From: Eublepharis macularius | Taxonomy: Eukaryota > Chordata > Lepidosauria > Squamata > Eublepharidae | Direction: 5' to 3' | Length of the DNA: 64,000 nt | Assembly: GCF_028583425.1 (NCBI RefSeq) | Contig: NC_072801.1 | Location: 14,094,001 to 14,158,000, forward strand | Part shown: positions 1-64,000 of the stretch, one piece after another | How the letters are laid out: each line of letters starts with the position of its first letter | Position numbering within the stretch: position 1 is the stretch's first letter | Notes under the pieces: generated by a model | What the model was told of the DNA's origin: nothing | Databases searched by the model: none | The model's input: the letters and a program-made list of their open reading frames with translations, nothing else | Translations under genes and position numbers: made by a program

Positions 1-3000
1 GCATCTATTTCCTGTCAAGTACGAGGAATGATTACGTCATGATGTACAGTTTGACAGTGTTTGAGGTGAGATTTCAGATCAGTATGAAGATGCCCAGCAA
101 CATTCTTACCTGGTGCTAAATCACTTCTTTGCTGCAGTCTTTGCATTGCCCTCAACTACAATAACTTCCCATTCCAAACAGAAGAGGTTGATAAAAGCGG
201 AGAAGGTGGTCTGTGTGTATGCTTTAGGGCACCTCTTCCCTCATTCTAGCAAATCCTTGCTCTTTTTAGTTTGGTGCACCTTGTAGCTGTGCTGCACTGG
301 GCAGGCGCAAGGGATTATTTTTATTTAAAATCTATGTATCACTTTCTGATGATAGTTTACAAGGTGACTAAATGTTTGTCCAGAGCTCACTATTGAGTTC
401 TGTTGTTAAGTAAATGTTCCAAAGCAGACTTCTGAGCAGTGAAATCTCCCCCTTCACTCTCTGCTGTTCACTGTAGCCGCAGACAAGCCTGAAACACTGG
501 GATGTGTCTGTCATTTTTAGAACCTGATTAACAAGATGTGGCTCGGTGTCCCATCACAAGATAAAATGGAGATACGCAGCTGCCTCCCCAAGCTCCTTCT
601 GGCTCACCACAAAACTCTGCCTTACTTCATCAGGAACAAGCTTTGCAAAGTTATTGTGGATATCGGCCGGCAGGACTGGCCCATGTTCTACCATGACTTC
701 TTCACTAACATTTTGCAGGTAAGTTGGTTCCTCGAAATTGCATGCCTGAAGTCGGTTAGCAGGTTCAAGCTGAGTGAGTTCTTTGTCTCTCTGACACATT
801 TGAGGGAAACTTGGTCACTTGAGTGGAAGTTTGAACCCAAGACTCCCCAGCCCAAGTCCAGTGTTCTGACCACTACAGCTTAGTGGGGTGATAGAGAATT
901 AATATTTTTCATGCAAGCGGCTGTACTATTACCTGGGTCCACTTTGCATATGGCTTTTTCTGACACAGAGCTGGATCTCTGTCCCTAGTTAATCATATGT
1001 GAATAGGGGTGTCAGTATTTGTTGGCCTTAGGCAGTTCCTCCAGATGGTTTTCAGTGCACACATCTCGGACAAACTGCCTGTCACTCTGTCTTAATGGCA
1101 TAAAATCTCTGGAGCACCCATCCTCCTTAGTTATTTAGGATCCTAGCTAGACAGTGCCCTTTTGTCTGTCCTTAATGTGTCACCATCCTTGTTGTGCCTG
1201 GCAGGAGTGGCCACTTAATCTCTTTCGGTGTAGAAAATCACATGGACTCCACTCGGCTCACAGTTCAGAAATGAGTCCCATTTCAACACTGCAACTTTTC
1301 CTTTAGGGTTCTGTTAGTATTCTTGAAGGAAAAAAACTAGCCCCAGTACTCCATCCTGAGGCTTTTGTGTGTGCGTGTGCATGTGTTTTTAACCTTTTAC
1401 AGCTGATCCAGTCCCCCGTGACAACGCCGCTTGGGCTGATCATGCTAAAGACAACGTCAGAAGAGCTGGCATGTCCACGGGAAGATCTCAGCATAGCTCG
1501 GAAAGAAGAGCTGCGCAAGTTGCTCCTGGATCAGGTCCAGACAGTCCTCGGACTTATTACAGGTGAGGGTTGGTTCCTCTGATGGGCACAGTGGGAGGCA
1601 GGGGAGGTAATCCCTGGTTTTTCCACCACTGTGGATATTCAGTTGTGGAGGAGGGTTTTCTGAGCTGGGCAACAGTTCCTCTAAGTATTTCTGTATGCAA
1701 CTTTACAATCTGTAGAGGACGACCCAAGGGTACTATCACTGCTATCTTTGACTGTGTCAATATGGCCAATATTGTTCAATCACAGTCTCTAGCAACTTCA
1801 TATCCCCACTTAACCACAAAGCTCACCTTGGGGCTAGTTGTGTTCTCCCTAGTTAACCTATCTCACAGAGTCGCTGTGAAGGGAAAATGGAGAAGCTGGG
1901 ATCCCTGAGCTTCATTCAAGGAAGGGTAGGGTCGAAAATGGCAAGTTCTGCATCTCTTGCTTGTGGTCAAGCAAAGATAGCATCTTCCTCCCTGATAACT
2001 ACGTTAAGACCTGAGTGCAGGCACCACACCACACGCTGCCTGAAATTTCTGCAAGGGGCTCTTCCAAATAGCTCCTCATATTGACATAAGTCTCCTTTGA
2101 GAGAGGGGAGCTTTTGTATCAACACAGCTGATGATCCAAGGCATACAGGAGGTAATCCACAGTACTTTTGCACTTCTTCCATAATAGGTCTCTTAGAGAG
2201 CATTTGGGACAAATACAGTGTTACTGCTGCCACTCCGCCACCATCTCCAACGTCAGGAGAAAGCGGTAAGGCCTCATTCTGCACCACTGTCTAAGTATGT
2301 TCATCTGCTAGTGATACGTTACAGATCAGAGGACTTGGGGCTTAGGCCTGTTGTTAGCAGAGTCGCAAAGGGAATTATTGCCGCTTCTCCTTCTCATGCT
2401 GGTGGGGTAACTTCCAGACAAAATGCAGGTCCGTGCCAGCATTGCCTCAGTTCCAGAGGGATGACACTGGTATAGGAAGCAGTCACTGACTGCTCCCATG
2501 TACTGGGGGTGGTGGTATTCTAATACCACCCTAGCAGTTTGGTCAGAAGTAACGCTGTTGTGATTCCCATGCTTCTTGGGTAAAGTGAGAATGGGCCCTT
2601 TGAAAACTACCAATAACTTGGCGGCCCCAGATGACTACAGGTTCAGATCTCATCTCAACCAGGAACCAATTTGTTGGATTTATTGCATGTTCCGAGCACT
2701 AAACCTTAACTCTTTCCTTCTTCCTCGCCCATCTGTAGTAACTACCGGAATGAATTTGTGTGTGTTTGTCCCTTTTGCTTTCCCAGGTGACCTCTTAAGT
2801 AGCCTGTTGCGGAGTCCCAGCACAGCCAAACTGCTGAATCAGCCGATCCCTGTCCTGGACACAGAAAGCGAGTACGTTTGTTGCCTGGCACTGGAGTGCC
2901 TAGCACACCTCTTCAGCTGGATCCCCCTCTCCGCGAGCATCACGCCTTCCCTCCTCACCACCATCTTCCACTTTGCCCGCTTTGGTTGTGACACGCGAAC

Positions 3001-6000
3001 CCGCAAGATGCCATCCCTCAACGGCAGCAGTCAGAACTCAGTCTTGGGCCCGGAGCGGGGCCGGCTCGGGGTGCTCGCCATGTCGTGCATCAATGAGCTG
3101 ATGTCCAAGAACTGTGTGCCAGTGGCATTCGAGGAGTACTTGCTGCGGATGTTCCAGCAGACCTTCTACCTCCTGCAGAAGATCACCAAGGAGAACAACG
3201 CCCACACAGTGAAGAGCCGACTGGAGGAGCTGGATGAGAGGTGAGGGAGTCCAGCTGATGAGAGGGGGCTGCCTTTAGCCTTTCTTCTTACTGCCAGGCT
3301 GCCTTGACCGATCGCTTGTTGTGCGTCATGTATTTAATTGCTCTAGTAACAGAGCAAGGGGGTAGGTAGATGTAACCAGGTACATTGGCAGAAGGAGCAA
3401 AGCTGCCGGGGTGCCGTAGGGTTGCATTGTCACCCCCCCCCCTCGCCCATTCATTACATTTGACTGCAGGACTGAGGTGGGACAAGATCTGAATTTGCCG
3501 ACATTCAGTTGTTGCTGAAAGCATCCAAAGGGACACAATGAGGTAAAGGAGTATTCCTTTTTCTGATTGATACTTGCTCTTTTTTATTTAAAAAATATAA
3601 ATATTTTATTTTTAAAAAAGAGCACGGGAGGAAAACTCCAGGTTTTGAAAGGAAGCAAGTACTAATTTTAAGCATGGTATGCTCTGAAATATGTGGAGTT
3701 GAACGATTTTGGATCGTTGAGCTGGCTTGGCTGCCCATCAACTATACAAATAGGTGTTCCAAAGTCAAAATTCCACAGTTTTCTTTTTTTTAATTACATG
3801 TACTCCTTGATTTGTGTATCTGGGGGACTTTTAAGGGACTCATTTTGTGGACTGCTTTTGACAAAAAATGATAAAAGAGGGAGTGGTTTAGCTGTCTAAA
3901 ATAGCCACTGAACTTTAAATTGGCAGGAAGGGTTGCAGGAGGCATCTCTTGATGGCTTCAGAGTTACTCTTAATGCTTCTTTTGGGCTCTAAGAAACTGG
4001 TCGTAATATTTGCTTCTACTTAAATGTCCCTGGAAGGTGATAGTAGTTTTTTAAAAAATGGCCTCATTAAAACCTTGCACATCAGCAAATCAGATTTTTT
4101 TTCAAGACCTTCCAAAACAGAGTTGTGTACAGACCCCTGCGGCAGACCAGCCGGGATGGTATGGTGGCAGTTGCATTGGTGGGGGAGGGTGTACAACAGC
4201 CAAAAAGGCTCTCCTACAGGGCTGTCCTTCAGATAATGTGGGTTTCCCTGTCCTTAAGATAGTGGTGGTGGACTGCTTAAACTGAGGGTGTCCTTGAGGA
4301 CACAGCACCCAGTTATACCTTGCCCAGTTCCCGCTTTACTCAGTCAGCCCTTGCCCCATTTGTAAACCCTCAGTTTAAGCCTTGTCTCTTCTGTTGGTTG
4401 TGGGAATGATAATCCCCTGCCTCTTGAGCTGTCAGGTGCAAAAGCACTTTTTAAAAACGTCCTGATCCATGAGTGCTAGAAACCAGGAAGCCAAAATTCT
4501 GTATCCCAAATAGATCCAGCTCAAGGTGGTTGAGTATGTCGTACTGTGTTCTTTAAGAACCAGACTTCAGAATTACTTTGCGTCCTCTGTCTGCAAAAAA
4601 GCCAGAACTTGGAGAGGGGGTGGGGTCTAGTAGGTAATGGGTCATCTCTGACTTTGTTTCTATCAACCGGATGGCTTTCGACTAGAAGATCTGGCCTAGA
4701 TCCAAAGAACCGTTTTCGTTGCTCCTGAGGCTTTCTTTTAAAAACTTGAAGCAGCAAATGGGCAATTATTCCTGAACCACCGTGCTTCTGAACTCTCCCT
4801 TCCCTTCAGACGCGGTCTGGAGGGCTGCAGTTTCACAACACAATTCTTCTTTCCTTGGGTTTCTCACGTGGTTCTCTGGATCCAGACCGTGGTTTCCAGT
4901 TTTAAACATCCTGCTGGCTGACCCGCTGTTCTTTCATCTGAGATGGGGTTGTGCAATCCATATAAAGCACTAAGGGGGCTGCTAAGCAGAGGATGTGTGT
5001 TTTGGATTATTTCACCAAGCTGAAGTTGCTTTTGACGCGACTGTCTCTTTCTGCTATGTTTCAGGTGTTAATGGAAGGAAGGGTTACCCGCCATGTAGGT
5101 AATTGTTGTAGGGCTTTAATTTTAACTGTTGGCTTGGAAATGAGTGAATTGCAATATTTCAATGCAACTTCTGCTGCTGACGGAGTCAGGCTTTTCTTAT
5201 TGGGGCTTTCTCTCCTTTTTTTTATTCCCGTCTTTTAGTTACATAGAGAAGTTTACTGATTTCTTGCGCCTCTTTGTGAGTGTCCATTTGCGGAGAATCG
5301 AGTCCTACTCACAGTTTCCTGTCGTTGAATTCCTGGCCCTGCTTTTCAAGTATACTTTTCATCAGGTACTGTGTTGTAGCCCCCCGTCCATTTCCTCCAG
5401 CTTTGTTCCTCATGCTTGATTTCCTGCTGGGTCAGAGGTTCTGCTCAGTGATAGTTGATCTTGCTTAATAAAAATTACTTTTCCTCTCCAGGTTGGTGTG
5501 AGCAGTCTTATAATCTCTGGCGTCAGAAAAACCCTTGCGGGCCCTGTGCAGATTTACCCTGATGCCTAGAAATATAGATGTTTTGGGCATGATCAGATCT
5601 TATCTGCCTTGGTTCAGCCTAACCAAAAACATAAAACAAATAAGAGTTTTTGAGGTTTTATTGTTAAGATCTTAAAAGGTAATACACTATTTGGCCTACG
5701 GGCTGTGCCATCGTCGTCAGACTTTACAGCCTTCTAAGCCTATCGAAGTCAATGGGCTTAGAAAGGTATAACTGCGTAGGACGGTGCTGTCGTTAAAAAA
5801 AACAAAAACTTGCACCTGAAGTTTCAGTTACACAGAGGTCTTCCTCAGAGTGGGGCAAAGGAGGAGGAAATCTGTTTCTGTGCCGACACAGCATTCTCCT
5901 TCCTCATTTTGTGCTTATCTGTTTTTCAGTCCAAGATGGACGGGGAAGAATTAAATTAGATTTTAATAAACAGGCCCAGTGGTTTGAATTAGGTCTGATC

Positions 6001-9000
6001 TTCTTAATAATTGCTGCCATCTTTCTTTGAAGACGCGCACGCACGCGTGCACACACGCACACACACAGAGCACCCCATCGAGCCAGTCATTTGTGGTATT
6101 TATGTGCAAAAGCAGGCCTCTAAATAGTAGATTAAATAAATTTAAAGAGTTGCCTTTGTAAGCTAGTTGGGGTGTGCCCATGGGGGTGGCGGTGTGTATT
6201 TAAAACATGTTACATCTTTTTAAAATCCCAGCCGTAATTAAATATAATTTTCTCCAGTCTGTTTCTAGGGTTTAAGAATAAATAGCGCTTGTTGAAATGC
6301 ACTTACCTTGCTCCAGTAAGGTAACTTGGGTTCCCCATTTGTATGGCTGCTGCCAAATGACTGAGGGGAGCACATGAGAACTGTGGATGGAAACAGATAA
6401 TAGAGATGGGGGCTTACTAGATACCAAGTGAGCATTTAAGTGCTTTACCGAGGAGAGGAAGTTGACGTGTCTAGGGAGCGACTGGCCATCCTTTCCTGCT
6501 TGAGTTTCTAGTCAGTGACTGTTACCGCTAATGTCCCCCTTTCAGCCTACCCATGAGGGTTACTTTTCCTGCTTAGACATCTGGGCACTCTTCTTGGATT
6601 ACTTGACCAGCAAGATCAAGAGTCGCCTAACTGACAAGGAAGCAATTCTCAACAGGTAAGTCACACTGGTTGCTGTTGAGGCCGTTTGGGATTAAATGCC
6701 TTTCAGATGTGAATTGTGGAGCAGGCATAATTCTGTGCTGGTATCAGAAGATTGCACAGAGGTTTTAAGCCCTTGCATATGTGCGAGAGGGTAATCCTGT
6801 TGTACCTAGCTCTGTGCATGAAGGATTCTGGCTGCGAAGAACGCCTTGCCTGCTGGGGCGTGTATTCTCCCATCCACCCTCTGGAAGAAGTTTGCCTTCA
6901 TGCAAGTTCCAGGGATATAAAGAGGGAGGGTCTGAAACTCCTCCAGATTCTTTCGTCCCAAGTTGTTCACTTGGAGCGTGGGAAAGAACTGAAGCCAGAA
7001 GGGGAGTAGGAAACTGACGCCTCATTACACTTGATGTAATGATGTCAGGAATACACTTACATCATTATTTATGGGAGTACCTTTTTCGAGAAGAATGTTT
7101 TTACAGCATCTGTATTAAGCGGAAGTTGTAAAGCACAGGTTTTACGTGTGTTCATTTGACAGCCGGGAGTGCGGTTACACCACAGGAACTCTGTTTGAGA
7201 CTTCCTGTCCCTACCAGCATCAGCCTGTTTTAATTCAACAGAGTTCCGCTTACAAGTCAGTCTAAGGAAGTTGGTGTGTTAGTTAGACTGTGAGCCAGAG
7301 GAGTTAGCCGTGTTAGTCTGTAGTAGCAAAATCAAAAAGAGTCCAGTAGCACCTTTAAGACTAACCAATTTTAATTATTATAGCATAAGCTTTCGAGAAT
7401 CAAGTTCTCTTCATCAGATGCCTGATCAAAACTGTTTTGATCAGGCATCTGATGAAGAGAACTTGATTCTCGAAAGCTTATGCTATAATAATTAAAATTG
7501 GTTAGTCTTAAAGGTGCTACTGGACTCTTTTTGATTTAGTTAGACTGTAAAGACCTAGGTTCATATCCCCTCTCTGTTAGCCTGATTTTGAGACAGGTAC
7601 ACACTTTACTTTGAGCCTCCCTCGCAAGTAAAGCTCCCACTCTGAGATCCTTGGAAGAAAGCCAACATGAAAATCAAATAATGAAATAAATTTATGTTAA
7701 TAGCTAACGCTGCACACTACCCAAACGGTCAAGTGAGAGGACCTGTTTGCATCTTCTTTTCTCCTCGGACAGAAGTGGATACACATCTTAACCTCACATG
7801 CTTTGCTCCTGCTCCGCAGGTAGAAGTAGATGCCCAAATAGGAGATTCCTTAACTGTATGAGTGTAGGGTCTCAGGTGTGATCTTCCAAGGCCAGGGGAG
7901 ATCCTGCATGCAGATAACCACTGGCGGTACCCTTCAGAAATGCACTCTTTTCCCACAGTGAGGATAACATGAGAGGAAATGTGGATGTCCCAAAAGCAAC
8001 CTGCTGACTCTCCCAGGGAAACCATGTCTTTGGATGGCGGGGGCACTGTTGGCACCTTCCTGAAAAGTGGTTTCTCCAGACCTTTCTCTTCCACAAGAAT
8101 GAAACGATGACAGATGTTGCCCCACAGCTTGCTATGTCATTATTAGGCGCTGATGTTTGTTTGAGCTCAGGAATTCAAGGGGGGGGGCATGTTGTCATTT
8201 TGCAACGGTCCAGTCTTAGTGGGAAAGGCTTGAGTTCTGCATTTGTGCACAGGAAACAAGCGGCTCATTTCTCGGTAGAGTTACCTCCAGCCAAAAGCAT
8301 GCTGCTCCATTGGTGGTGGAATAGTAGTGGTTTTGTAAGAAAAGGCCTGAGTTTCTGAAGCACAGTCCGGGTGTTGAACAATAAGAGAGAATAAAACCAT
8401 TGCCCACCATTGTCTTTCTGTGAGCTGCTGAAAACAGTGATGCCCAAAAGAGAGAGAGCAAAATTTGGGGTTGGGGGGAGACTTATTATCCTCTTGCCCT
8501 CATTATCAATATATAAATGGCAGCCCTTTCCTTTCTGCCATAGACTTGAATGGGTGGACATGTATAAATTCATACGTTTATTTTATTCACATAGAGCCCA
8601 TTTTTCCCAAAGGAGCTAACAATACAGGAAAAACATCACCACAGAAATGGAGATTAGGGGGCGGTCCAGAGGGTCTCCCTCCCTCCCTCCTCCTACCTGC
8701 TAGCTGGTTTTCTGCCCAGCGCTAGGCTAGGAAAGGAGACAATTCCATGCAGGGAATAGAATAACAATAGAACTGCTTGGGTGCTCCGGGTGGGGTCCCA
8801 GTGCTGCTAGAACCGCCCTTGCGAGCTGCCGTGTTCTGCCCTGATGGAGCTCCTCTGTGCTTTGGCTCTTCCCCAGGTACGAAGATGCTCTGGTTCTGCT
8901 GCTGACAGAGGTATTGAATCGAATTCAGTTCAGGTACAACCAGGCCCAGTTGGAAGAACTGGACGACGAGGCTCTGGATGATGATGTAAGAGTCAATATT

Positions 9001-12000
9001 TAGGGCTTGGTAACTGGGAACATGGGTCTGGGTGAGGCTGACATGGCATCTGGGTAACTCGTAACAGCCAAGGTTCCCGACATTAATCTACGTTGGGTGG
9101 GAGCTCTTTCTGCATCTTCCGTGTCTTAGAATGGCAAGCTTTGAAAGTTAGGTTGCCTTGTGTAATATAGAAGTTGTGCTAGATAAAGCACCAGGGCCTC
9201 TATTTTTTCCCAACGAACTACTGAATGCTTGCACACGATTATGAAAAGCCATTTGATGGTCTAGGACCAGCAACCTGAATGGAAGCAGGGATTTCAGAAT
9301 CTGCCCAAGAGGCTGGATTCTGTCCAAAGTTGTCCCCTCCCCCTTCAATAAAGAAAAACTCCACCCTGGTTGGGGGGAGCAGAATTGGCTGACCCCAATA
9401 TTTTCTCCTGCAGCAGCAGACAGAGTGGCAGCGGTACTTGCGCCAGAGTTTGGAAGTTGTGGCCAAAGTTATGGAGCTTCTGCCAACCCGCGCTTTCTCT
9501 ACCCTGGTAAGCCAGTGCTGTCAGTGTTGAACCCAATACCTAGTTAAGAGCTGAGACCCTGGTATTTCAGGGGCCTGTGATGCCAGCTATAGCAGGCCAC
9601 CACCAACCAGTTATCAAGCTGCTTTGCCAGTTTCCGGGAGCAATGTGTGTGCAGCTCAAATGCTTCTCGACATTCAAAGTGCCTCCAGCTGGGACTGCCA
9701 TCAGGGGATTGGGAGGTTTCGCAAGCAGGGTCGATAAGATTCAGATCCATCAGGGTAGAGATTCTTACCCTAGCTTGGATTACTGGTTGGTTGCCATTGC
9801 ACCAGTTTAAGTTAGTTTTTTATCCCATTCTTCCTCCAAGAAGTTCAGAGCAGCATATATGGTTCTCCTCCTCCAGCGTACCCTCCCAACAGCCCTTTGA
9901 GGTAGGTTAAGCGTAGAGGAAGTGACTGCCCTAGGGTCTCCAAATGAGCTTCCCCTGCCCAACCAGTTGGCGCACTGCAATTCTGCTTCTGTGGAGCGTT
10001 TTTGGTGGAATGCACCTCCTGTTGCTGCATTCCCACAGAAGTCTTAAGGATTAGGCCCCTGTGCTCCCCTTCACAAGTGAACAACTTGGAGCGTGTGGGA
10101 CATGCAGCTTGACTGCCCCATGGCACCCTGGCAGAGATCTGAGGCCGTGCCTTTCAATTTAAACTCAAATCAGAAGACCCTTCCTGGCACATTTTTTCCC
10201 CTAATTATAGCGGCAAAGAAATGATGGGAAGTTCAGGATGGCACCAGGTAGCCCGCAAGAAGGTCGGGTGTCACTCATCCAGAATCAGCCTATGACAGCC
10301 CTGCAGTGCTCTCACTGGCCAATGGCAGTGACTTCTGGGCCGTTGTCAGAGGCATCTGATCCTTTTGCTGTGTGTCCTGTTTTGCTGCCCCGTTGCCAGG
10401 CTGGGCATTCTAAATGGCCTGGGCTTTTAGAAGGGGGACCGTCGAAGAGTCTTGTGTGGCCTGGTCACCTTTGGAGGTGGCGTTTCTTTTACATAATCTT
10501 CCAAACTTCCGCTTTCAGGCCATTCCTGCCACTTCTGCTAGTTAGTGGAACGGCCAAGTTTCTGAGCTCTGAATCAAATGTCCCCAGTCCAGACTTTGCC
10601 ACAAGCTCGCAAGGTGGCCTCCGGTATGCTGCTGTCCCTCTGCCTGCACCTCCATCATGATCTAGAAGGAGGGCTGGTACAGCAGTGTCCTAAAAAATTA
10701 AAAATGGCCAGCACCTCACAGATTCCGCCTACCTTGTTGATTACTGTGCTTAATATGTTTGAAGAGCTTGGAGGGAGCGCTCGTACGGACTGCAAAGGCA
10801 ACAGCTGATTGCTGTCTGTGAACAGCAATCCTTTGGGATCTAAGCAGCTCTACCAAGGTTCTCGCTTTGTGTCTGAGTGAACGCACCAGCGGTTCATTTG
10901 AGACTACTGCTTTATTTTCGGGTTTAGATCTTCATGCCTTGTTTTTCCCCCTCGTGGGATCTCAAAGCAGATTAGAGCATTCTCCTCCTCTCTTTTTTTT
11001 ATCCTCCCAGCAACCCTATGAGGTAGGTTAACTTGCAAGAGACTGATTGGCCCCAGGTCACCCAGCAAGTTTCCATGGCACGGTGGGGATTTCAGCCTGG
11101 ATCTCCAGATGGTGCTCTGGAAGGGGTCTCTGTCTCTTAGGAAATCGAGTTCCCCCAGGGCCCGTCCTGATTTTAGTGCTATGTTTAATTTGGCAGGCTG
11201 GCATAACATTTAGGAGGTGGCTAAATTACCGGGTTCTTGAACAGGAGAGAACCTTCAGTTCATCTTCGTTCTTCTGTGCCTCCACACATGGGGACTGCGC
11301 AGGCGCAGGCCAGCCGCCGGAGAATTTTCTAGAGCTTCCAAGGCTCCGAAGGGGCCGTCTGTCGCGCGCCTCAGCGACCGTTTTCCCGCCCAAACGGTCA
11401 CGTGATCCTACAGCGACCAACGGCCCCTTCCCTCAGTTCTCTTCTTGCCGCCGCTTGGAGAGAACGTGAGCTTCGTTGCTCTGTGCTTTTTTGTGCTTCG
11501 TGCTTTATTCTGACTGATTGCTTGGCTTTTGACTTCGGACTTCGTGACCTCGACTATTCTTCGGATCTCGTTTTGGACTTTGTTGTGGACTCGGTAATTT
11601 GACTCGGACTGTTTTTGACCTTCCTTTCGCGTGCCCCTGAAGATGGCCTCAAAGGCTCTCTTCAAGCATTGCCTCCAATGCCACACGAAAATGGCCAAGA
11701 CCGATGGCCATGAACTGTGCCTGTTCTGTTTGGGGGAGACCCATAATGTGACGGCCTGTAAAATTTGCCAGGGTTTCACCAGCAAGGCCCGACAGGAGCG
11801 CAAGGCCCGACTGAATTCCTCCCTGTGGCAGAAGGTCATGTCCGGAGGCGCTCCGTTGCCCTCCTCCAAGGCCGGCCCAAGCCCCTCTGCCGAACGGCAT
11901 TCCAGAGCTGGCTCAGTGGCCTCCGCGAGGTCGGGGTCGAAACCGCGTCCCCCGAGTACCTCGGCGTCGAGAGCGGCCTCTCCAGCGCAGGGACCGGTGC

Positions 12001-15000
12001 GGCCGCCCCGTAGCGCTTCATCTACCAGGTCGGATCCGAGACCTACGTCGGAACCGAGGATCCTGGTACCGAGTCCCCGGTCGGAACCGACGTCCGGATC
12101 GGTTCCGATGAAGCCTAAGAGGTCGAAGCCGAGGTCCCCTTCGAAGGTGAGGAGCGCGTCGGTTCCGAGGTCTTCTTCGGAACCAGCGAAGAAGAAGAAG
12201 AAGACCAAGCATCATCGGTCGCCGCGTCCCGCTCCTCAGGAGGAGGTCATCGTGCTTCCTCACACGCCTTCCCCTCACCTGGGCTCCCCGGAGCCAGAAG
12301 ACATCACCGTTCCTGTGCCGGATCCGATGGCCTTCGAGACGGTGCCCGCGGAATTCTCGTCGGGTCCGGAGCCGAGCCCGCACCGTCGGAGCCGACCATC
12401 GCTTCCCCTTCGGTCGCCGAGGCTGGAACCGAGCCCGTCTCCTCGTCGGAGCCGTCCGTCGCCTGCCCGTCCGTCTCCACCTCCGGTCGGTCGTGAGCGT
12501 CATGGTTCCGGGGACAGTGTCCGATCAGTCCGGTCCACTGCGTCCCGGCATCGGCAGGCTTCCTACCTCCCCTCGCCATACCGTTGCCAATGGGAGGGGG
12601 CACCTGCGGGCTTCTCCGTGTCGGAACCGAGGCCTTCGACATCGAGGTCGGCGTGGGCTCCCCCTCCGCTCCAGGTTCCGGAATCCCAGCTCGGTTCCGA
12701 TGAGGAGGATGTGGAGAGCTTTGGCGGCTACCAGTCGGAGTCCTGGTCCGAACCATCGCCAGCGGAGGAGCTAGTGCCATCTGCGGACTCCCCATTCGAG
12801 GACCTCCGCATCTACGCCGACCAGATGGCAAGGATGGCCAAGGCTCTCGAGATGGACATCTCTTCGGCAGTCCCCCAGACCAAGGACAAGCTCCTCAAGC
12901 GTATCTATGGGGATAATCCGGCGTACGTTGGCTTCCCCATGCTCGAGGGTATTGAGGAGATTGTGGAGAAGGTGTGGCAGGTGCCCTGTGATCAGCCTCC
13001 AACATCCAAGAGGATTGAGCAGCTCTACAAGATCAAGCAGGGTACCTGGCCGGCGCTGGTGAAACACCCTCCACCTTCCTCCTTGGTCACAGAGGAGTTC
13101 AACCCCAGGCGATCGGGTCACTCCTCGGTGCCTGCCGATAAGGAGGGCAAGAAGCTGGATGCCATGGGCAGGCGCCAGTACATTGTTTCTTCCCTGGGTC
13201 TGAGGATTGCCAACTATCAGACCATCATGGCAGGGTACCAGCTGTACCTCTGGGAGAAGTTGGCATCCTATACACGAGACCTCCCTCCTGAGCAGAAGGC
13301 TGTGGTGTCCCTGCTGCAGACAGAGGCTGTGAGGCTGTCTAAGCAGCAGATGAACGCTGGGAGCCACGCTGCTGACACTGCTGCTAGAGGTATGGCGTCG
13401 GCGGTGGTCCTCAGGCGCCACTCCTGGTTGCGGTCTACGGCCCTGTCCCAAGAGGTACGTTCCAGGGTGGAGAGCATGCCATTTGAGGGGGACTCGCTGT
13501 TCTCCAAATCGACCGACGAGACCCTGAAGAAAAAGAAGGAGGACCGGCAGACGGCGCGGTCTTTGGGTCTGGCTCCAGCGGACAAGCCCTCCTCCAGGTC
13601 ACGGTACGCTCCCAGGTCTGGCCCTTACCACTACCAGGGCAGATACCAACAGCAGCGGCCGGGCTACCATCAGTATCCTGCCTACCAGCAGCGGCCTTAC
13701 CCTCCCGCACAACAGCAGAGGAGGCGTCGGCCCTTCAAGCCTCGTCAGGCACAGCAACCGGCCCAGCAGAAAGACCAGCAGGGCGCCGGGAGGCAGTACT
13801 GACGGGTCGCGCCAGCCGTATCCCCGAACTTTTCGGACAGACTTAGTCCACTCCTCTCTGAGTGGGAGTCAATAACATCTGACTCATGGGTCTTAACTAT
13901 TGTTGAGCTGGGACACGGGCTGGAGTTCGTTGAGCTGCCTAGATGCAGTTCACCCCTGACAGCTGTCAATAACACTATGGCCGAGCTGGATGCGGAGATC
14001 GTGTCGCTCTTGGCCAAGGGTGCTGTGGAAGAATTGCCCTATGAGGACTCTGTAAAGGGTTTCTTCTCTAGGTTCTTCCTGGTCCCTAAGAAGGATGGGG
14101 GTTTACGTCCCATTTTAGATCTGAGGGGCCTTAATGCCTTCCTCAAGGTGACCAAGTTCCAAATGGTTACGTTGGCGGCGGTGATCGCCTTACTAAAGCA
14201 AGGGGATTGGTTTGCGGTTCTTGACTTAAAAGACGCATACTTTCACGTGGGCATACGGAAGGAGCACAGGAAGTACCTGAGTTTTGTTTACCGGCAAAGG
14301 GTTTTCCGGTATAAGGTGCTCCCCTTTGGCCTGTCCACTGCCCCACGAGTGTTCACTAAATGTGTGGCCCCTGTGGTTTCCTTCCTACGGGAAGAAGGCT
14401 GTACCATCTTTCCGTACCTCGATGACTGGCTCATCGTGGCTGAATCGGAGTCTAGGCTGGTGCAGGACATTGGCTTGGTACTTAGCACTTGCCAACGCCT
14501 GGGGCTCCTGGTGAACTTGGAGAAATCCAAGCTGGTGCCCAGCTGCAAGGTGTCCTACATTGGTGCGCTTTTAGACTCTGTGGAGGGTAAGGCCCTGCTC
14601 CCCTTGGAGAGGGCTCGGTCCCTAAGGGGTCTAGTGTCCATGTTTAAAAGGAACCGGTTCCAGTCTGTGCGCACTATCCAGTGCTTACTAGGGCATATGG
14701 CAGCGGCCACCTCTGTGGTGCCTTTCGCTAGGCTGCGTATGCGCCCTCTCCAGAACTGGTTTGTGCGGAGGTACGATGCTCTGCTGCACCCTCCGTCCCT
14801 CAAATTCTCTATCCCGAGGGTCATCCTCTCCTCCTTGGACTGGTGGCTGTCTGATGACAACTTGTTTAGAGGGACCCCTTTCGGGTATCAACACCATGAC
14901 ATCACGGTTACCACTGATGCCTCTCTGTTGGGATGGGGGGCTTACTGTGGTGATGTGTCGGTGCAAGATGTCTGGTCTGACAGGGAAAAGACCCTCCATA

Positions 15001-18000
15001 TCAATGTGCTTGAACTAAGGGCCATTCGTTTCGCACTTGTGTCTCTTACAGCACTGCTGAGAAATCGTCATGTCTTGGTGCAGACGGACAACACGACTGC
15101 CATGTACTACGTGAATCAGCAGGGGGGCACAGTGTCCATGGCCCTGTGCCGGGAAGCCACACTCACTTGGCAGTGGGCTATCAAGAACGGCGTGTCGCTC
15201 CGTGCTATACACGTGGCTGGGTCAGACAATGCCCGGGCAGATGCCCTCAGCAGGGCCCCGTTACTAGACCACGAGTGGGAACTGAACGGAGAGTGCGTTG
15301 GGCCGATCTTCCGGATGTGGGGTCATCCAGTGATAGACGTGTTCGCCACTGCGGCGACCACCAAGGCCCACACGTTCTGTTCCAGGGCAGGGAGCGACCC
15401 CCTCTCTATTGGGGATGCCTTCCAGTTTACGTGGACGCAGGGCTTGCACTACATGTTTCCTCCATTCCCCTTGATTCCCAGGGTCCTGTGCAAGATAGAG
15501 GAGGACGGGACGGACTGCATCCTGGTGGCCCCCTTCTGGCCACGGCAGGTTTGGTTCCCGAAGCTCCTGCGGATGTCCCAACGGACATATGTCAGTCTGC
15601 CCCCTCGGCAAGACCTTCTCCTGAACGGGAGCCTGGTCCACCACGATCCCAGGAAGCTGCACCTAACGGCTTGGCGGATCGTTCCTCCCCGATAGGCTTT
15701 ACTGACGAGGTACAGAGGGTCCTCCTGAATGCTCGTCGGCCATCCACTAGGCGCGCTTATGCGGCCAAGTGGCGCAGGTTTGAGCTCTGGGCACTTGCCA
15801 GAGGAGTGGTGCCTGACAACAGTCCCTTGGGGGTTGTGTTCGAGTATTTGTGCCACTTGCGTGGCCTGGGCTTGAAGGCTTCCTCCCTCAAGGTCCACCT
15901 GGCAGCGATTTCAGCTGCTCACACCCGAGTTGAGGGTGCTACGGTGTTTTCTCACCCACAATCCCGCCAGTTCCTTAAGGGCATGTACAATCTTTACCCA
16001 CCTGTGTCGGCGCCAGTGCCTCAGTGGTCACTGTCTTTGGTGCTCTCACGTCTCATGTTGCCTCCGTTTGAACCTATGGCTACATGCCCCTTGGATATGC
16101 TATCCTACAAGGTAGCATTCTTGGTGGCCGTCACGTCGGCTAGGAGGGTCAGTGAGCTGTCTGCACTGCGGTCTGACCCCCCTTTTCTTGTGTTTCATCC
16201 CAACAAGGTGGTCCTGCGTCCCTGCCTCGGGTTCCTGCCCAAGGTGGTGTCCGCCTTCCACCTCTCGCAGGATATCTCACTGCCTGCATTTTTTCCTCAA
16301 CCTTCCTCTAAGGGGGAAAAGGCCCTTCATTCCCTAGACTTGAAGAGGGCCCTAGCCTATTACCTGGATAGGACGAAGGAATTCCGCTCCTGTCCTCACC
16401 TGTTTGTATGTTTTGGGGCCAAGGACAAGGGTAACAGGGCTTCCTCACAGACCCTGTCTAGGTGGATTGTGACGGCCATTAGCAAGGCCTATTCCCTGGC
16501 AGGGGTGGCTTGCCCGCTCCATGTCAGAGCCCACTCCACGCGGTCCCAAGCATCCTCTTCGGCACTCCTCAGGGGGGTGCCCCTGGTTAACATTTGTAAA
16601 GCAGCCACATGGTCCTCTGCAGACACCTTTGTCAGGCATTACGCCGTTGATGTCAATGCGGAGCAGGATGTATCTGTGGCCAAGGCTGTCTTACACTCCC
16701 TTTTTTCCTGAGGGAGTTTTGGAATGACTTTCTTGGCGTACCTGCTGGGTACCCTTGGTGAAAGTGTGTATATATGTACCTGGGGGTGTGTATATATGTA
16801 AATATTGAATATTTATGTGTCCTTACACAGTTTTTTACATAGATGTATATATGCATATCTATTTATTGTTGTTCTTGTTTGTTCAATAAAATTGTGTTGG
16901 ACTTCACCCCCGCCTTCCTTATTGTGTGAAGCTTGGTACACTCCCATGTGTGGAGGCACAGAAGAACGAAGATGAAAACAGGGTTAACATACCTGTAACT
17001 TATGTTCATCGAGTTCTTCTGTGCTGACACACAACCCTCCCTCCTACCCCGCTGTGAACTCCAATGCACAATACTGTGATGGCTGTAACGGATATTGGTG
17101 TTTTTAAGGTGTTATGGCTGAAGTGTATTGGTCAAGCGGCGGCAAAGGAGAACTGAGGGAAGGGGCCGTTGGTCGCTGTAGGATCACGTGACCGTTTGGG
17201 CGGGAAAACGGTCGCTGAGGCGCGCGACAGACGGCCCCTTCGGAGCCTTGGAAGCTCTAGAAAATTCTCCGGCGGCTGGCCTGCGCCTGCGCAGTCCCCA
17301 TGTGTGTCAGCACAGAAGAACTCGATGAACATAAGTTACAGGTATGTTAACCCTGTTTTGTATTCTTTGCAACTGAAACTGTCGTGATCCCATTCCTCCT
17401 TTCCTCTTTCCCAGTTCCCAGTGCTCCAGGAAAACTTGGATGTCTATCTCGGACTACAACAGTTCATAGTAACGTCAGGGACAGGTAAGGGCAACATCTG
17501 TTGAGTGATGTCCAGTATACTCGGGGCTTTTTTTCTGGGGAAAGAGGTGGTGGAACTCAATGGGTTGCCCTGGGAGAAAATGGTCACATGGCTGGTGGCC
17601 CCGCCCCTTGATCTCCAGACAGAGGGGAGTTTAGATTGCTACAGCGGCGCGGAGGGCAATCTAAACTCCCCTCTGTCTGGAGATCAGGGGGCGGGGCCAC
17701 CAGCCATGTGACTATTTTCAAGAGGTTCCGGAACTCCGTTCCCCCGCGTTCCTGCTGAAAAAAAGCCCTGCGTATACTCATGCTGCAGTCTCTGTTGTTC
17801 ATGAGGAGGGCTGTTGCCTCTTGTTTCTGTTACGACTTTTAACGAAGTGTTTCCTTTTGTCTATTGGCACTGGGAGGTAAGGGGAAAGAAGTAGGAAAAT
17901 CCAATCGCTCCATGGATGACTATTGAAATATTTCTACCCGGCCTTTCCTTTTAGTTCAGAACAGCTTACAAGTGCACTGCTAAGCAGGTCTACTCAGAAG

Positions 18001-21000
18001 CAAGTCCTGCGTTATTCATCAGCCTTAGATTTTAACCTTGGCTAAGTGGCTTTGGGGCTGCAGCTGAATCTCTTGACCCAAACCTTGGGCCTTGGTTTCT
18101 GAGATGCTATAGTTTCGCTGTCCTGTATATATGCAGGTTCTGAAAACAGTGCTGATAATTTTGGGCTTTGAGAACAGTGTCTGAACATACATGGAGTGTT
18201 TTTAGGGTTCGTGATGGCAGTAATTCTGAAGTAGATCAATGCTGTATGGATTGGATTTGTACTGGCACAAATACACCAAGTACGGAAACCTTGTGAAGGC
18301 ACATAAAAGACAAAAATGGCCAGCTTTTAACAGTCGCACTTTACCAGCGCCTCGTCTAGCATTCAGTGCCTGAACTGTGACCCGCAAGATGGCTAATGCA
18401 AAGCAAATGCATGTAACATGATTACAGCAAACGCTTCATTTCCTGGTAGGCGAGCTCTATAATTAGATTTCTCATTTGAGTGCTTGGTGTGTTACAAGGT
18501 TAGGGACTATGTATGAGCGTTGTATTTAAATTTTTATTAAGTATTTGAGGGATGTGTGTGTGGAACTGTTCCTTCAGATTGTAACAGTAGTCCTTTGTCC
18601 TCATCTGTAGACCCTATGAATCGCTTCTGCCTGGCTCTTTCCTTGTGTTTATGTTGAAAGGTTCATGCTGTCCTTTTCAGGTCACAGGCTGAACATTACT
18701 GCCGAGAATGACTGTCGGCGTCTCCACTGCTCTTTGCGAGATCTCAGCTCCTTGCTGCAGGCTGTGGGCCGCCTAGCCGAGTACTTCACCGGAGACATGT
18801 TTGCTGCCCGTTTCCAAGATGCTCTGACAGTAGTGGAGAGGTAGGCAGTGGGACACTCTGCTGAAATGTTCACAGAGCACGGGATGGGCATGTTCCTTGT
18901 GCCTTCCCCACTTCTGGCAGCTGTTGATGCATCAGTCCAAACTAGCATTTCTCCTTACAGAAAGTATCTTAAGGGAGCATGGGTTGGGCATGAGTCTGAG
19001 GCCAGCAGGGGCGTGGAGATGTTGCCATGGTACTTGGAAAAACTGGTAAGGCCTGAGGAACTGGGATGTACCGGAGATCCGTATTGCCTAGACCAGCTGC
19101 TGTCAGGTTATTTGTTGAGCCCTATCCACAGCTCTATTGTTTTCAAATATCTGCAATCCTTACCCTGTAGCATTGTTTGAAAGTTTATTGAAAGTCCCAG
19201 CTGTTGATTGTATTGTACTACGCTGTGTCTCATTGGGAAGGCAGGCTATAGATAGCATGAAATACCTGTTTTCATGCTTAACATGTATAGAGGGGATCTA
19301 TCTTAACATGGGTGGCTCAGTGATGGAGGCACCTGCTTTGCATGCACAGGGTCACAGATTCAATCCAATTAAATGAGCTCAGGGAAGCACCATGCAGGGT
19401 GACCGGAACTCGATGAATCCGTGGTCTGACTCGGTCTGAGGCACGTTGTTATGGCCATGATGCCCTCCTTCCCCTTTTTCATTGCACTTCCCCACCGCCA
19501 CTTCTGATCTTGCTTCTTCCCCCAGGTTAGTCAAGGTAACCCTGTATGGGTCCCAGATCAAGCTGTACAACATTGAAACTGCTGTGCCATCTGTGCTCAA
19601 ACCTGACCTCATTGATGTGTAAGTATCGGCAGTCTTTTAAGCACAATGTCCAACTTCCGTGATGTTCTCGTATTGAAACTGGGAAGCACAGTGCAAATTC
19701 TTCATGGGCCTCTGTGGGGTCATTCTCCCTGCAGTCTCTATCACAAAGATCTCTTTCCTGGATGGGAAGGCAGCAGGGCCCAGAAATGTTTGTTTTGCCC
19801 TGGTCTCCATCTGCAAAACCAGTTGGTGTGTGCTGGTTAATTGTATCAGAGGGGAAGGAGTTAATGCCCCGATACATATTTCTCCAGCCTGCGATCGGCA
19901 GGACCCAGAGGACTGGCTCTGGCTTTCTGGTGTGGTTGGTGTGCTGTTTTCTCCCCAAGTGGGCTTCGCTCCTTGGCTCCTCTTCCTTCAGCCTCTGCTT
20001 GTGAAGCTCCTGTAACAGCAGCTTCACCAGTGGCCCGCTTAGCAAAAATAGACCATTGTTTTCTTCTAAGGATTATGAGAGGTATGTCATTTTGCGGGTC
20101 CTGCAGGCCCAGACACAAGGATTGTTCTCCTCCCCTTTCCCCAAACTCTTCGCTCAGCAGCAGTGCGATTGCTGTCATAAGGCTGCTGTGGAGGAGAGAT
20201 CCGTCAGTGGCAGCCAGCCTCTGAATCCCCAGTGCTCAGAGACAACACTGGGGGAAAGCCTCGGCCTCTCTGCCCAGTTGTTTGCCCTCCAGGGTAGCTG
20301 CTTGGCTGCTGTGTGAAACAGGATGCAGGGACTGCTGGTTCTGATCCAGCAGGGCTCTTCTGAGGCCGCTGCAGCCACTCGGGTCTCTGTTATGCCTCAG
20401 CAGAGGGACTTGTAAAGGCTTCCTGAAGGCCCTGTGCTAACGCGGTGAAATAATTGTTTCCTTGTGATGAACCAAATGCGGCTTGTTTTTTCAGATTTCA
20501 TAAAGCAAGTACAGATTTGACGCAATCGGGGTATGTTTGCTTGGGGGTTGGGGAAGAAGTCTGGAGAAGAGTGTATCTGTTGAGCTCCGTAACCAGGTGC
20601 TCCTGTCTCAGTTATGGAGTGAGAATTGCACACCTTTGAGGGGCTAGAACTTCCCGACTAAAACAGGATTGTATTGTCGAAGGCTTTCACGGCCGGAGAC
20701 CGATGGTTGTTGGGGGTTTTCCGGGCTGTATTGCCGTGGTCTTGGCATTGTAGTTCCTGACGTTTCGCCAGCAGCTGTGGCTGGCATCTTCAGAGGTGTA
20801 GCACCAAAAGACAGAGATCTCTCAGTGTCACAGTGTGGAAAGGATGTAGGTCATTTGTATCTACTCAGGAGGGGTGGGGTTGAGCTGAGTCATTCTGTAA
20901 GAGTTTCCCAGGGTGTGGAATGCTAATGGCGGGAGGCTTCATTGTATCCTGAGGAGGTTCTTTTGCATATGGATTGGTGCTTGATGTGCTAATCTTCTCT

Positions 21001-24000
21001 GCAGGGCTATTGTCGGGTGTGGAGTGTTTTGTTGGCCTGGTGTTTTTCAGAACTGGAGCCCATGCTCTGTTCATTCTTAAGGTTTCTTCTTTCCTGTTGA
21101 AGTTTTGCTTATGCTTGTGAATTTCAATGGCTTCCCTGTGCAGTCTGACAAAGTAGTTGGAAGTGTTGTCCAGTATTTTGGTGTCCTGGAATAAGATACT
21201 GTGCCCTGTTTGAGTTAGGCTATGTTCAGCCACTGCTGATTTTTCAGGCTGTCCAAGTCTGCAGTGTCTGATTGTTTTTCACTCATTTCAAAAGTGTCTT
21301 GAGGCCAAGGCACAGAGAGGTGGTGGTTTATGCCCATCGAAGATCATGGCCAATGACAGCTTTCAGTATTTACTCAAAGTTCAGGCTGTGTATCAATCTG
21401 GTCTTTCTTTCCATGTCTCCCTGGTTTGGTCTCCCTAATTCGCTTTTCGTGTAGTGCTTTATCCGTATTGAATCGTTCCAACAGTGTTTCCTTTCTCCTT
21501 GCCACAACCGCGTGTGCCTTTTTGAAGGCTCGCTTCTACTCTACCCAGAAGATTGCTTTTCTCCCCAGGCATGCCCAGTCACTGGCTGCTCTGCAGGCGT
21601 ACTGCCACTGGCTGGCCCAGTTCTACGGCGAAGTTCATCGGCAGAATCAAGAGCAGTTCATCTCTCTCATCTCCACCTCCCTGGAAGCCATCACTCCACT
21701 CATCAGCTTCAAGGTACCAGCATCCAAATGGCCATCTTGTATTAAACACCAGCTTGTAGAGCAGCTCTGAGATAGTCCACCGGCGGTCATTTGGTGCAGT
21801 AGCTCAAGCGCAGGGGGAGTAAAAGGATCTGTTGCCCCCTAGGTAACGCGGGGGGCGGGGGCAACGGGGGCAGCCTCGCCCGTGTTGCCAGAGGAACGCT
21901 GTTGGGTTTGTGTCAAAGCAAATGACAGCCTTGTGTGAAACAGTCAGCTACCTTTTTCTAAAAGGTGGGGCGACTTCAGATCGTTCTGCTCAAGAAATCT
22001 CTCTGCATTGGAGGCTTGAGAAGAGAGTTCAGAACGAGAGCGCAGGAGCCTTTCAGATTTCCATCCTGCTGCTCGTCCACCCCTCCTACAGAGACATGGA
22101 TGCGTTAGGATCCTTTAGGGGGGCTCCCAATCGGAAGGCTTCTTTCGCTGTTTCTTACCATCTTTCCTTGGCTGTTCATACTTGGGTTTTCCTGGGAGCT
22201 TTAAAAAACAAGCCGCCTGTAACCCTAGAGCAAAGGAGAATTCGTAGCTGGGTTCTCGGGTAGTTTCCTTGTTAGAAGAGCTTGGCTTCCCGTTCTGAAG
22301 GAGAGTTGCCTCATGGACTCAAAAAGAACACCTGTTGTTTGGGTGATGTTGTCTCTTCGGGCACCTCCCCTTTGGACCAAATCCCACGCCCTCCGGCGAT
22401 GGCACAGGGTGAACGCCTTTCTGTCCCCAGGTGCAAGAGAAGCTGCTGCTGTCAGCCTGCCACCTGCTGGTCTCCTTGGCCACTACAGTGAGGCCTGTGT
22501 TTCTGATCAGCATTCCAGCCATACAGAAAATGTTCAACAGGATCACAGAGAGTTCTGCACAGCGTCTTCCTGATAAGGTGAGCCAGCAGTCGTTTTGGGG
22601 TGCAGCAGCGCATTTGCCAGCCAGCATCTAATGGTTCTAGATTGCGGACAGGGCTATAATATGGAGTTTCATGGAAACAGAAGCTTTGGGGGGGGCTGTC
22701 TCTCTGCCCTTTGGGGGGCTGCTCTATGCAGTTAGGAGGTCCTGCTGGCCTTCATCAGTTGCACAGATCGGGACAAAAACCTTCTTGTTCTGCTAAATAA
22801 ATAAATCTGAACACTAGGAACAGAATCATCCTGATTAATTTAATTAGCAAGTGTGTCTTCCTCTAGAGAACATCACTGCCACTGGCGTGGCACAAAGCCC
22901 TCTGTGTTCATAACTGACCTTTGGAGGGGTGAGAGGCTCAGTCCAGAATATCCCAGTCCCAGTTGCTGTGCAGCCTTGTCAGAATCTGAATTACTTTGGC
23001 CACTCAGGGCCACATGTCCCTGCCTCCTCCTGCCCCAGAGAGATTCCCCATGAGCAGCCAGAGCCAGTTTGTTCCATATTTTTTCCTTCGCCTTTCGGAA
23101 CGCATCACCATAAAGAAATCTGTCTTTTGGAGCTGTCCCAACGGCAAATGGCGGGAGGATATTTGTTAACCCATAATTGAAAATTGGTGACTTTGAGGAT
23201 ATTCCTGACCTCTCAGATTACAGGCTTACACTAAATAGATGCAAAGCAGGGATGGGGGCGGGGGGAGTTATGAGGAGAATAAGGGCCGAAATATTCCTCT
23301 GCCTGTGCGCTTACCCTCCAAATCTCCTCTGCTCAATTGCTTTTCTCCTGGTTGCACTCTTTGACTGGACATAAGACCCTCTGGTTGAATGGGAGAGACA
23401 GATGAGAATGTGGGGTAGGGAAAGATTGGATATCCCCTTACTGCCCACCTTCCCGCACAACAGATTGCGCCACCCCCGTTTAGTCATCAGTCAGAGTCAT
23501 CTCCCTAGCATGGGGCTTGTGCCTTCCACTGCGGCTTGCGCTTCACTTCCTTGCTGTTTACAGCAGCTACACTGCAGTGGCGACACCAGTGGTTCAGAAC
23601 TGTCTGCTGCTAGCATCCTCCTGCCTGCTGCCAGAGTTCTTGCTGTCGCTTGCTTGACTTGTTCTGGTTCTCCCCCCAACCCTTAAAGCTCTTTTTGTGT
23701 GTCCCGTTTCATCTCACTTTCTGCAGGCTCAGATACTGGTCTGCAGGGCGCTGTCGAATATCCTGCTGCTACCATGGCCAAACCTCCCTGAGAGCGAACA
23801 GCAGTGGGCCATTCGCTCCACCAACCATGCCAGCCTGGTCTCGGCCCTCACCAGAAATTACCGCAGCTTGAAGTCCAGTGCCATCTTGCCACAGAGGAAA
23901 GTACAGCAGGATGATAGTAAGTCTACCATGACACACATCTTACGTCTCCTAAGTGGCTTTGCTTATGGGCATGGGTACACCGCTTGCAAGGGAGGTATAG

Positions 24001-27000
24001 ACAGTGCGGTCACTCATGCAGGTGGCAGGCACTAGAGTGTATATTTGTGTCATTTCCCTTGACCCTGTAACTGTTCTTTCATGACTTTCCTCTCCACTAA
24101 CCAACCTGTGTGTGATAATGGCTTTAACATTTTCAACCTTGCAGCCAAGATGGTGATCCATCAGACGCTTAGTGTCTTGGAAGACATCGTGGAGAGTATC
24201 TCTGGAGAAGCCACCAAGTCCCGCCAGATCTGCTACCAGTCGCTGCAGGAGTCCGTGCAGGTCTCGCTAGCTCTCTTCCCTGCCTTCATTCATCAGTCAG
24301 GTATAACCACATGGCCACCCTTGCTGTTCTGAGTAGTTCAGTGACCCTGCTCTGGGGTGCTGATAGGGTTAAAGTCTACAGGCAAGGTTCAAACATAATG
24401 GCACTTTGTAGCATGCTGTTGCGTGAGTGATTCTACGCAATCCTTGCACCCCCTGCTGCTCTAGCTTCCAGCCAGCTAATCAGTCAGATTTGCCCTGTTT
24501 AGACAAGCCATCGTTTGTTAAATTCAGCCTGGTAAGATGTGGGTTGCTTTCCCCCAGGAAATAGAGGTTCTAAAACAATGGGTTGCAGTCCCACTTCTTG
24601 GGAAGACCAAACCACAGTTTACCACATGAGCTTTAACGGCAACCCATGGTGTGCTGCAAACCAAGAAATAAATTACTCTCTTTCTGTGTGAGAGGGGAGG
24701 AGAGAGTGTGCTAGCCCCTCAGCGTTCCTCCCCCCGTCTCATTCATACAGCAAAGAAATCCTGGCTTGCTGTTACATTAAAGCATGGCTCCAACACAGGG
24801 TAGTGCTAACACAGTGATTTCGGTTTGCAGCTCAGCTTTGCCAATCCTTGCACTTGGCCATATACATTTCCAGAGTCGACAGGACCTCCATAATGCTTGC
24901 AGAAACAGAGCTTATTAGATGCAACTCTCGATTGAGATTGCAAACCCATGTCTGTACATGTTGATGCAAGCCCCCTGGAACTTGGCAGGGATTGCTTCTG
25001 TTTCTAGGATTGTGTGTTGTGTGCGTGTTTGAAATGAATGGGATCTGAAGGGGGAGTAACATCTTGAGGGTCTGGTAAAAGAGGACTTCGTTTTCCCCTT
25101 TTGTCCTGCTTTGCCACAGGGGGCCGCTGGATTCTGATATAAACGGTTTCAGGAATGAATCCAGCATCTTACCAAGGGGCTGAGCATGTCCTCATGCTGT
25201 GACACGGTTCAGAGGCCTGTCAGCAGCCACTTATCAGTCAATTTCTGGCTCCTGCTGGGAGAGGAGAGCTAAGATGTCAGTGGCAGCATTCGCTGTGTCA
25301 GGAGAGGGCGGGGGGTGGTTAACTGATGTAAACCTCAGCATCAGATAGCAACCGAGCTTTGCTGGGATTGGTAACACTTTCCTTCCGGCTCTTCCTCCTC
25401 CTCCTCTCAGATGTGACGGACAAGATGCTGAGCTTCTTCCTCACCCTCTTCCAAGGGCTGCGGGTGCAGATGGGCGTGCCTTTCACTGAGCAGGTCATCC
25501 AGACGTTCCTCAACATGTTTACCAGGTACCCACCTTTGCCCGCCGTTGTCTGAAATGTGCCTGCTTGGGATGTATCCTAGAAAACGGGTCACGATGGTGC
25601 TGTCCCAACGGAGCTTAGCAAAAACTTGGCATCCTATCCTGAATCACTTGAGTTTTGTTTATTGGCCTGAGTTGCAAGGGAGGAACCAATAATTACATTT
25701 AGTGCTTGGAAATAATTTCGAGCTTCCTGGACCCAGAACTTGCATTTTTTTTTAATGTGGGGCTCTCTTTGTTTCCTGGGAAGGCCCTTGACTTTGTGTA
25801 TTTGTGGTTGTGGCTTAGAGAGCAGCTGGCGGAGAGCATCCTCCATGATGGGAGCACTGGCTGCCGAGTGGTGGAAAAGTTCCTGAAGATACTCCAGGTG
25901 GTGGTGCAAGAGCCGGGCCAAGTGTTCAAGCCCTTCTTGCCCAGCATCATCTCACTCTCCATGGAGCAGGTCTACCCAATCGTGGCAGAGGTAAGGCCTT
26001 TCAGAACTCAGGTTGCCTGGATTGCAGAAGTCTGTAGAGCAGGAGTCTTCAGCCTTGTGAGACCTGGGACCCGCGGAGCTGCAAGCATGTGACATCAGAG
26101 CCACATGACAGGAAGGCAAGAGGGGCCATGGCTCAGAGGCGGAGCATTGGCTTTGCATGCAGAAGGCCCCAGGTTCAGTCCCCAGCATTTCTAGTGAAGA
26201 GGTAGTAGCTGGTGTGAGAGACTTCCACCCGAGATGCTGGAGAACCGCTGCCAGTCGGAGGAGACAATACTGCCCTCGATGGACTAAGGATCTTGACTCA
26301 GAAGAAGGCAGCTTCATGTATGTTCAGTTATGAACTCAAGGCAGGCTCTAGGGAGACAGAAAACAGAAGCTGTAACTTGGGAGGTGTACCACACTGGACA
26401 ACAAGCCAAGGGGCAGAGACATGGAGGAATCCCCTCCTCTACTTGGAGCCCTCACTGAGTTGTTCTAAATGCACTTGTTGCTTGTTAGTGTGCACACAAA
26501 GAGAGATGGGGGGGCGTGGCATCCTGGCTCTCCATGCAGGCACAGTAGCCATAGGTTGTTCCAAAAGGAAGAAAAAATGAGGGCTTGATAGGGGCTCTTT
26601 GACCCAGTGTAGGGATGACTGCATGACCGCGCTGACGCTCCTGAGGCTTGAAGGCCTTTACTGTACTGGAAGAGGGAAGGCAGAATTAAAATTGTATGTA
26701 TTTATGTAGCCATGACATACTCGGCAGCAATCAGTTTTCTAAAAGGGCAGCACTTAAAATGTGCCTGGTGCATATCTACCCCCTTAGTTATTGCTTTGTA
26801 CTTCTGCCCTATCACAAAGCTTATTTTGGTGAGAGAATCTCTCTGGCTATCTGCTGTCCTCGGCTGTGTCAGTGGCGGAGATTGGTTGAGGCAGTTGTGC
26901 TGACATACAGGTGCCCTTTTCCTGTCTTCCCAAGCGATCCTCCCCAGATGTGAAAGCGGAGCTCTTCGAGCTGCTCTTCCGGGTCCTTCATCACAACTGG

Positions 27001-30000
27001 CGGTACTTCTTCAAGTCCAGCATCCTGGCCAGTGTCCAGAGAGGGGTAGCTGATGAGCAGATGGACAACGAGCCGCAATTCAGTGCCATTATGCAGGTAT
27101 CAGGGGGGAACTCTTGCCATTTGCTAGTGGCTGCCATGCCTTGCTTGCTTTTGCCCAGAAGCAGGCAGTCCAGCTGCCAGCAGAAACAAGATCCTTGCTC
27201 AAATAGACCCCTTGGTCAGTTCCAGAAGGATTTCTTAGTGCGTTCCTTAAAAGAGGTCTTCCTGGTGGGAGTGTTCTATCTATTGCATTGCTTAACCTGC
27301 CCTTATTGCAAGAAGCTGGGGGTGGGCGGGACCGTGGCTCAGGAGAGCACCCCCTTGGCATGCAGACAGTCCCAGGGTCAGTCCCCAGCGTCTCCCATGA
27401 CAAGGCTCAGGGAGTAGATGTGGAAGACCTTTACCCCAGAGAGCCTGTCGGAGTAGACAAGACTGTCAGTCGGTCTGGTTTTGATATCAGGCTGCCATGT
27501 GTGTGAGCTCTGCAGACGGGGGTCACCTTTGACCATGTTGTCCTTGCAATTAGACAGCTTAGGCTGAGAGAGCATGGCTGGGCCAAATATGCCCATGAGC
27601 TTCATGGCGGAGGGTGGATTTGGACATGGGGTCTCCCGTGGCCCTAATCTGATGGTATAACCTGTGGGATACATTCGTTCTCTTGCGGCCTGAGAGCTGT
27701 GAGAAAACAGGGCCGTTGAAAAGGTGGCATAGCTCAAATGTGGCTCTGACACAACGTACGAGAGAAATGCAAGCTAGAATGCATTTTGCAGCTCTGTGCA
27801 CACTTCAAATTTCTTAGTAAGAGGAGGGCTTAAAAAGCACAGCTGCTCATTTTAACTCTGATTACACGAGTGAGAATGACATGCAATGTTGGGCACCCCT
27901 GTTGTGAGAATCGTAAGCCACCTCTTGGCTCAAATGAACCTGCTAGCTGTGAATTGCAGCCCTTTTCTTGCCCACTAGTTATTGAGGAGGTCTCATCTAA
28001 ACAGAAAACATATTGGTCTGTGAAAACATCCTCTCTCCAAGCGCTGTGAGCTGCTGTCTCCAGCATCATCCTTTATCTGGGATCTATTGAGAGGCTGTTG
28101 ATGTTTTTGTCTGGGGGGACATTCCCCCCCCCATCCAGCTCTTCAAATGCCTGCACTCTTACCACACACTTTCCCAAGTACTGGCCCTTCTGTTAATTTG
28201 TAAGCAGAATATGAGTTGGGGGCTGTAGTCCCCAAAGTGCCTGTCAACCCATGCTTGCTCCCAGCCAAGCCCAATCTGGCTCTTTGCCTTCTCAGCCAGC
28301 TTGCAGTTTTTGGGAAAGGGGCTCTTCCTTTAACATTGTGTGGGGTGGTAACATTGTGTGGGGTGGGGTGCCTGTATCCAGCTTGTCTGCCCGCTGCCAC
28401 CAGGGTCAGAGTGCAGCTTCTCTCCTACCTCTGACCATTCCCGTAATGCGTGCAGTTCATTGGGACCTGCCCTGTTGGTCCACCCTCTTATTCAACCAGC
28501 GATTTGAGGAGAACAGGAGAAAGGCCCTGTTCCAGCCCTGGCTTCATTCTTCTTCCCCTGGCGACTCAGTCTTGTCAGAGCAGGCCACTGAATCCCTCCC
28601 GTTCCTGCTTCTAGTGGTTGACGTTAGTAAAGAGACTGGCTCCCCAGCCCTGAGAGCGTGAGTTCTTTTAACATCAAGAAAACGGCTCTTCCATATGAAT
28701 CCATATCCTGGACATGTTCGAGGGGCCTCCAGCACCCACAAAACTAACCAGGAGTCTTGCGCAGTCGTAGCTCAGCAAATGGAAGGTGCCGCTGGACTCC
28801 TGCTTGTGGATCCGTCTCTGAAATTCGTACCTGATTTTTTTTTTTATTCATTGGCTTTTCCAAATAGCTAGCTTCTGCTGCGCAGTTAACTAGTGTTGGG
28901 AATGTGCGGTTCAAGGAAGCTCTCCAGGCAATGCTAAATCATGATGTTGAACACTTAAGTCAGCTCAAGCAAGCCACACGTTAGTGCCCTGAATCTAAAC
29001 AGCCAGAAGATGGAGGTCAGCCCAGTGAACTGAGAGTCGCTCTCTAGGAGCTTGACGGGTGTGTGTGGATGGCTTGCGCTCCATCGACGGCTGCTGAACT
29101 GGCCTGTTAGCCTTGGATGGCCAGCAGCCCAGCCGTTCTGCCATGACCTGAGAAGCTTTTCTGTTCTGTAGGCTTTCGGCCAGTCCTTCCTGCAACCCGA
29201 TATCCATCTGTTCAAGCAGAACCTGTGCTATCTGGAGACGCTGAACACAAAGCAGAAGCTGTACCACAAGGTGGGTCTCCCCCTAACACACACACACACC
29301 CACTTAGACTGTGGAAGATTTATACATGGGTCATCCAAAATGCTGTGAGAAAAGGCATACCGGTAGGCCCCCTCAAGTGCAGGAAATACTCCTATTATGC
29401 CAAAGCTAGGTGCTGCTTCCTTGATGGTATCCCAGGTACTAGCCTGCTCGTTGCTGCAAACAGCCCATTCCTTGGAGAGGGCCCTGTGGCTTCAAGGAGT
29501 TAACAGTTTTCAGTCCTTGTGAGGTCAGATAGACTGAAATGGAGGGGGGAGGGCTAGGCTGCGAAGATTCTTCAGGCCTGGGCTTCGCTTGGTGCCCGGG
29601 GGCTTCAAGAGAAGCCGTTTTGCGCAGCAGAAGGGTCTAGCATCAAGGCAGCGTCCGTGTGCCGCTGGAAATAGTTGTGTGGGCTTGTGGAAAACCCCAA
29701 CTGGGCTGTGTCTCTGCAGTCCTTCGTTCCCAGAGCATTCTACAAGATTAGGGTTCTTTTTGGAGGTGGGTCTTAAGGCTTCTTTTTTTCTTCTGTTCCT
29801 ATAGAAGATCTTTCGGACAACCATGCTCTTTCAGTTTGTGAATGTGCTGCTTCAAGTCTTGGTCCACAAGTCGCATGATCTCTTGCAAGAAGAAATCGGC
29901 ATTGCCATCTACAACATGGCCTCGGTGGACTTTGACAGTTTCTATTCAGCCTTCCTCCCTGAGTTCTTAGCCAGCTGTGATGGTGTTGATGCCAACCAGA

Positions 30001-30720
30001 AAAGTGTCCTTGGAAGGAACTTCAAAATGGACAGGGTAAGGCGGAGAGGGCAGGGCACTTGCCGCACCATCTCACCCTGGCCCTGAACTGCATGGGCACT
30101 CGCATAGCTGCAGGACATGCTTTGGCTGCTGTTTCCCTTCCCCCGCGGTGGGCCTGAGTAAAGAACGCCGACGCAGCAGCAGGCATGTCCCCTTGATCAG
30201 GGTGTGGCAAACGAGCTGCGTGTGTGCGGCCTCCCCAAAACAAAACGCCGTGCGTTGGCCGTGTCACTGAGCTCACGCGGGTGGTGTTCTCTTTCGCTTT
30301 ATTGCTGCTTCCCCCCCCTAAGCTACACTTCCTTTAAACACTCCAGCCTGCTCCCAGCCCCGCCCGGTGATATTTTGGTCCTCTCGGTTCTTAAACAGCT
30401 GAAATTGCCCAGGGTGACTGCAATTTAGAGCGCTGGAACAGGCCTCTCCCAGGCACTGGATTCATCTTGCTCCTTTGCCTGAAAGGCAAATGGTTTACAA
30501 AACGCTCTGAATAAGTACCGTCAGCAAACCTTTTGCGGCTCACTCGTGGAGTCCCAGCTGCTTCTGCTTGGACTTCAAGGGCTGATGGTGCTCTTTGCCT
30601 TTTGCCTCTTCTTTCCAGGACCTGCCATCATTCACCCAGAACGTGCACAGGCTAGTGAATGACTTGCGCTACTACAGACTCTGCAATGACAGCCTGCCCC
30701 CCGGGACCGTGAAGCTATAG
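1..30720 (+). CDS. XPO6: Exportin-6, 22 coding exons (5' end outside window)
   Basis: Exportin-6 is a RanGTP-dependent importin-beta-family export receptor that carries actin-profilin complexes out of the nucleus. Exons seen: <1-65, 521-718, 1403-1562, 2188-2265, 2787-3240, 5239-5365, 6546-6655, 8877-8985, 9414-9506, 17415-17484, 18681-18840, 19526-19618, 21569-21713, 22431-22577, 23727-23916, 24145-24300, 25411-25525, 25819-25990, 26935-27096, 29172-29270, 29805-30035, 30619-30720. All introns begin GT and end AG and phases join. About 1,077 codons are visible, which with roughly 47 missing N-terminal residues gives the usual length near 1,125. Recognisable stretches include WLGVPSQDKMEIRSCLPK, YIEKFTDFLRLFVSVHLRR, QVGVPFTEQ-type HEAT segments (QMGVPFTEQVIQTFLNMF) and the C-terminal end LCNDSLPPGTVKL. 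No break is seen in the coding sequence. Intron 9 is stretched by a 6.1 kb DIRS insertion. Confidence 0.97.
66..6545 (+). other. XPO6 introns 1-6, few recognisable elements
   Basis: Introns 66-520, 719-1402, 1563-2187, 2266-2786, 3241-5238 and 5366-6545. I see no gene or clear repeat copy in them. Small items: a short C-run near 3,430, a 50-bp AT-rich imperfect palindrome with 12-bp matching ends at 3575-3624, and a CA/CG-alternating microsatellite near 6,033-6,067. Confidence 0.5.
7296..7536. mobile_element. Penelope-type fold-back repeat with perfect 103-bp arms
   Basis: Left arm 7330-7432 and right arm 7434-7536 are exact reverse complements over all 103 bases, with one base between them. 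Each arm carries the same tail seen at 38,940, 53,160, 57,500 and 57,785 in this window (shared words GGTGCTACTGGACTC and GCTTATGC). A further 34 bases (GAGGAGTTAGCCGTGTTAG and on) lie outside the left arm. On + the right arm has CTGATGA 7449-7455, a GAGAA/TTCTC stem and GAAA 7472-7475, the order of a hammerhead core; the left arm carries it on the - strand. Assignment to Penelope-like elements is inference from this core and from the fold-back form known in that group. The arms have no differences, so the structure is young or gene-converted. Confidence 0.7.
9795..9955 (-). repeat. tRNA-type SINE fragment (tail side)
   Basis: Reads ...TATCCCATTCTTCC... then CCTTTGAGGTAGGTTAAG and a CTGCCCTAGGGTC segment, matching the body of the SINE family at 38,010-38,232 and 39,948-40,144. 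The tRNA-like head is missing or too decayed to see. Confidence 0.45.
10905..11130 (-). repeat. tRNA-type SINE, decayed copy
   Basis: Contains CAACCCTATGAGGTAGG, then GGCCCCAGGTCACCCAGCAAG and a TTTCCATGGCACGGTGGGGA segment, the same order as the minus-strand SINE copies at 38,010 and 39,948. It lies about 130 bases before the DIRS insertion. Confidence 0.5.
11259..11458 (+). repeat. DIRS left inverted terminal repeat
   Basis: Matches the reverse complement of 17132-17330 almost base for base. The outermost 20-odd bases differ from the right end, as usual in DIRS elements. Inside it are GACTGCGCAGGCGCAGG (NRF1-like) and GGTCACGTGATC (E-box CACGTG). Confidence 0.88.
11643..13802 (+). CDS. DIRS gag-like ORF1
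   Basis: An open frame of about 719 codons from the ATG at 11643. The N-terminus has a Cys/His-rich, zinc-finger-like block (CLQC, then ELCLFC, then HNVTACKIC within the first 45 residues). It is followed by a long Ser/Pro/Arg-rich low-complexity region, then a conserved-looking globular part from about residue 380 (EDLRIYADQMARMAKALEM onward), and a Gln/Arg/Tyr-rich basic C-terminus (about residues 645-719) suited to nucleic-acid binding. The function as a structural nucleic-acid-binding protein is inferred from its position in the element. Confidence 0.8.
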   Translation: MASKALFKHCLQCHTKMAKTDGHELCLFCLGETHNVTACKICQGFTSKARQERKARLNSSLWQKVMSGGAPLPSSKAGPSPSAERHSRAGSVASARSGSKPRPPSTSASRAASPAQGPVRPPRSASSTRSDPRPTSEPRILVPSPRSEPTSGSVPMKPKRSKPRSPSKVRSASVPRSSSEPAKKKKKTKHHRSPRPAPQEEVIVLPHTPSPHLGSPEPEDITVPVPDPMAFETVPAEFSSGPEPSPHRRSRPSLPLRSPRLEPSPSPRRSRPSPARPSPPPVGRERHGSGDSVRSVRSTASRHRQASYLPSPYRCQWEGAPAGFSVSEPRPSTSRSAWAPPPLQVPESQLGSDEEDVESFGGYQSESWSEPSPAEELVPSADSPFEDLRIYADQMARMAKALEMDISSAVPQTKDKLLKRIYGDNPAYVGFPMLEGIEEIVEKVWQVPCDQPPTSKRIEQLYKIKQGTWPALVKHPPPSSLVTEEFNPRRSGHSSVPADKEGKKLDAMGRRQYIVSSLGLRIANYQTIMAGYQLYLWEKLASYTRDLPPEQKAVVSLLQTEAVRLSKQQMNAGSHAADTAARGMASAVVLRRHSWLRSTALSQEVRSRVESMPFEGDSLFSKSTDETLKKKKEDRQTARSLGLAPADKPSSRSRYAPRSGPYHYQGRYQQQRPGYHQYPAYQQRPYPPAQQQRRRRPFKPRQAQQPAQQKDQQGAGRQY
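13977..15695 (+). CDS. DIRS reverse transcriptase / RNase H
   Basis: About 572 codons from the ATG at 13977; the same frame is open some way upstream of it. Reverse-transcriptase blocks are clear: FFLVPKKDGGLRPILDLRGL near residue 35, LDLKDAYFHV near residue 83, and the catalytic YLDDWL near residue 145. An RNase H part follows (TTDASLLGWGAYCG, then LELRAIRFAL, then VQTDNTTAMYY, then HVAGSDNARADALSR). The C-terminal part (VIDVFATAATTKAH, then MFPPFPLIPRVL) resembles the segment annotated in DIRS elements as a Dam-like methyltransferase; that last assignment is tentative. Confidence 0.9.
   Translation: MAELDAEIVSLLAKGAVEELPYEDSVKGFFSRFFLVPKKDGGLRPILDLRGLNAFLKVTKFQMVTLAAVIALLKQGDWFAVLDLKDAYFHVGIRKEHRKYLSFVYRQRVFRYKVLPFGLSTAPRVFTKCVAPVVSFLREEGCTIFPYLDDWLIVAESESRLVQDIGLVLSTCQRLGLLVNLEKSKLVPSCKVSYIGALLDSVEGKALLPLERARSLRGLVSMFKRNRFQSVRTIQCLLGHMAAATSVVPFARLRMRPLQNWFVRRYDALLHPPSLKFSIPRVILSSLDWWLSDDNLFRGTPFGYQHHDITVTTDASLLGWGAYCGDVSVQDVWSDREKTLHINVLELRAIRFALVSLTALLRNRHVLVQTDNTTAMYYVNQQGGTVSMALCREATLTWQWAIKNGVSLRAIHVAGSDNARADALSRAPLLDHEWELNGECVGPIFRMWGHPVIDVFATAATTKAHTFCSRAGSDPLSIGDAFQFTWTQGLHYMFPPFPLIPRVLCKIEEDGTDCILVAPFWPRQVWFPKLLRMSQRTYVSLPPRQDLLLNGSLVHHDPRKLHLTAWRIVPPR
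15146..16711 (+). CDS. DIRS tyrosine recombinase
   Basis: The open frame overlaps the end of the RT/RNase H frame in another phase, an arrangement known for DIRS elements. The recombinase proper starts near 15,700 (VLLNARRPSTRRAYAAKW, a core-binding domain). The catalytic set of the lambda-integrase fold is visible: Arg in SARRVSELSAL, His and Arg in HVRAHSTRSQASS, and the Tyr in VRHYAVD. It would join a circular DNA copy into the genome, which explains the lack of a target duplication and of an integrase. The true start of translation is not clear from the sequence. Confidence 0.85.
   Translation: MPGSHTHLAVGYQERRVAPCYTRGWVRQCPGRCPQQGPVTRPRVGTERRVRWADLPDVGSSSDRRVRHCGDHQGPHVLFQGRERPPLYWGCLPVYVDAGLALHVSSIPLDSQGPVQDRGGRDGLHPGGPLLATAGLVPEAPADVPTDICQSAPSARPSPEREPGPPRSQEAAPNGLADRSSPIGFTDEVQRVLLNARRPSTRRAYAAKWRRFELWALARGVVPDNSPLGVVFEYLCHLRGLGLKASSLKVHLAAISAAHTRVEGATVFSHPQSRQFLKGMYNLYPPVSAPVPQWSLSLVLSRLMLPPFEPMATCPLDMLSYKVAFLVAVTSARRVSELSALRSDPPFLVFHPNKVVLRPCLGFLPKVVSAFHLSQDISLPAFFPQPSSKGEKALHSLDLKRALAYYLDRTKEFRSCPHLFVCFGAKDKGNRASSQTLSRWIVTAISKAYSLAGVACPLHVRAHSTRSQASSSALLRGVPLVNICKAATWSSADTFVRHYAVDVNAEQDVSVAKAVLHSLFS
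16943..17033. repeat. DIRS internal complementary region
   Basis: 16943-16976 is the reverse complement of the left end from 11259 inward. 16977-17033 continues directly as the reverse complement of the right end from 17357 inward. The two outer ends are therefore represented here joined head to head, which marks the outer limits of the element. Confidence 0.85.
17132..17357 (-). repeat. DIRS right inverted terminal repeat
   Basis: Inverted partner of 11259-11458. It is slightly longer because its outer end (ACAGGTATGTTAACCCTGTT) has no match at the left end but does match the internal complementary region. Confidence 0.88.
17522..17770. mobile_element. hAT-type MITE, family A, copy 1
   Basis: Ends CGGGGCTTTTTTTC and GAAAAAAAGCCCTG are inverted repeats (CAG start, as in hAT). 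Flanks AGTATACT and CGTATACT agree at 7 of 8 bases, the hAT duplication length. The inside is itself an inverted repeat: AGACAGAGGGGAGTTTAGAT and its complement flank a short GC-rich centre. No coding capacity. Lies in XPO6 intron 10. Confidence 0.8.
19309..19372 (+). repeat. tRNA-type SINE head fragment
   Basis: GGTGGCTCAGTGATGGAGGC, then TTTGCATGCACAGGG and AGATTCAATCC (box-B like) match the head of the SINE at 26,121. The body is absent. Confidence 0.5.
20670..21270 (-). mobile_element. Penelope-like element, 5'-truncated, with GIY-YIG endonuclease end
   Basis: On the - strand, from about 21,260 to the TGA near 20,870, one frame reads SAVAEHSLTQTGHSI, then YFVRLHREAIEIHKHKQNFN. This is the C-terminal part of the GIY-YIG endonuclease domain of Penelope-like retroelements, with the conserved Glu of the REAIEI segment. 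Downstream (20,795-20,670) is the characteristic tail with a hammerhead core and the ACGGCCGTGAAAGCCTTCGAC end. The reverse transcriptase is missing, so this is a 5'-truncated insertion in XPO6 intron 12. The frame is open over about 125 codons. Confidence 0.85.
20756..20796 (-). ncRNA. Hammerhead ribozyme motif in Penelope tail
   Basis: On the - strand: CTGAAGA (20793-20787), one extra T, helix II GCCAGC (20785-20780) pairing with GCTGGC (20772-20767), GAAA (20766-20763), then CG and TC (20762-20759). Helix I is CCT before the core and AGG after it. Helix III is reduced to the self-complementary ACGT, as reported for Penelope hammerheads, which act as dimers. Predicted cleavage is after C at 20759. 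Activity is not shown by the sequence; the extra base before helix II departs from the usual consensus. Confidence 0.65.
22578..25410 (+). other. XPO6 introns 14-16, no recognised repeat
   Basis: Introns 22578-23726, 23917-24144 and 24301-25410. I see no gene, RNA or repeat family I can name, only ordinary non-coding sequence. Confidence 0.4.
26121..26330 (+). repeat. tRNA-derived SINE (alanine-tRNA-like head)
   Basis: The head GGGGCCATGGCTCAGAGG carries a box-A-like stretch and CAGGTTCAGTCCC a box-B-like stretch. The body ends GGCAGCTTCATGTATGTTC. Copies at 27,325 (+) and 44,318 (-) share head and body. The pol III boxes place it as a tRNA-derived SINE. It lies in XPO6 intron 18. Confidence 0.75.
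27325..27500 (+). repeat. tRNA-derived SINE, same family as 26,121
   Basis: Head GGGACCGTGGCTCAGGAGAG, then CTTGGCATGCAG and CAGTCCCCAGCG. The body keeps AAGACCTTTACCCCAGAGA. It is more decayed than the copy at 26,121. Confidence 0.65.
27501..29171 (+). other. Rest of XPO6 intron 19, nothing recognised
   Basis: No gene or named repeat seen. A short tandem of ACATTGTGTGGGGTGG occurs twice near 28,332-28,367. Confidence 0.35.
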
Positions 30721-31310
30721 TCCCCAGCACGAGGCCTTGGGCTCCAGTTGGTGTCGAGAGCAGACCTGCCCTCTTCGCATCACCACTGCCTCTGCAGGAC
30801 GCAGCATCTTGCATGCGGGCCACGCACCGGAGCTGCACGCCGCGCACACAACACACACCACACCCTCCCTCGCCCTCCCCATCTTTCTTTCTCAGTTCTC
30901 CCTGCGGCTCAGTTGGCAGCTCCCTTTTCCTGCAGGGTGTCTTAAGGCCAGCCACAGGCCATTCCTCCCGCTGGGCGTTCTCGTCTTAACTCCCCCCAGC
31001 ATTCAGTCGTGTCAGCAGGTTTTGGTGACTGGTTTTGTGCATCAATCATGAGGCAGAAACGCCAAAGACTACTTCAGATGTTCCCACCTTCGCGTCATTC
31101 CACCTGCCTTCCCTCTCTGGCCATTGGGAGAGGGATGCCCCCCCTCCACCCCCCTGTTGGTTTTTGAATTGCCTTGAAGCTTCCCTGCTATTGGTGGGGG
31201 GGGGGTTTAGAAAGAGACTTTGGGGTTTTTTTAAATATACATTTTTCTCATCATTTCATTGTGATACTAAAATGTGCTTAATGGAAATAAAAAGTGCTTA
31301 CTTTGTTGTT
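30721..31310 (+). other. XPO6: XPO6 3' UTR with polyadenylation signal
   Basis: Sequence between the XPO6 stop and a canonical AATAAA at 31286-31291, followed about 20 bases on by a T/G-rich stretch. The 3' end near 31,310 is inferred from the signal only. No repeat is recognised inside it apart from a G-run near 31,195-31,207. Confidence 0.6.
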
Positions 31311-31484
31311 CTAAACGGGTCTGCTTAATTTCCCTTTGAGGCTAGAAAGACACAAGGGGTTTGCTTTCCTGGGCAGGCAGAATCCTTGGTACTTGTTAGT
31401 ATCATATAAGATGATGCTATGCTAGAGCTTTGTTTTTGAAAGGGATTCAGAGACACTATCTTGGTAATCCTTAACAGCCTCATC

Positions 31485-31800
31485 ACATAGAATCATAGTG
31501 TTGGAAGGGACCTCTAGGGTCATCTAGTCCAACCCCCTGCACAATGCAGGAAATGCACAAATACCTCGCCACCCCCACCCCTCCACTCCTAGTGACCCTT
31601 GTTCCATGCCCAGAAGATGGCAAAACACCGTCAGGATCCCTAGCCAAACTGGCCTGGGGAGAATTGCTACCTGACCCCAAGGTGGCGATTGTCATTACCC
31701 TGGGCATGTAAGAAGGGGCCACAAGAACTAAACACTGACGTAACCCTTCCTGCCCTCCTCTCACAATCTGTCTAGGTTCACAGAATCAGCACTGCTGTCT
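31485..31800 (+). repeat. CR1-like LINE tail
   Basis: Begins AGAATCATAGTGTTGGAAGG, then CATCTAGTCCAACCCCCTGC, the well-known amniote CR1 3'-end words. It shares about 300 bases with the copy at 56,803-57,130, including CCCAGAAGATGGCAAAACAC. Confidence 0.7.
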
Positions 31801-33519
31801 GCTTTAAAACCTCTGAAGAAGGGGAGCCCCCATAGGCCACCAATATTAGCCCACATTGCTGATGGGGAGAAAATGAGGCTGAGAGAGCAGCTTACCTAAG
31901 GCTGGCTGGCTGGGGGGGCAAAGTGACATGTGGACCAGGGAGTTTTCTGGGCTGCGGCTCGCCACTCTGCTTCCCCAGATCCCAATTAGATTAGGTTAGA
32001 CAGTTGAATTAATTAGATCGGATGGACCGAAAAGACGCCCCGATTAATCAGGCAGATGTTTAAACTTTTTTAAAGTACTTCCAAAAGTTGTAGAGAACAA
32101 ATTCCATTGTAGATGAGGCATTCCCTCCTGTGTGACGTCTACGATGCTTGTGATCTGTCTTCCCTCTAAGGAGCACAGGAGGGGCCTATGTGGTTCCACT
32201 TTCCCATGTTATCTTTACAACTACCTGGTAAGGTAAGGTAAGAGAATAAGCAGCCAAAGATTACCCTGTGAGCTTCCTAGTAGAGGGGAGATCTTTGTGA
32301 TCCTAGTCCCATGTTCACACTATCAAATCACACTGGCTTGTTAATCCTCATTCATCTTTACCACAAACAACCCTGTAAAGTAGGCCAGTGTTGGAATCCT
32401 CATATTGGACCTAGTGAGCTTGTGGCTGTGTTTTTAAGTTTTAAATGGGGGTATTCCTTGTTCATTCTCTTAACTGCTCTTTTGGTTCCCATAATGTTCC
32501 ACCTTACGGGCATAGTTCTGTTTCTGCCGTGAAGGGCCTTTGCCAGCCAGTGCTGTGGTGCGCTTAGGCATCCCTCTATATCCCTGTCAAAGGACTGCAT
32601 CAAACGCTGTCTGGATCTTTAAAGGCCTCTTTGCACTTTCATACCCATACAGTATAGAAACTGCAAGCCCTGATTTCTAAACCAGTTCCCTGTTTGGATT
32701 ATCTGAGGCATTGCCCTGCATGTCCCTGGCCCACTTGTGAGGGTCACTCTTGCAAAAATGCCTATCACGGTAGCATGTTTACTCACAATGGATCAACAGA
32801 TCAAGGGCTCAGCTTTGGAAAGCATCCCAGGCTACATGCTGGAGAGACCGCTCGCCTCATTTCCCTAGAAGTGCCAGAGCTTTATGTGCGGTCTTAAAAT
32901 GGGGCCTCCCTTGCATAGGTTAGCTCTTGTAAAACTTAAGCTTCTTGAATGCTCTTAAACTGATCGTGTTCCTCTTACTTCTACCAGAGGTGTGGTGGCT
33001 CTGTAAACACTGGATCAGTTCCCAAAAGCTACTCTAGTTTGGTTGATACCCGTCTAGGACATGGGCAAGCGAATGTCACACGCGGGTCTGCCTGTGCTTT
33101 TAAGGGTTCCAAGGCTCTTCCTGCTGGGCATTCTTAAGACGTAACGTCTGTTTAAAATGTACTGATTTTTTCTTACAGCAACGACTTTCCTGTAGGAAAA
33201 AAATTATTGACTTGTCAATACATTTCTGCAGCTGTTCACATTTTGCAGAATCAGCCCAAGGAAAGATGGGTTTCTGACCCCAAGAGCTTATGATCATGGT
33301 CCTCCGTTGGGCAGACAACTGGCCCCAAATAGCGGCAAGAAAGCAGCTTCCCGAGTCCTGTGATGGAGGGAAGGTGGGACAGAAACGACAGCAAATGTTA
33401 GCAAACGTGTGGGCTTGCTACTAAATCTAATTTGGGTTCAGCACCACAGGAGTAAGCCAAGGACTGCGTTGCAAAGTTCTTACACACTGTGGCCAAGTGA
33501 GAACCTTTTAGCCTACCTG
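31801..33519. other. Intergenic stretch, little recognised
   Basis: Between XPO6 and NME4. A SINE-like scrap lies near 32,200-32,300 (TACCTGGTAAGGTAAGG, then CCTGTGAGCTTCC). I see nothing else I can name. Confidence 0.35.
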
Positions 33520-33700
33520 TCCTCCAAGGAGCAGGGTGGGGGTGGCTTACGGAGTTGTTCTATTTGAGCTTCTGAACAACTCCGTGATGTAGGCTGGGCT
33601 GCAGAGGACTGGCCCACGGTCTCCCAGGGAGCTCCATAGCTAAGTGTAGGGGACTGAACCCAGGTTTCCCTAATCAAAGCACTACATGCCTTAATGCAAA
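33520..33700 (-). repeat. tRNA-type SINE, decayed copy
   Basis: Reads CTCCAAGGAGCAGGG, then CAACTCCGTGATGTAGGCTG, then CTGAACCCAGGTTTCCCTAA, the order of the minus-strand SINEs near 38,010 and 39,948. Confidence 0.4.
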
Positions 33701-33837
33701 TCTTTGGAGACGGCATGCCAGGCAGCACAAGACACTGGAGAGAGTTGTCAAGATTGCCTTTGAGTAGCAAAGAGGGGTAGGTTATAAAAGGAGGTCTGTC
33801 GGGGAAGGAAGGATCAAACATGGTAAAAAAGGGTTCT

Positions 33838-34560
33838 GAAGAACTTTTTTTAAAATTATATTTTATTCAACGTTTTCAGTAATTTTTTAAAACAATAACC
33901 AATTAACGTAGAATATTACATACAACAATCAGAAAAGTACACCTGTTACATGGTTCAATATTCATTATTCAGTTGGCTGTTATTCAGAATGGCTGTTGTG
34001 TGACAAAGATATATAGGAAAAGCTCTGTTAAAATTTTTCCAGGTTTGGTTACTGCTTAGTGATGATCATATTAATGTGCCAACCGGTATCATAAGTATGC
34101 TAGGGAGTAGTAGAGGTCATGTTCGCTCCTTGCATTTGTCATATTTTCATCTTTTGTTAAGTAATCTAGAATTGGGGACCATTGCTCCAGAAGGTGGGAT
34201 TTATAGTTTTGGTTTTCTCTTTGGGCAAGTTGATCCGAAAGTTTTTCCATTATAAAATGGTCCCAAATTCGGGATTGCCAATTAGAGACTGTCAGTGTGG
34301 ATTTTTGTTTCCAATTGGAAGCTATAATTAGTTTTGCAATTGCTAATGATGTGAGCATTAGATTTATTCTGATTTTTGGAATCCTTGGATCTTTCCAGTG
34401 GCTCAGTAAAATTACTTCATATGTTCTAGGTATTACATACCCAAAAATAAACTCTTTATTTCCTTAATTACTTTATCCCAGAACGCAACTTTGGCCTTGG
34501 AATCTGAGTCCACCAAAGTCCATTGAACGTACAAGCCCAACTCAAACGGGCTTTGGGCAG
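33838..34560 (-). mobile_element. L1-type LINE 3' fragment (ORF2 C-terminus and tail)
   Basis: On the - strand, a frame ending near 34,089 reads LTSLAIAKLIIASNWKQKS, then RIWDHFIMEKLSDQLAQREN, the pattern of the C-terminal region of L1 ORF2. Upstream is HWKDPRIPKIRINLM. An A/T-rich tail follows to 33,838. The rest of the element is absent, as in the common 5' truncation of LINE insertions. Confidence 0.7.
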
Positions 34561-34981
34561 TGACGTTTTCACTGTTCCTCTAAGTGGCCTGTCTACCGCT
34601 GTGCTTGTCATTTTAGTTAACAGCTTGAATGGTCCTGGGAGTTGGCTGCAGGGAAAACAGAAGAGAGGATGAAGCAGGTTTCTGTTATTTAAGCAGCAGA
34701 AGTGAGTGCCAAGAGGGGAGAAAAATACACTGTCCTTGACATAGTGCTAATATTTTTATGTCCTGGGAGCAACAAACTCCCAGTGGACGAAGCAGTTTGT
34801 CCTCTCAACTGTCGCCAGTTCAGGGTTACAGATCAGTACCCGAGGAGGCGGTGGGGATCTGTATTTTTCCCCAGCAGGCTTGGCTATGCATTGGGTCCAA
34901 AAATGACGTTGACTACAAGCCATTAACAGGCCACCAACCTTTAGAAGTGGCCCATATCCTTCTGATCATCAAGTGGCAGGT

Positions 34982-35388
34982 TCAGCTGTTCCCTTTCGTT
35001 TCCTGCCGTAGTTCAAACCACCCACTTTCTTCATGCCCCGCTCTTCCCAGTTTGCAGAAATAGGGCCACCCCTTCGGGTCCTTACTTGAGCCAGCCACGA
35101 CTGCCGACATCGCTTGGTGGGGGACGTTGCAGAGAATCTCTGTTGCGAATGAGCAGAAACCATGGCGGCCTCTTCCACTGCTTATGGGGCGGAGATGCTC
35201 AGGGTTAAGGAAGAAGTTCCATGTGCCCTGCTTCCTTATGACATAGGAGAACAACTCCTTGACCTTGGCTTGAACCTCCACTTGAGCCAAAGCAAGCGTG
35301 GCGTTTGGCGCTGGTTGTGCGGACAGAATGGGTAGAGCCTGCTTTCTTATACGCCTGGTGTCCCCTCTCAATTTAGATGTTTTTGTAG
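34982..35388 (-). other. Unrecognised open stretch, possible gene relic
   Basis: On the - strand a frame is open for about 130 codons without an ATG at its head; it includes RIRKQALPILSAQPAPN and QVEVQAKVKELFSYVIRKQ. The composition is protein-like and no splice sites fit clearly. I do not recognise the protein. It could be a processed-pseudogene remnant or part of an unknown repeat, or chance. Confidence 0.2.
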
Positions 35389-35688
35389 ATTGTCAAAGCA
35401 TCCCTGAAACCAGACTCCTTTGTCAGCCGTGAGAAAGGTCCATTTCTGTGATTAGGTATCTTCTCCTTCCCTCTTGGGCCTGACTGAAACCCATTTGAGC
35501 AGCAGGCTGACTTTACCAGCTCTGAGCCGGTTGCCTTCTCTAGTTCTATCATAAGCTGTCACGGAGTCATCCTTTTAGAGAATGGTGGGTATTTCAGTCC
35601 GGTCTGCTTCATTTTGGATCATTGTTGGCTATCTTCAGGGCTCAGAGAGCTTTCACTAACTGCAAACACATCAGCCTATAGTTTGAAT

Positions 35689-35970
35689 CGGGGCTTTTTT
35701 TCTGGGAAAAGAGGTGGTGGAACTCAGTGGGTTGCCAGCACAGGGGGCAACTCTTGGCAGGAGGTGGTGCCCCTGGTACCACATGCGCAAGCGCAAAGTG
35801 CGTGCACGCTCCCAGAACTGCACAATGACGTCACTTTGGGTCAGCAGCGTGGAGGGCAATCTCAACTCCCCTCTGCCTGAAGATCAGGGGGCGGGGCCAC
35901 CAGCCATGTGACCATTTTCAAGAGATTCCGGAACTCCTTTCCACCGCGTTCCAGCTGAAAAAAAGCCCTG
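35689..35970. mobile_element. hAT-type MITE, family A, copy 2
   Basis: Ends CGGGGCTTTTTTTC and GAAAAAAAGCCCTG, with a perfect 8-bp flanking duplication GTTTGAAT at 35681-35688 and 35971-35978. The right half shares GATCAGGGGGCGGGGCCACC with the other two copies. The left half contains a different middle (TGGTGCCCCTGGTACC and on), so family members vary inside. Non-coding. Confidence 0.85.
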
Positions 35971-36769
35971 GTTTGAATAATTCAGTACTCCATGGGATAG
36001 AGAGAAGGGGGAAAGTGAAAATAAAGGATCTTGTGATTCCTTCCTGTAGGCTTGGCCTGTGATTGTAGCGGCTCACCTTCCTAAGAGGATGGTGAACTGT
36101 CTTTAGGGTTTGTAGAAGGGTCTCAAATCATGCAAGGGACTGGTGTTTTTCAAGTGTCCATCAAATATACAAGTGATGGGAGGGCGGGAGTGGCTGGGTG
36201 TCTGTGTGAAAAAGAAGCTTGCTACCTTAGATTCAGGGAGGGACAGAGAAGACAAGGAAAAATCTACTGTGCGTTGTGTGAACTGAGGGCGGTGACATCA
36301 GATGGGAGGGGTAGTGCATCTGTTGTGCTGGAGAAGAGTCCCTCCCTGCCTCCACCTGGGCTCTAGTCACACATTTGTAAAGAAAGCAAATGATACACAA
36401 GTGTCATAAATCTCTGGTGCTCTGTACTCCCACTACCAAAGAAGTCGAACAGGTCAACCAACACCCTTGGAATTTCACTGCTGGGAGAAGTAGGGTTGGT
36501 GTAATAACATGTAAAGGGAACAGAGTCTTAAAGACAGGAGCCCAAACAGATCTAGATCTGCTTAATGCATTGTGGAGAGCAGGTGTTGGGGGGGGGGGGG
36601 GGGGGAAGCCTTCTATTCCTGCAGAAAGGATGCCACTGGCCCAGGCCACCAGTATATTGTGTAAGGCAACTTCACCCCTCCGTGTCCAAACCTGCTCTGC
36701 ACTGATGTTCCAAGCCCCTTCTTGTGTGAAATATGACTGTACGGATTCAGCGGCTGGGGCAGAAGCATC

Positions 36770-36880
36770 CTGGATCCCAGATCCTAGAGGGGTTTTGCCA
36801 TCTTCTGAGCTTGGAGCAGGGGTTGGAGCAGGACTTGCCTGCATTGTGCAGGGGGCTGGACTAGATGGCCCGTCCCAGAG
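36770..36880 (-). repeat. CR1-like tail fragment
   Basis: GCATTGTGCAGGGGGCTGG then ACTAGATGG is the reverse complement of the CR1 tail words seen at 31,500, preceded by a decayed stretch. A pure G-run of about 17 bases lies just upstream near 36,589-36,605. Confidence 0.5.
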
Positions 36881-37149
36881 AAGCCGGTTCCCTGTGGCTT
36901 CATCCAGAGGGCAAAACGGAGTGGAAGGTGCTGCTTGCCTCAAGGGAAGGGCCTCTGTGGCACATGGGCTCATGCCCAACTGGACCAGGGCCCAAATCGC
37001 CCAAATTGATGCCGTTCTCCATCCTTGGTTGGGCCCTTTGCCACTGAGCTCTTCTCCAGCGTTGCAGCTCTTGGGACGCCTGGGAGCTTCCTACCCGCAA
37101 ACGAACGTTCCCTTTTCCCGACTGAGGGCCTCACCCCTCCGGCTGCTGT

Positions 37150-37660
37150 CCCCGTTCAAGCCATTTTGTCCCGGGGAGAGCGGGAGACGTTGCCCGTCGC
37201 TCTTCCACTGCTGGCTGGGCGCGGGGGCGGGGGGCCTCTGGGGCGAGGTGCGCGCTCGGCAGCGGCCCTTGCAAGGGGCTCCGGCCTCCTCCCCTCGGCG
37301 GGAGCTGCCGCCGTCGATGCCCGGCGGGCCTCCTGCCCAGCAGAGGCGGGCCCGGCGGCGCCCACCCCGCGGCCTGTGGCCCGGCTGCCTGGGCAGCGCC
37401 GGGAGGGAGCGCGGGCGGGGCGGAGGGGCGGCCCGGCCCTGGCCCTCCTCCTCCTCGGCCGAGCTGCGCGCCGCCCCTTCGCGGCTATAAGTCCCGCCGG
37501 CCGGGCGCGCCTCCAGCCCAGCTGGGCAGCAGCGGGCGGGCCGGGCCGGCATGGGCTTCCTGCGGCGCTGCGTGGCGCGGAGCCTCTGGCAGGGGCAGCG
37601 GAGCCTGGGCGCGCTCGCCGCGGCCCCCCATCGCCACTACGGCGCCGGTGAGTGAGCCGC
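37150..37660 (+). promoter_or_regulatory. NME4: CpG-rich promoter block of NME4
   Basis: Very dense CG dinucleotides and G/C runs across the NME4 start, unlike the sequence on either side. CTATAAG at 37485-37491 sits about 60 bases before the start codon and could act as a TATA element. The CpG-island call is by eye. Confidence 0.55.
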
Positions 37661-40600
37661 CCCGCCGGTTGCCAGCCTCCAGGTAGTGGCTGGAGAGCTC
37701 CCGGAATTACAACTGCTCTCCAGGCCACAGAGAAAAGTTCACCTGGAGAAAAGGGCTACTTTTGGGGGTGGACTCTATGGAATTTTGCCATGCCAAGGCC
37801 TTTCCCCTCCCCAAACCCCACCTTCTCCAGGTTTCACCCCCCCCCCCAAAATCCCCAGGAATTTCCCAGCTTGGAGCTGGCAACCCCACGGTCCTGCTCC
37901 CTCCAGGGGGGAGGCTCCTTCTCCTGGGGCGCCCCAGTATTTGCATGGGGGGCGCTGGAAACCCGGGCCGGTGGGCAGCTTCTCACACAGCTCTCCCCAG
38001 GCGCTCTTTTTTGCTTTGACTTCATTTATACCCCACTGTTGTCTCCAACGGGCGCCCAAAGCAGCATACCTTCATCTCCTTCTATCCTTACAACAACCCT
38101 GTGAGGTAGGTTAGGATGAAAGTGCGTGACTTGTCCAGGTTGCCCAGCAAACTTCCGTGGCAGAGCAGGGGTTCGAACCCAGGTCTCCCAGATCCTAGTC
38201 TGACGCTCTAACCACTACACCACACTGGCTTTTGGAAGGAGGCATCAGTTGGTCAGTTGTTTGGATCACCTTGGCTTTTATCCAGGGCCACTTCATTGTC
38301 ACAGAGGGATATGTTGGCATACCTTTGGCTTGCACAGACTGCAAGAGTTTGACTGGTGCCCTTTCCGAGGGCAATTCTCTGCCTTTGCTTTCCTGACAAC
38401 ACAAGTTGGTGCTCTTTGGGAGATGTTCATATCCAAGAAGTTGTAGCTCTGAGAACTTTTTTTTTCTTCACTGATGGGGTGAGCCCCTTTGATCTGTCAG
38501 AATCTGTTGGGGAAGATGCCGCTGGCTGGGTGTGCAAGGAGAGGGGGTTGGAAGTTGTCTTCCTAGCTACCAATTTGTTAAGCCTGCGAAGCTTAATCGC
38601 TGTCCTTGGAGGTGATGCTAAACATTCCAGAGGCGTGGTCTGGGGGAGCCCAGTGACGCCTGGTGTGGGCTTTCGGGGACCACAGTTCTCTTTGTCAAAT
38701 GCAGCTGGCAGGGAGAGCTGTGGTTATCGAAGGCTTATACTACATAGGAATTGGATACTTTCACTGCTACAAACTAATACGGCAAACTGACTGCACACCA
38801 AAAGGAGATGTTTACATTTCCAAGCAAAGGAATGTTTTGATTGCCTCCACGCTAATTGCATTCTGTCCCCTTGTGATTTATGTCCCCTTCTTTCCTCTCT
38901 CTCTCTCTTCTCCCCTCCTCTTCTGTATCTGCCCAGTTTGGATCAGGCATCTGACGAAGAGAACTTGATTCTCGAAAGCTTATGCTACAATAAAATTGGT
39001 TAGTCTTAAAGGTGCTACTGGACTCTTTTTGATTCCAGGGGATGTCATTGCATCTGGATGAAATGTTAGAATGGGTTTAGCACAATGGCATCCCTTCAAA
39101 TATTCAGGTAGACACACAGCATCCCTGGGCATCTTTGCTTTTTTTTCTCTTGCTGGGGAAAATAGATGTTATCCCAGGTAGCGAGCATCCTCAGGTAACA
39201 CTCTCTCATGCCCCCAAGTAACAAAACCTCTGCTTCAGTTGGAGCAAGGGATGAATTGGGTTACACTCGCCTGCCGGACAGAGCTTGCTGATCCAATATA
39301 TAAGCTGTACCTCAACTGAGCTATAAAAATGTGAAGTATTAGTTCTCTGAACAAAAGATTTGGGGGAATGTGCAGAGCATCTTCTGACATTGTGGCGACA
39401 TATGGCAGTGAATTGGATCAAGCAGCGGCGCATGAGGGAAGGGGTCCTTGATCCTCCTCCCGCAGGCTGTTTTCCCCATATAAACAGCATACTCGATAAT
39501 TCATTTATTTACTTAGTTTAAATAATTATTTACTTAATGAGTGGATCTCGTACTCTAGAGGATTTATTTCATTTTATCCTTTTTTGCCCTTTATGTTCTG
39601 ACCCCAGAGCAAAGTTTCTGGTTGGATTTTTATCTGGTCTAAGCTTATACACAGACGCAGAGAAAATCTCATTTTTGCTTTTTGATGTTGACACGTACGT
39701 TTCATATAGTTTCACTTTTTGCCTTTGCTGCTATGAGGATAAAATCTAACGCAGCAAAGGAAGAGGGCGTTACCTGAACTTTCAGTTAACTTATTGATTG
39801 ATGGTTTTAATCGATATCTGTTTTAATAGAATTTTCCCCATGTTTTGGTAAATCTGTATTGTATATGGTTGTATTTTACGTAATTTTTATCTTATCTAAT
39901 GGGTTTTTTGTAACTTTGTGGCAGCCTATGGCTTCTGAACTGAATTTAATTTATATTCCACCTTTCTTCCAATGGGGACCTAAGGCAGCTTTTATCCCCA
40001 CAACAATCCTGTGAGGTAGGTTAAGCTGAGAGTATGTGACTGGGCCAAGGTGACCCAGCAAGCTTCCGTGGCAGAGTGGGGATTCGAACCTGGGTCTAAT
40101 GAGATCCGAATCTGACATTCCAACTGCCACACAATTCTGGCTCTAATGTTAATTTCCCTCTCATGGATGAAAAGATACTGGTCCAAATAGGACTTCCACT
40201 GTGGGGGGTGGGAGGATTGGAAAACAGCAATTTTTAGGGGCCCGTAGTGAAAAGAATTAAGCCTACCACCCTTTCCTTAAATTTTGCTTAAATTTTGAGT
40301 CCCTTGTAACATTTAATCTTTTTTTCAAAAAGCTCAGTGGATACTTTTATGTTCTACCTCAACTACTAACCTGAGCGTCAGAGTGAGATTCATCCACTCC
40401 TTTTTTTTTAAAAAAAGGTTGCAATCCACCCTCTCCCCAACTTTAGTGAAATCCCAGCCCATGTTACACATTTCCTTGTATCTCTTCCCTGCAGGCTGGT
40501 CCCTTGAATATCTTCTTCCCCTTTCCCACTGCACAGTCTCCAAGCTGTGGTTTGTCTGGGCATGTCTTTTATTCCACTTCCCTAAATTCCTAGGTATTGT

Positions 40601-43600
40601 CTAGATAGATGCTGCTTAAAGAGAATCAGCACGGACTAGTGGTTAACACAGAGTAAGCGACTCCGTTCTTTTTCTACTCCTCGTATCTAATGAAAGGAGC
40701 TTTGCCTCGAAAGCTCGTCGTACCTTGGAAATCTAGCTGATCTTTAAGGTGCTATTGGTTCCAGATCTTACTCTTTGACTGGAGACAAACATGGCTACCT
40801 ACCTGAAACTGACTAGTGGTTAGCATGTTGGACTAGGATTTGGGAGACCCAGGTTCAAATCCTCCCACTGTGATGAAAGAGCCAATCTCTTTCTTTCTTA
40901 AACCTAGCCTACCTCACCTGGTAGTTTTGGAATAAGATGGGGGAAGGCAGAACCATGTATATCTCCCAAAACACTCTCAAGGAAGATAAACATGCACTAA
41001 AGAGGTTAAAGAATGGAATGTAAAATCAAGCCCTCCGATATCTAGCCCAAAAGAATATTTACTACTCAGAAAAGTTCTGTCCAATTTTATTTGTCCCAGC
41101 CATAAGCTATAACAAAAATGAGGGGGCAAGGGGAACCTTTGCTCTAAATGCATACATCCGTGCGTGTGTGTGTGTGATGTGCTGTGCTGTCAAGTTGCTG
41201 CTGACTTCTGGTGACTCTCTGAATGCAAGACCTCCACAACAACCTATCATTAATAGCCCTGCTCAGATCTTACAAACTGGAGGACATGGTCTACTTTATT
41301 GAGTTAAGCCATCTCATTTTGGGTTTTCCTCTTTTCCTATTGCTTTTCTTAGTACTATTCTCTTTTCCAGTGAGTCTTCTCATAATGTGACCAGAGTATG
41401 ATAGCCTTAGTCTCATCATTTTAGCTTCTATGGAGAATTCAGGCGTGATGTGATCTAGAACCCACTTATTTGTCTTTTTGGCCATCCATGCGATCTGTAA
41501 AACTCTCCTCCAGCACCACATTTCAACTGGATACATTTTCTTCCTGTCAGCTTTCGTTGCTATTAAACTGTCAAATCCCTACATAGTAATGGGGAATACT
41601 ATAGTGTGGATTATCTTGTATTTGGTCCGCAGAGACATAGCCTTATCCTTAAGGATCTTTTCTAGTTCCCTCATGGCTGCTCTTCCAAGTCCCAGTCTTC
41701 TTCTGATTTCTTGGTTGCAGTCTCCCTTTTGGTTGATTTCATTAAGCGAAGGAATAAAAAATCTTTTAACAATTTAAATGTCTTCTTTGTCAACCTTAAA
41801 ATTGTTTAATCTTCAGTAGTCATTACTTTTCTCTTCTTGATGTTCAGCTGTAATCCTGCTTTGGCACTTTCTCCTTTACCCTTCATCCGTAGTTCTTCCA
41901 AATCTTCACTTTTTTCTGCCAGTAATGTGGTGTCATCTGCATATCTCAAAGTGTTCATGTTCCTTCCACCATTTTTCAGTCCACCTTCTTCTAAATCTAA
42001 TCCAGCTTTCCTTATGATGTGTCCTGCATAGAGAGAGATAATATACATCCTTGTCTGAGACACTTGTCAGCTGGAAACAATTATATGTCCTAACAGGTTG
42101 TGTATCAAAATAATCAGGTGTTGTGGCACATCCATTTCTTTTAACACCATTCATAGCTTTTCATGAATCACACCGTCAAAAGCTTTGCTATAGAAAAGAG
42201 CAAGAGTCCAGTAGCACCTATAAAACTGACAAAATTTATTGTAGGGTATGAGCTTTTGTGAAACACAGCTTACTTCTTCGGATGCAGCTAGAATGTGAGT
42301 CCATCTGTCCTTGTATGTTGGACAATGGAGTGATTTCAGAAGCCAAATGACAATAGCGGGTAAATGACAATCGCTTCTCATCTGTCTTTAGCAATTTTAA
42401 AAGTTTCATCAGTCATTCATCTAAGCTTCTCCTTTATTTTGGTTACAGGAATAATCTTTGCACATTCTTCCTTGATAATATCTCTGGTTTCAGTGCACAG
42501 TTCTTCCAGTTTATCATTAATTAAACTAAGTAATGCAAATCTGTTCTTGACATGGTCTTTAAATTGTTCAGGAATGTTATTTATATTATATTTTGGAACT
42601 ATGATTCTTTCCAAGAATGCAGTAGTTTATTAGATTGCCTGAAACATGTTGGCTTCACAAAATTCTGAGTCGCTCTCCTATTTCATTTCATGATCCTAGT
42701 CCAAACTTTCCAACAATTCCCTCAAGTTTTGATGGGAAATGTAGGCAGCTTGGTGGAATGTTGGACAAGTGACAGTTGAAATGTCCATTGGACAGCAGTC
42801 GGAGAGCCAAGCTGCGAGACCAGGACGCCTACATTTCCCATCAAAACTTGAGGGAAGCTGACAAGTGTCCAACCTGTGTCAGGCGTCACTTGTAGCTTGG
42901 CTCTTAGTCTGCTGTCTCAGCTTTGACCATTCTGCCTTGAGTGCTGCTATTAGGAATTTAGACTCTTGACTGAGCCGGCATTCCTGACAGCATTGCTCTC
43001 ACCTTCACTGACACACTCAACCCCCCTTACCCCATTAAGGTGTGTATCCAGAATGTTAATAAATGGCTTTGCTGTAAGCATCATAAAACAGCAGTGTGCT
43101 GTTAGAATGTCAGAATTAATCCTGACGGTATTTTTGCTGCTGCCGGGGCAATGTTAGACTTTCTGCACCGTCTCCTGAGGCAAGTTTGCCAGAAAGTATT
43201 CTAATTTTTTGTACATTTGACCTTCCCCACCTCAGTAACTGGAATTCCTTCCAAAATGGAACAACGGAGTGCGGAGTACAAAAGATCCACTCTTACTCCC
43301 TCCCCAGTGTAGTGAACATTGCACTGGCAGTATATGCCCTGAGCCTGCTTGCGGGAAGGGCGGAATATAAATATGATAAAATAAATAAAATAAAAAGTAA
43401 AATATAATGGTAGCTTATGTTTTTCCTTCTTGGGCAAATAGCACCCTCCAGTGGATCAGTAGAAACTGGGAAAAAATGACATTGCGAGAAAAGATTAACC
43501 TGTCTCCTTGAGCTCCCAGTCTACCACCACCCCGTTAATTGATCAAGGCTTGTTTTGGATATTTTGGTGAGTCTCTTCGAATTTCAAAAAAATGCAGATC

Positions 43601-46600
43601 ATTTCCCTTTTGGAGGAATTAACTGCAGTTTATGTTGGGAATCCATAAACGGACCAAGCGGAGGGCAAGGGGGGAGCATATTTGGATGGGGTTGCAGCTC
43701 TGGGAGAACAAGGTTTGCCCCTTTGCCCCTTGTGCTATTTCCCCACTAGAAATCGGGGTTTGGTGTTGCTATTTGCCCCAGAAGGGAAATAGATCGATCC
43801 CTGTCACTTGCCTGTAGTATTTACTAAAACGCAAGACACAGGCGTCCATTAAAAAAAGAGCAGGTCGTCTTACATTCACATTCGAGAGCCAGTTTGGTGT
43901 AGTGGTTAAGAGCATGGGACTCTAATCTGGAGAACTGGGTTTGATTCCCCACTCCTCCACTTGAAGCCAGCTGGGTGACCTTGGGTCAGTCACAGCTCTC
44001 TCAGAGCTCTCTCAGCCCCACCCACCTCACAGGGTGTTTGTTGTTGTAGAGGTAATAATGGCATACTTTGTAAACCGCTCTGAGTGGGTGATAAGTCATC
44101 CTGAAGGGCAGTATATAAATCAAATGTTATTATATTATATAGGATACAGTTATGTCCAATAATAATTTTTCTGTGTGTGCATAACATTTTAAGGGGGTCT
44201 TTCTTTGGAGTAAATATACTAGATCAAGGAGAGCTAGAAAAGGAAACCTCTAAGTAGAAAGGTTTTGCTTGCTTGATTTTTGTAAGAATGGAGGTTCCAT
44301 GCAAGTGTGTATGCCAACCAGAGCATACAAAGCTGCCTTATATTGAATCAGACCTTTGATCTATCAAGACAAATATTGTGTTCTCTGACCAGCAGCTGCT
44401 ATCCAGGGTCAAAGATAAGTGTCTTTCGTATCTTCTGCATGATCCTTTCATATAGCGATGCCAAGGACTGAACTTGGGGCCTTCTGCATCCAAAGCAGAC
44501 GCTCCCCCACAGGGCCACAGCCCCACCAAATTTGAGATTGATGTCACCAAATGACAACTGGAAGCTGGATTCTCATTTGCTCAATGATTTTCTCTTGTAA
44601 AGAAACTCGCCCCGGGCTGCGAACAAACCATTATGAATACAAGAAGAAAGGCATCAATCAGGAAAAAGGGCAGAAAAGAATTTGTTTGCTGACTGCTTAG
44701 AGGGACATAAACTATTTTTAAAAAAGAAGTCGCTTCAGATATTGAAAAGAGGGAGGCCAAAAATACAACCTGGTCTTACCCCACAAGTCAATGCTGTTAG
44801 GCAAACTCTGAGCCCAGATTCTGAAGTTTATGCAAGGAACTTGGATCCAAACACCCCCATCTCCTCTTCAGTCCCACACAGGAGCCCTTTCTGTGCCGGA
44901 CTGTACAAGGTCCTGTCCTTCACCCATGTTTCCTTGCACACCCCCAAAAGAGTAATGGTGTTCCGTGTATGCCGCCCTGAACTCTCTAGAAGAACAGTGT
45001 GCTAAAAATGTATTCAATAGATAGAAAAAGCTCCAAAGTGTCCCAAGCTTTGAGGAGGCTTTCGGGGTTCAAAAGAGGGCTTCCGGAAGGAAAGAAGAGT
45101 CCCCTTGTGGAAGTGACAGCTTCCTCACAATACATTCAACCCATATAAACATCAACGGAACTGGAGGCTGTCAAGGTTGACGGCTCAACGTACAGGTCTG
45201 GGCTTTCTGACGCTGGTGTAGAACACCCACGAACAAAACAGCCGTCTGCAGTTGAGTAACCTTGACCTGGAACCAGCCTGCGCTTCTGCAAATACTTCTT
45301 TATCTGTAGCCCTCTGCCGTGTTTGAACAGCAACTATCTGGCAGAAAATCTTGCTGAAATATGGATACAGCCGATAGGTTTCAGGATCTAAACTAGTAGT
45401 TGTCAGACTTTCTGCCTTTCCTGGCTTCAGAAAAGTACACGAAGTTCAGGGCACCAGACAGCACGGCTGTTTGACTTCAGAGCTGTTTGGGGCAAACAGC
45501 TGCATACTTTCTGACTTTGGGGGACAGTTCCTATTTTCTGATTCCTCTCCCTGCTAAATCCTTGTCCCGATTTTCTCCTTTTGGGGGAGACGCTGTTTTC
45601 ATTTCGAGTTGCTATCCATGCCATTTTTCAGGGTTCATCTTCCCAGTTCGTCTGTATGTTGAATCTCTCTCTTTTTTCCCCCTCTTGTTTAATTCAAAAG
45701 GGGGTGGGGGAGATTTTGCTTTTTTTAAAGGATGGGGAGAGAGAGAAAAAGATTTGGGTGGTTTGGAGCCAAATGGAGCCAGTCTGCGGGTTGCGATCCT
45801 CTCTGGTTCATAGCAAGGTGGAGCTGCTGCCCTGCGGTTCCTTTATTTAGCCATGGCCTTAATAGCAACAGCAGCTCCCGTACTTCCCCTTCCCTGAAGC
45901 AGGGAGAGGTACCCATCCTGGATCCCAATAAGCTGGCAGTCATTTCTCTTAATATTGGGCACATCCATGTTGTGGGTTGAAGGGCAGATATCTTCATATT
46001 TCTTCCCGGTGAAGATGTCTATGCCAACCAGATGCACTTTGGCATGCCCATGCTTGCCAGTCTTGGAGGTAGACATCTCCACAATCTTGCAGGGACGTCC
46101 TTTGAGCACCACAAAGCCATTTTTGCGGAGAGCGGAGCACTGCATGGGGAAGGTGGCGGAGGCACCGGCATCGCCGGTCTCGAAGTCTAGGTCATCAGCC
46201 ATGGTGGATCAGATGTTATGGGAAACTGCCACCCGCGAGCTTAACTGCCGCCGCCGCTGCCGCTGCCTGCTGCAACCCCTGTATGTTGAATCTCTGAATA
46301 ATGGATGCCTGTTGTCTCTGGTGTAGGGAAATGTATGTATGCAGGGCTTTTTTTTCAGCAGGAATGTGGTGGAACGGAGTTCCGGCACCTCTTGAAAATG
46401 GTCACATGGTCGGGTGCCCTGCTCCCTGATCTCCAGACAGAGGGGAGTTTAGATAGCCCAGTGGCATGGAGGGCAATCTAAACTCCCCTCTGTCTGGAGA
46501 TCAGGGGGCGGGGCCACCGGCCATGTGACCATTTTCGCCGAGGGCGATTTAAACTTTTAAAAACTCCCCCCTTGTTCCAGCTGACCCAAAGTGACGTCAT

Positions 46601-49600
46601 TGTGCGGTCCTGAGTTCCACCACCTCTTTTCCCGGAAAAAAAGCCCTGTATGTATTTATGGATTTTAAACAAATTTGTGTACCATCTCTCCAGGCAGCTC
46701 GCAACTAAAACCATCAAAGAAAACCAAGAGAATAAAACAAGTCAGTACAACAATTTCCACCGACGAAAATAAGTCAGTGAAACAGCCAAACTGGATCCAT
46801 AAACAGATTCATAAAAAAACACGGGAAGCTAATGGAAATAGCCGTAGCAGCCCCCCAAAAAACTACGTGGAACAGAACAGCCTAAAATGATATTCACGAA
46901 ACCACCCTCAGTCTAGAAGCAGAGCGTAAATCAGCAAAAAAAGGACTGTCAGGCAAGCCGTACAACAAGACCCAGTTGCAACAGGGAATCTCATGTTTAA
47001 ATCAGGCCTAAAATATGCTTCACTGCCTCCAGTATTCTGCTCTTTCTTTCCCAGCCAGCCAGCCAGCCCAGATTACAATCTGCTGCGTAGAAGATGTAGC
47101 TAAAATAAACAGGGATTTCTCCCTTGAGGCCTGGTGTCTGTCCCAGGCTGATTACTCGAGGCCTAGATTTCCCTGCGTTCCACAGTGACTTCCTCTGGAA
47201 GCATAGCACCCTCCTAGCAGTTTGCAAATAGCAGACAAAACGGTGGGAAGGAATTGCCTTCCCACATTGCCTTGCAATGTGTTTTGTGCGCGTGGGCAGC
47301 GATCAAAAGTTAAGCAGTGGTGTGGGAATATTGGTGACACGATCAGTTTATAGCACAGACTTTCTGGAACTAGGGATTGTGCACAGGAAACAGGTTTATT
47401 TTATAAGAAACAATTCCGCAGCTAAACTTTTGGCTGTTCTCAGTACAGAGAAACTCGTACAAAGAGTCCCACCACCTACAATATTGATGAGAAACTTACT
47501 TTATTTTCCTTAGTGTTGAAATTAAACATTTGGCAAGTGACCCTTTTCTGGGTCTAAGTGGTTATACGTTTTTGTATGATAGCTGATTATATTTTCCTTT
47601 TCTTCATCTGACAGGTATACCTGGCCTTCAGGAGCGCACCCTGATAGCGGTGAAGCCAGACGGGGTGCAGAGGCGATTAGTGGGGGACGTGATCAAGCGC
47701 TTTGAGAAACGGGGCTTCAAACTCGTGGGCCTGAAGTTGCTCCAGGTGGGGTCACAGGAAAACAGATTCAAGACCAGCAGAGATTTGTGTACACACAAAA
47801 TAGAAATTCTAATATGATGTTTTCAGAAGCAGCTTTTATGGAAGGGTCAGATATAATTTGCACTACTGTTCAAAGATAGATTTGGTTATTTATTTGTTTC
47901 AGCCGAAAAGAAAAGAAAAAAGCCACTGTGTGGGACCCCAGTTTAGTTGGAGAGCAAAATACAAGGGGATACCTTTTCCCTCCCCACTGGAAACATACAA
48001 CTCTGGAGCTGCACACTTGTTCTGGAGGGATTATTGTTGTTGTTGTTGTTGTTCCACCTTTCTCACTGAGATCCAAATCAGATTACACAGTACTAATGGA
48101 ATACAATATGATCAACAGCTAGGACATTCAGTGATCAAAGTACAATAATGAACAACAGTTAGTTTATTCAATGAAAACTGATACAGTAGGGTATGGTAGC
48201 AGAAAATTTTAAACAAGTATAAAGCTCTGCACAGAGATGAAACCTTTTAGACACAAACATAACTAAATTTACATGGCACGTTTAGGAATGTGGAGACTCC
48301 CTAAAAGGTGCTTATCTACATCAGCAGACAGCACCCAACAGTGTAGCGTATAGCCCCTGTCCCTATCAAGGCACCTCTCTGAGCTATTCCTTACGACATA
48401 GCCCTGTAATCTGGGTAGAAAGTCCTCTGGAATAATTCAGATTTGCATAGTTTGCGGAACACCAGGAGAGTGGTAGCTTTCCTGACCTCAGGCAAGCCGT
48501 TCCATATCGCAGGGGCCACCACAGAGGAAGCCCATGTGCAGCAGCTGTTGATTTTGCCCAACTGTAGGGTTGTATCTGCAGAAAGCCCTGTCCAGATGAG
48601 CAAAGCTGCTGTGGCAGAACATAGAGGGGGAGGCAGTCGCACAGATATGAGGGTCCAAAACCATGAAGGGCTTTGAATGTGATAGTCATGACCTTAAGTT
48701 GAGCCCAGTAATTGGTGGGAAGCCAGTGAAGTGACTGCAAAATGGAAGCAATGTGCATGCTCCATCTAGTTCCTGAGAGCTGCAGTGGTCTGCACCTGTT
48801 GGAGTCTCCCAAGTCAACTTTGAGGGGAGACTGTTGCCAAGTAGGCCCCCTCCCCTGCTTTAAAGCCCGCCATGGACTGTGTTAAAGTTTCCTGCATTAC
48901 TGTTTCACTGCTACACCAAAGACTGCCTCGCACGTGTGTGTGTTAAATACACGTGTCAGTTTCCTGCCTGCTGTTTAATTGTCTTGCTGCTGCAATAGAC
49001 TGTGTAGTTTACTGACTCCATGTTTGGTTAACTGCACAAAGGACTCTTTTTCTGGGCAGCCCTGCCCTGACCTGTATATGGACTTCCTAGTGTGCGTTTG
49101 GACTGTGTTCCCCGTGCCTGCATTGCCATCTGCCACGGACCGTGCCTGTTCCCTGCCTTGGACTGTGTTTTAAAGTGTTGTTCCCCCTGCCTCCATGGAA
49201 GCCTGCCTCATATGGGCCCAAGCCGCTGCTAGCAGCCGGGCGCCTGCCGGGGAAACCTCCAGCGAGCCTGGCTAGGCGCTCCCTGGTCAGTTCCCGCCTG
49301 GAGCCTCCCGCGGGCCGGTCCCCGAGCTTGCCCTAGCCTGCAAACCAGCCTCAGCTATGCCCAGCCGGCAACCATGTTCTCAGGCAGCCAGAGGACCCTG
49401 GGAAGAAGACTGCTTTGAGAAGCCATTTCGGCGAAGCGGGCACACCACGTCCGCAGCGAGAGCCCCTCGCCCCGCTCTGCATATCTTAGGAGCCGCCCCG
49501 GAGAAGAACTAAGTGCCGACCATCCCAAGCACTTAGAGAATGCATCTCAAAGAAACCTCCGCATTCCAGAGCTGATGACATCAGGACAAGCCCTGTCCGC

Positions 49601-52600
49601 TGGAACATCCTTTCAGCCCACTTGGATTTCCCCCTCCCTCTTTTGTCCCCTCTTCCTGAGGTGTCACTTATCGCAGTCTGATTACCAAAGTGGCCCATCC
49701 AAGCCATTCAGTAGCCCATTAGACCCTTTGTTTTAATCTGTGAGAACCACCAAGTACAGCACCAGCCCCAGGGTACGTTTTGGGGTATTTAAGCTGGTCT
49801 CCCAGACCACTCGGTGCCTCGGCCATTCCCTATCCAGACCTCCTTGCTGTCCGTCTGTGGTTCCAGTGCTGGCATTGGGCCACCCTCGCTGCTGTGTCTC
49901 TGCTTCGCTCCAGGATAAGTGAGTATTTCCCCTATCATCGTTGGGAACCAGCTAATGCGAACGTCTCTGTATTTCCTACTCTGTATTTCTTAGGTCTTGT
50001 ATGTTCTCTTGTATGCTTGTGCAAGTTTAGGCTTACGCCACACTAAATACACGTGTTTGGAACCTATTTGTAGTCTGCCTCTTTTTCACTAGAGTGTCTG
50101 GGATCGGGACCTCCGTAGACATAGGTTAAGATCCGCGCTAATTTTAAAGTTACAGACTGCTATAGCTAATTCCCCATTATAATAAAGAGCAGTTCTGGTA
50201 ACAAGATCTATGAAGACTGCATTACAGTAGTCCAGTCTCGATGTTACTGTGACATTCCAGATGGCCAAATCAGCTGTGTCAAGGTAGGGGGCCATCTTCC
50301 AGGCTAGTCTTGTGAGAAGGCCTTTTCTGCAGCTGCATTCACTTGCTTCTCTAGCAGCAGTACTGGGTCTAGTATAACCCCTAGGCTCTGAACAGAGTCA
50401 GCTGAACCTCATCAAAGGTCAGAAGCACAGTGTCCTTCAAGATCTCTGCTTTACTAGCCAGCATCACTTTTGTCTTGTCTGGGTTCAATTTCAATTTGTT
50501 TGCTTTCTGCCAGTTGACAAGCAGCAACTCAGTACCTCTACTGCGTCACCAGAGGATTTGGATCACGAGATCATAGAATCATAAGAGTTGGAAGGGGCCT
50601 CTAGGGTCATCTCGTCCAACCCCCTGCACAGTGCAGGGAAGTCACAACTATCTCCCCCCACATAAACCTAGTGACTTTTGCTTCGTGCCCAGATATAGAT
50701 GTCATCTGCATATTGATGGCATCCAATTCCATAGCTACAAATGAGCTCCCTAAAAGTTTTACATAGAGGCTGAATAACATGGGGGATAAAATGGCACCTT
50801 GCGGAACCCCACAAGATAATTCCCACACTGAGGATAGCTGGTCTCCAATAGCAACCCTTTGAATCTGTCCCACTCTGTGGGAATATTTTGGGTTGGGGAA
50901 ATGATGCAAGGTCACCCCTTCCTCCCATGCCATGGTTCTGATCCGAATCAGGGCTCTACATGCCAGCTAGTTAAAAAGGCAAGAAAGAGGTGGGAACTCC
51001 ATACGCAGAGCTCCGTACCTGGATTCCCCCGCTTCTTGACTACTGGGGCCCTCAGAGTGGCTTCTTTTTGAGGTCCTCCTCCACTGAATTTTGGGATCTG
51101 GAGGCTGAAATTTTAAAAAGTTCCTCCCAGTCAATGTAACCAAGATCAAGTCACAACCAGGTGGGGCCTTCCTGAGGAAGGGAGTTCCATTTTTTGGCTT
51201 CCACCACCACAAAAGACTCCTGCATTGAAGACCTCAGACAACCTAACTTCTTGGGCAAACAGAATTGAAGCAAGTGTCCAACGGAGTAGGGGCTATTGTA
51301 GAGGAGGGTCCTGCCTCTGTGATCCAACCCATTCCTTCCTCTTTTTGGCAGGCCAATGAAGGGATCCTGGCGGAACATTACCACGAGTTGCGGAGGAAGC
51401 CCTTCTACCACGAGCTGATTCAGTATATGACCTCAGGACCGGTGGTGGCTATGGTAAGCCCAGGAGCTTATAAAGCAGAATCTTGCTTTTTAAGTTGAAA
51501 AAATGCTTTGGTGAGTGATGTAACCCGTTATCACCCAACAGGATTGCTAATTACCCAGAAAAAAAATTGGCTTGGTCTCACTTCTTGATCAACAGCGTGA
51601 CAGGCTAAAATCCGGAAAGGGACGTTTTTCCTGGCTTGGAAAGGGCCCTGATGCAATGATTGCAGTTCTAGTTGCTTGTTAGAAGCCTTGCTGTAGGGGC
51701 ACGGTTTAAAAGGTGGCACTGGTACTAACCAATCTGTGCTGTGCACAGCTTTTGTGGTAAAGCCTGCTTTCCCCTGAAGAGAACAGTGCATCCCTAAACA
51801 ACAGATGAGTGGGCTTCGGCTGCTCAAATTATACATGTCTGTGTATAACCTTAGAACGTAAAAACAGCTGAGATCCATCTGCCAAGCAACCATATCACGA
51901 GCTGCGGAGATGCTGAATCACAAAAACCTCACAAATGATTTCATGCAGGGAAAAAAATCTACCGCAGGTGATAATAACAACATTCTATATATATACTGCC
52001 CTTCAGGACAACTTAATGCCCACTCAGAGTGGTTTACAAAGTATGTCATTATTATCCCAAGAACAGACACTGTGAGGTGGGTGGGACTGAGGGAGCTCCT
52101 AGAAGCTGTGACTGGCCCAAGGTCACCCAGCTGGCTTCAAGCGGAGGAGTGGGGAATCAAACCCGGCTCTCCAGATTAGAGTCCTGCTCTAATCCAGTGT
52201 GGTATCAAAACACTTGTTTTTTAAAAGCTGGCATTGGATGAGTTCAGAACTTCCAGTGTAGGATTTCACAAACAAGAAATATGTTGGAGTCAACAAACAA
52301 GGACATTTATCAGAGAGAGTGAGTCAAAAGTGATGGACATAGCTCGCCTGACTGGGGGTTGATCACTGTTAAAGGCACACAAGAACCTAGCCATAGCGCA
52401 TATCTTGGCCCAGTCATTGTCCCTCCACCTACCCTACCTCACAGGGCTGTTGTGAGGCTAAAGAGAACCCCATATGCCACGCTGAGGTCAACCATTGAGC
52501 TCCCATGGCAGAGTGTGGATTTGAACTTAGGTTTCCTAGATCATACACTCTAGCCCCCAAGGAGTACAGAAAACACAGTTATTTACTATATAGTGTTTAG

Positions 52601-54773
52601 CTCTTCCCTTCATTGAGGAAGTTCAGGATAGCTTATATGGTTCTCCCCTCTTCCGTTTTATTTTTACAACAACCATGTGAGGTAGGTTAGGTTGAGAGAG
52701 AGAAAGTGTGTGTGATTGGCCCACTGAGCTTCATGAGGAGTGAGTTGAACCCAAGTCTCCCATTTCACTTTGGGATCCCATTGTGGAGCCCTGGGTGTGT
52801 TGAATTTGTGACACTCCGGGTCTCTTTCAGGTCTGGGAAGGTTACAACGTTGTTAAGACATCGCGAACCATGGTGGGAGAGACAAATCCTGCAGAAGCGA
52901 AGCCTGGCACCGTCCGGGGAGATTTCAGCATCCACGTCAGCAGGTATGTGCGGGCCCAGCCTCAATTTGATAGAGGTCGCTAGGCTCTGACCTTGATGGG
53001 AGTCTCTGACCTGTGAACTTTCATGATGGGAGAGGTGGTACAAGTATCAGTTGTCCTGGTGAAGTCCCATTGCCTGACAGACAAGGCCAGATTTACCATT
53101 TGGTTAAGCATGCCGTAGAATACGGACCCTGGTCACGCTGCAAATTCTGACACAAGGCAGATCAAGATGGGTAGCCCTGTTAGTCTGTCTGTAGCAGTAG
53201 AAAAGTGCAAGAGTCCAGTAGCACCTAGACTCACAAAATTTGTGGCAGGGTATGAAGGACTGGAAGGTATCTGAAGAAGGTAGCTGAAGAAGTGAGCTGT
53301 GGCTCATGAAAGCACCTACCCTACCAAAAATTTTGTTAAGTCTTATAGATGCTACTGGACTCTTGCTCTTTTCTATGGACACAAGGCAGGTTGCCTTGGT
53401 ATGGAAATTGGGCATTTTTGGATACTGTCTGGACAGAACATCTAGTTTGCTGCTGTGCCTTTAATAAAGATGCAGAAATCAGCAGATAATGGTTTTATGG
53501 TGTGGCATTAAACAAGCTGCAGACCAAACTTTAGTTTACACCAAGGCTCCGGGCAGAGGCGGTCTTACTGATTATGGGCCCAGGACTAAAATCCAGGATG
53601 GGGCCTCAGAATCACTGCCCCCCCAACCCATGGCCAAGCAAGGATTGGCCTTTGCCCTGTGCAAAGTGGGTGGGAGCCACTGCTGCCGCTGGAAGCCAGC
53701 TGCCCAACCCCTAGGTGGGGCAGTCTCCCAGGCATTGGGCCCTGGTCAGGTGCCCCTGTGGCCCACTGGCTAAACCCACCTCTGGTTCCAGGGCCTTCAG
53801 AGACTGGTAGCCCTGCTTTAATTCCTAAGTCAAAAATAAGAAGCGATAATTTTTAGAGGAATGGTTGAATTAGAAACATCTTGAAATTCAAATCCAGTAA
53901 TCAAATCTTTTTTGCTTTTCCAATCTGTTGTAACACAGAACTAATTTTTAACATATAAACTAGTTTAAAATTCTAATTTGTTCCCTCAGATTGTGGTGAA
54001 CCCCATTACTAAGTCTGTGGGGCCTCCCAGAAGATCTCTCAGCTGACTAATGGGGAGCATTTACCTCAACAGAAGAGCTATTGTGAATCAGCCCCACATG
54101 AGGGACTTTAAAGACTGGCCATTTCCACACGTCCTTATAGGAACGTCACACTCATGGGACACTGGCGGCGCATCCATTTGTGAAACGGTTGCTGGCAGTT
54201 TGGTTTCCATTTTTTTGGCGCCTTTTCTGGGATCGCGGGAAAGTGCAGTCCCAGAAAAGACACCCAAAAAACAGAAACCAAACAGCCTGCAACCAATTTG
54301 CAAACGGAGACGTCTGGATTCATGAGGAAAAGCCGGCAGTGTTCCATGAGTGGGCGGCCGTCCCTATAAGGACGTGTGGAAACAACCATTCTGTTAAAGC
54401 TGCTTCGTGAATAGCCACGTTACAGATGCAAATGATTATAATAGTTGTCCCTCCTTCCCAAAGAATCCTGGGACATTTTTGGATGATAGGGTATGCCGGG
54501 GATCTTCAGCAAAGAATTCTCAGCCCTGTCCTGAATATGTAATCCTCAGGATATTTTGTGGCAAGCCAGATTGGTAAGAGCTTTAAGTTTTGCAGTGAGC
54601 CGTAATGATCCCAGGGCCTTCACAGCACAGTTTCCCCCCCTCTCGGAAACAGAAACGTCGTCCACGCCAGTGATTCAGTGGAGACGGCCCAGCGGGAGAT
54701 CAGCCTGTGGTTCCGCAGCAACGAGCTGGTCGACTGGGACTGTTGCGATCACAAAATCATGTACGAACTCTGA
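37551..54773 (+). CDS. NME4: Mitochondrial nucleoside diphosphate kinase, 5 exons
   Basis: NME4 transfers the gamma-phosphate from ATP to nucleoside diphosphates through a phospho-histidine and sits at the mitochondrial inner membrane. Coding exons: 37551-37647, 47615-47745, 51352-51453, 52831-52943, 54653-54773; all joins keep frame and total 187 codons, the human length. Exon 1 encodes an Arg-rich, acid-free presequence ([20 protein letters not shown]). Exon 2 has [20 protein letters not shown] (ATP-site Lys in VKPDGVQR). Exon 5 opens with [16 protein letters not shown], holding the catalytic His. The Ala after that His (Gly in NME1/2) is the NME4 form. The C-terminus, HKIMYEL, differs from the human tail. 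Intron 1 is about 10 kb and filled with repeats. Confidence 0.96.
37668..37892. mobile_element. hAT-type MITE, family B, copy 1
   Basis: Starts GGTTGCCAGCCTCCAGGTAG and ends GGAGCTGGCAACCCC, matching the copy with a clean duplication at 58,480. Its edges are worn and no duplication is seen. It begins only about 20 bases after the NME4 exon 1 splice donor. Confidence 0.65.
38010..38232 (-). repeat. tRNA-derived SINE
   Basis: On the - strand the head reads GCCAGTGTGGTGTAGTGGTT (box A) and CTGGGTTCGAACCCC (box B). The body, with CCTACCTCACAGGGTTGTTG, ends in a TATAAATGAAGTCAAA-like tail. This is the best-preserved copy of its family in the window. Confidence 0.8.
38940..39036 (+). mobile_element. 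Penelope-type tail with hammerhead-like core
   Basis: Nearly identical to the right arm of the fold-back at 7,434. It has CTGACGA 38951-38957, a GAGAA/TTCTC stem, GAAA 38974-38977, GC-TTAT-GC, and TA 38986-38987, then GGTGCTACTGGACTC. The preceding 200 bases show no other part of the element. Confidence 0.65.
39948..40144 (-). repeat. tRNA-derived SINE
   Basis: Box B-like GGGATTCGAACCTGGG and the CAATCCTGTGAGGTAGGTTA body word place it in the same family as 38,010-38,232. The head is worn. Confidence 0.7.
40660..40815 (+). mobile_element. Penelope-type tail, variant family
   Basis: CTAATGAAAGGAGCTTTGCC, then TCGAAAGCTCGTCG, then ATCTTTAAGGTGCTATTGG follow the same plan as the other Penelope tails, with a changed core (CTAATGA in place of CTGANGA). 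Confidence 0.5.
40816..40960 (+). repeat. tRNA-derived SINE, short copy
   Basis: The head ACTAGTGGTTAGCATGTTGG, box-B-like CAGGTTCAAATCCTCC, and body CCTAGCCTACCTCACC show a plus-strand member of the family at 38,010. It directly abuts the Penelope tail. Confidence 0.6.
41155..42645 (-). mobile_element. Bov-B (RTE-type) LINE remnant
   Basis: On the - strand, in order: [20 protein letters not shown] with [14 protein letters not shown] (region before the RT, 42,614-42,417), [12 protein letters not shown] (RT core, near 42,150), [17 protein letters not shown] (catalytic YADD, near 41,940), then [20 protein letters not shown] and [12 protein letters not shown] (C-terminal region, 41,530-41,370), then a 3' end containing CTGTCAAGTTGCTGCTGAC in complement. 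Several frameshifts and an internal deletion are present and a Penelope tail is inserted at about 42,186. Bov-B is native to squamates and was transferred to ruminants. Confidence 0.85.
42186..42325 (-). mobile_element. Penelope-type tail inserted in the Bov-B LINE
   Basis: The complement reads GAAGAAGTAAGCTGTGTTTC, then AAAGCTCATACCCTAC, then TAGGTGCTACTGGACTC. It interrupts Bov-B coding sequence right after the SKAFDGV region, so it is younger than the Bov-B copy. Confidence 0.65.
42716..42855. mobile_element. Short MITE with ~28-bp inverted ends
   Basis: TTCCCTCAAGTTTTGATGGG with AAATGTAGGC at the left returns as an inverted copy at 42827-42855. The inside is about 80 bases and non-coding. 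Superfamily unclear. Confidence 0.6.
43884..44140 (+). repeat. tRNA-derived SINE, second family, full length
   Basis: Box A in TTTGGTGTAGTGGTTAAGAG and box B in GGGTTTGATTCCCC. The body has CAGCTCTCTCAGAGCTCTCT, and the LINE-like tail GTAAACCGCTCTGAGTGGG is followed by TATATAAATCAAATG. A full-length squamate-type SINE in NME4 intron 1. Confidence 0.82.
44318..44525 (-). repeat. tRNA-derived SINE, family of 26,121
   Basis: The complement reads GGGGCTGTGGCCCTGTGGGG at the head, then GCAGAAGGCCCCAAGTTCAG, and ends AAGGCAGCTTTGTATGCTC. Confidence 0.65.
45669..46278 (-). pseudogene. EIF5A: EIF5A retrocopy, open but internally deleted
   Basis: An intronless copy of the translation factor eIF5A, antisense in NME4 intron 1. 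The frame 46202-45843 encodes 119 residues from [18 protein letters not shown] through [12 protein letters not shown], which holds the hypusine Lys, to YLSLLQ. It then jumps via GRGSTG to the true C-terminus [10 protein letters not shown]. About 35 net residues of the C-terminal OB-fold domain are missing in frame compared with the usual 154. A 5' UTR (GCGGCGGCGGCAG and on) is included. The insertion is bounded by a 17-bp duplication, CTGTATGTTGAATCTCT, at 45652-45668 and 46279-46295, with a worn A-tail just inside, showing LINE-driven retroposition. Probably non-functional. Confidence 0.92.
46342..46648. mobile_element. hAT-type MITE, family A, copy 3
   Basis: Ends CAGGGCTTTTTTTTC and GGAAAAAAAGCCCTG. 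Flanks TATGTATG and TATGTATT agree at 7 of 8 bases. The inside carries the same inverted AGACAGAGGGGAGTTTAGAT segment as copy 1. Lies 46 bases beyond the EIF5A retrocopy duplication. Confidence 0.82.
46649..47614 (+). other. Rest of NME4 intron 1, unnamed sequence
   Basis: A-rich stretch near 46,690-46,900 that resembles worn LINE tail sequence, then ordinary intron. Nothing named with confidence. Confidence 0.3.
48030..48812 (-). mobile_element. L2-type LINE, 3' part
   Basis: On the - strand [13 protein letters not shown], then [19 protein letters not shown] is the conserved C-terminal end of L2 LINE ORF2. The tail ends in (AAC)n, seen on + as GTT repeats near 48,033. It joins the part at 50,126-50,935 once the insertion between them is set aside. 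Confidence 0.75.
48813..50125. mobile_element. LTR-like insertion (solo LTR candidate)
   Basis: About 1.3 kb of sequence unrelated to L2 splits the L2 LINE. It has no coding capacity, a GGGTATTTAAGC promoter-like stretch near 49,786, and TACACGTGT words near both ends (48,950 and 50,047). That profile suits a solo LTR of an old endogenous retrovirus or Gypsy-type element. Edges are approximate and I could not fix a target duplication, so the family is open. Confidence 0.4.
50126..50935 (-). mobile_element. L2-type LINE, RT part, with CR1 tail inserted
   Basis: On the - strand [20 protein letters not shown] then the YADDIYIW catalytic box (near 50,710) and [11 protein letters not shown] are L2-type reverse-transcriptase words. 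The region 50,570-50,692 is a CR1-like tail (ATCATAGAATCATAAGAG and on) lying inside it. Confidence 0.75.
50570..50692 (+). repeat. CR1-like tail inside the L2 LINE
   Basis: GAATCATAAGAGTTGGAAGG, then GGTCATCTCGTCCAACCCCC match the CR1 tail copies at 31,485 and 56,803. It interrupts the L2 frame between its YADD box and the following region. Confidence 0.65.
51970..52206 (-). repeat. tRNA-derived SINE, family of 43,884
   Basis: The complement has GATTAGAGCAGGACTCTAAT and box-B-like GGGTTTGATTCCCC. The tail TAAACCACTCTGAGTGGGC runs into TATATATAGAATG. The first bases of the head are worn. Confidence 0.75.
52589..52770 (-). repeat. tRNA-type SINE fragment
   Basis: AACAACCATGTGAGGTAGGT then GAACCCAAGTCTCCC match the body and box-B side of the 38,010 family. 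It lies just before NME4 exon 4. Confidence 0.5.
53160..53390. mobile_element. Penelope-type fold-back, imperfect arms
   Basis: AAGAGTCCAGTAGCACCTAG on the left returns inverted as ATGCTACTGGACTCTTGC on the right. The inside has CTGAAGAAGTGAGCTGTGG, then CTCATGAAAGC, a decayed hammerhead-like core. Same plan as 7,296 but with many differences, so older. Confidence 0.65.
54116..54393. mobile_element. Palindromic MITE between NME4 exons 4 and 5
   Basis: TTTCCACACGTCCTTATAGG on the left matches CCTATAAGGACGTGTGGAAA on the right. Pairing continues inward through CTCATGGGACACTGGCGG and GGTTTCC segments, so most of the 278 bases fold on themselves. Flanks TTAAAGAC and TTAAAGCT agree at 6 of 8 bases, hinting at a hAT-length duplication. 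Confidence 0.6.
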
Positions 54774-55060
54774 AGGCCTTGCTGTTCTCAGACCCTGGCA
54801 CGGGATCTGCTACCTCGACTGGTGTGCGACACTTCCCAAGAGAAGGGGGAACGGTGTTGCACTTCAACCACTGTGCCTCTGCTCAGGAGAGCAGATACCT
54901 TCCTCAGAACCACTTCTGCGAGCTGCTGAGTGCATCGGATTAAGCCCAGTGCCGTTTTTTTGAAAAAAAATTTTTTTTTACATGTGTTGTGAGAAAACCT
55001 CAGAATACCATTCTTAAAAGAATTAACATTAAAAAAACACACATGCAATGATTTGTACAA
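54774..55060 (+). other. NME4: NME4 3' UTR, end uncertain
   Basis: ATTAAA at 55028-55033 is a possible polyadenylation signal; no AATAAA is seen nearby. The end is a guess. Confidence 0.35.
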
Positions 55061-55185
55061 ATGTGATTGTTTTCTGTGTCTGGTGGTTGTGAGGAGGGAT
55101 GTGCCTAGTAAAACACACACACAATGATTTGTACAAATGTGATTCTGCTTTGTGTGTCTGATGGTTGTGAAGAGCGACGACGACC

Positions 55186-55500
55186 TTCAGTCAGTCACAG
55201 CTCTCTCAGAGCTCTCTCAGCCCCACCCACCTTACAGGTGATTGTTTTTTTTTTTTTGAAAAATTTTTATTGGGTTAGAATCCATTATTTCCACATTTAC
55301 ATTCAATTTTCCCCAATTTTTTCATCTCTAACCCCCTCCCTTTCCCCCCCCTTTTTGTTGACTTCCAACAGCTTTCCAACCCTTTGTCCCCTTTCCCTTA
55401 CCTTACAGGTGATTGTTGTGGGGGTAATAATAATGAACTTTGTAAACCGCTCTGAATGGGCATTGTTGTCCTGAAGGGTGGTATTTAGAAATCAAATGTT
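55186..55500 (+). repeat. tRNA-derived SINE (family of 43,884) split by an L1-type tail
   Basis: CAGTCACAGCTCTCTCAGAG up to 55246, and GTAAACCGCTCTGAATGGGC after 55417, are the two halves of one SINE body whose head is missing. Between them is a 153-base insertion. Confidence 0.78.
55247..55399 (-). mobile_element. L1-type 3' end inserted in the SINE
   Basis: An 18-bp duplication, ACCTTACAGGTGATTGTT, at 55229-55246 and 55400-55417 bounds the insert. It starts with a T-run on + (a poly-A tail on -) and GAAAAATTTTTATTGGG, like the L1 tail at 63,918. A clear target-primed reverse-transcription product. Confidence 0.8.
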
Positions 55501-55807
55501 GTTGTTATGTGTCTGCTCAGAACAGAACCTGCCTCTTTTGGACGCAAAGAAAACACGTTAGCATCACTGAATCTTTCCTGCTTATAGTTGTTATAGCAGC
55601 TGGAAGCAGGTTTGCAACATGGGTGACATCAGCTTCTCGATGTCCTGAAAACTTTTATTCTTCACTTCCCTCCTCGTTATTACAGAGAAATTGTGATGCC
55701 ACGGAAAGGTGGACGGGCAGAATTTCCCCTCCATGTCCCCAGACAAATGCCAGTATAGCTTCCTATCCTTTTCTCAAGTCAACTGTTCCCTGCCCCTTTT
55801 ATTTTGT

Positions 55808-55992
55808 TTTTAGTTCCTGCTTTTCTCCCCCAAGGGGACGCAAAGCAGCTTACAACATCATTCTCCGCACTTCCACTTTATCCTCACAACAACAACCCTG
55901 TGAGGTAGGTAAGACCGACGGAGTGTGACAGGGATTCGATCCTGGGTCTCCCAACTCCTAGCCTGACACTCTGACCACTATACCACACTGGA
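55808..55992 (-). repeat. tRNA-derived SINE
   Basis: The complement reads CCAGTGTGGTATAGTGGTCA (box A), GGATCGAATCCC (box B), then CCTACCTCACAGGGTTGTTG. Same family as 38,010. Confidence 0.78.
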
Positions 55993-56155
55993 TCTCCATC
56001 CGCTGGCCCTAATGCCACAGCCCCCCTGTTCTCCAGTATCTCTTTGACTCCCGATTGCCTGGTCTCAGAAATAAAGAGAGTGCTTTGCATGAAGAAGGTC
56101 CCATGTTCAGGCACTGGTATCTCCAGTTAGAAGACAGTCAAATGATTGGGAGAAG

Positions 56156-56215
56156 CCAGGGTGTATAGTGGTTAGAGTGTCAGGCTAGGAGATGGGAGAC
56201 CCAGTGGCCTTGCAA
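56156..56215 (+). repeat. tRNA-derived SINE head fragment
   Basis: GGGTGTATAGTGGTTAGAGT, then CAGGCTAGGAGATGGGAGAC match the head of the 38,010 family. The body is missing. Confidence 0.5.
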
Positions 56216-56802
56216 AACTATAAGAAGCATGACCGGTGGGGTGGTTAGGTAGGACTGGCTCAATAGAGAAACGGCGTCTGCTCAAATGCTTTGTGATGCT
56301 GGAGCTAGGAAGCTGAATAGGCCAGAACAACAGCTCATATGAATGTAAGAGTAATCCTGGAGCAACTCAGCCGTGGTCCAGCTAATCCAACATCCTGCTT
56401 CCAATATCAGTCCCTCCAATGCCACACGGAAGCCAAAAAGCCGGGGAGACAAAGAGCCCCCCAACCTTGCCTGTTCCCCAGCATGTGACAACCACAGGAA
56501 CTCCGACTCTGAACTAGGCTTGGCAGGCCTGAAGAAAAATGCCCTGTCCTTTTATAGAGAGGTTTCATGTGTGGAAATGGGCAGCCAAAGCGTTCTGTGG
56601 CACGGAGGTAAATAACCACCTGGCAAATAACATCCCATTACACCTCTATTAAATGGACAGGTCATTTTTCCAGCCACGTTGGCAATCTGGCTCTGAACGG
56701 AGAGGCCCCAATGCTGCCAACAAAGCTCACTGCCAGTGAGAGGCCTCTCCTCCATAAATCAATCCAACCTGCTCTTAAATCCATCTATACCAGGAATCAT
56801 CT

Positions 56803-57130
56803 ATAGAATCATAGGGTTGGAAGGGACCTCCAGGGTCATCTAGTCCAACCCCGTGCACAATGCAGGAAAGTCACAACTACCTCCTCCCCCCCACACCTCC
56901 AGTGCCCCCTGCTCCATGCCCAGAAGATGGCAAAACACCGTCAGACTCCCCAACCAAACTGGACGGGGGGGGGGAATAGCTTCCTGACCCCAAAGTGGTG
57001 ATCGGCATTATCCTGGGTGTGTAAGAAGGGGCTACGGGAACTAAGCACTGATGTAACCCATCCTGCTCTCCCTCTCATGATCTGCCTAGGTTCACAGAAT
57101 CAGCACTGCTGTCAGATGGCCATCTTGTGG
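56803..57130 (+). repeat. CR1-like LINE tail
   Basis: ATAGAATCATAGGGTTGGAA, then TCATCTAGTCCAACCCCGTG, then CCATGCCCAGAAGATGGC; long match to 31,485-31,800. Confidence 0.7.
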
Positions 57131-57499
57131 CAATGAGTTTCCTAGGTCAACAACACTGTGCATCACCTTAGAATCTTCTCTGTGTATCCTTCCTCCCCCC
57201 TCACTGCCACATTTGGCCACCCTCAGAACCTGGCCTTTTTTCTTTTATAGTGCCAGCTCTCTGGGAGAAGAAGCCCATGAGGAGGAGGAGGATGACGGCT
57301 CTTGCTGCTTGGTGATGTTGATAGTTTAAAGTAAAAGATAGTATTGGAAAAACATCAAAGCAAATGGGCCCGGCTCAGATATGAAATCCAGAGATCATTG
57401 GCCTCTCTTAGTTATTTCTCTTGTACCTCCTTCCTCCAAGGAGACTAGAGCAGTGTATTTTATCCCCATAGCATCTCTGTGAAGTAGGTGACTGAGAGA
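57131..57499. other. Intergenic stretch with a SINE scrap
   Basis: GCTGTCAGATGGCCATC-type CR1 continuation, then ordinary sequence; a worn SINE body near 57,415-57,500 (CTCCAAGGAGACTAG and CTGTGAAGTAGGTGA). No gene seen. Confidence 0.35.
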
Positions 57500-57725
57500 T
57501 GGTTTCAGGTGGGCAGCTGTGTTGTTCTGCAATAGAACAGCAAGTCCAGTAGCACCTTAAAGACTAGCAAGATGGCCAGGGCATAAGCTTTTGAGAGTCA
57601 AGCTGCCTTCATCATGGGGGCAAGTAGCTGAAGAAGGGAGCTTTGACTCTCGAAAGCTTATGCCCTGGCAGTCTTGTTGGCCTTTAAGGTGCTACTGGAC
57701 TCAAAAATCTTGCTCTATGCTGAGA
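57500..57725. mobile_element. Penelope-type fold-back
   Basis: AAGTCCAGTAGCACCTTAAAG on the left and CTTTAAGGTGCTACTGGACT on the right are inverted arms. CTGAAGA is at 57629-57635, then an AGGGAG/CTCTC stem and GAAA 57653-57656, then GCTTATGC followed by CC rather than the UH a hammerhead needs. Arms differ at many places. Confidence 0.65.
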
Positions 57726-57784
57726 GAGAACTACTGGTCCAAGATCACCCAGGGAGCCTCACAGCAGTGTTCCCAATCAATACG

Positions 57785-58140
57785 GATCCAGAGGAGTTAG
57801 CCGTGTTAGTCTGTAGTAGCAAAAATAGAAAAGAGTCCAGTAGCACCTTTAAGATTAACCAAATTGACTGCAGCATAAGCTTTCGAGAATCACAGCTCTC
57901 TTCTTCAGAACTGTGATTCTCGAAAGCTTATGCTCCAGTAAAGTTGGTTAGTCTTAAAGGTGCTACTGGACTCTTTTCTATTTTTGCTACTACAGACTAA
58001 CACGGCTAACTCCTCTGGATCTATATGCCCATGGAAAGCACCGCATTCAGCCGAATGGAGAGGAAATCCATCAACCTCATGAAGAAACTGGCACAAATAT
58101 AAACAGACATCATCTTCCAATCAATAGTCTAATACATCAT
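57785..58140. mobile_element. Penelope-type fold-back plus element head
   Basis: 57785-58021 is a near-palindrome whose outer arms, GAGGAGTTAGCCGTGTTAGT and its complement, extend further than those at 7,296. Directly after it, from 58,030, comes ATGGAAAGCACCGCATTC, reading MESTAFSRMERKSINLMKKL before an in-frame stop, which looks like the start of a Penelope-type reading frame. The link between tail fold-back and frame supports a single element. Confidence 0.6.
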
Positions 58141-58479
58141 TCTGCTGGCTCCTTTTTGCCCCCCCCCCCCCCCCAGAACACCACCCTAAAAAGAGTAGGC
58201 CAGCCAAGGCTTCTTCCCTCCTGTGTCATGCATGCCGTCACCACAAGAGGGCACAATGACTCCCTTTCTCTGCCACAGGGGGAGGCGAGTGGCCATAGCT
58301 TGCTCACTTGCCAGAATGAGCCAAGATGGACCCTGGGGGATCACAGCCGCTGTTCAGAGGAAGGGGCGGGCCTATGAGTGATGGCAACTCTTCTTGGTGC
58401 CCATAGCTGCAGCTGAGTCAGGAAAGCAGCTGGCACCCATTTGCACAGCATTGTGGCGGCACTAGGCCTGGGATGGAGC

Positions 58480-58696
58480 TAGGGTTGCCAGGTCCAAGTT
58501 GGAAGATTCCTGGAGATCTAGGGGGAGAAACCTGGAGAAAGGGGGGTTTGGGGAGGGAAAGGACCTTGGCATGGCATAATTCCATAGAGTCCACCCCCCA
58601 AAGTAGCCGTTTTCTCCAGGTGAGTTGCTCTGTGGCCTGGAGACCAGTTGTAATTCCAGGAGATCTCCAGCCACTACCTGGAGGCTGGCAACCCTA
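58480..58696. mobile_element. hAT-type MITE, family B, copy 2 with clean duplication
   Basis: Ends TAGGGTTGCCAG and CTGGCAACCCTA fit the hAT start rule (T/C-A-G-N-G). The 8-bp duplication GATGGAGC is perfect at 58472-58479 and 58697-58704. Non-coding. This copy assigns the family. Confidence 0.85.
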
Positions 58697-58704
58697 GATG
58701 GAGC

Positions 58705-59484
58705 CCACAAGGTACTGTCTTGCCAAGAGCCCTGGATTTAGCCCTGTGGGATGCATGATTCTGCCCTAAGAGTTTGTGGATCCCTGTTGTTCCACATGGG
58801 TTTGGATGGCAAGAAAGGAAAAGCCTCCCAAGGATTTGATTTGAAACAAGGGGCACCTCTCAGTTGAAAACAGCTTGTGGTCCAAAAGGTTTGCTTGGGT
58901 TTGGATTCTGAAAAGAGATTCAAATCAAACCCAAATGTCCTAATACTCGGGTTCAGTGCAGCAGGGAGCGTTTTTCACACATGTCCACAGTATGACCCTG
59001 TGATAGTGCAGTGTTTAAGAATAATTATGTATCATCCGAGTTGCTGATTGCTGGCTGGCATGAGCAAATGTAAGGCAGGGGGAGGGCTTCATTGTTGGGA
59101 GTTAACACATCCTGTGATATCTGTTCCATTGAAGTCACGTCAGTTGTCACGTGAAGGTCAGCGAGGTGGGGAGTGCCGTTTGCGCCAAGGAGAAGTTGCT
59201 GACTGGAAGTTCTGAAACTGAATGTAGACTCTGATATAGCATTTTATTTATCCATCTGAAAGAAATATATCTTGAACCTGCTGTACCGGGCAGCTTGCAA
59301 CATTTTAGTTAGATAATAAAAAACAAGAAGCAGCTGTTTAAAGCAGCAGCGTAAATCCTTGAATCACAATACAGACAATAAAAAAGCCGCTATAAAACCC
59401 TCCCTGTGCCTTTTTTCTGATTTTAAAAAAATGTACACAATACCTTTAACACAGCCAAGATCAGCCCTAGGCACAACTGGCAAT
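58705..59484. other. Intergenic stretch, unnamed
   Basis: No gene seen. Some A/T-rich sequence near 59,230-59,430 looks like worn repeat but I cannot name it. Confidence 0.3.
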
Positions 59485-59640
59485 ATTTTGCGCAAGTGGC
59501 TAGAGTATTGGACTAGGCCTGGGAGAGAACTGAGTTCAAATTCCTGCTTACCACCACACTCACTGAATCTTGGGCCGTTCATACTTTCTCTCAGCCTAGC
59601 CTACCTCACAGGGTTGTCGTGTGTATATAACAGAGGAGTG
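59485..59640 (+). repeat. tRNA-derived SINE, worn
   Basis: GTGGCTAGAGTATTGGACTA, then GAGTTCAAATTCCTGC (box B), then CCTACCTCACAGGGTTGTCG; plus-strand member of the 38,010 family. Confidence 0.6.
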
Positions 59641-59762
59641 GGAATACTATTTAAATCATGTCCTTAGAGTATGTCTGTCCTGCCCCTCCAGAATCTACTT
59701 CAGGATGCTTTCCTTCTACCCTGATTCCATGAAGGAAGGGTGAGATTTATTTGTATATGCAC

Positions 59763-59970
59763 AATTACAGTTGCCAGCCTCCAGGTGGTAGCAGGAGATC
59801 TCCCAGAATTGATCTCCAGGCTACAGAGAACAGTTCCCTTGGAGAAAATGGCTGCTTTGGAGGGTGGAATCTGTGGCATTATACCACACCTGGGGACCCT
59901 CCTCTGCCCTATTTAGGCCCCACCTCAAAATCTCCAGGAATTTCCCAACCAGGAGCTGGCAACCCAAGCA
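59763..59970. mobile_element. hAT-type MITE, family B, copy 3
   Basis: GTTGCCAGCCTCCAGGTGGT at the left and GGAGCTGGCAACCC at the right, with the shared body. No clear flanking duplication. Confidence 0.68.
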
Positions 59971-59984
59971 CATATATGTATTAT

Positions 59985-60205
59985 GTGGTGATGGGGAGTG
60001 CCCTCAAGTCATAGCTGACTTACAGTTACCCCTGGTGGGGTTTTCATGGCAAGAGACTAAGAGAGGTGGTTTGCCAGTGCCTCCCTCTGCAACTCTGGTC
60101 TTCACTGGAGGCCTCCCATCCAATTACTAACCAAGGCTGACCGTAGCTTCTGAGACCGGACGAGATCAGGCTCATCTCGGCTATCCAGGTCAGGCCATAT
60201 ATGTA
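59985..60205 (-). repeat. 5S-rRNA-derived SINE
   Basis: The complement contains GACGAGATGAGC-type then GTTAGTAATTGGATGGGAGG, matching the 3' half of 5S rRNA (GGTTAGTACTTGGATGGGAG), and the pol III internal region (GAGATC...CTACGG...). The other half, GAGTGCCCTCAAGTCATAGC then ACCCCTGGTGGGG on +, resembles the Bov-B LINE 3' end, as described for 5S-Sauria SINEs. Confidence 0.75.
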
Positions 60206-60228
60206 CTTTAGGCATGTATATATTTAAA

Positions 60229-60353
60229 AAACTACATATCCCATAAGGCACTGCGGGCATCTCGAGTAACAGGAACTGCAATTCCCAGAGAGCTCTGCGC
60301 TGAACCGTGTGCGCAGGCGTAGAGCGCTCGGAGCGAAGTCCTGCGTTGGCCAG
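60229..60353 (+). promoter_or_regulatory. DECR2: DECR2 promoter and 5' non-coding exon
   Basis: ACTACATATCCCATAAGGC with ACTGCG (60231-60255) and AACTGCAATTCCCAGAGAGC with TCTGCGC (60275-60300) are both close to the ZNF143 site (ACTACAATTCCCAGAATGC). GTGCGCAGGCGTAG (60309-60322) is NRF1-like. A splice donor, CAG before GTGAGT, at 60353/60354 ends a likely non-coding exon 1. The transcription start is not determined. Confidence 0.6.
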
Positions 60354-61584
60354 GTGAGTGGTTTACCTGCGGCGAGTTCGAAGAGCCGAATTTAGGGGGC
60401 TGGAGGGGGGGTATTGCTAGGTGGGGTGCTGAAACCCAGGAGGAGGGGAGAGAAGCTTTGCCAGGCCCGAAAAGAGGGGGACCAAGTTGTCTTAGTGGCG
60501 CCCCTCAATTGAGGGGCTGCTTTGCACATGGAGTGGTGACAAAGGACGGTTCGCTGCCCCCGAGGGAACGGAGCGGGACGAGTGGGGGGTCCGCGCGGGG
60601 ACACGTGCGTAAAACTTGCCAGGGCTTCTTCAAGAGAGGGCAGGATTTTCATTTTTTTAAAAAAACGAATTAAAGGTATTTTAAATGCATGTGGATGTGA
60701 TGTTAAATACATTTAACTGAAAGTATTTAAAAATAAGTCAGGAAAACGCCTTTCTCCAACCAAGGAGCAGGTCGGGCTTGCTTCTGGGGAATCAAGTGCC
60801 AGGCTCTGAAACTGGCATTGCCAGTCTCTTCCTGAGAAATTCCTCCCCTGCCCCTCGGAGATGAGATTGGGGGGCGGGGATCTGTTCTGCACACCTGGAC
60901 TCTGTTCCCTTTTCTTTAAAAGCCTCCTTCATTTCCAGCTGGCCTTGCTGTGAGTTCTGCAGAAGGGAAAATAGAAGCAAACGCTATATTAGCCCCTGCA
61001 TTTTGCATTACTCTCCCATTGTTCCTTAATCTTCCTGTATAAGCTTGGCAGGAAAAAAGCATGTGGTAGGTGCCCCTCTCTGACAGACTTGGGCCTGGAG
61101 GGCACCGCTCCCTCCTTCTCTCCACCCCCTGACAAGCTTCTGATTGACAGAATTCCAACAAGCGTTCCAGCAAACCTTGACAGATTTTTCCCTTTGACCT
61201 TTTACAAACATGATTTGCCAATTCCTTCTCAGTGCTCTTCCTAGGCGTTGCAAACACCTATGGCCTGTTCCTGCATGCTCAAAAATTTTTTCTTTGCAAT
61301 ATTGCTCTCTGCTGCAACCTGGGATCCAGAAACAGGTTACAAAATATGTCTTCGTCACATTTTATCTCCCCCTGCTGAACAACACCCCCTACAACACACA
61401 CAAAATTTTAAAGCATTTAGTTGGTTTTGAGATATAAACCACCAAAGCTTCCCAGGTGTTTGCAGGTGGCAGTCAAGCTTACTTTCTAATATTTTGTGTT
61501 AAACATGCATAAAATCTGACTCCCTCCGTTTTTTCCCCTAAAGTGCTCCATTTTTCTCTCCTTGTTTTATTTGGTGGGAGGAAT

Positions 61585-61808
61585 TTTATTTATTTATTTG
61601 CTTCATTTATACTCCCACCTTTCTTTCAGTGGGGACCCCAAAGTGATTTACAGCATCCTCCCCTTCTCTCTTTTATATGTACAACGACCCTGTCGGGTGG
61701 GTTAGGTTGAGCTCCTGTGACTGGTCCAAGGTCATCCTGCAAGCCTCGGTGGCAGAGTGATTCGAACCTGGGTCCTCCAGACTCTAAGCCAACCAGTACA
61801 CCATGTTG
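61585..61808 (-). repeat. tRNA-derived SINE
   Basis: On + it starts TTTATTTATTTGCTTCATTT, then ACGACCCTGTCGGGTGGGTT and GAGTGATTCGAACCTGGG (box B in complement), ending near the box-A side at 61,808. Family of 38,010. Confidence 0.72.
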
Positions 61809-62028
61809 ACTTGCACTAGGCGAGGGGAGGGGGGAGTGCAAGGGAAACCAAGAGATTTTTTCCAGCGCGTGTTCTGTTTTGGCCGTGAAATGGCTTTCTT
61901 CGCATCTTGCTTTCCTCTCTGGAAGCTGATCCAGTGGTCTGTAAGTGCAGCTAACTGGTGATAGGGGTGGCCACAGCCGAAAGGTGGCTAGGGTGAACAT
62001 TTGTGCCTTGTTTTCTGCAGACCCCTCC

Positions 62029-63894
62029 ATGGATCCGGTCAAGTCCCCACAAGGCTCTGCTTGTGAGCCACCTCCTGACGTGGACACCGATGACTGTCTC
62101 CAGGACTATTCCTATCTTTACAGCCCAGACATCCTCAAGTGAGTGTGGCCCAAGATTGCTCTAACATGGGTAAAAAAATTGCCACGAATCTCTTAAAGGG
62201 ATGAACTCCTTCATTTGACTTTTTAAGTTAGGCTCTGTTCCAGTGCTAGAGATGTGAAGACCTGGTAAAATTGGAGAGGAAAAAAACCCCTTTCCTCTCT
62301 TATTTCCTGAGGGCTTTTTCCTTAATGGCTTCCCAACCAAATGAACCTCACAAGGTTGTTGGGCTAAGCCATCTCACAATACAGATGTGGCCAGCATAGA
62401 GTTGAAGCGTATTAACCACTCTGCCTGAGATTTCAGAGCGGTTTACAGTTCAGCTTGCTGCCACAAGAACCTTTTGATCTTCCCACAGGTGGGGCAAGCA
62501 TTGCTAAGGCAGACTTGCCATTCCCTTCTTGATGTCGTAATGTCATTTCTGAATGCACACCGTAAAAGGTCCTGTACAGATTGTATATTTGCATAATATG
62601 AAAATGTCCTTCCTCCTCTTTTCCAGGGGCAAAGTGGCGTTCGTCACTGGAGGCGGCTCTGGGATCGGATTCCGCATCACAGAGATCCTGATGAGGTCTG
62701 GGAATTTCTCTCCACAGACTTTGGAGTGGGAATATCTGGATTCTGTTTATTGCAGTGGGTTTGGGGACCTGGCTGTGTTCCTTCTCTTCTTTTCCAAAGA
62801 CTGACCAGCTATGAACCTATTCTTGGAAAAGAACCATTTATCTCCTCTTATATGTGCATTGCCATAAAGGGCAGCCTTCGATGGACCGTGAATTTGCTAG
62901 CTTTCATGTTCTAGAGCTGTCTGGGCTGACGGCTTTCTAGCAGGTGCAGAGGTTGCTCTTTGACCCCACAGGCAGCAACCAGAGCATTTCAAGGCAGGAT
63001 CCCTCCTTTGTGCTCTAGCATACAACCTATTTCCTCCCCCCCACCCCACAACCTTCAGCATCTTGTGGGAAACATTCCTGTAGCAATCAATCTAATCTAC
63101 AAAACTTGTCCATGGTTTTATAACCTCTGTTCTCAAGCTTCACGTTCCAGAGAAAGAGCTGCGTTAATCTCTGGCAAACAAAACCAATGGGAGTCTTGCA
63201 GCAGCTTAAACAATAAATACAGTTTTTATGCTAGGGTATCCTTTTGTGGAGTAGAGGCTGCCTGGTTGGTATCTGATGGAGGAAGTTCTAGTCCACCAGA
63301 GCATACGCTAGAAGAAGAAAATTCTAAATTTCTATTCAGCATATGCTTTTTGGCTGCCCATATAATAAGGAAGCACATGATGAAATGATTTATACCGTTA
63401 TTAGGTAAAATTTCTGGTCTTGCTGAAAAAGCTAGACTTGATTACCGTCTGTCGGATGAGAATGCCAAGATGACCTATCAAGTAGACAGATATTGTTTGG
63501 TGATATTCAGGTCTCGGAAATCATATTGTACTGTAACTAGATCTTAACTCCAAATCATTTTATTTGTTCTCTTCTATGCTTCAAACTTTCTTTTTAGTGC
63601 AACGGTGTTACAGGGTTGGTCAAATGATCATAAATAAAGAAATGAATGAATTTCTGCTTTTCTAGGTGTGCCTTAAGCAATGTTTTTTTTTCCAAGTGGC
63701 ACATTCTAGATATCTGGAAAAGACCTCTTCTGTAACTTAAGTGGCAAACACATATCCCATTTGGGTGGAAAGTTTGTGTGTGATTCGAGTCCTGTGTGTT
63801 CCTACATCCCCTGCGGCTTGTGAGATTTTTTAATTTTTGCAGGCATGGCTGCCAGACCGTCATTGCAAGCAGGAACCTGCAGAAACTGACAGAG
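62029..63894 (+). CDS. DECR2: Peroxisomal 2,4-dienoyl-CoA reductase, first three coding exons
   Basis: DECR2 is an NADPH-dependent short-chain dehydrogenase that reduces 2,4-dienoyl-CoA during peroxisomal beta-oxidation of polyunsaturated fatty acids. Coding exons: 62029-62138 (the exon starts at 62021), 62627-62695, 63843-63894; frame continues past the window. Seen: PPPDVDTDDCLQDYSYLYSP, then KVAFVTGGGSGIGFRITEIL, which carries the TGGGSGIG nucleotide-binding motif of the Rossmann fold, then HGCQTVIASRNLQKLTE. 77 residues of about 290 are visible; the catalytic and C-terminal peroxisome-targeting parts lie outside. The start ATG has a good context (CCTCCATGG). The donor at 62695 is GTCTGG, weaker than usual. 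NME4 and DECR2 are also neighbours in human. Confidence 0.93.
62140..63842 (+). other. DECR2 introns
   Basis: 62139-62626 and 62696-63842. Near 63,140-63,320 a stretch resembles a heavily worn Penelope tail (CTGATGGAGGAAGTTCTAG on +). Nothing else named. Confidence 0.3.
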
Positions 63895-63917
63895 GTGAGT
63901 GGGCGAGAGATTGTGAG

Positions 63918-64000
63918 ATCTTTTTAAATAAGAGTTTATCGAACAATACAACAGTAGAGGATATGTTCCAAACAATGCACAACAACCGATAAACAATCTG
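63918..64000 (-). repeat. L1-type tail, start of a copy cut by the window end
   Basis: TTTTTAAATAAGAGTTTATC then GAACAATACAACAGTAGAGG resembles the A/T-rich L1 tail at 33,838 and the insert at 55,247. Confidence 0.4.

Follow-up and report, generated by a model that had tools for sequence, protein, structure and literature searches.

An uninterrupted DIRS-like sequence inside a host gene raises the questions of whether it is a relic or a recent arrival and of what it may do to the transcripts of that gene. Here we consider such a sequence within an intron of XPO6 in Eublepharis macularius, where it lies in sense orientation (Table 1; "the window" is the whole 64,000-nucleotide stretch analysed). 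At a probability of roughly 85%, our analysis indicates a DIRS1-like retrotransposon of recent insertion, complete in structure and perhaps autonomous, whose family is still expanding in this genome or was doing so until very recently.

Table 1 Features of the XPO6 element and its flanking exons (window coordinates).
Feature	Position	Strand	Remarks
Whole DIRS1-like element	11259..17357	+	6,099 bp
Left inverted terminal repeat	11259..11441	+	11259-11282 divergent; 11283-11441 identical to right repeat
gag	11643..13802	+	719 aa, terminating in UGA; residues 429-631 contain a LAP2alpha-type region
UGA-CGG	13800..13805	+	gag stop, then pol in the same frame; type II readthrough context
pol frame	13803..15695	+	reverse transcriptase, RNase H, then the stretch where DIRS elements carry a methyltransferase-like domain (no model match)
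Tyrosine recombinase frame	15014..16711	+	-1 relative to pol; recombinase homology from ~15698; no ATG before 15983
AATAAA	16885..16890	+	sole sense-strand AATAAA in element; upstream of internal complementary region
Internal complementary region	16943..17033	+	complement of predicted circle junction, 91/91
Right inverted terminal repeat and right extension	17148..17357	+	extension 17330-17357, 28 nt
XPO6 exon upstream of element	9411..9506	+	ends in phase 0
XPO6 exon downstream of element	17415..17484	+	57 bp after last base of element; strong acceptor

Structure and coding capacity

The element opens with TTCATC, closes with CCCTGTT and is followed by a TT (17358-17359) identical to the TT core at 11259-11260. 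Its terminal repeats are inverted rather than direct, as in DIRS1-like elements: 11283-11441 and 17148-17306 agree at 159 of 159 positions, while the outer 24 bases differ. The reverse complement of 16943-17033 reproduces the right end (57 nt) joined to the left end (34 nt) with 0 mismatches in 91, and across 21 copies of the family this circle-junction match is free of mismatches in 14, carries 1 and 3 mismatches in two, and differs in length in five. These identities bear out the original prediction of a whole DIRS element with both ends and an internal complementary region, and a scan of its sense strand for polyadenylation hexamers located the predicted AATAAA in XPO6 orientation. We also considered an Ngaro or PAT identity, which was rejected: split direct repeats are absent, the repeats are inverted and accompanied by an internal complementary region, and the direct repeats found are short (20-35 nt).

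The three frames are all open, as had been proposed. In pol, RVT_1 was matched at 3e-25 (over the Pfam cut-off) and RT_RNaseH at 1e-3 (under it), a DIRS-kind pairing, and this pol is homologous to the pol found beside LAP2alpha gag at other loci. The frame runs ~190 codons beyond the RNase H match, through a stretch with an FPPF motif that no family model matched, at the place where DIRS elements carry a methyltransferase-like domain. Gag matched LAP2alpha at 9e-5, under the Pfam cut-off, and the LAP2alpha structure 2v0x at 1e-4. The recombinase frame matched Phage_integrase (6e-4) and Phage_int_SAM_1 (1e-3), both under Pfam cut-offs, as well as PHROG integrases (3e-4 and 1e-3), and it encodes a tyrosine recombinase in place of a DDE integrase, again as in DIRS1-like elements. 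The R, H-x-x-R and Y that were expected to be readable there, presumably the catalytic residues, are retained in 21/21 copies. A search of the recombinase against PDB sequences gave no match, and its single-sequence fold was too poor for use (pLDDT 39.8).

By published description, the element comes closest to AcDIRS1 and AcDIRS2, members of the DIRS1-like superfamily in Anolis carolinensis (PMC3266345). Those elements measure 5,938 and 5,997 bp, their terminal repeats consist of 26 divergent and 136-140 conserved positions (24 and 159 here), their right extensions span 26-28 nt (28 here), their two-part internal complementary regions span 40-58 and 39-60 nt (34 and 57 here), and they likewise arose in bursts of few families. 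Xenopus DIRS-like families are described with the same set of parts (LAP2alpha gag, an ORF for reverse transcriptase and RNase H, a tyrosine recombinase ORF, inverted terminal repeats, internal complementary region, T-rich ends), though with TTT at both ends, where the present element has TT on the left and GTT followed by TT on the right (PMC9210276).

Copy number, age and selection

The family's gag-pol junction pattern occurs 879 times in the same genome (at most 3 mismatches; a reversed-pattern control gave 0), and a 1,001-bp query returned 40 scored matches at 99-100%, window included, as the best of 1,484 candidates. From the 39 other matches listed we fetched 20 and added the window copy (n = 21); since they were chosen as best matches, the fetched copies over-represent young, intact ones. 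All 20 are full length and 97.7-99.85% identical, and 19 of them, like the window copy, keep all three frames (the recombinase frame scored from 15698), the exception being L021, in which pol is broken; the gag ATG is present in 21/21. The proposed genome search for near-identical copies thus succeeded, and it contradicts the refuting outcome named with it, an element lacking further copies. The accompanying view that whole DIRS copies are uncommon fails for this genome, and an abundance of DIRS elements was already on record for Anolis and turtles (PMC3266345, PMC4495291). Relatives outside the source genome were sought in a second protein scan of viral contigs and one scan of genome contigs, without a match; a viral-contig match to pol (L001) and a pattern match (L002) both look like chance on re-check.

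The flanks differ among all 21 insertions, and TT directly follows the right end in 16 of them. Of the 21 flank pairs, one alone (that of copy L025) had a spanning match among the sequences compared; it gave an empty paralogous site in a repeat of 71% identity, with neither a gap nor a duplication at the junction. The 21 junctions and this empty site indicate insertion at a short core without target-site duplication, as expected of DIRS1-like elements.

Comparison between copies shows purifying selection on the frames, with pN/pS of 0.13 in gag, 0.13 in pol and 0.07 in the recombinase; at the recombinase start (15698-15982) the ratio is 0.34, from 1 synonymous and 3 changing codons, and selection is not clear there. 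Private substitutions have a median of 7 per 6,099 positions. The window copy carries 4, and its nearest relative lies 9 differences away; because 2 of the 4 alter an amino acid common to the other 20 copies, the competence of the XPO6 copy itself is best called putative. Near-identical full-length copies, open frames, different flanks and purifying selection together indicate a recent burst. Junctions with 1-3 mismatches do outnumber the 219 with exact flanks, which shows that the family also has older or diverged members, and one could imagine a family that expanded long ago with an XPO6 copy left whole by chance. We consider such a fossil origin very improbable given the identical inverted repeats and circle-junction match, the scarcity of private substitutions and pN/pS values far below 1.

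Expression of pol and the recombinase

Gag and pol share one frame, separated by a single UGA. UGA-CGG is present in 21/21 copies and UGA in all 219 exact-flank junctions, though the latter count has little power, since fewer than one variant would be expected at the median private substitution rate. The arrangement suggests that pol is produced by readthrough in a type II context, described as UGA followed by CGG or CUA with an extended 3' stem-loop (PMC3542737). An extended stem is predicted to begin ~10 nt after the UGA, and the 98 nt after it fold with a z of -2.23 (3 of 200 shuffles were equally good), but many other windows are at least as stable: counting the junction window in, 16 of 167 windows within the element fold as well or better at 98 nt and 23 of 166 at 140 nt, and 181 of 264 positions were equally good in a duplex test of the first arm.

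This unexceptional fold leaves some room for a different route, in which pol would start by reinitiation or internal entry at its first ATG (13977), present in 21/21 copies and ahead of the reverse transcriptase motifs. However, conserved coding in pol begins upstream of that ATG. Residues 13-46 alone were matched at 18 of 20 distant DIRS loci (4e-5 to 5e-4), a non-independent set drawn from few families. Among the variable codons of 13803-13976, 5 are synonymous and 2 changing. We therefore judge initiation at 13977 unlikely, if still a serious competitor, and favor readthrough of UGA-CGG.

For the recombinase, codon usage switches at ~15,600-15,700, near the end of pol. A spliced mRNA joining the best donor (12146) in frame to the best acceptor (15482) was rejected as a mechanism for the whole family, since just 7/21 copies have the GT donor. 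Within the pol/recombinase overlap, a search for classical -1 slippery heptamers found one poor GGGGGGC at 15122 (pol frame) and none downstream.

A comparison comes from further DIRS loci of this genome (L031-L050 and L051-L053). They too carry LAP2alpha gag, with pol ~32-39% identical over long segments and recombinase ~39% identical, the latter lying in the -1 frame directly after the pol stop in 3/3. In the 19 distant loci with both gag and pol (L031 lacks a pol match), which again represent few families rather than 19 independent ones, pol is +1 relative to gag, overlapping it in 17, in contrast to the in-frame arrangement after UGA in the window family. The single-frame gag-UGA-pol layout is a new detail.

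Taken as a cycle, these parts would work as follows: element RNA would be reverse transcribed, the internal complementary region would restore the ends and guide formation of a circle, and the recombinase would insert that circle at a short T core. Readthrough would supply pol as a gag-pol fusion, and close to where pol ends a -1 shift, or some other route that needs no AUG, would give the recombinase.

The insertion and its host gene

Twenty-two matches on the + strand, collinear with a human XPO6 protein query (E of 8e-7 or better), and intact flanking exons confirm the predicted sense-oriented position inside XPO6. Residues 1-48 of the protein had no match within the window, so the intron's earlier designation as intron 9 is not established; XPO6 pieces had no match in PDB. 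Both flanking exons have GT/AG boundaries in phase 0, and the downstream acceptor at 17415 scores 14.0, second highest of 21 exon starts in a splice-site matrix. Because the exon, its polypyrimidine tract and its acceptor are undamaged, most XPO6 transcripts probably still splice as normal; a minority may terminate at the AATAAA of the element or be spliced into the gag or recombinase frame. No empty XPO6 allele was seen: among the scored matches to the left flank (10500-11258), the window itself is the one full match, and the remaining 39 are short (74-83%). A literature search combining XPO6 with DIRS insertion found no paper.

In mammals, TMPO and ZNF451 acquired terminal LAP2alpha exons from DIRS1-like insertions, likewise a gag with a polyadenylation signal in a host gene (PMC4495291). 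By that precedent the element could be turning into an alternative last exon of XPO6, given its orientation, its AATAAA, its LAP2alpha-type gag, the phase 0 upstream exon, several moderate gag-frame acceptors (best 11871, at 7.9) and its best sense acceptor in the recombinase frame (15482, at 10.7). These scores fall below that of the XPO6 acceptor, however; the antisense strand holds an acceptor of 17.2, and each strand has 4 above the XPO6 median. The insertion is also recent, and the allele may be private or deleterious; we think exon capture improbable. The TMPO and ZNF451 exons are, moreover, old, domesticated, spliced and translated (PMC4495291), whereas the XPO6 element is young and whole, and any use of it by the host hypothetical.

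Implications

According to a 2017 review, the DIRS replication model still lacks full experimental proof (PMC5633606). With its hundreds of copies, many of them near-identical, the present family could be used to test the circle, the TT core and the translation of pol and recombinase. A broader reading, which we hold tentatively and at a little under even odds, is that a live amniote DIRS lineage with UGA-CGG gag-pol readthrough and a further -1 shift into the recombinase has just inserted at a distance of 57 bp from an XPO6 exon, in the layout from which the two mammalian LAP2alpha exons are proposed to have arisen. Because the XPO6 insertion has that layout (sense orientation, a gag with a LAP2alpha region and its own polyadenylation signal, as proposed for TMPO and ZNF451; PMC4495291), early steps of exon capture are open to direct search. 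If a live readthrough lineage does lie beside this XPO6 exon, it would provide a natural test of how LAP2alpha-type exons originate.

Structure of the element

The sequence at window positions 11259-17357 is a whole DIRS1-like retrotransposon, ordinary in kind and unusually fresh. By circle-junction logic the element begins with TTCATC... at 11259 and stops with ...CCCTGTT at 17357, so its ends had been placed correctly to the base in the original prediction; a second TT directly follows the right end. The terminal repeats are inverted, with 11283-11441 and 17148-17306 identical over 159 bases, and their outer 24 bases differ. Since the internal complementary region (16943-17033) matches the right end plus the left end at 91/91 bases, this difference is a pattern encoded by the element itself.

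Coding frames and polyadenylation signal of the element (window positions)
Feature	Position	Strand	Remarks
gag	11643-13802	+	719 aa; LAP2alpha-like region
pol	13803-15695	+	reverse transcriptase (3e-25); RNase H, a weaker match (1e-3, under cut-off)
recombinase frame	ends 16711	+	weak integrase matches; R, H-x-x-R and Y motifs
AATAAA	16885	+	single; upstream of internal complementary region

The LAP2alpha-like region of gag matches Pfam slightly under cut-off (9e-5) and structure 2v0x at 1e-4. Both the recombinase motifs and the element's own AATAAA in the sense of XPO6, as originally described, are present; given the position of that signal, an mRNA ending there would be without the internal complementary region. 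Near the right end (17336-17357) lies a strong donor-like ACAG|GTATGT, identical in 21/21 copies (the window copy and 20 fetched from the same genome); because it lies within the right extension, its presence may reflect no more than a requirement of recombination.

Abundance and age of the family

The assembly that contains the window comprises 72 contigs and 2.24 Gb. Searching it with window 15000-16000 gave 40 scored matches at 99-100% identity, window included, among 1,484 candidates. We fetched 20 of the 39 others, these being the best matches and thus biased to young copies. All 20 align across the full 6,099 bases at 97.7-99.85% identity, and the three frames are open in 19 (recombinase tested from 15698). 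Broken copies exist alongside intact ones: locus L021 has a frameshift in pol, yet is 98.5% identical. The UGA-CGG between gag and pol, the AATAAA and the gag ATG each occur in 21/21 copies.

Counts of the gag-pol junction pattern are free of the best-match choice: with the stop slot left free it occurs 879 times at up to three mismatches (reversed control, 0), and all 100 occurrences listed are exact. The DIRS reverse transcriptase motif FPYLDDWL occurs 1,640 times (control, 0). For the LAP2alpha family there are 3,989 candidates, of which 150 were scored, all above cut-off. The earlier suggestion that whole copies are uncommon therefore fails for this genome, given the 879 junctions and 20/20 full-length fetched copies. 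Near-identical copies lie about 10 kb apart on one contig (G000:C3:151165919 and 151176017) and about 24 kb apart on another (G000:C6:74506062 and 74529591), perhaps through local duplication or clustered insertion. At G000:C6:44897293-44897883, a LAP2alpha gag match falls in a 1,628-aa open frame, far longer than other listed gag frames and perhaps a joined gag and pol.

Among the 21 copies, the window copy has four private substitutions, and its nearest copy differs at nine positions; on an assumed substitution rate of 1e-9 per site per year, it is less than one million years old. Comparison of the copies gives pN/pS ratios of 0.13 for gag (C part, 0.05), 0.13 for pol and 0.07 for the recombinase; only the first 95 recombinase codons give no clear signal (0.34, from one synonymous and three changing codons). 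The low values would be expected if copies come from working parents. The window copy is itself only possibly competent, because two of its four private substitutions replace an amino acid common to the other 20 copies.

Possible translation across the gag-pol junction

The gag and pol genes share one frame, separated by a single UGA followed by CGG, which PMC3542737 gives as a type II readthrough context in several RNA viruses. Among other DIRS loci of this genome outside the family (distant LAP2alpha loci), pol is instead +1 to gag in 19/19 with both genes. The first ATG in pol comes only at 13977. Searched alone, the preceding pol residues 13-46 still find matches at 18/20 distant loci (few families), which makes it most likely that this stretch is coding. 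With exact flanks, the junction pattern occurs 219 times with the slot free and 219 times with TGA fixed; this 219/219 has little power, because a set of such recent copies (median private substitutions, 7 per 6,099) should contain less than one variant. An extended stem is predicted about 10 nt past the UGA, and a 98-nt stretch folds at z -2.23, but this stability is ordinary for the GC-rich element.

The recombinase frame is -1 to pol in the window copy and in 3/3 distant loci. It has no consistent ATG, and before 15983 it is without an ATG in 21/21 copies. We infer that it would be translated via a frameshift or other non-AUG route.

A literature search for DIRS elements with stop-codon readthrough (without Repbase and most subscription papers) returned none on gag-UGA-pol by title, and the arrangement may be unreported so far.

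Insertion

Flanks differ among all 21 copies, while the left end starts TTCATC in every one; TT follows the right end in 16/21, and the base just before the left end is G in 13/21. When the 21 joined flank pairs were compared with the retrieved sequences only, one had a spanning match: locus L025 is inserted in a repeat, and its paralogue at L030 (71% identical) runs gapless through the site, indicating no target duplication. These patterns fit a circle recombining at a short core, the model published in PMC3266345.

Position within XPO6 and possible effects

In the window, 22 stretches on the + strand match a human XPO6 protein sequence in correct order; residues 1-48 of the protein had no match in the window, so that exons are given here by position and not by number. 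The element sits between an exon ending at 9506 (phase 0) and one starting at 17415, only 57 bp beyond its last base. Just after the latter exon comes a host foldback repeat (17576-17719), an almost perfect 64-bp inverted repeat around a 16-nt loop, with relatives at about 35842-35970 and 46338-46545. The segment 36381-38114 contains several G+C-rich open frames that overlap and are probably not coding (three tested, no Pfam match).

From its layout and from precedent, the element may alter XPO6 transcripts. It lies in the XPO6 sense orientation with its own AATAAA, downstream of a phase 0 exon end, and contains moderate acceptors at 11871 in the gag frame (7.9) and 15482 in the recombinase frame (10.7). 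The precedent is TMPO and ZNF451, whose LAP2alpha exons derive from such elements according to PMC4495291, its authors inferring that the insertion supplied an acceptor and polyadenylation signal. However, the polypyrimidine tract and AG before the exon at 17415 are intact, and this acceptor, second of 21 XPO6 exon starts scored with a matrix (some starts approximate), outscores every sense-strand site of the element. Each strand of the element has 4 acceptors that score higher than the XPO6 median, and the top-scoring one is on the antisense strand. The parts that deserve follow-up are the gag-UGA-pol layout and the position of the element in XPO6.
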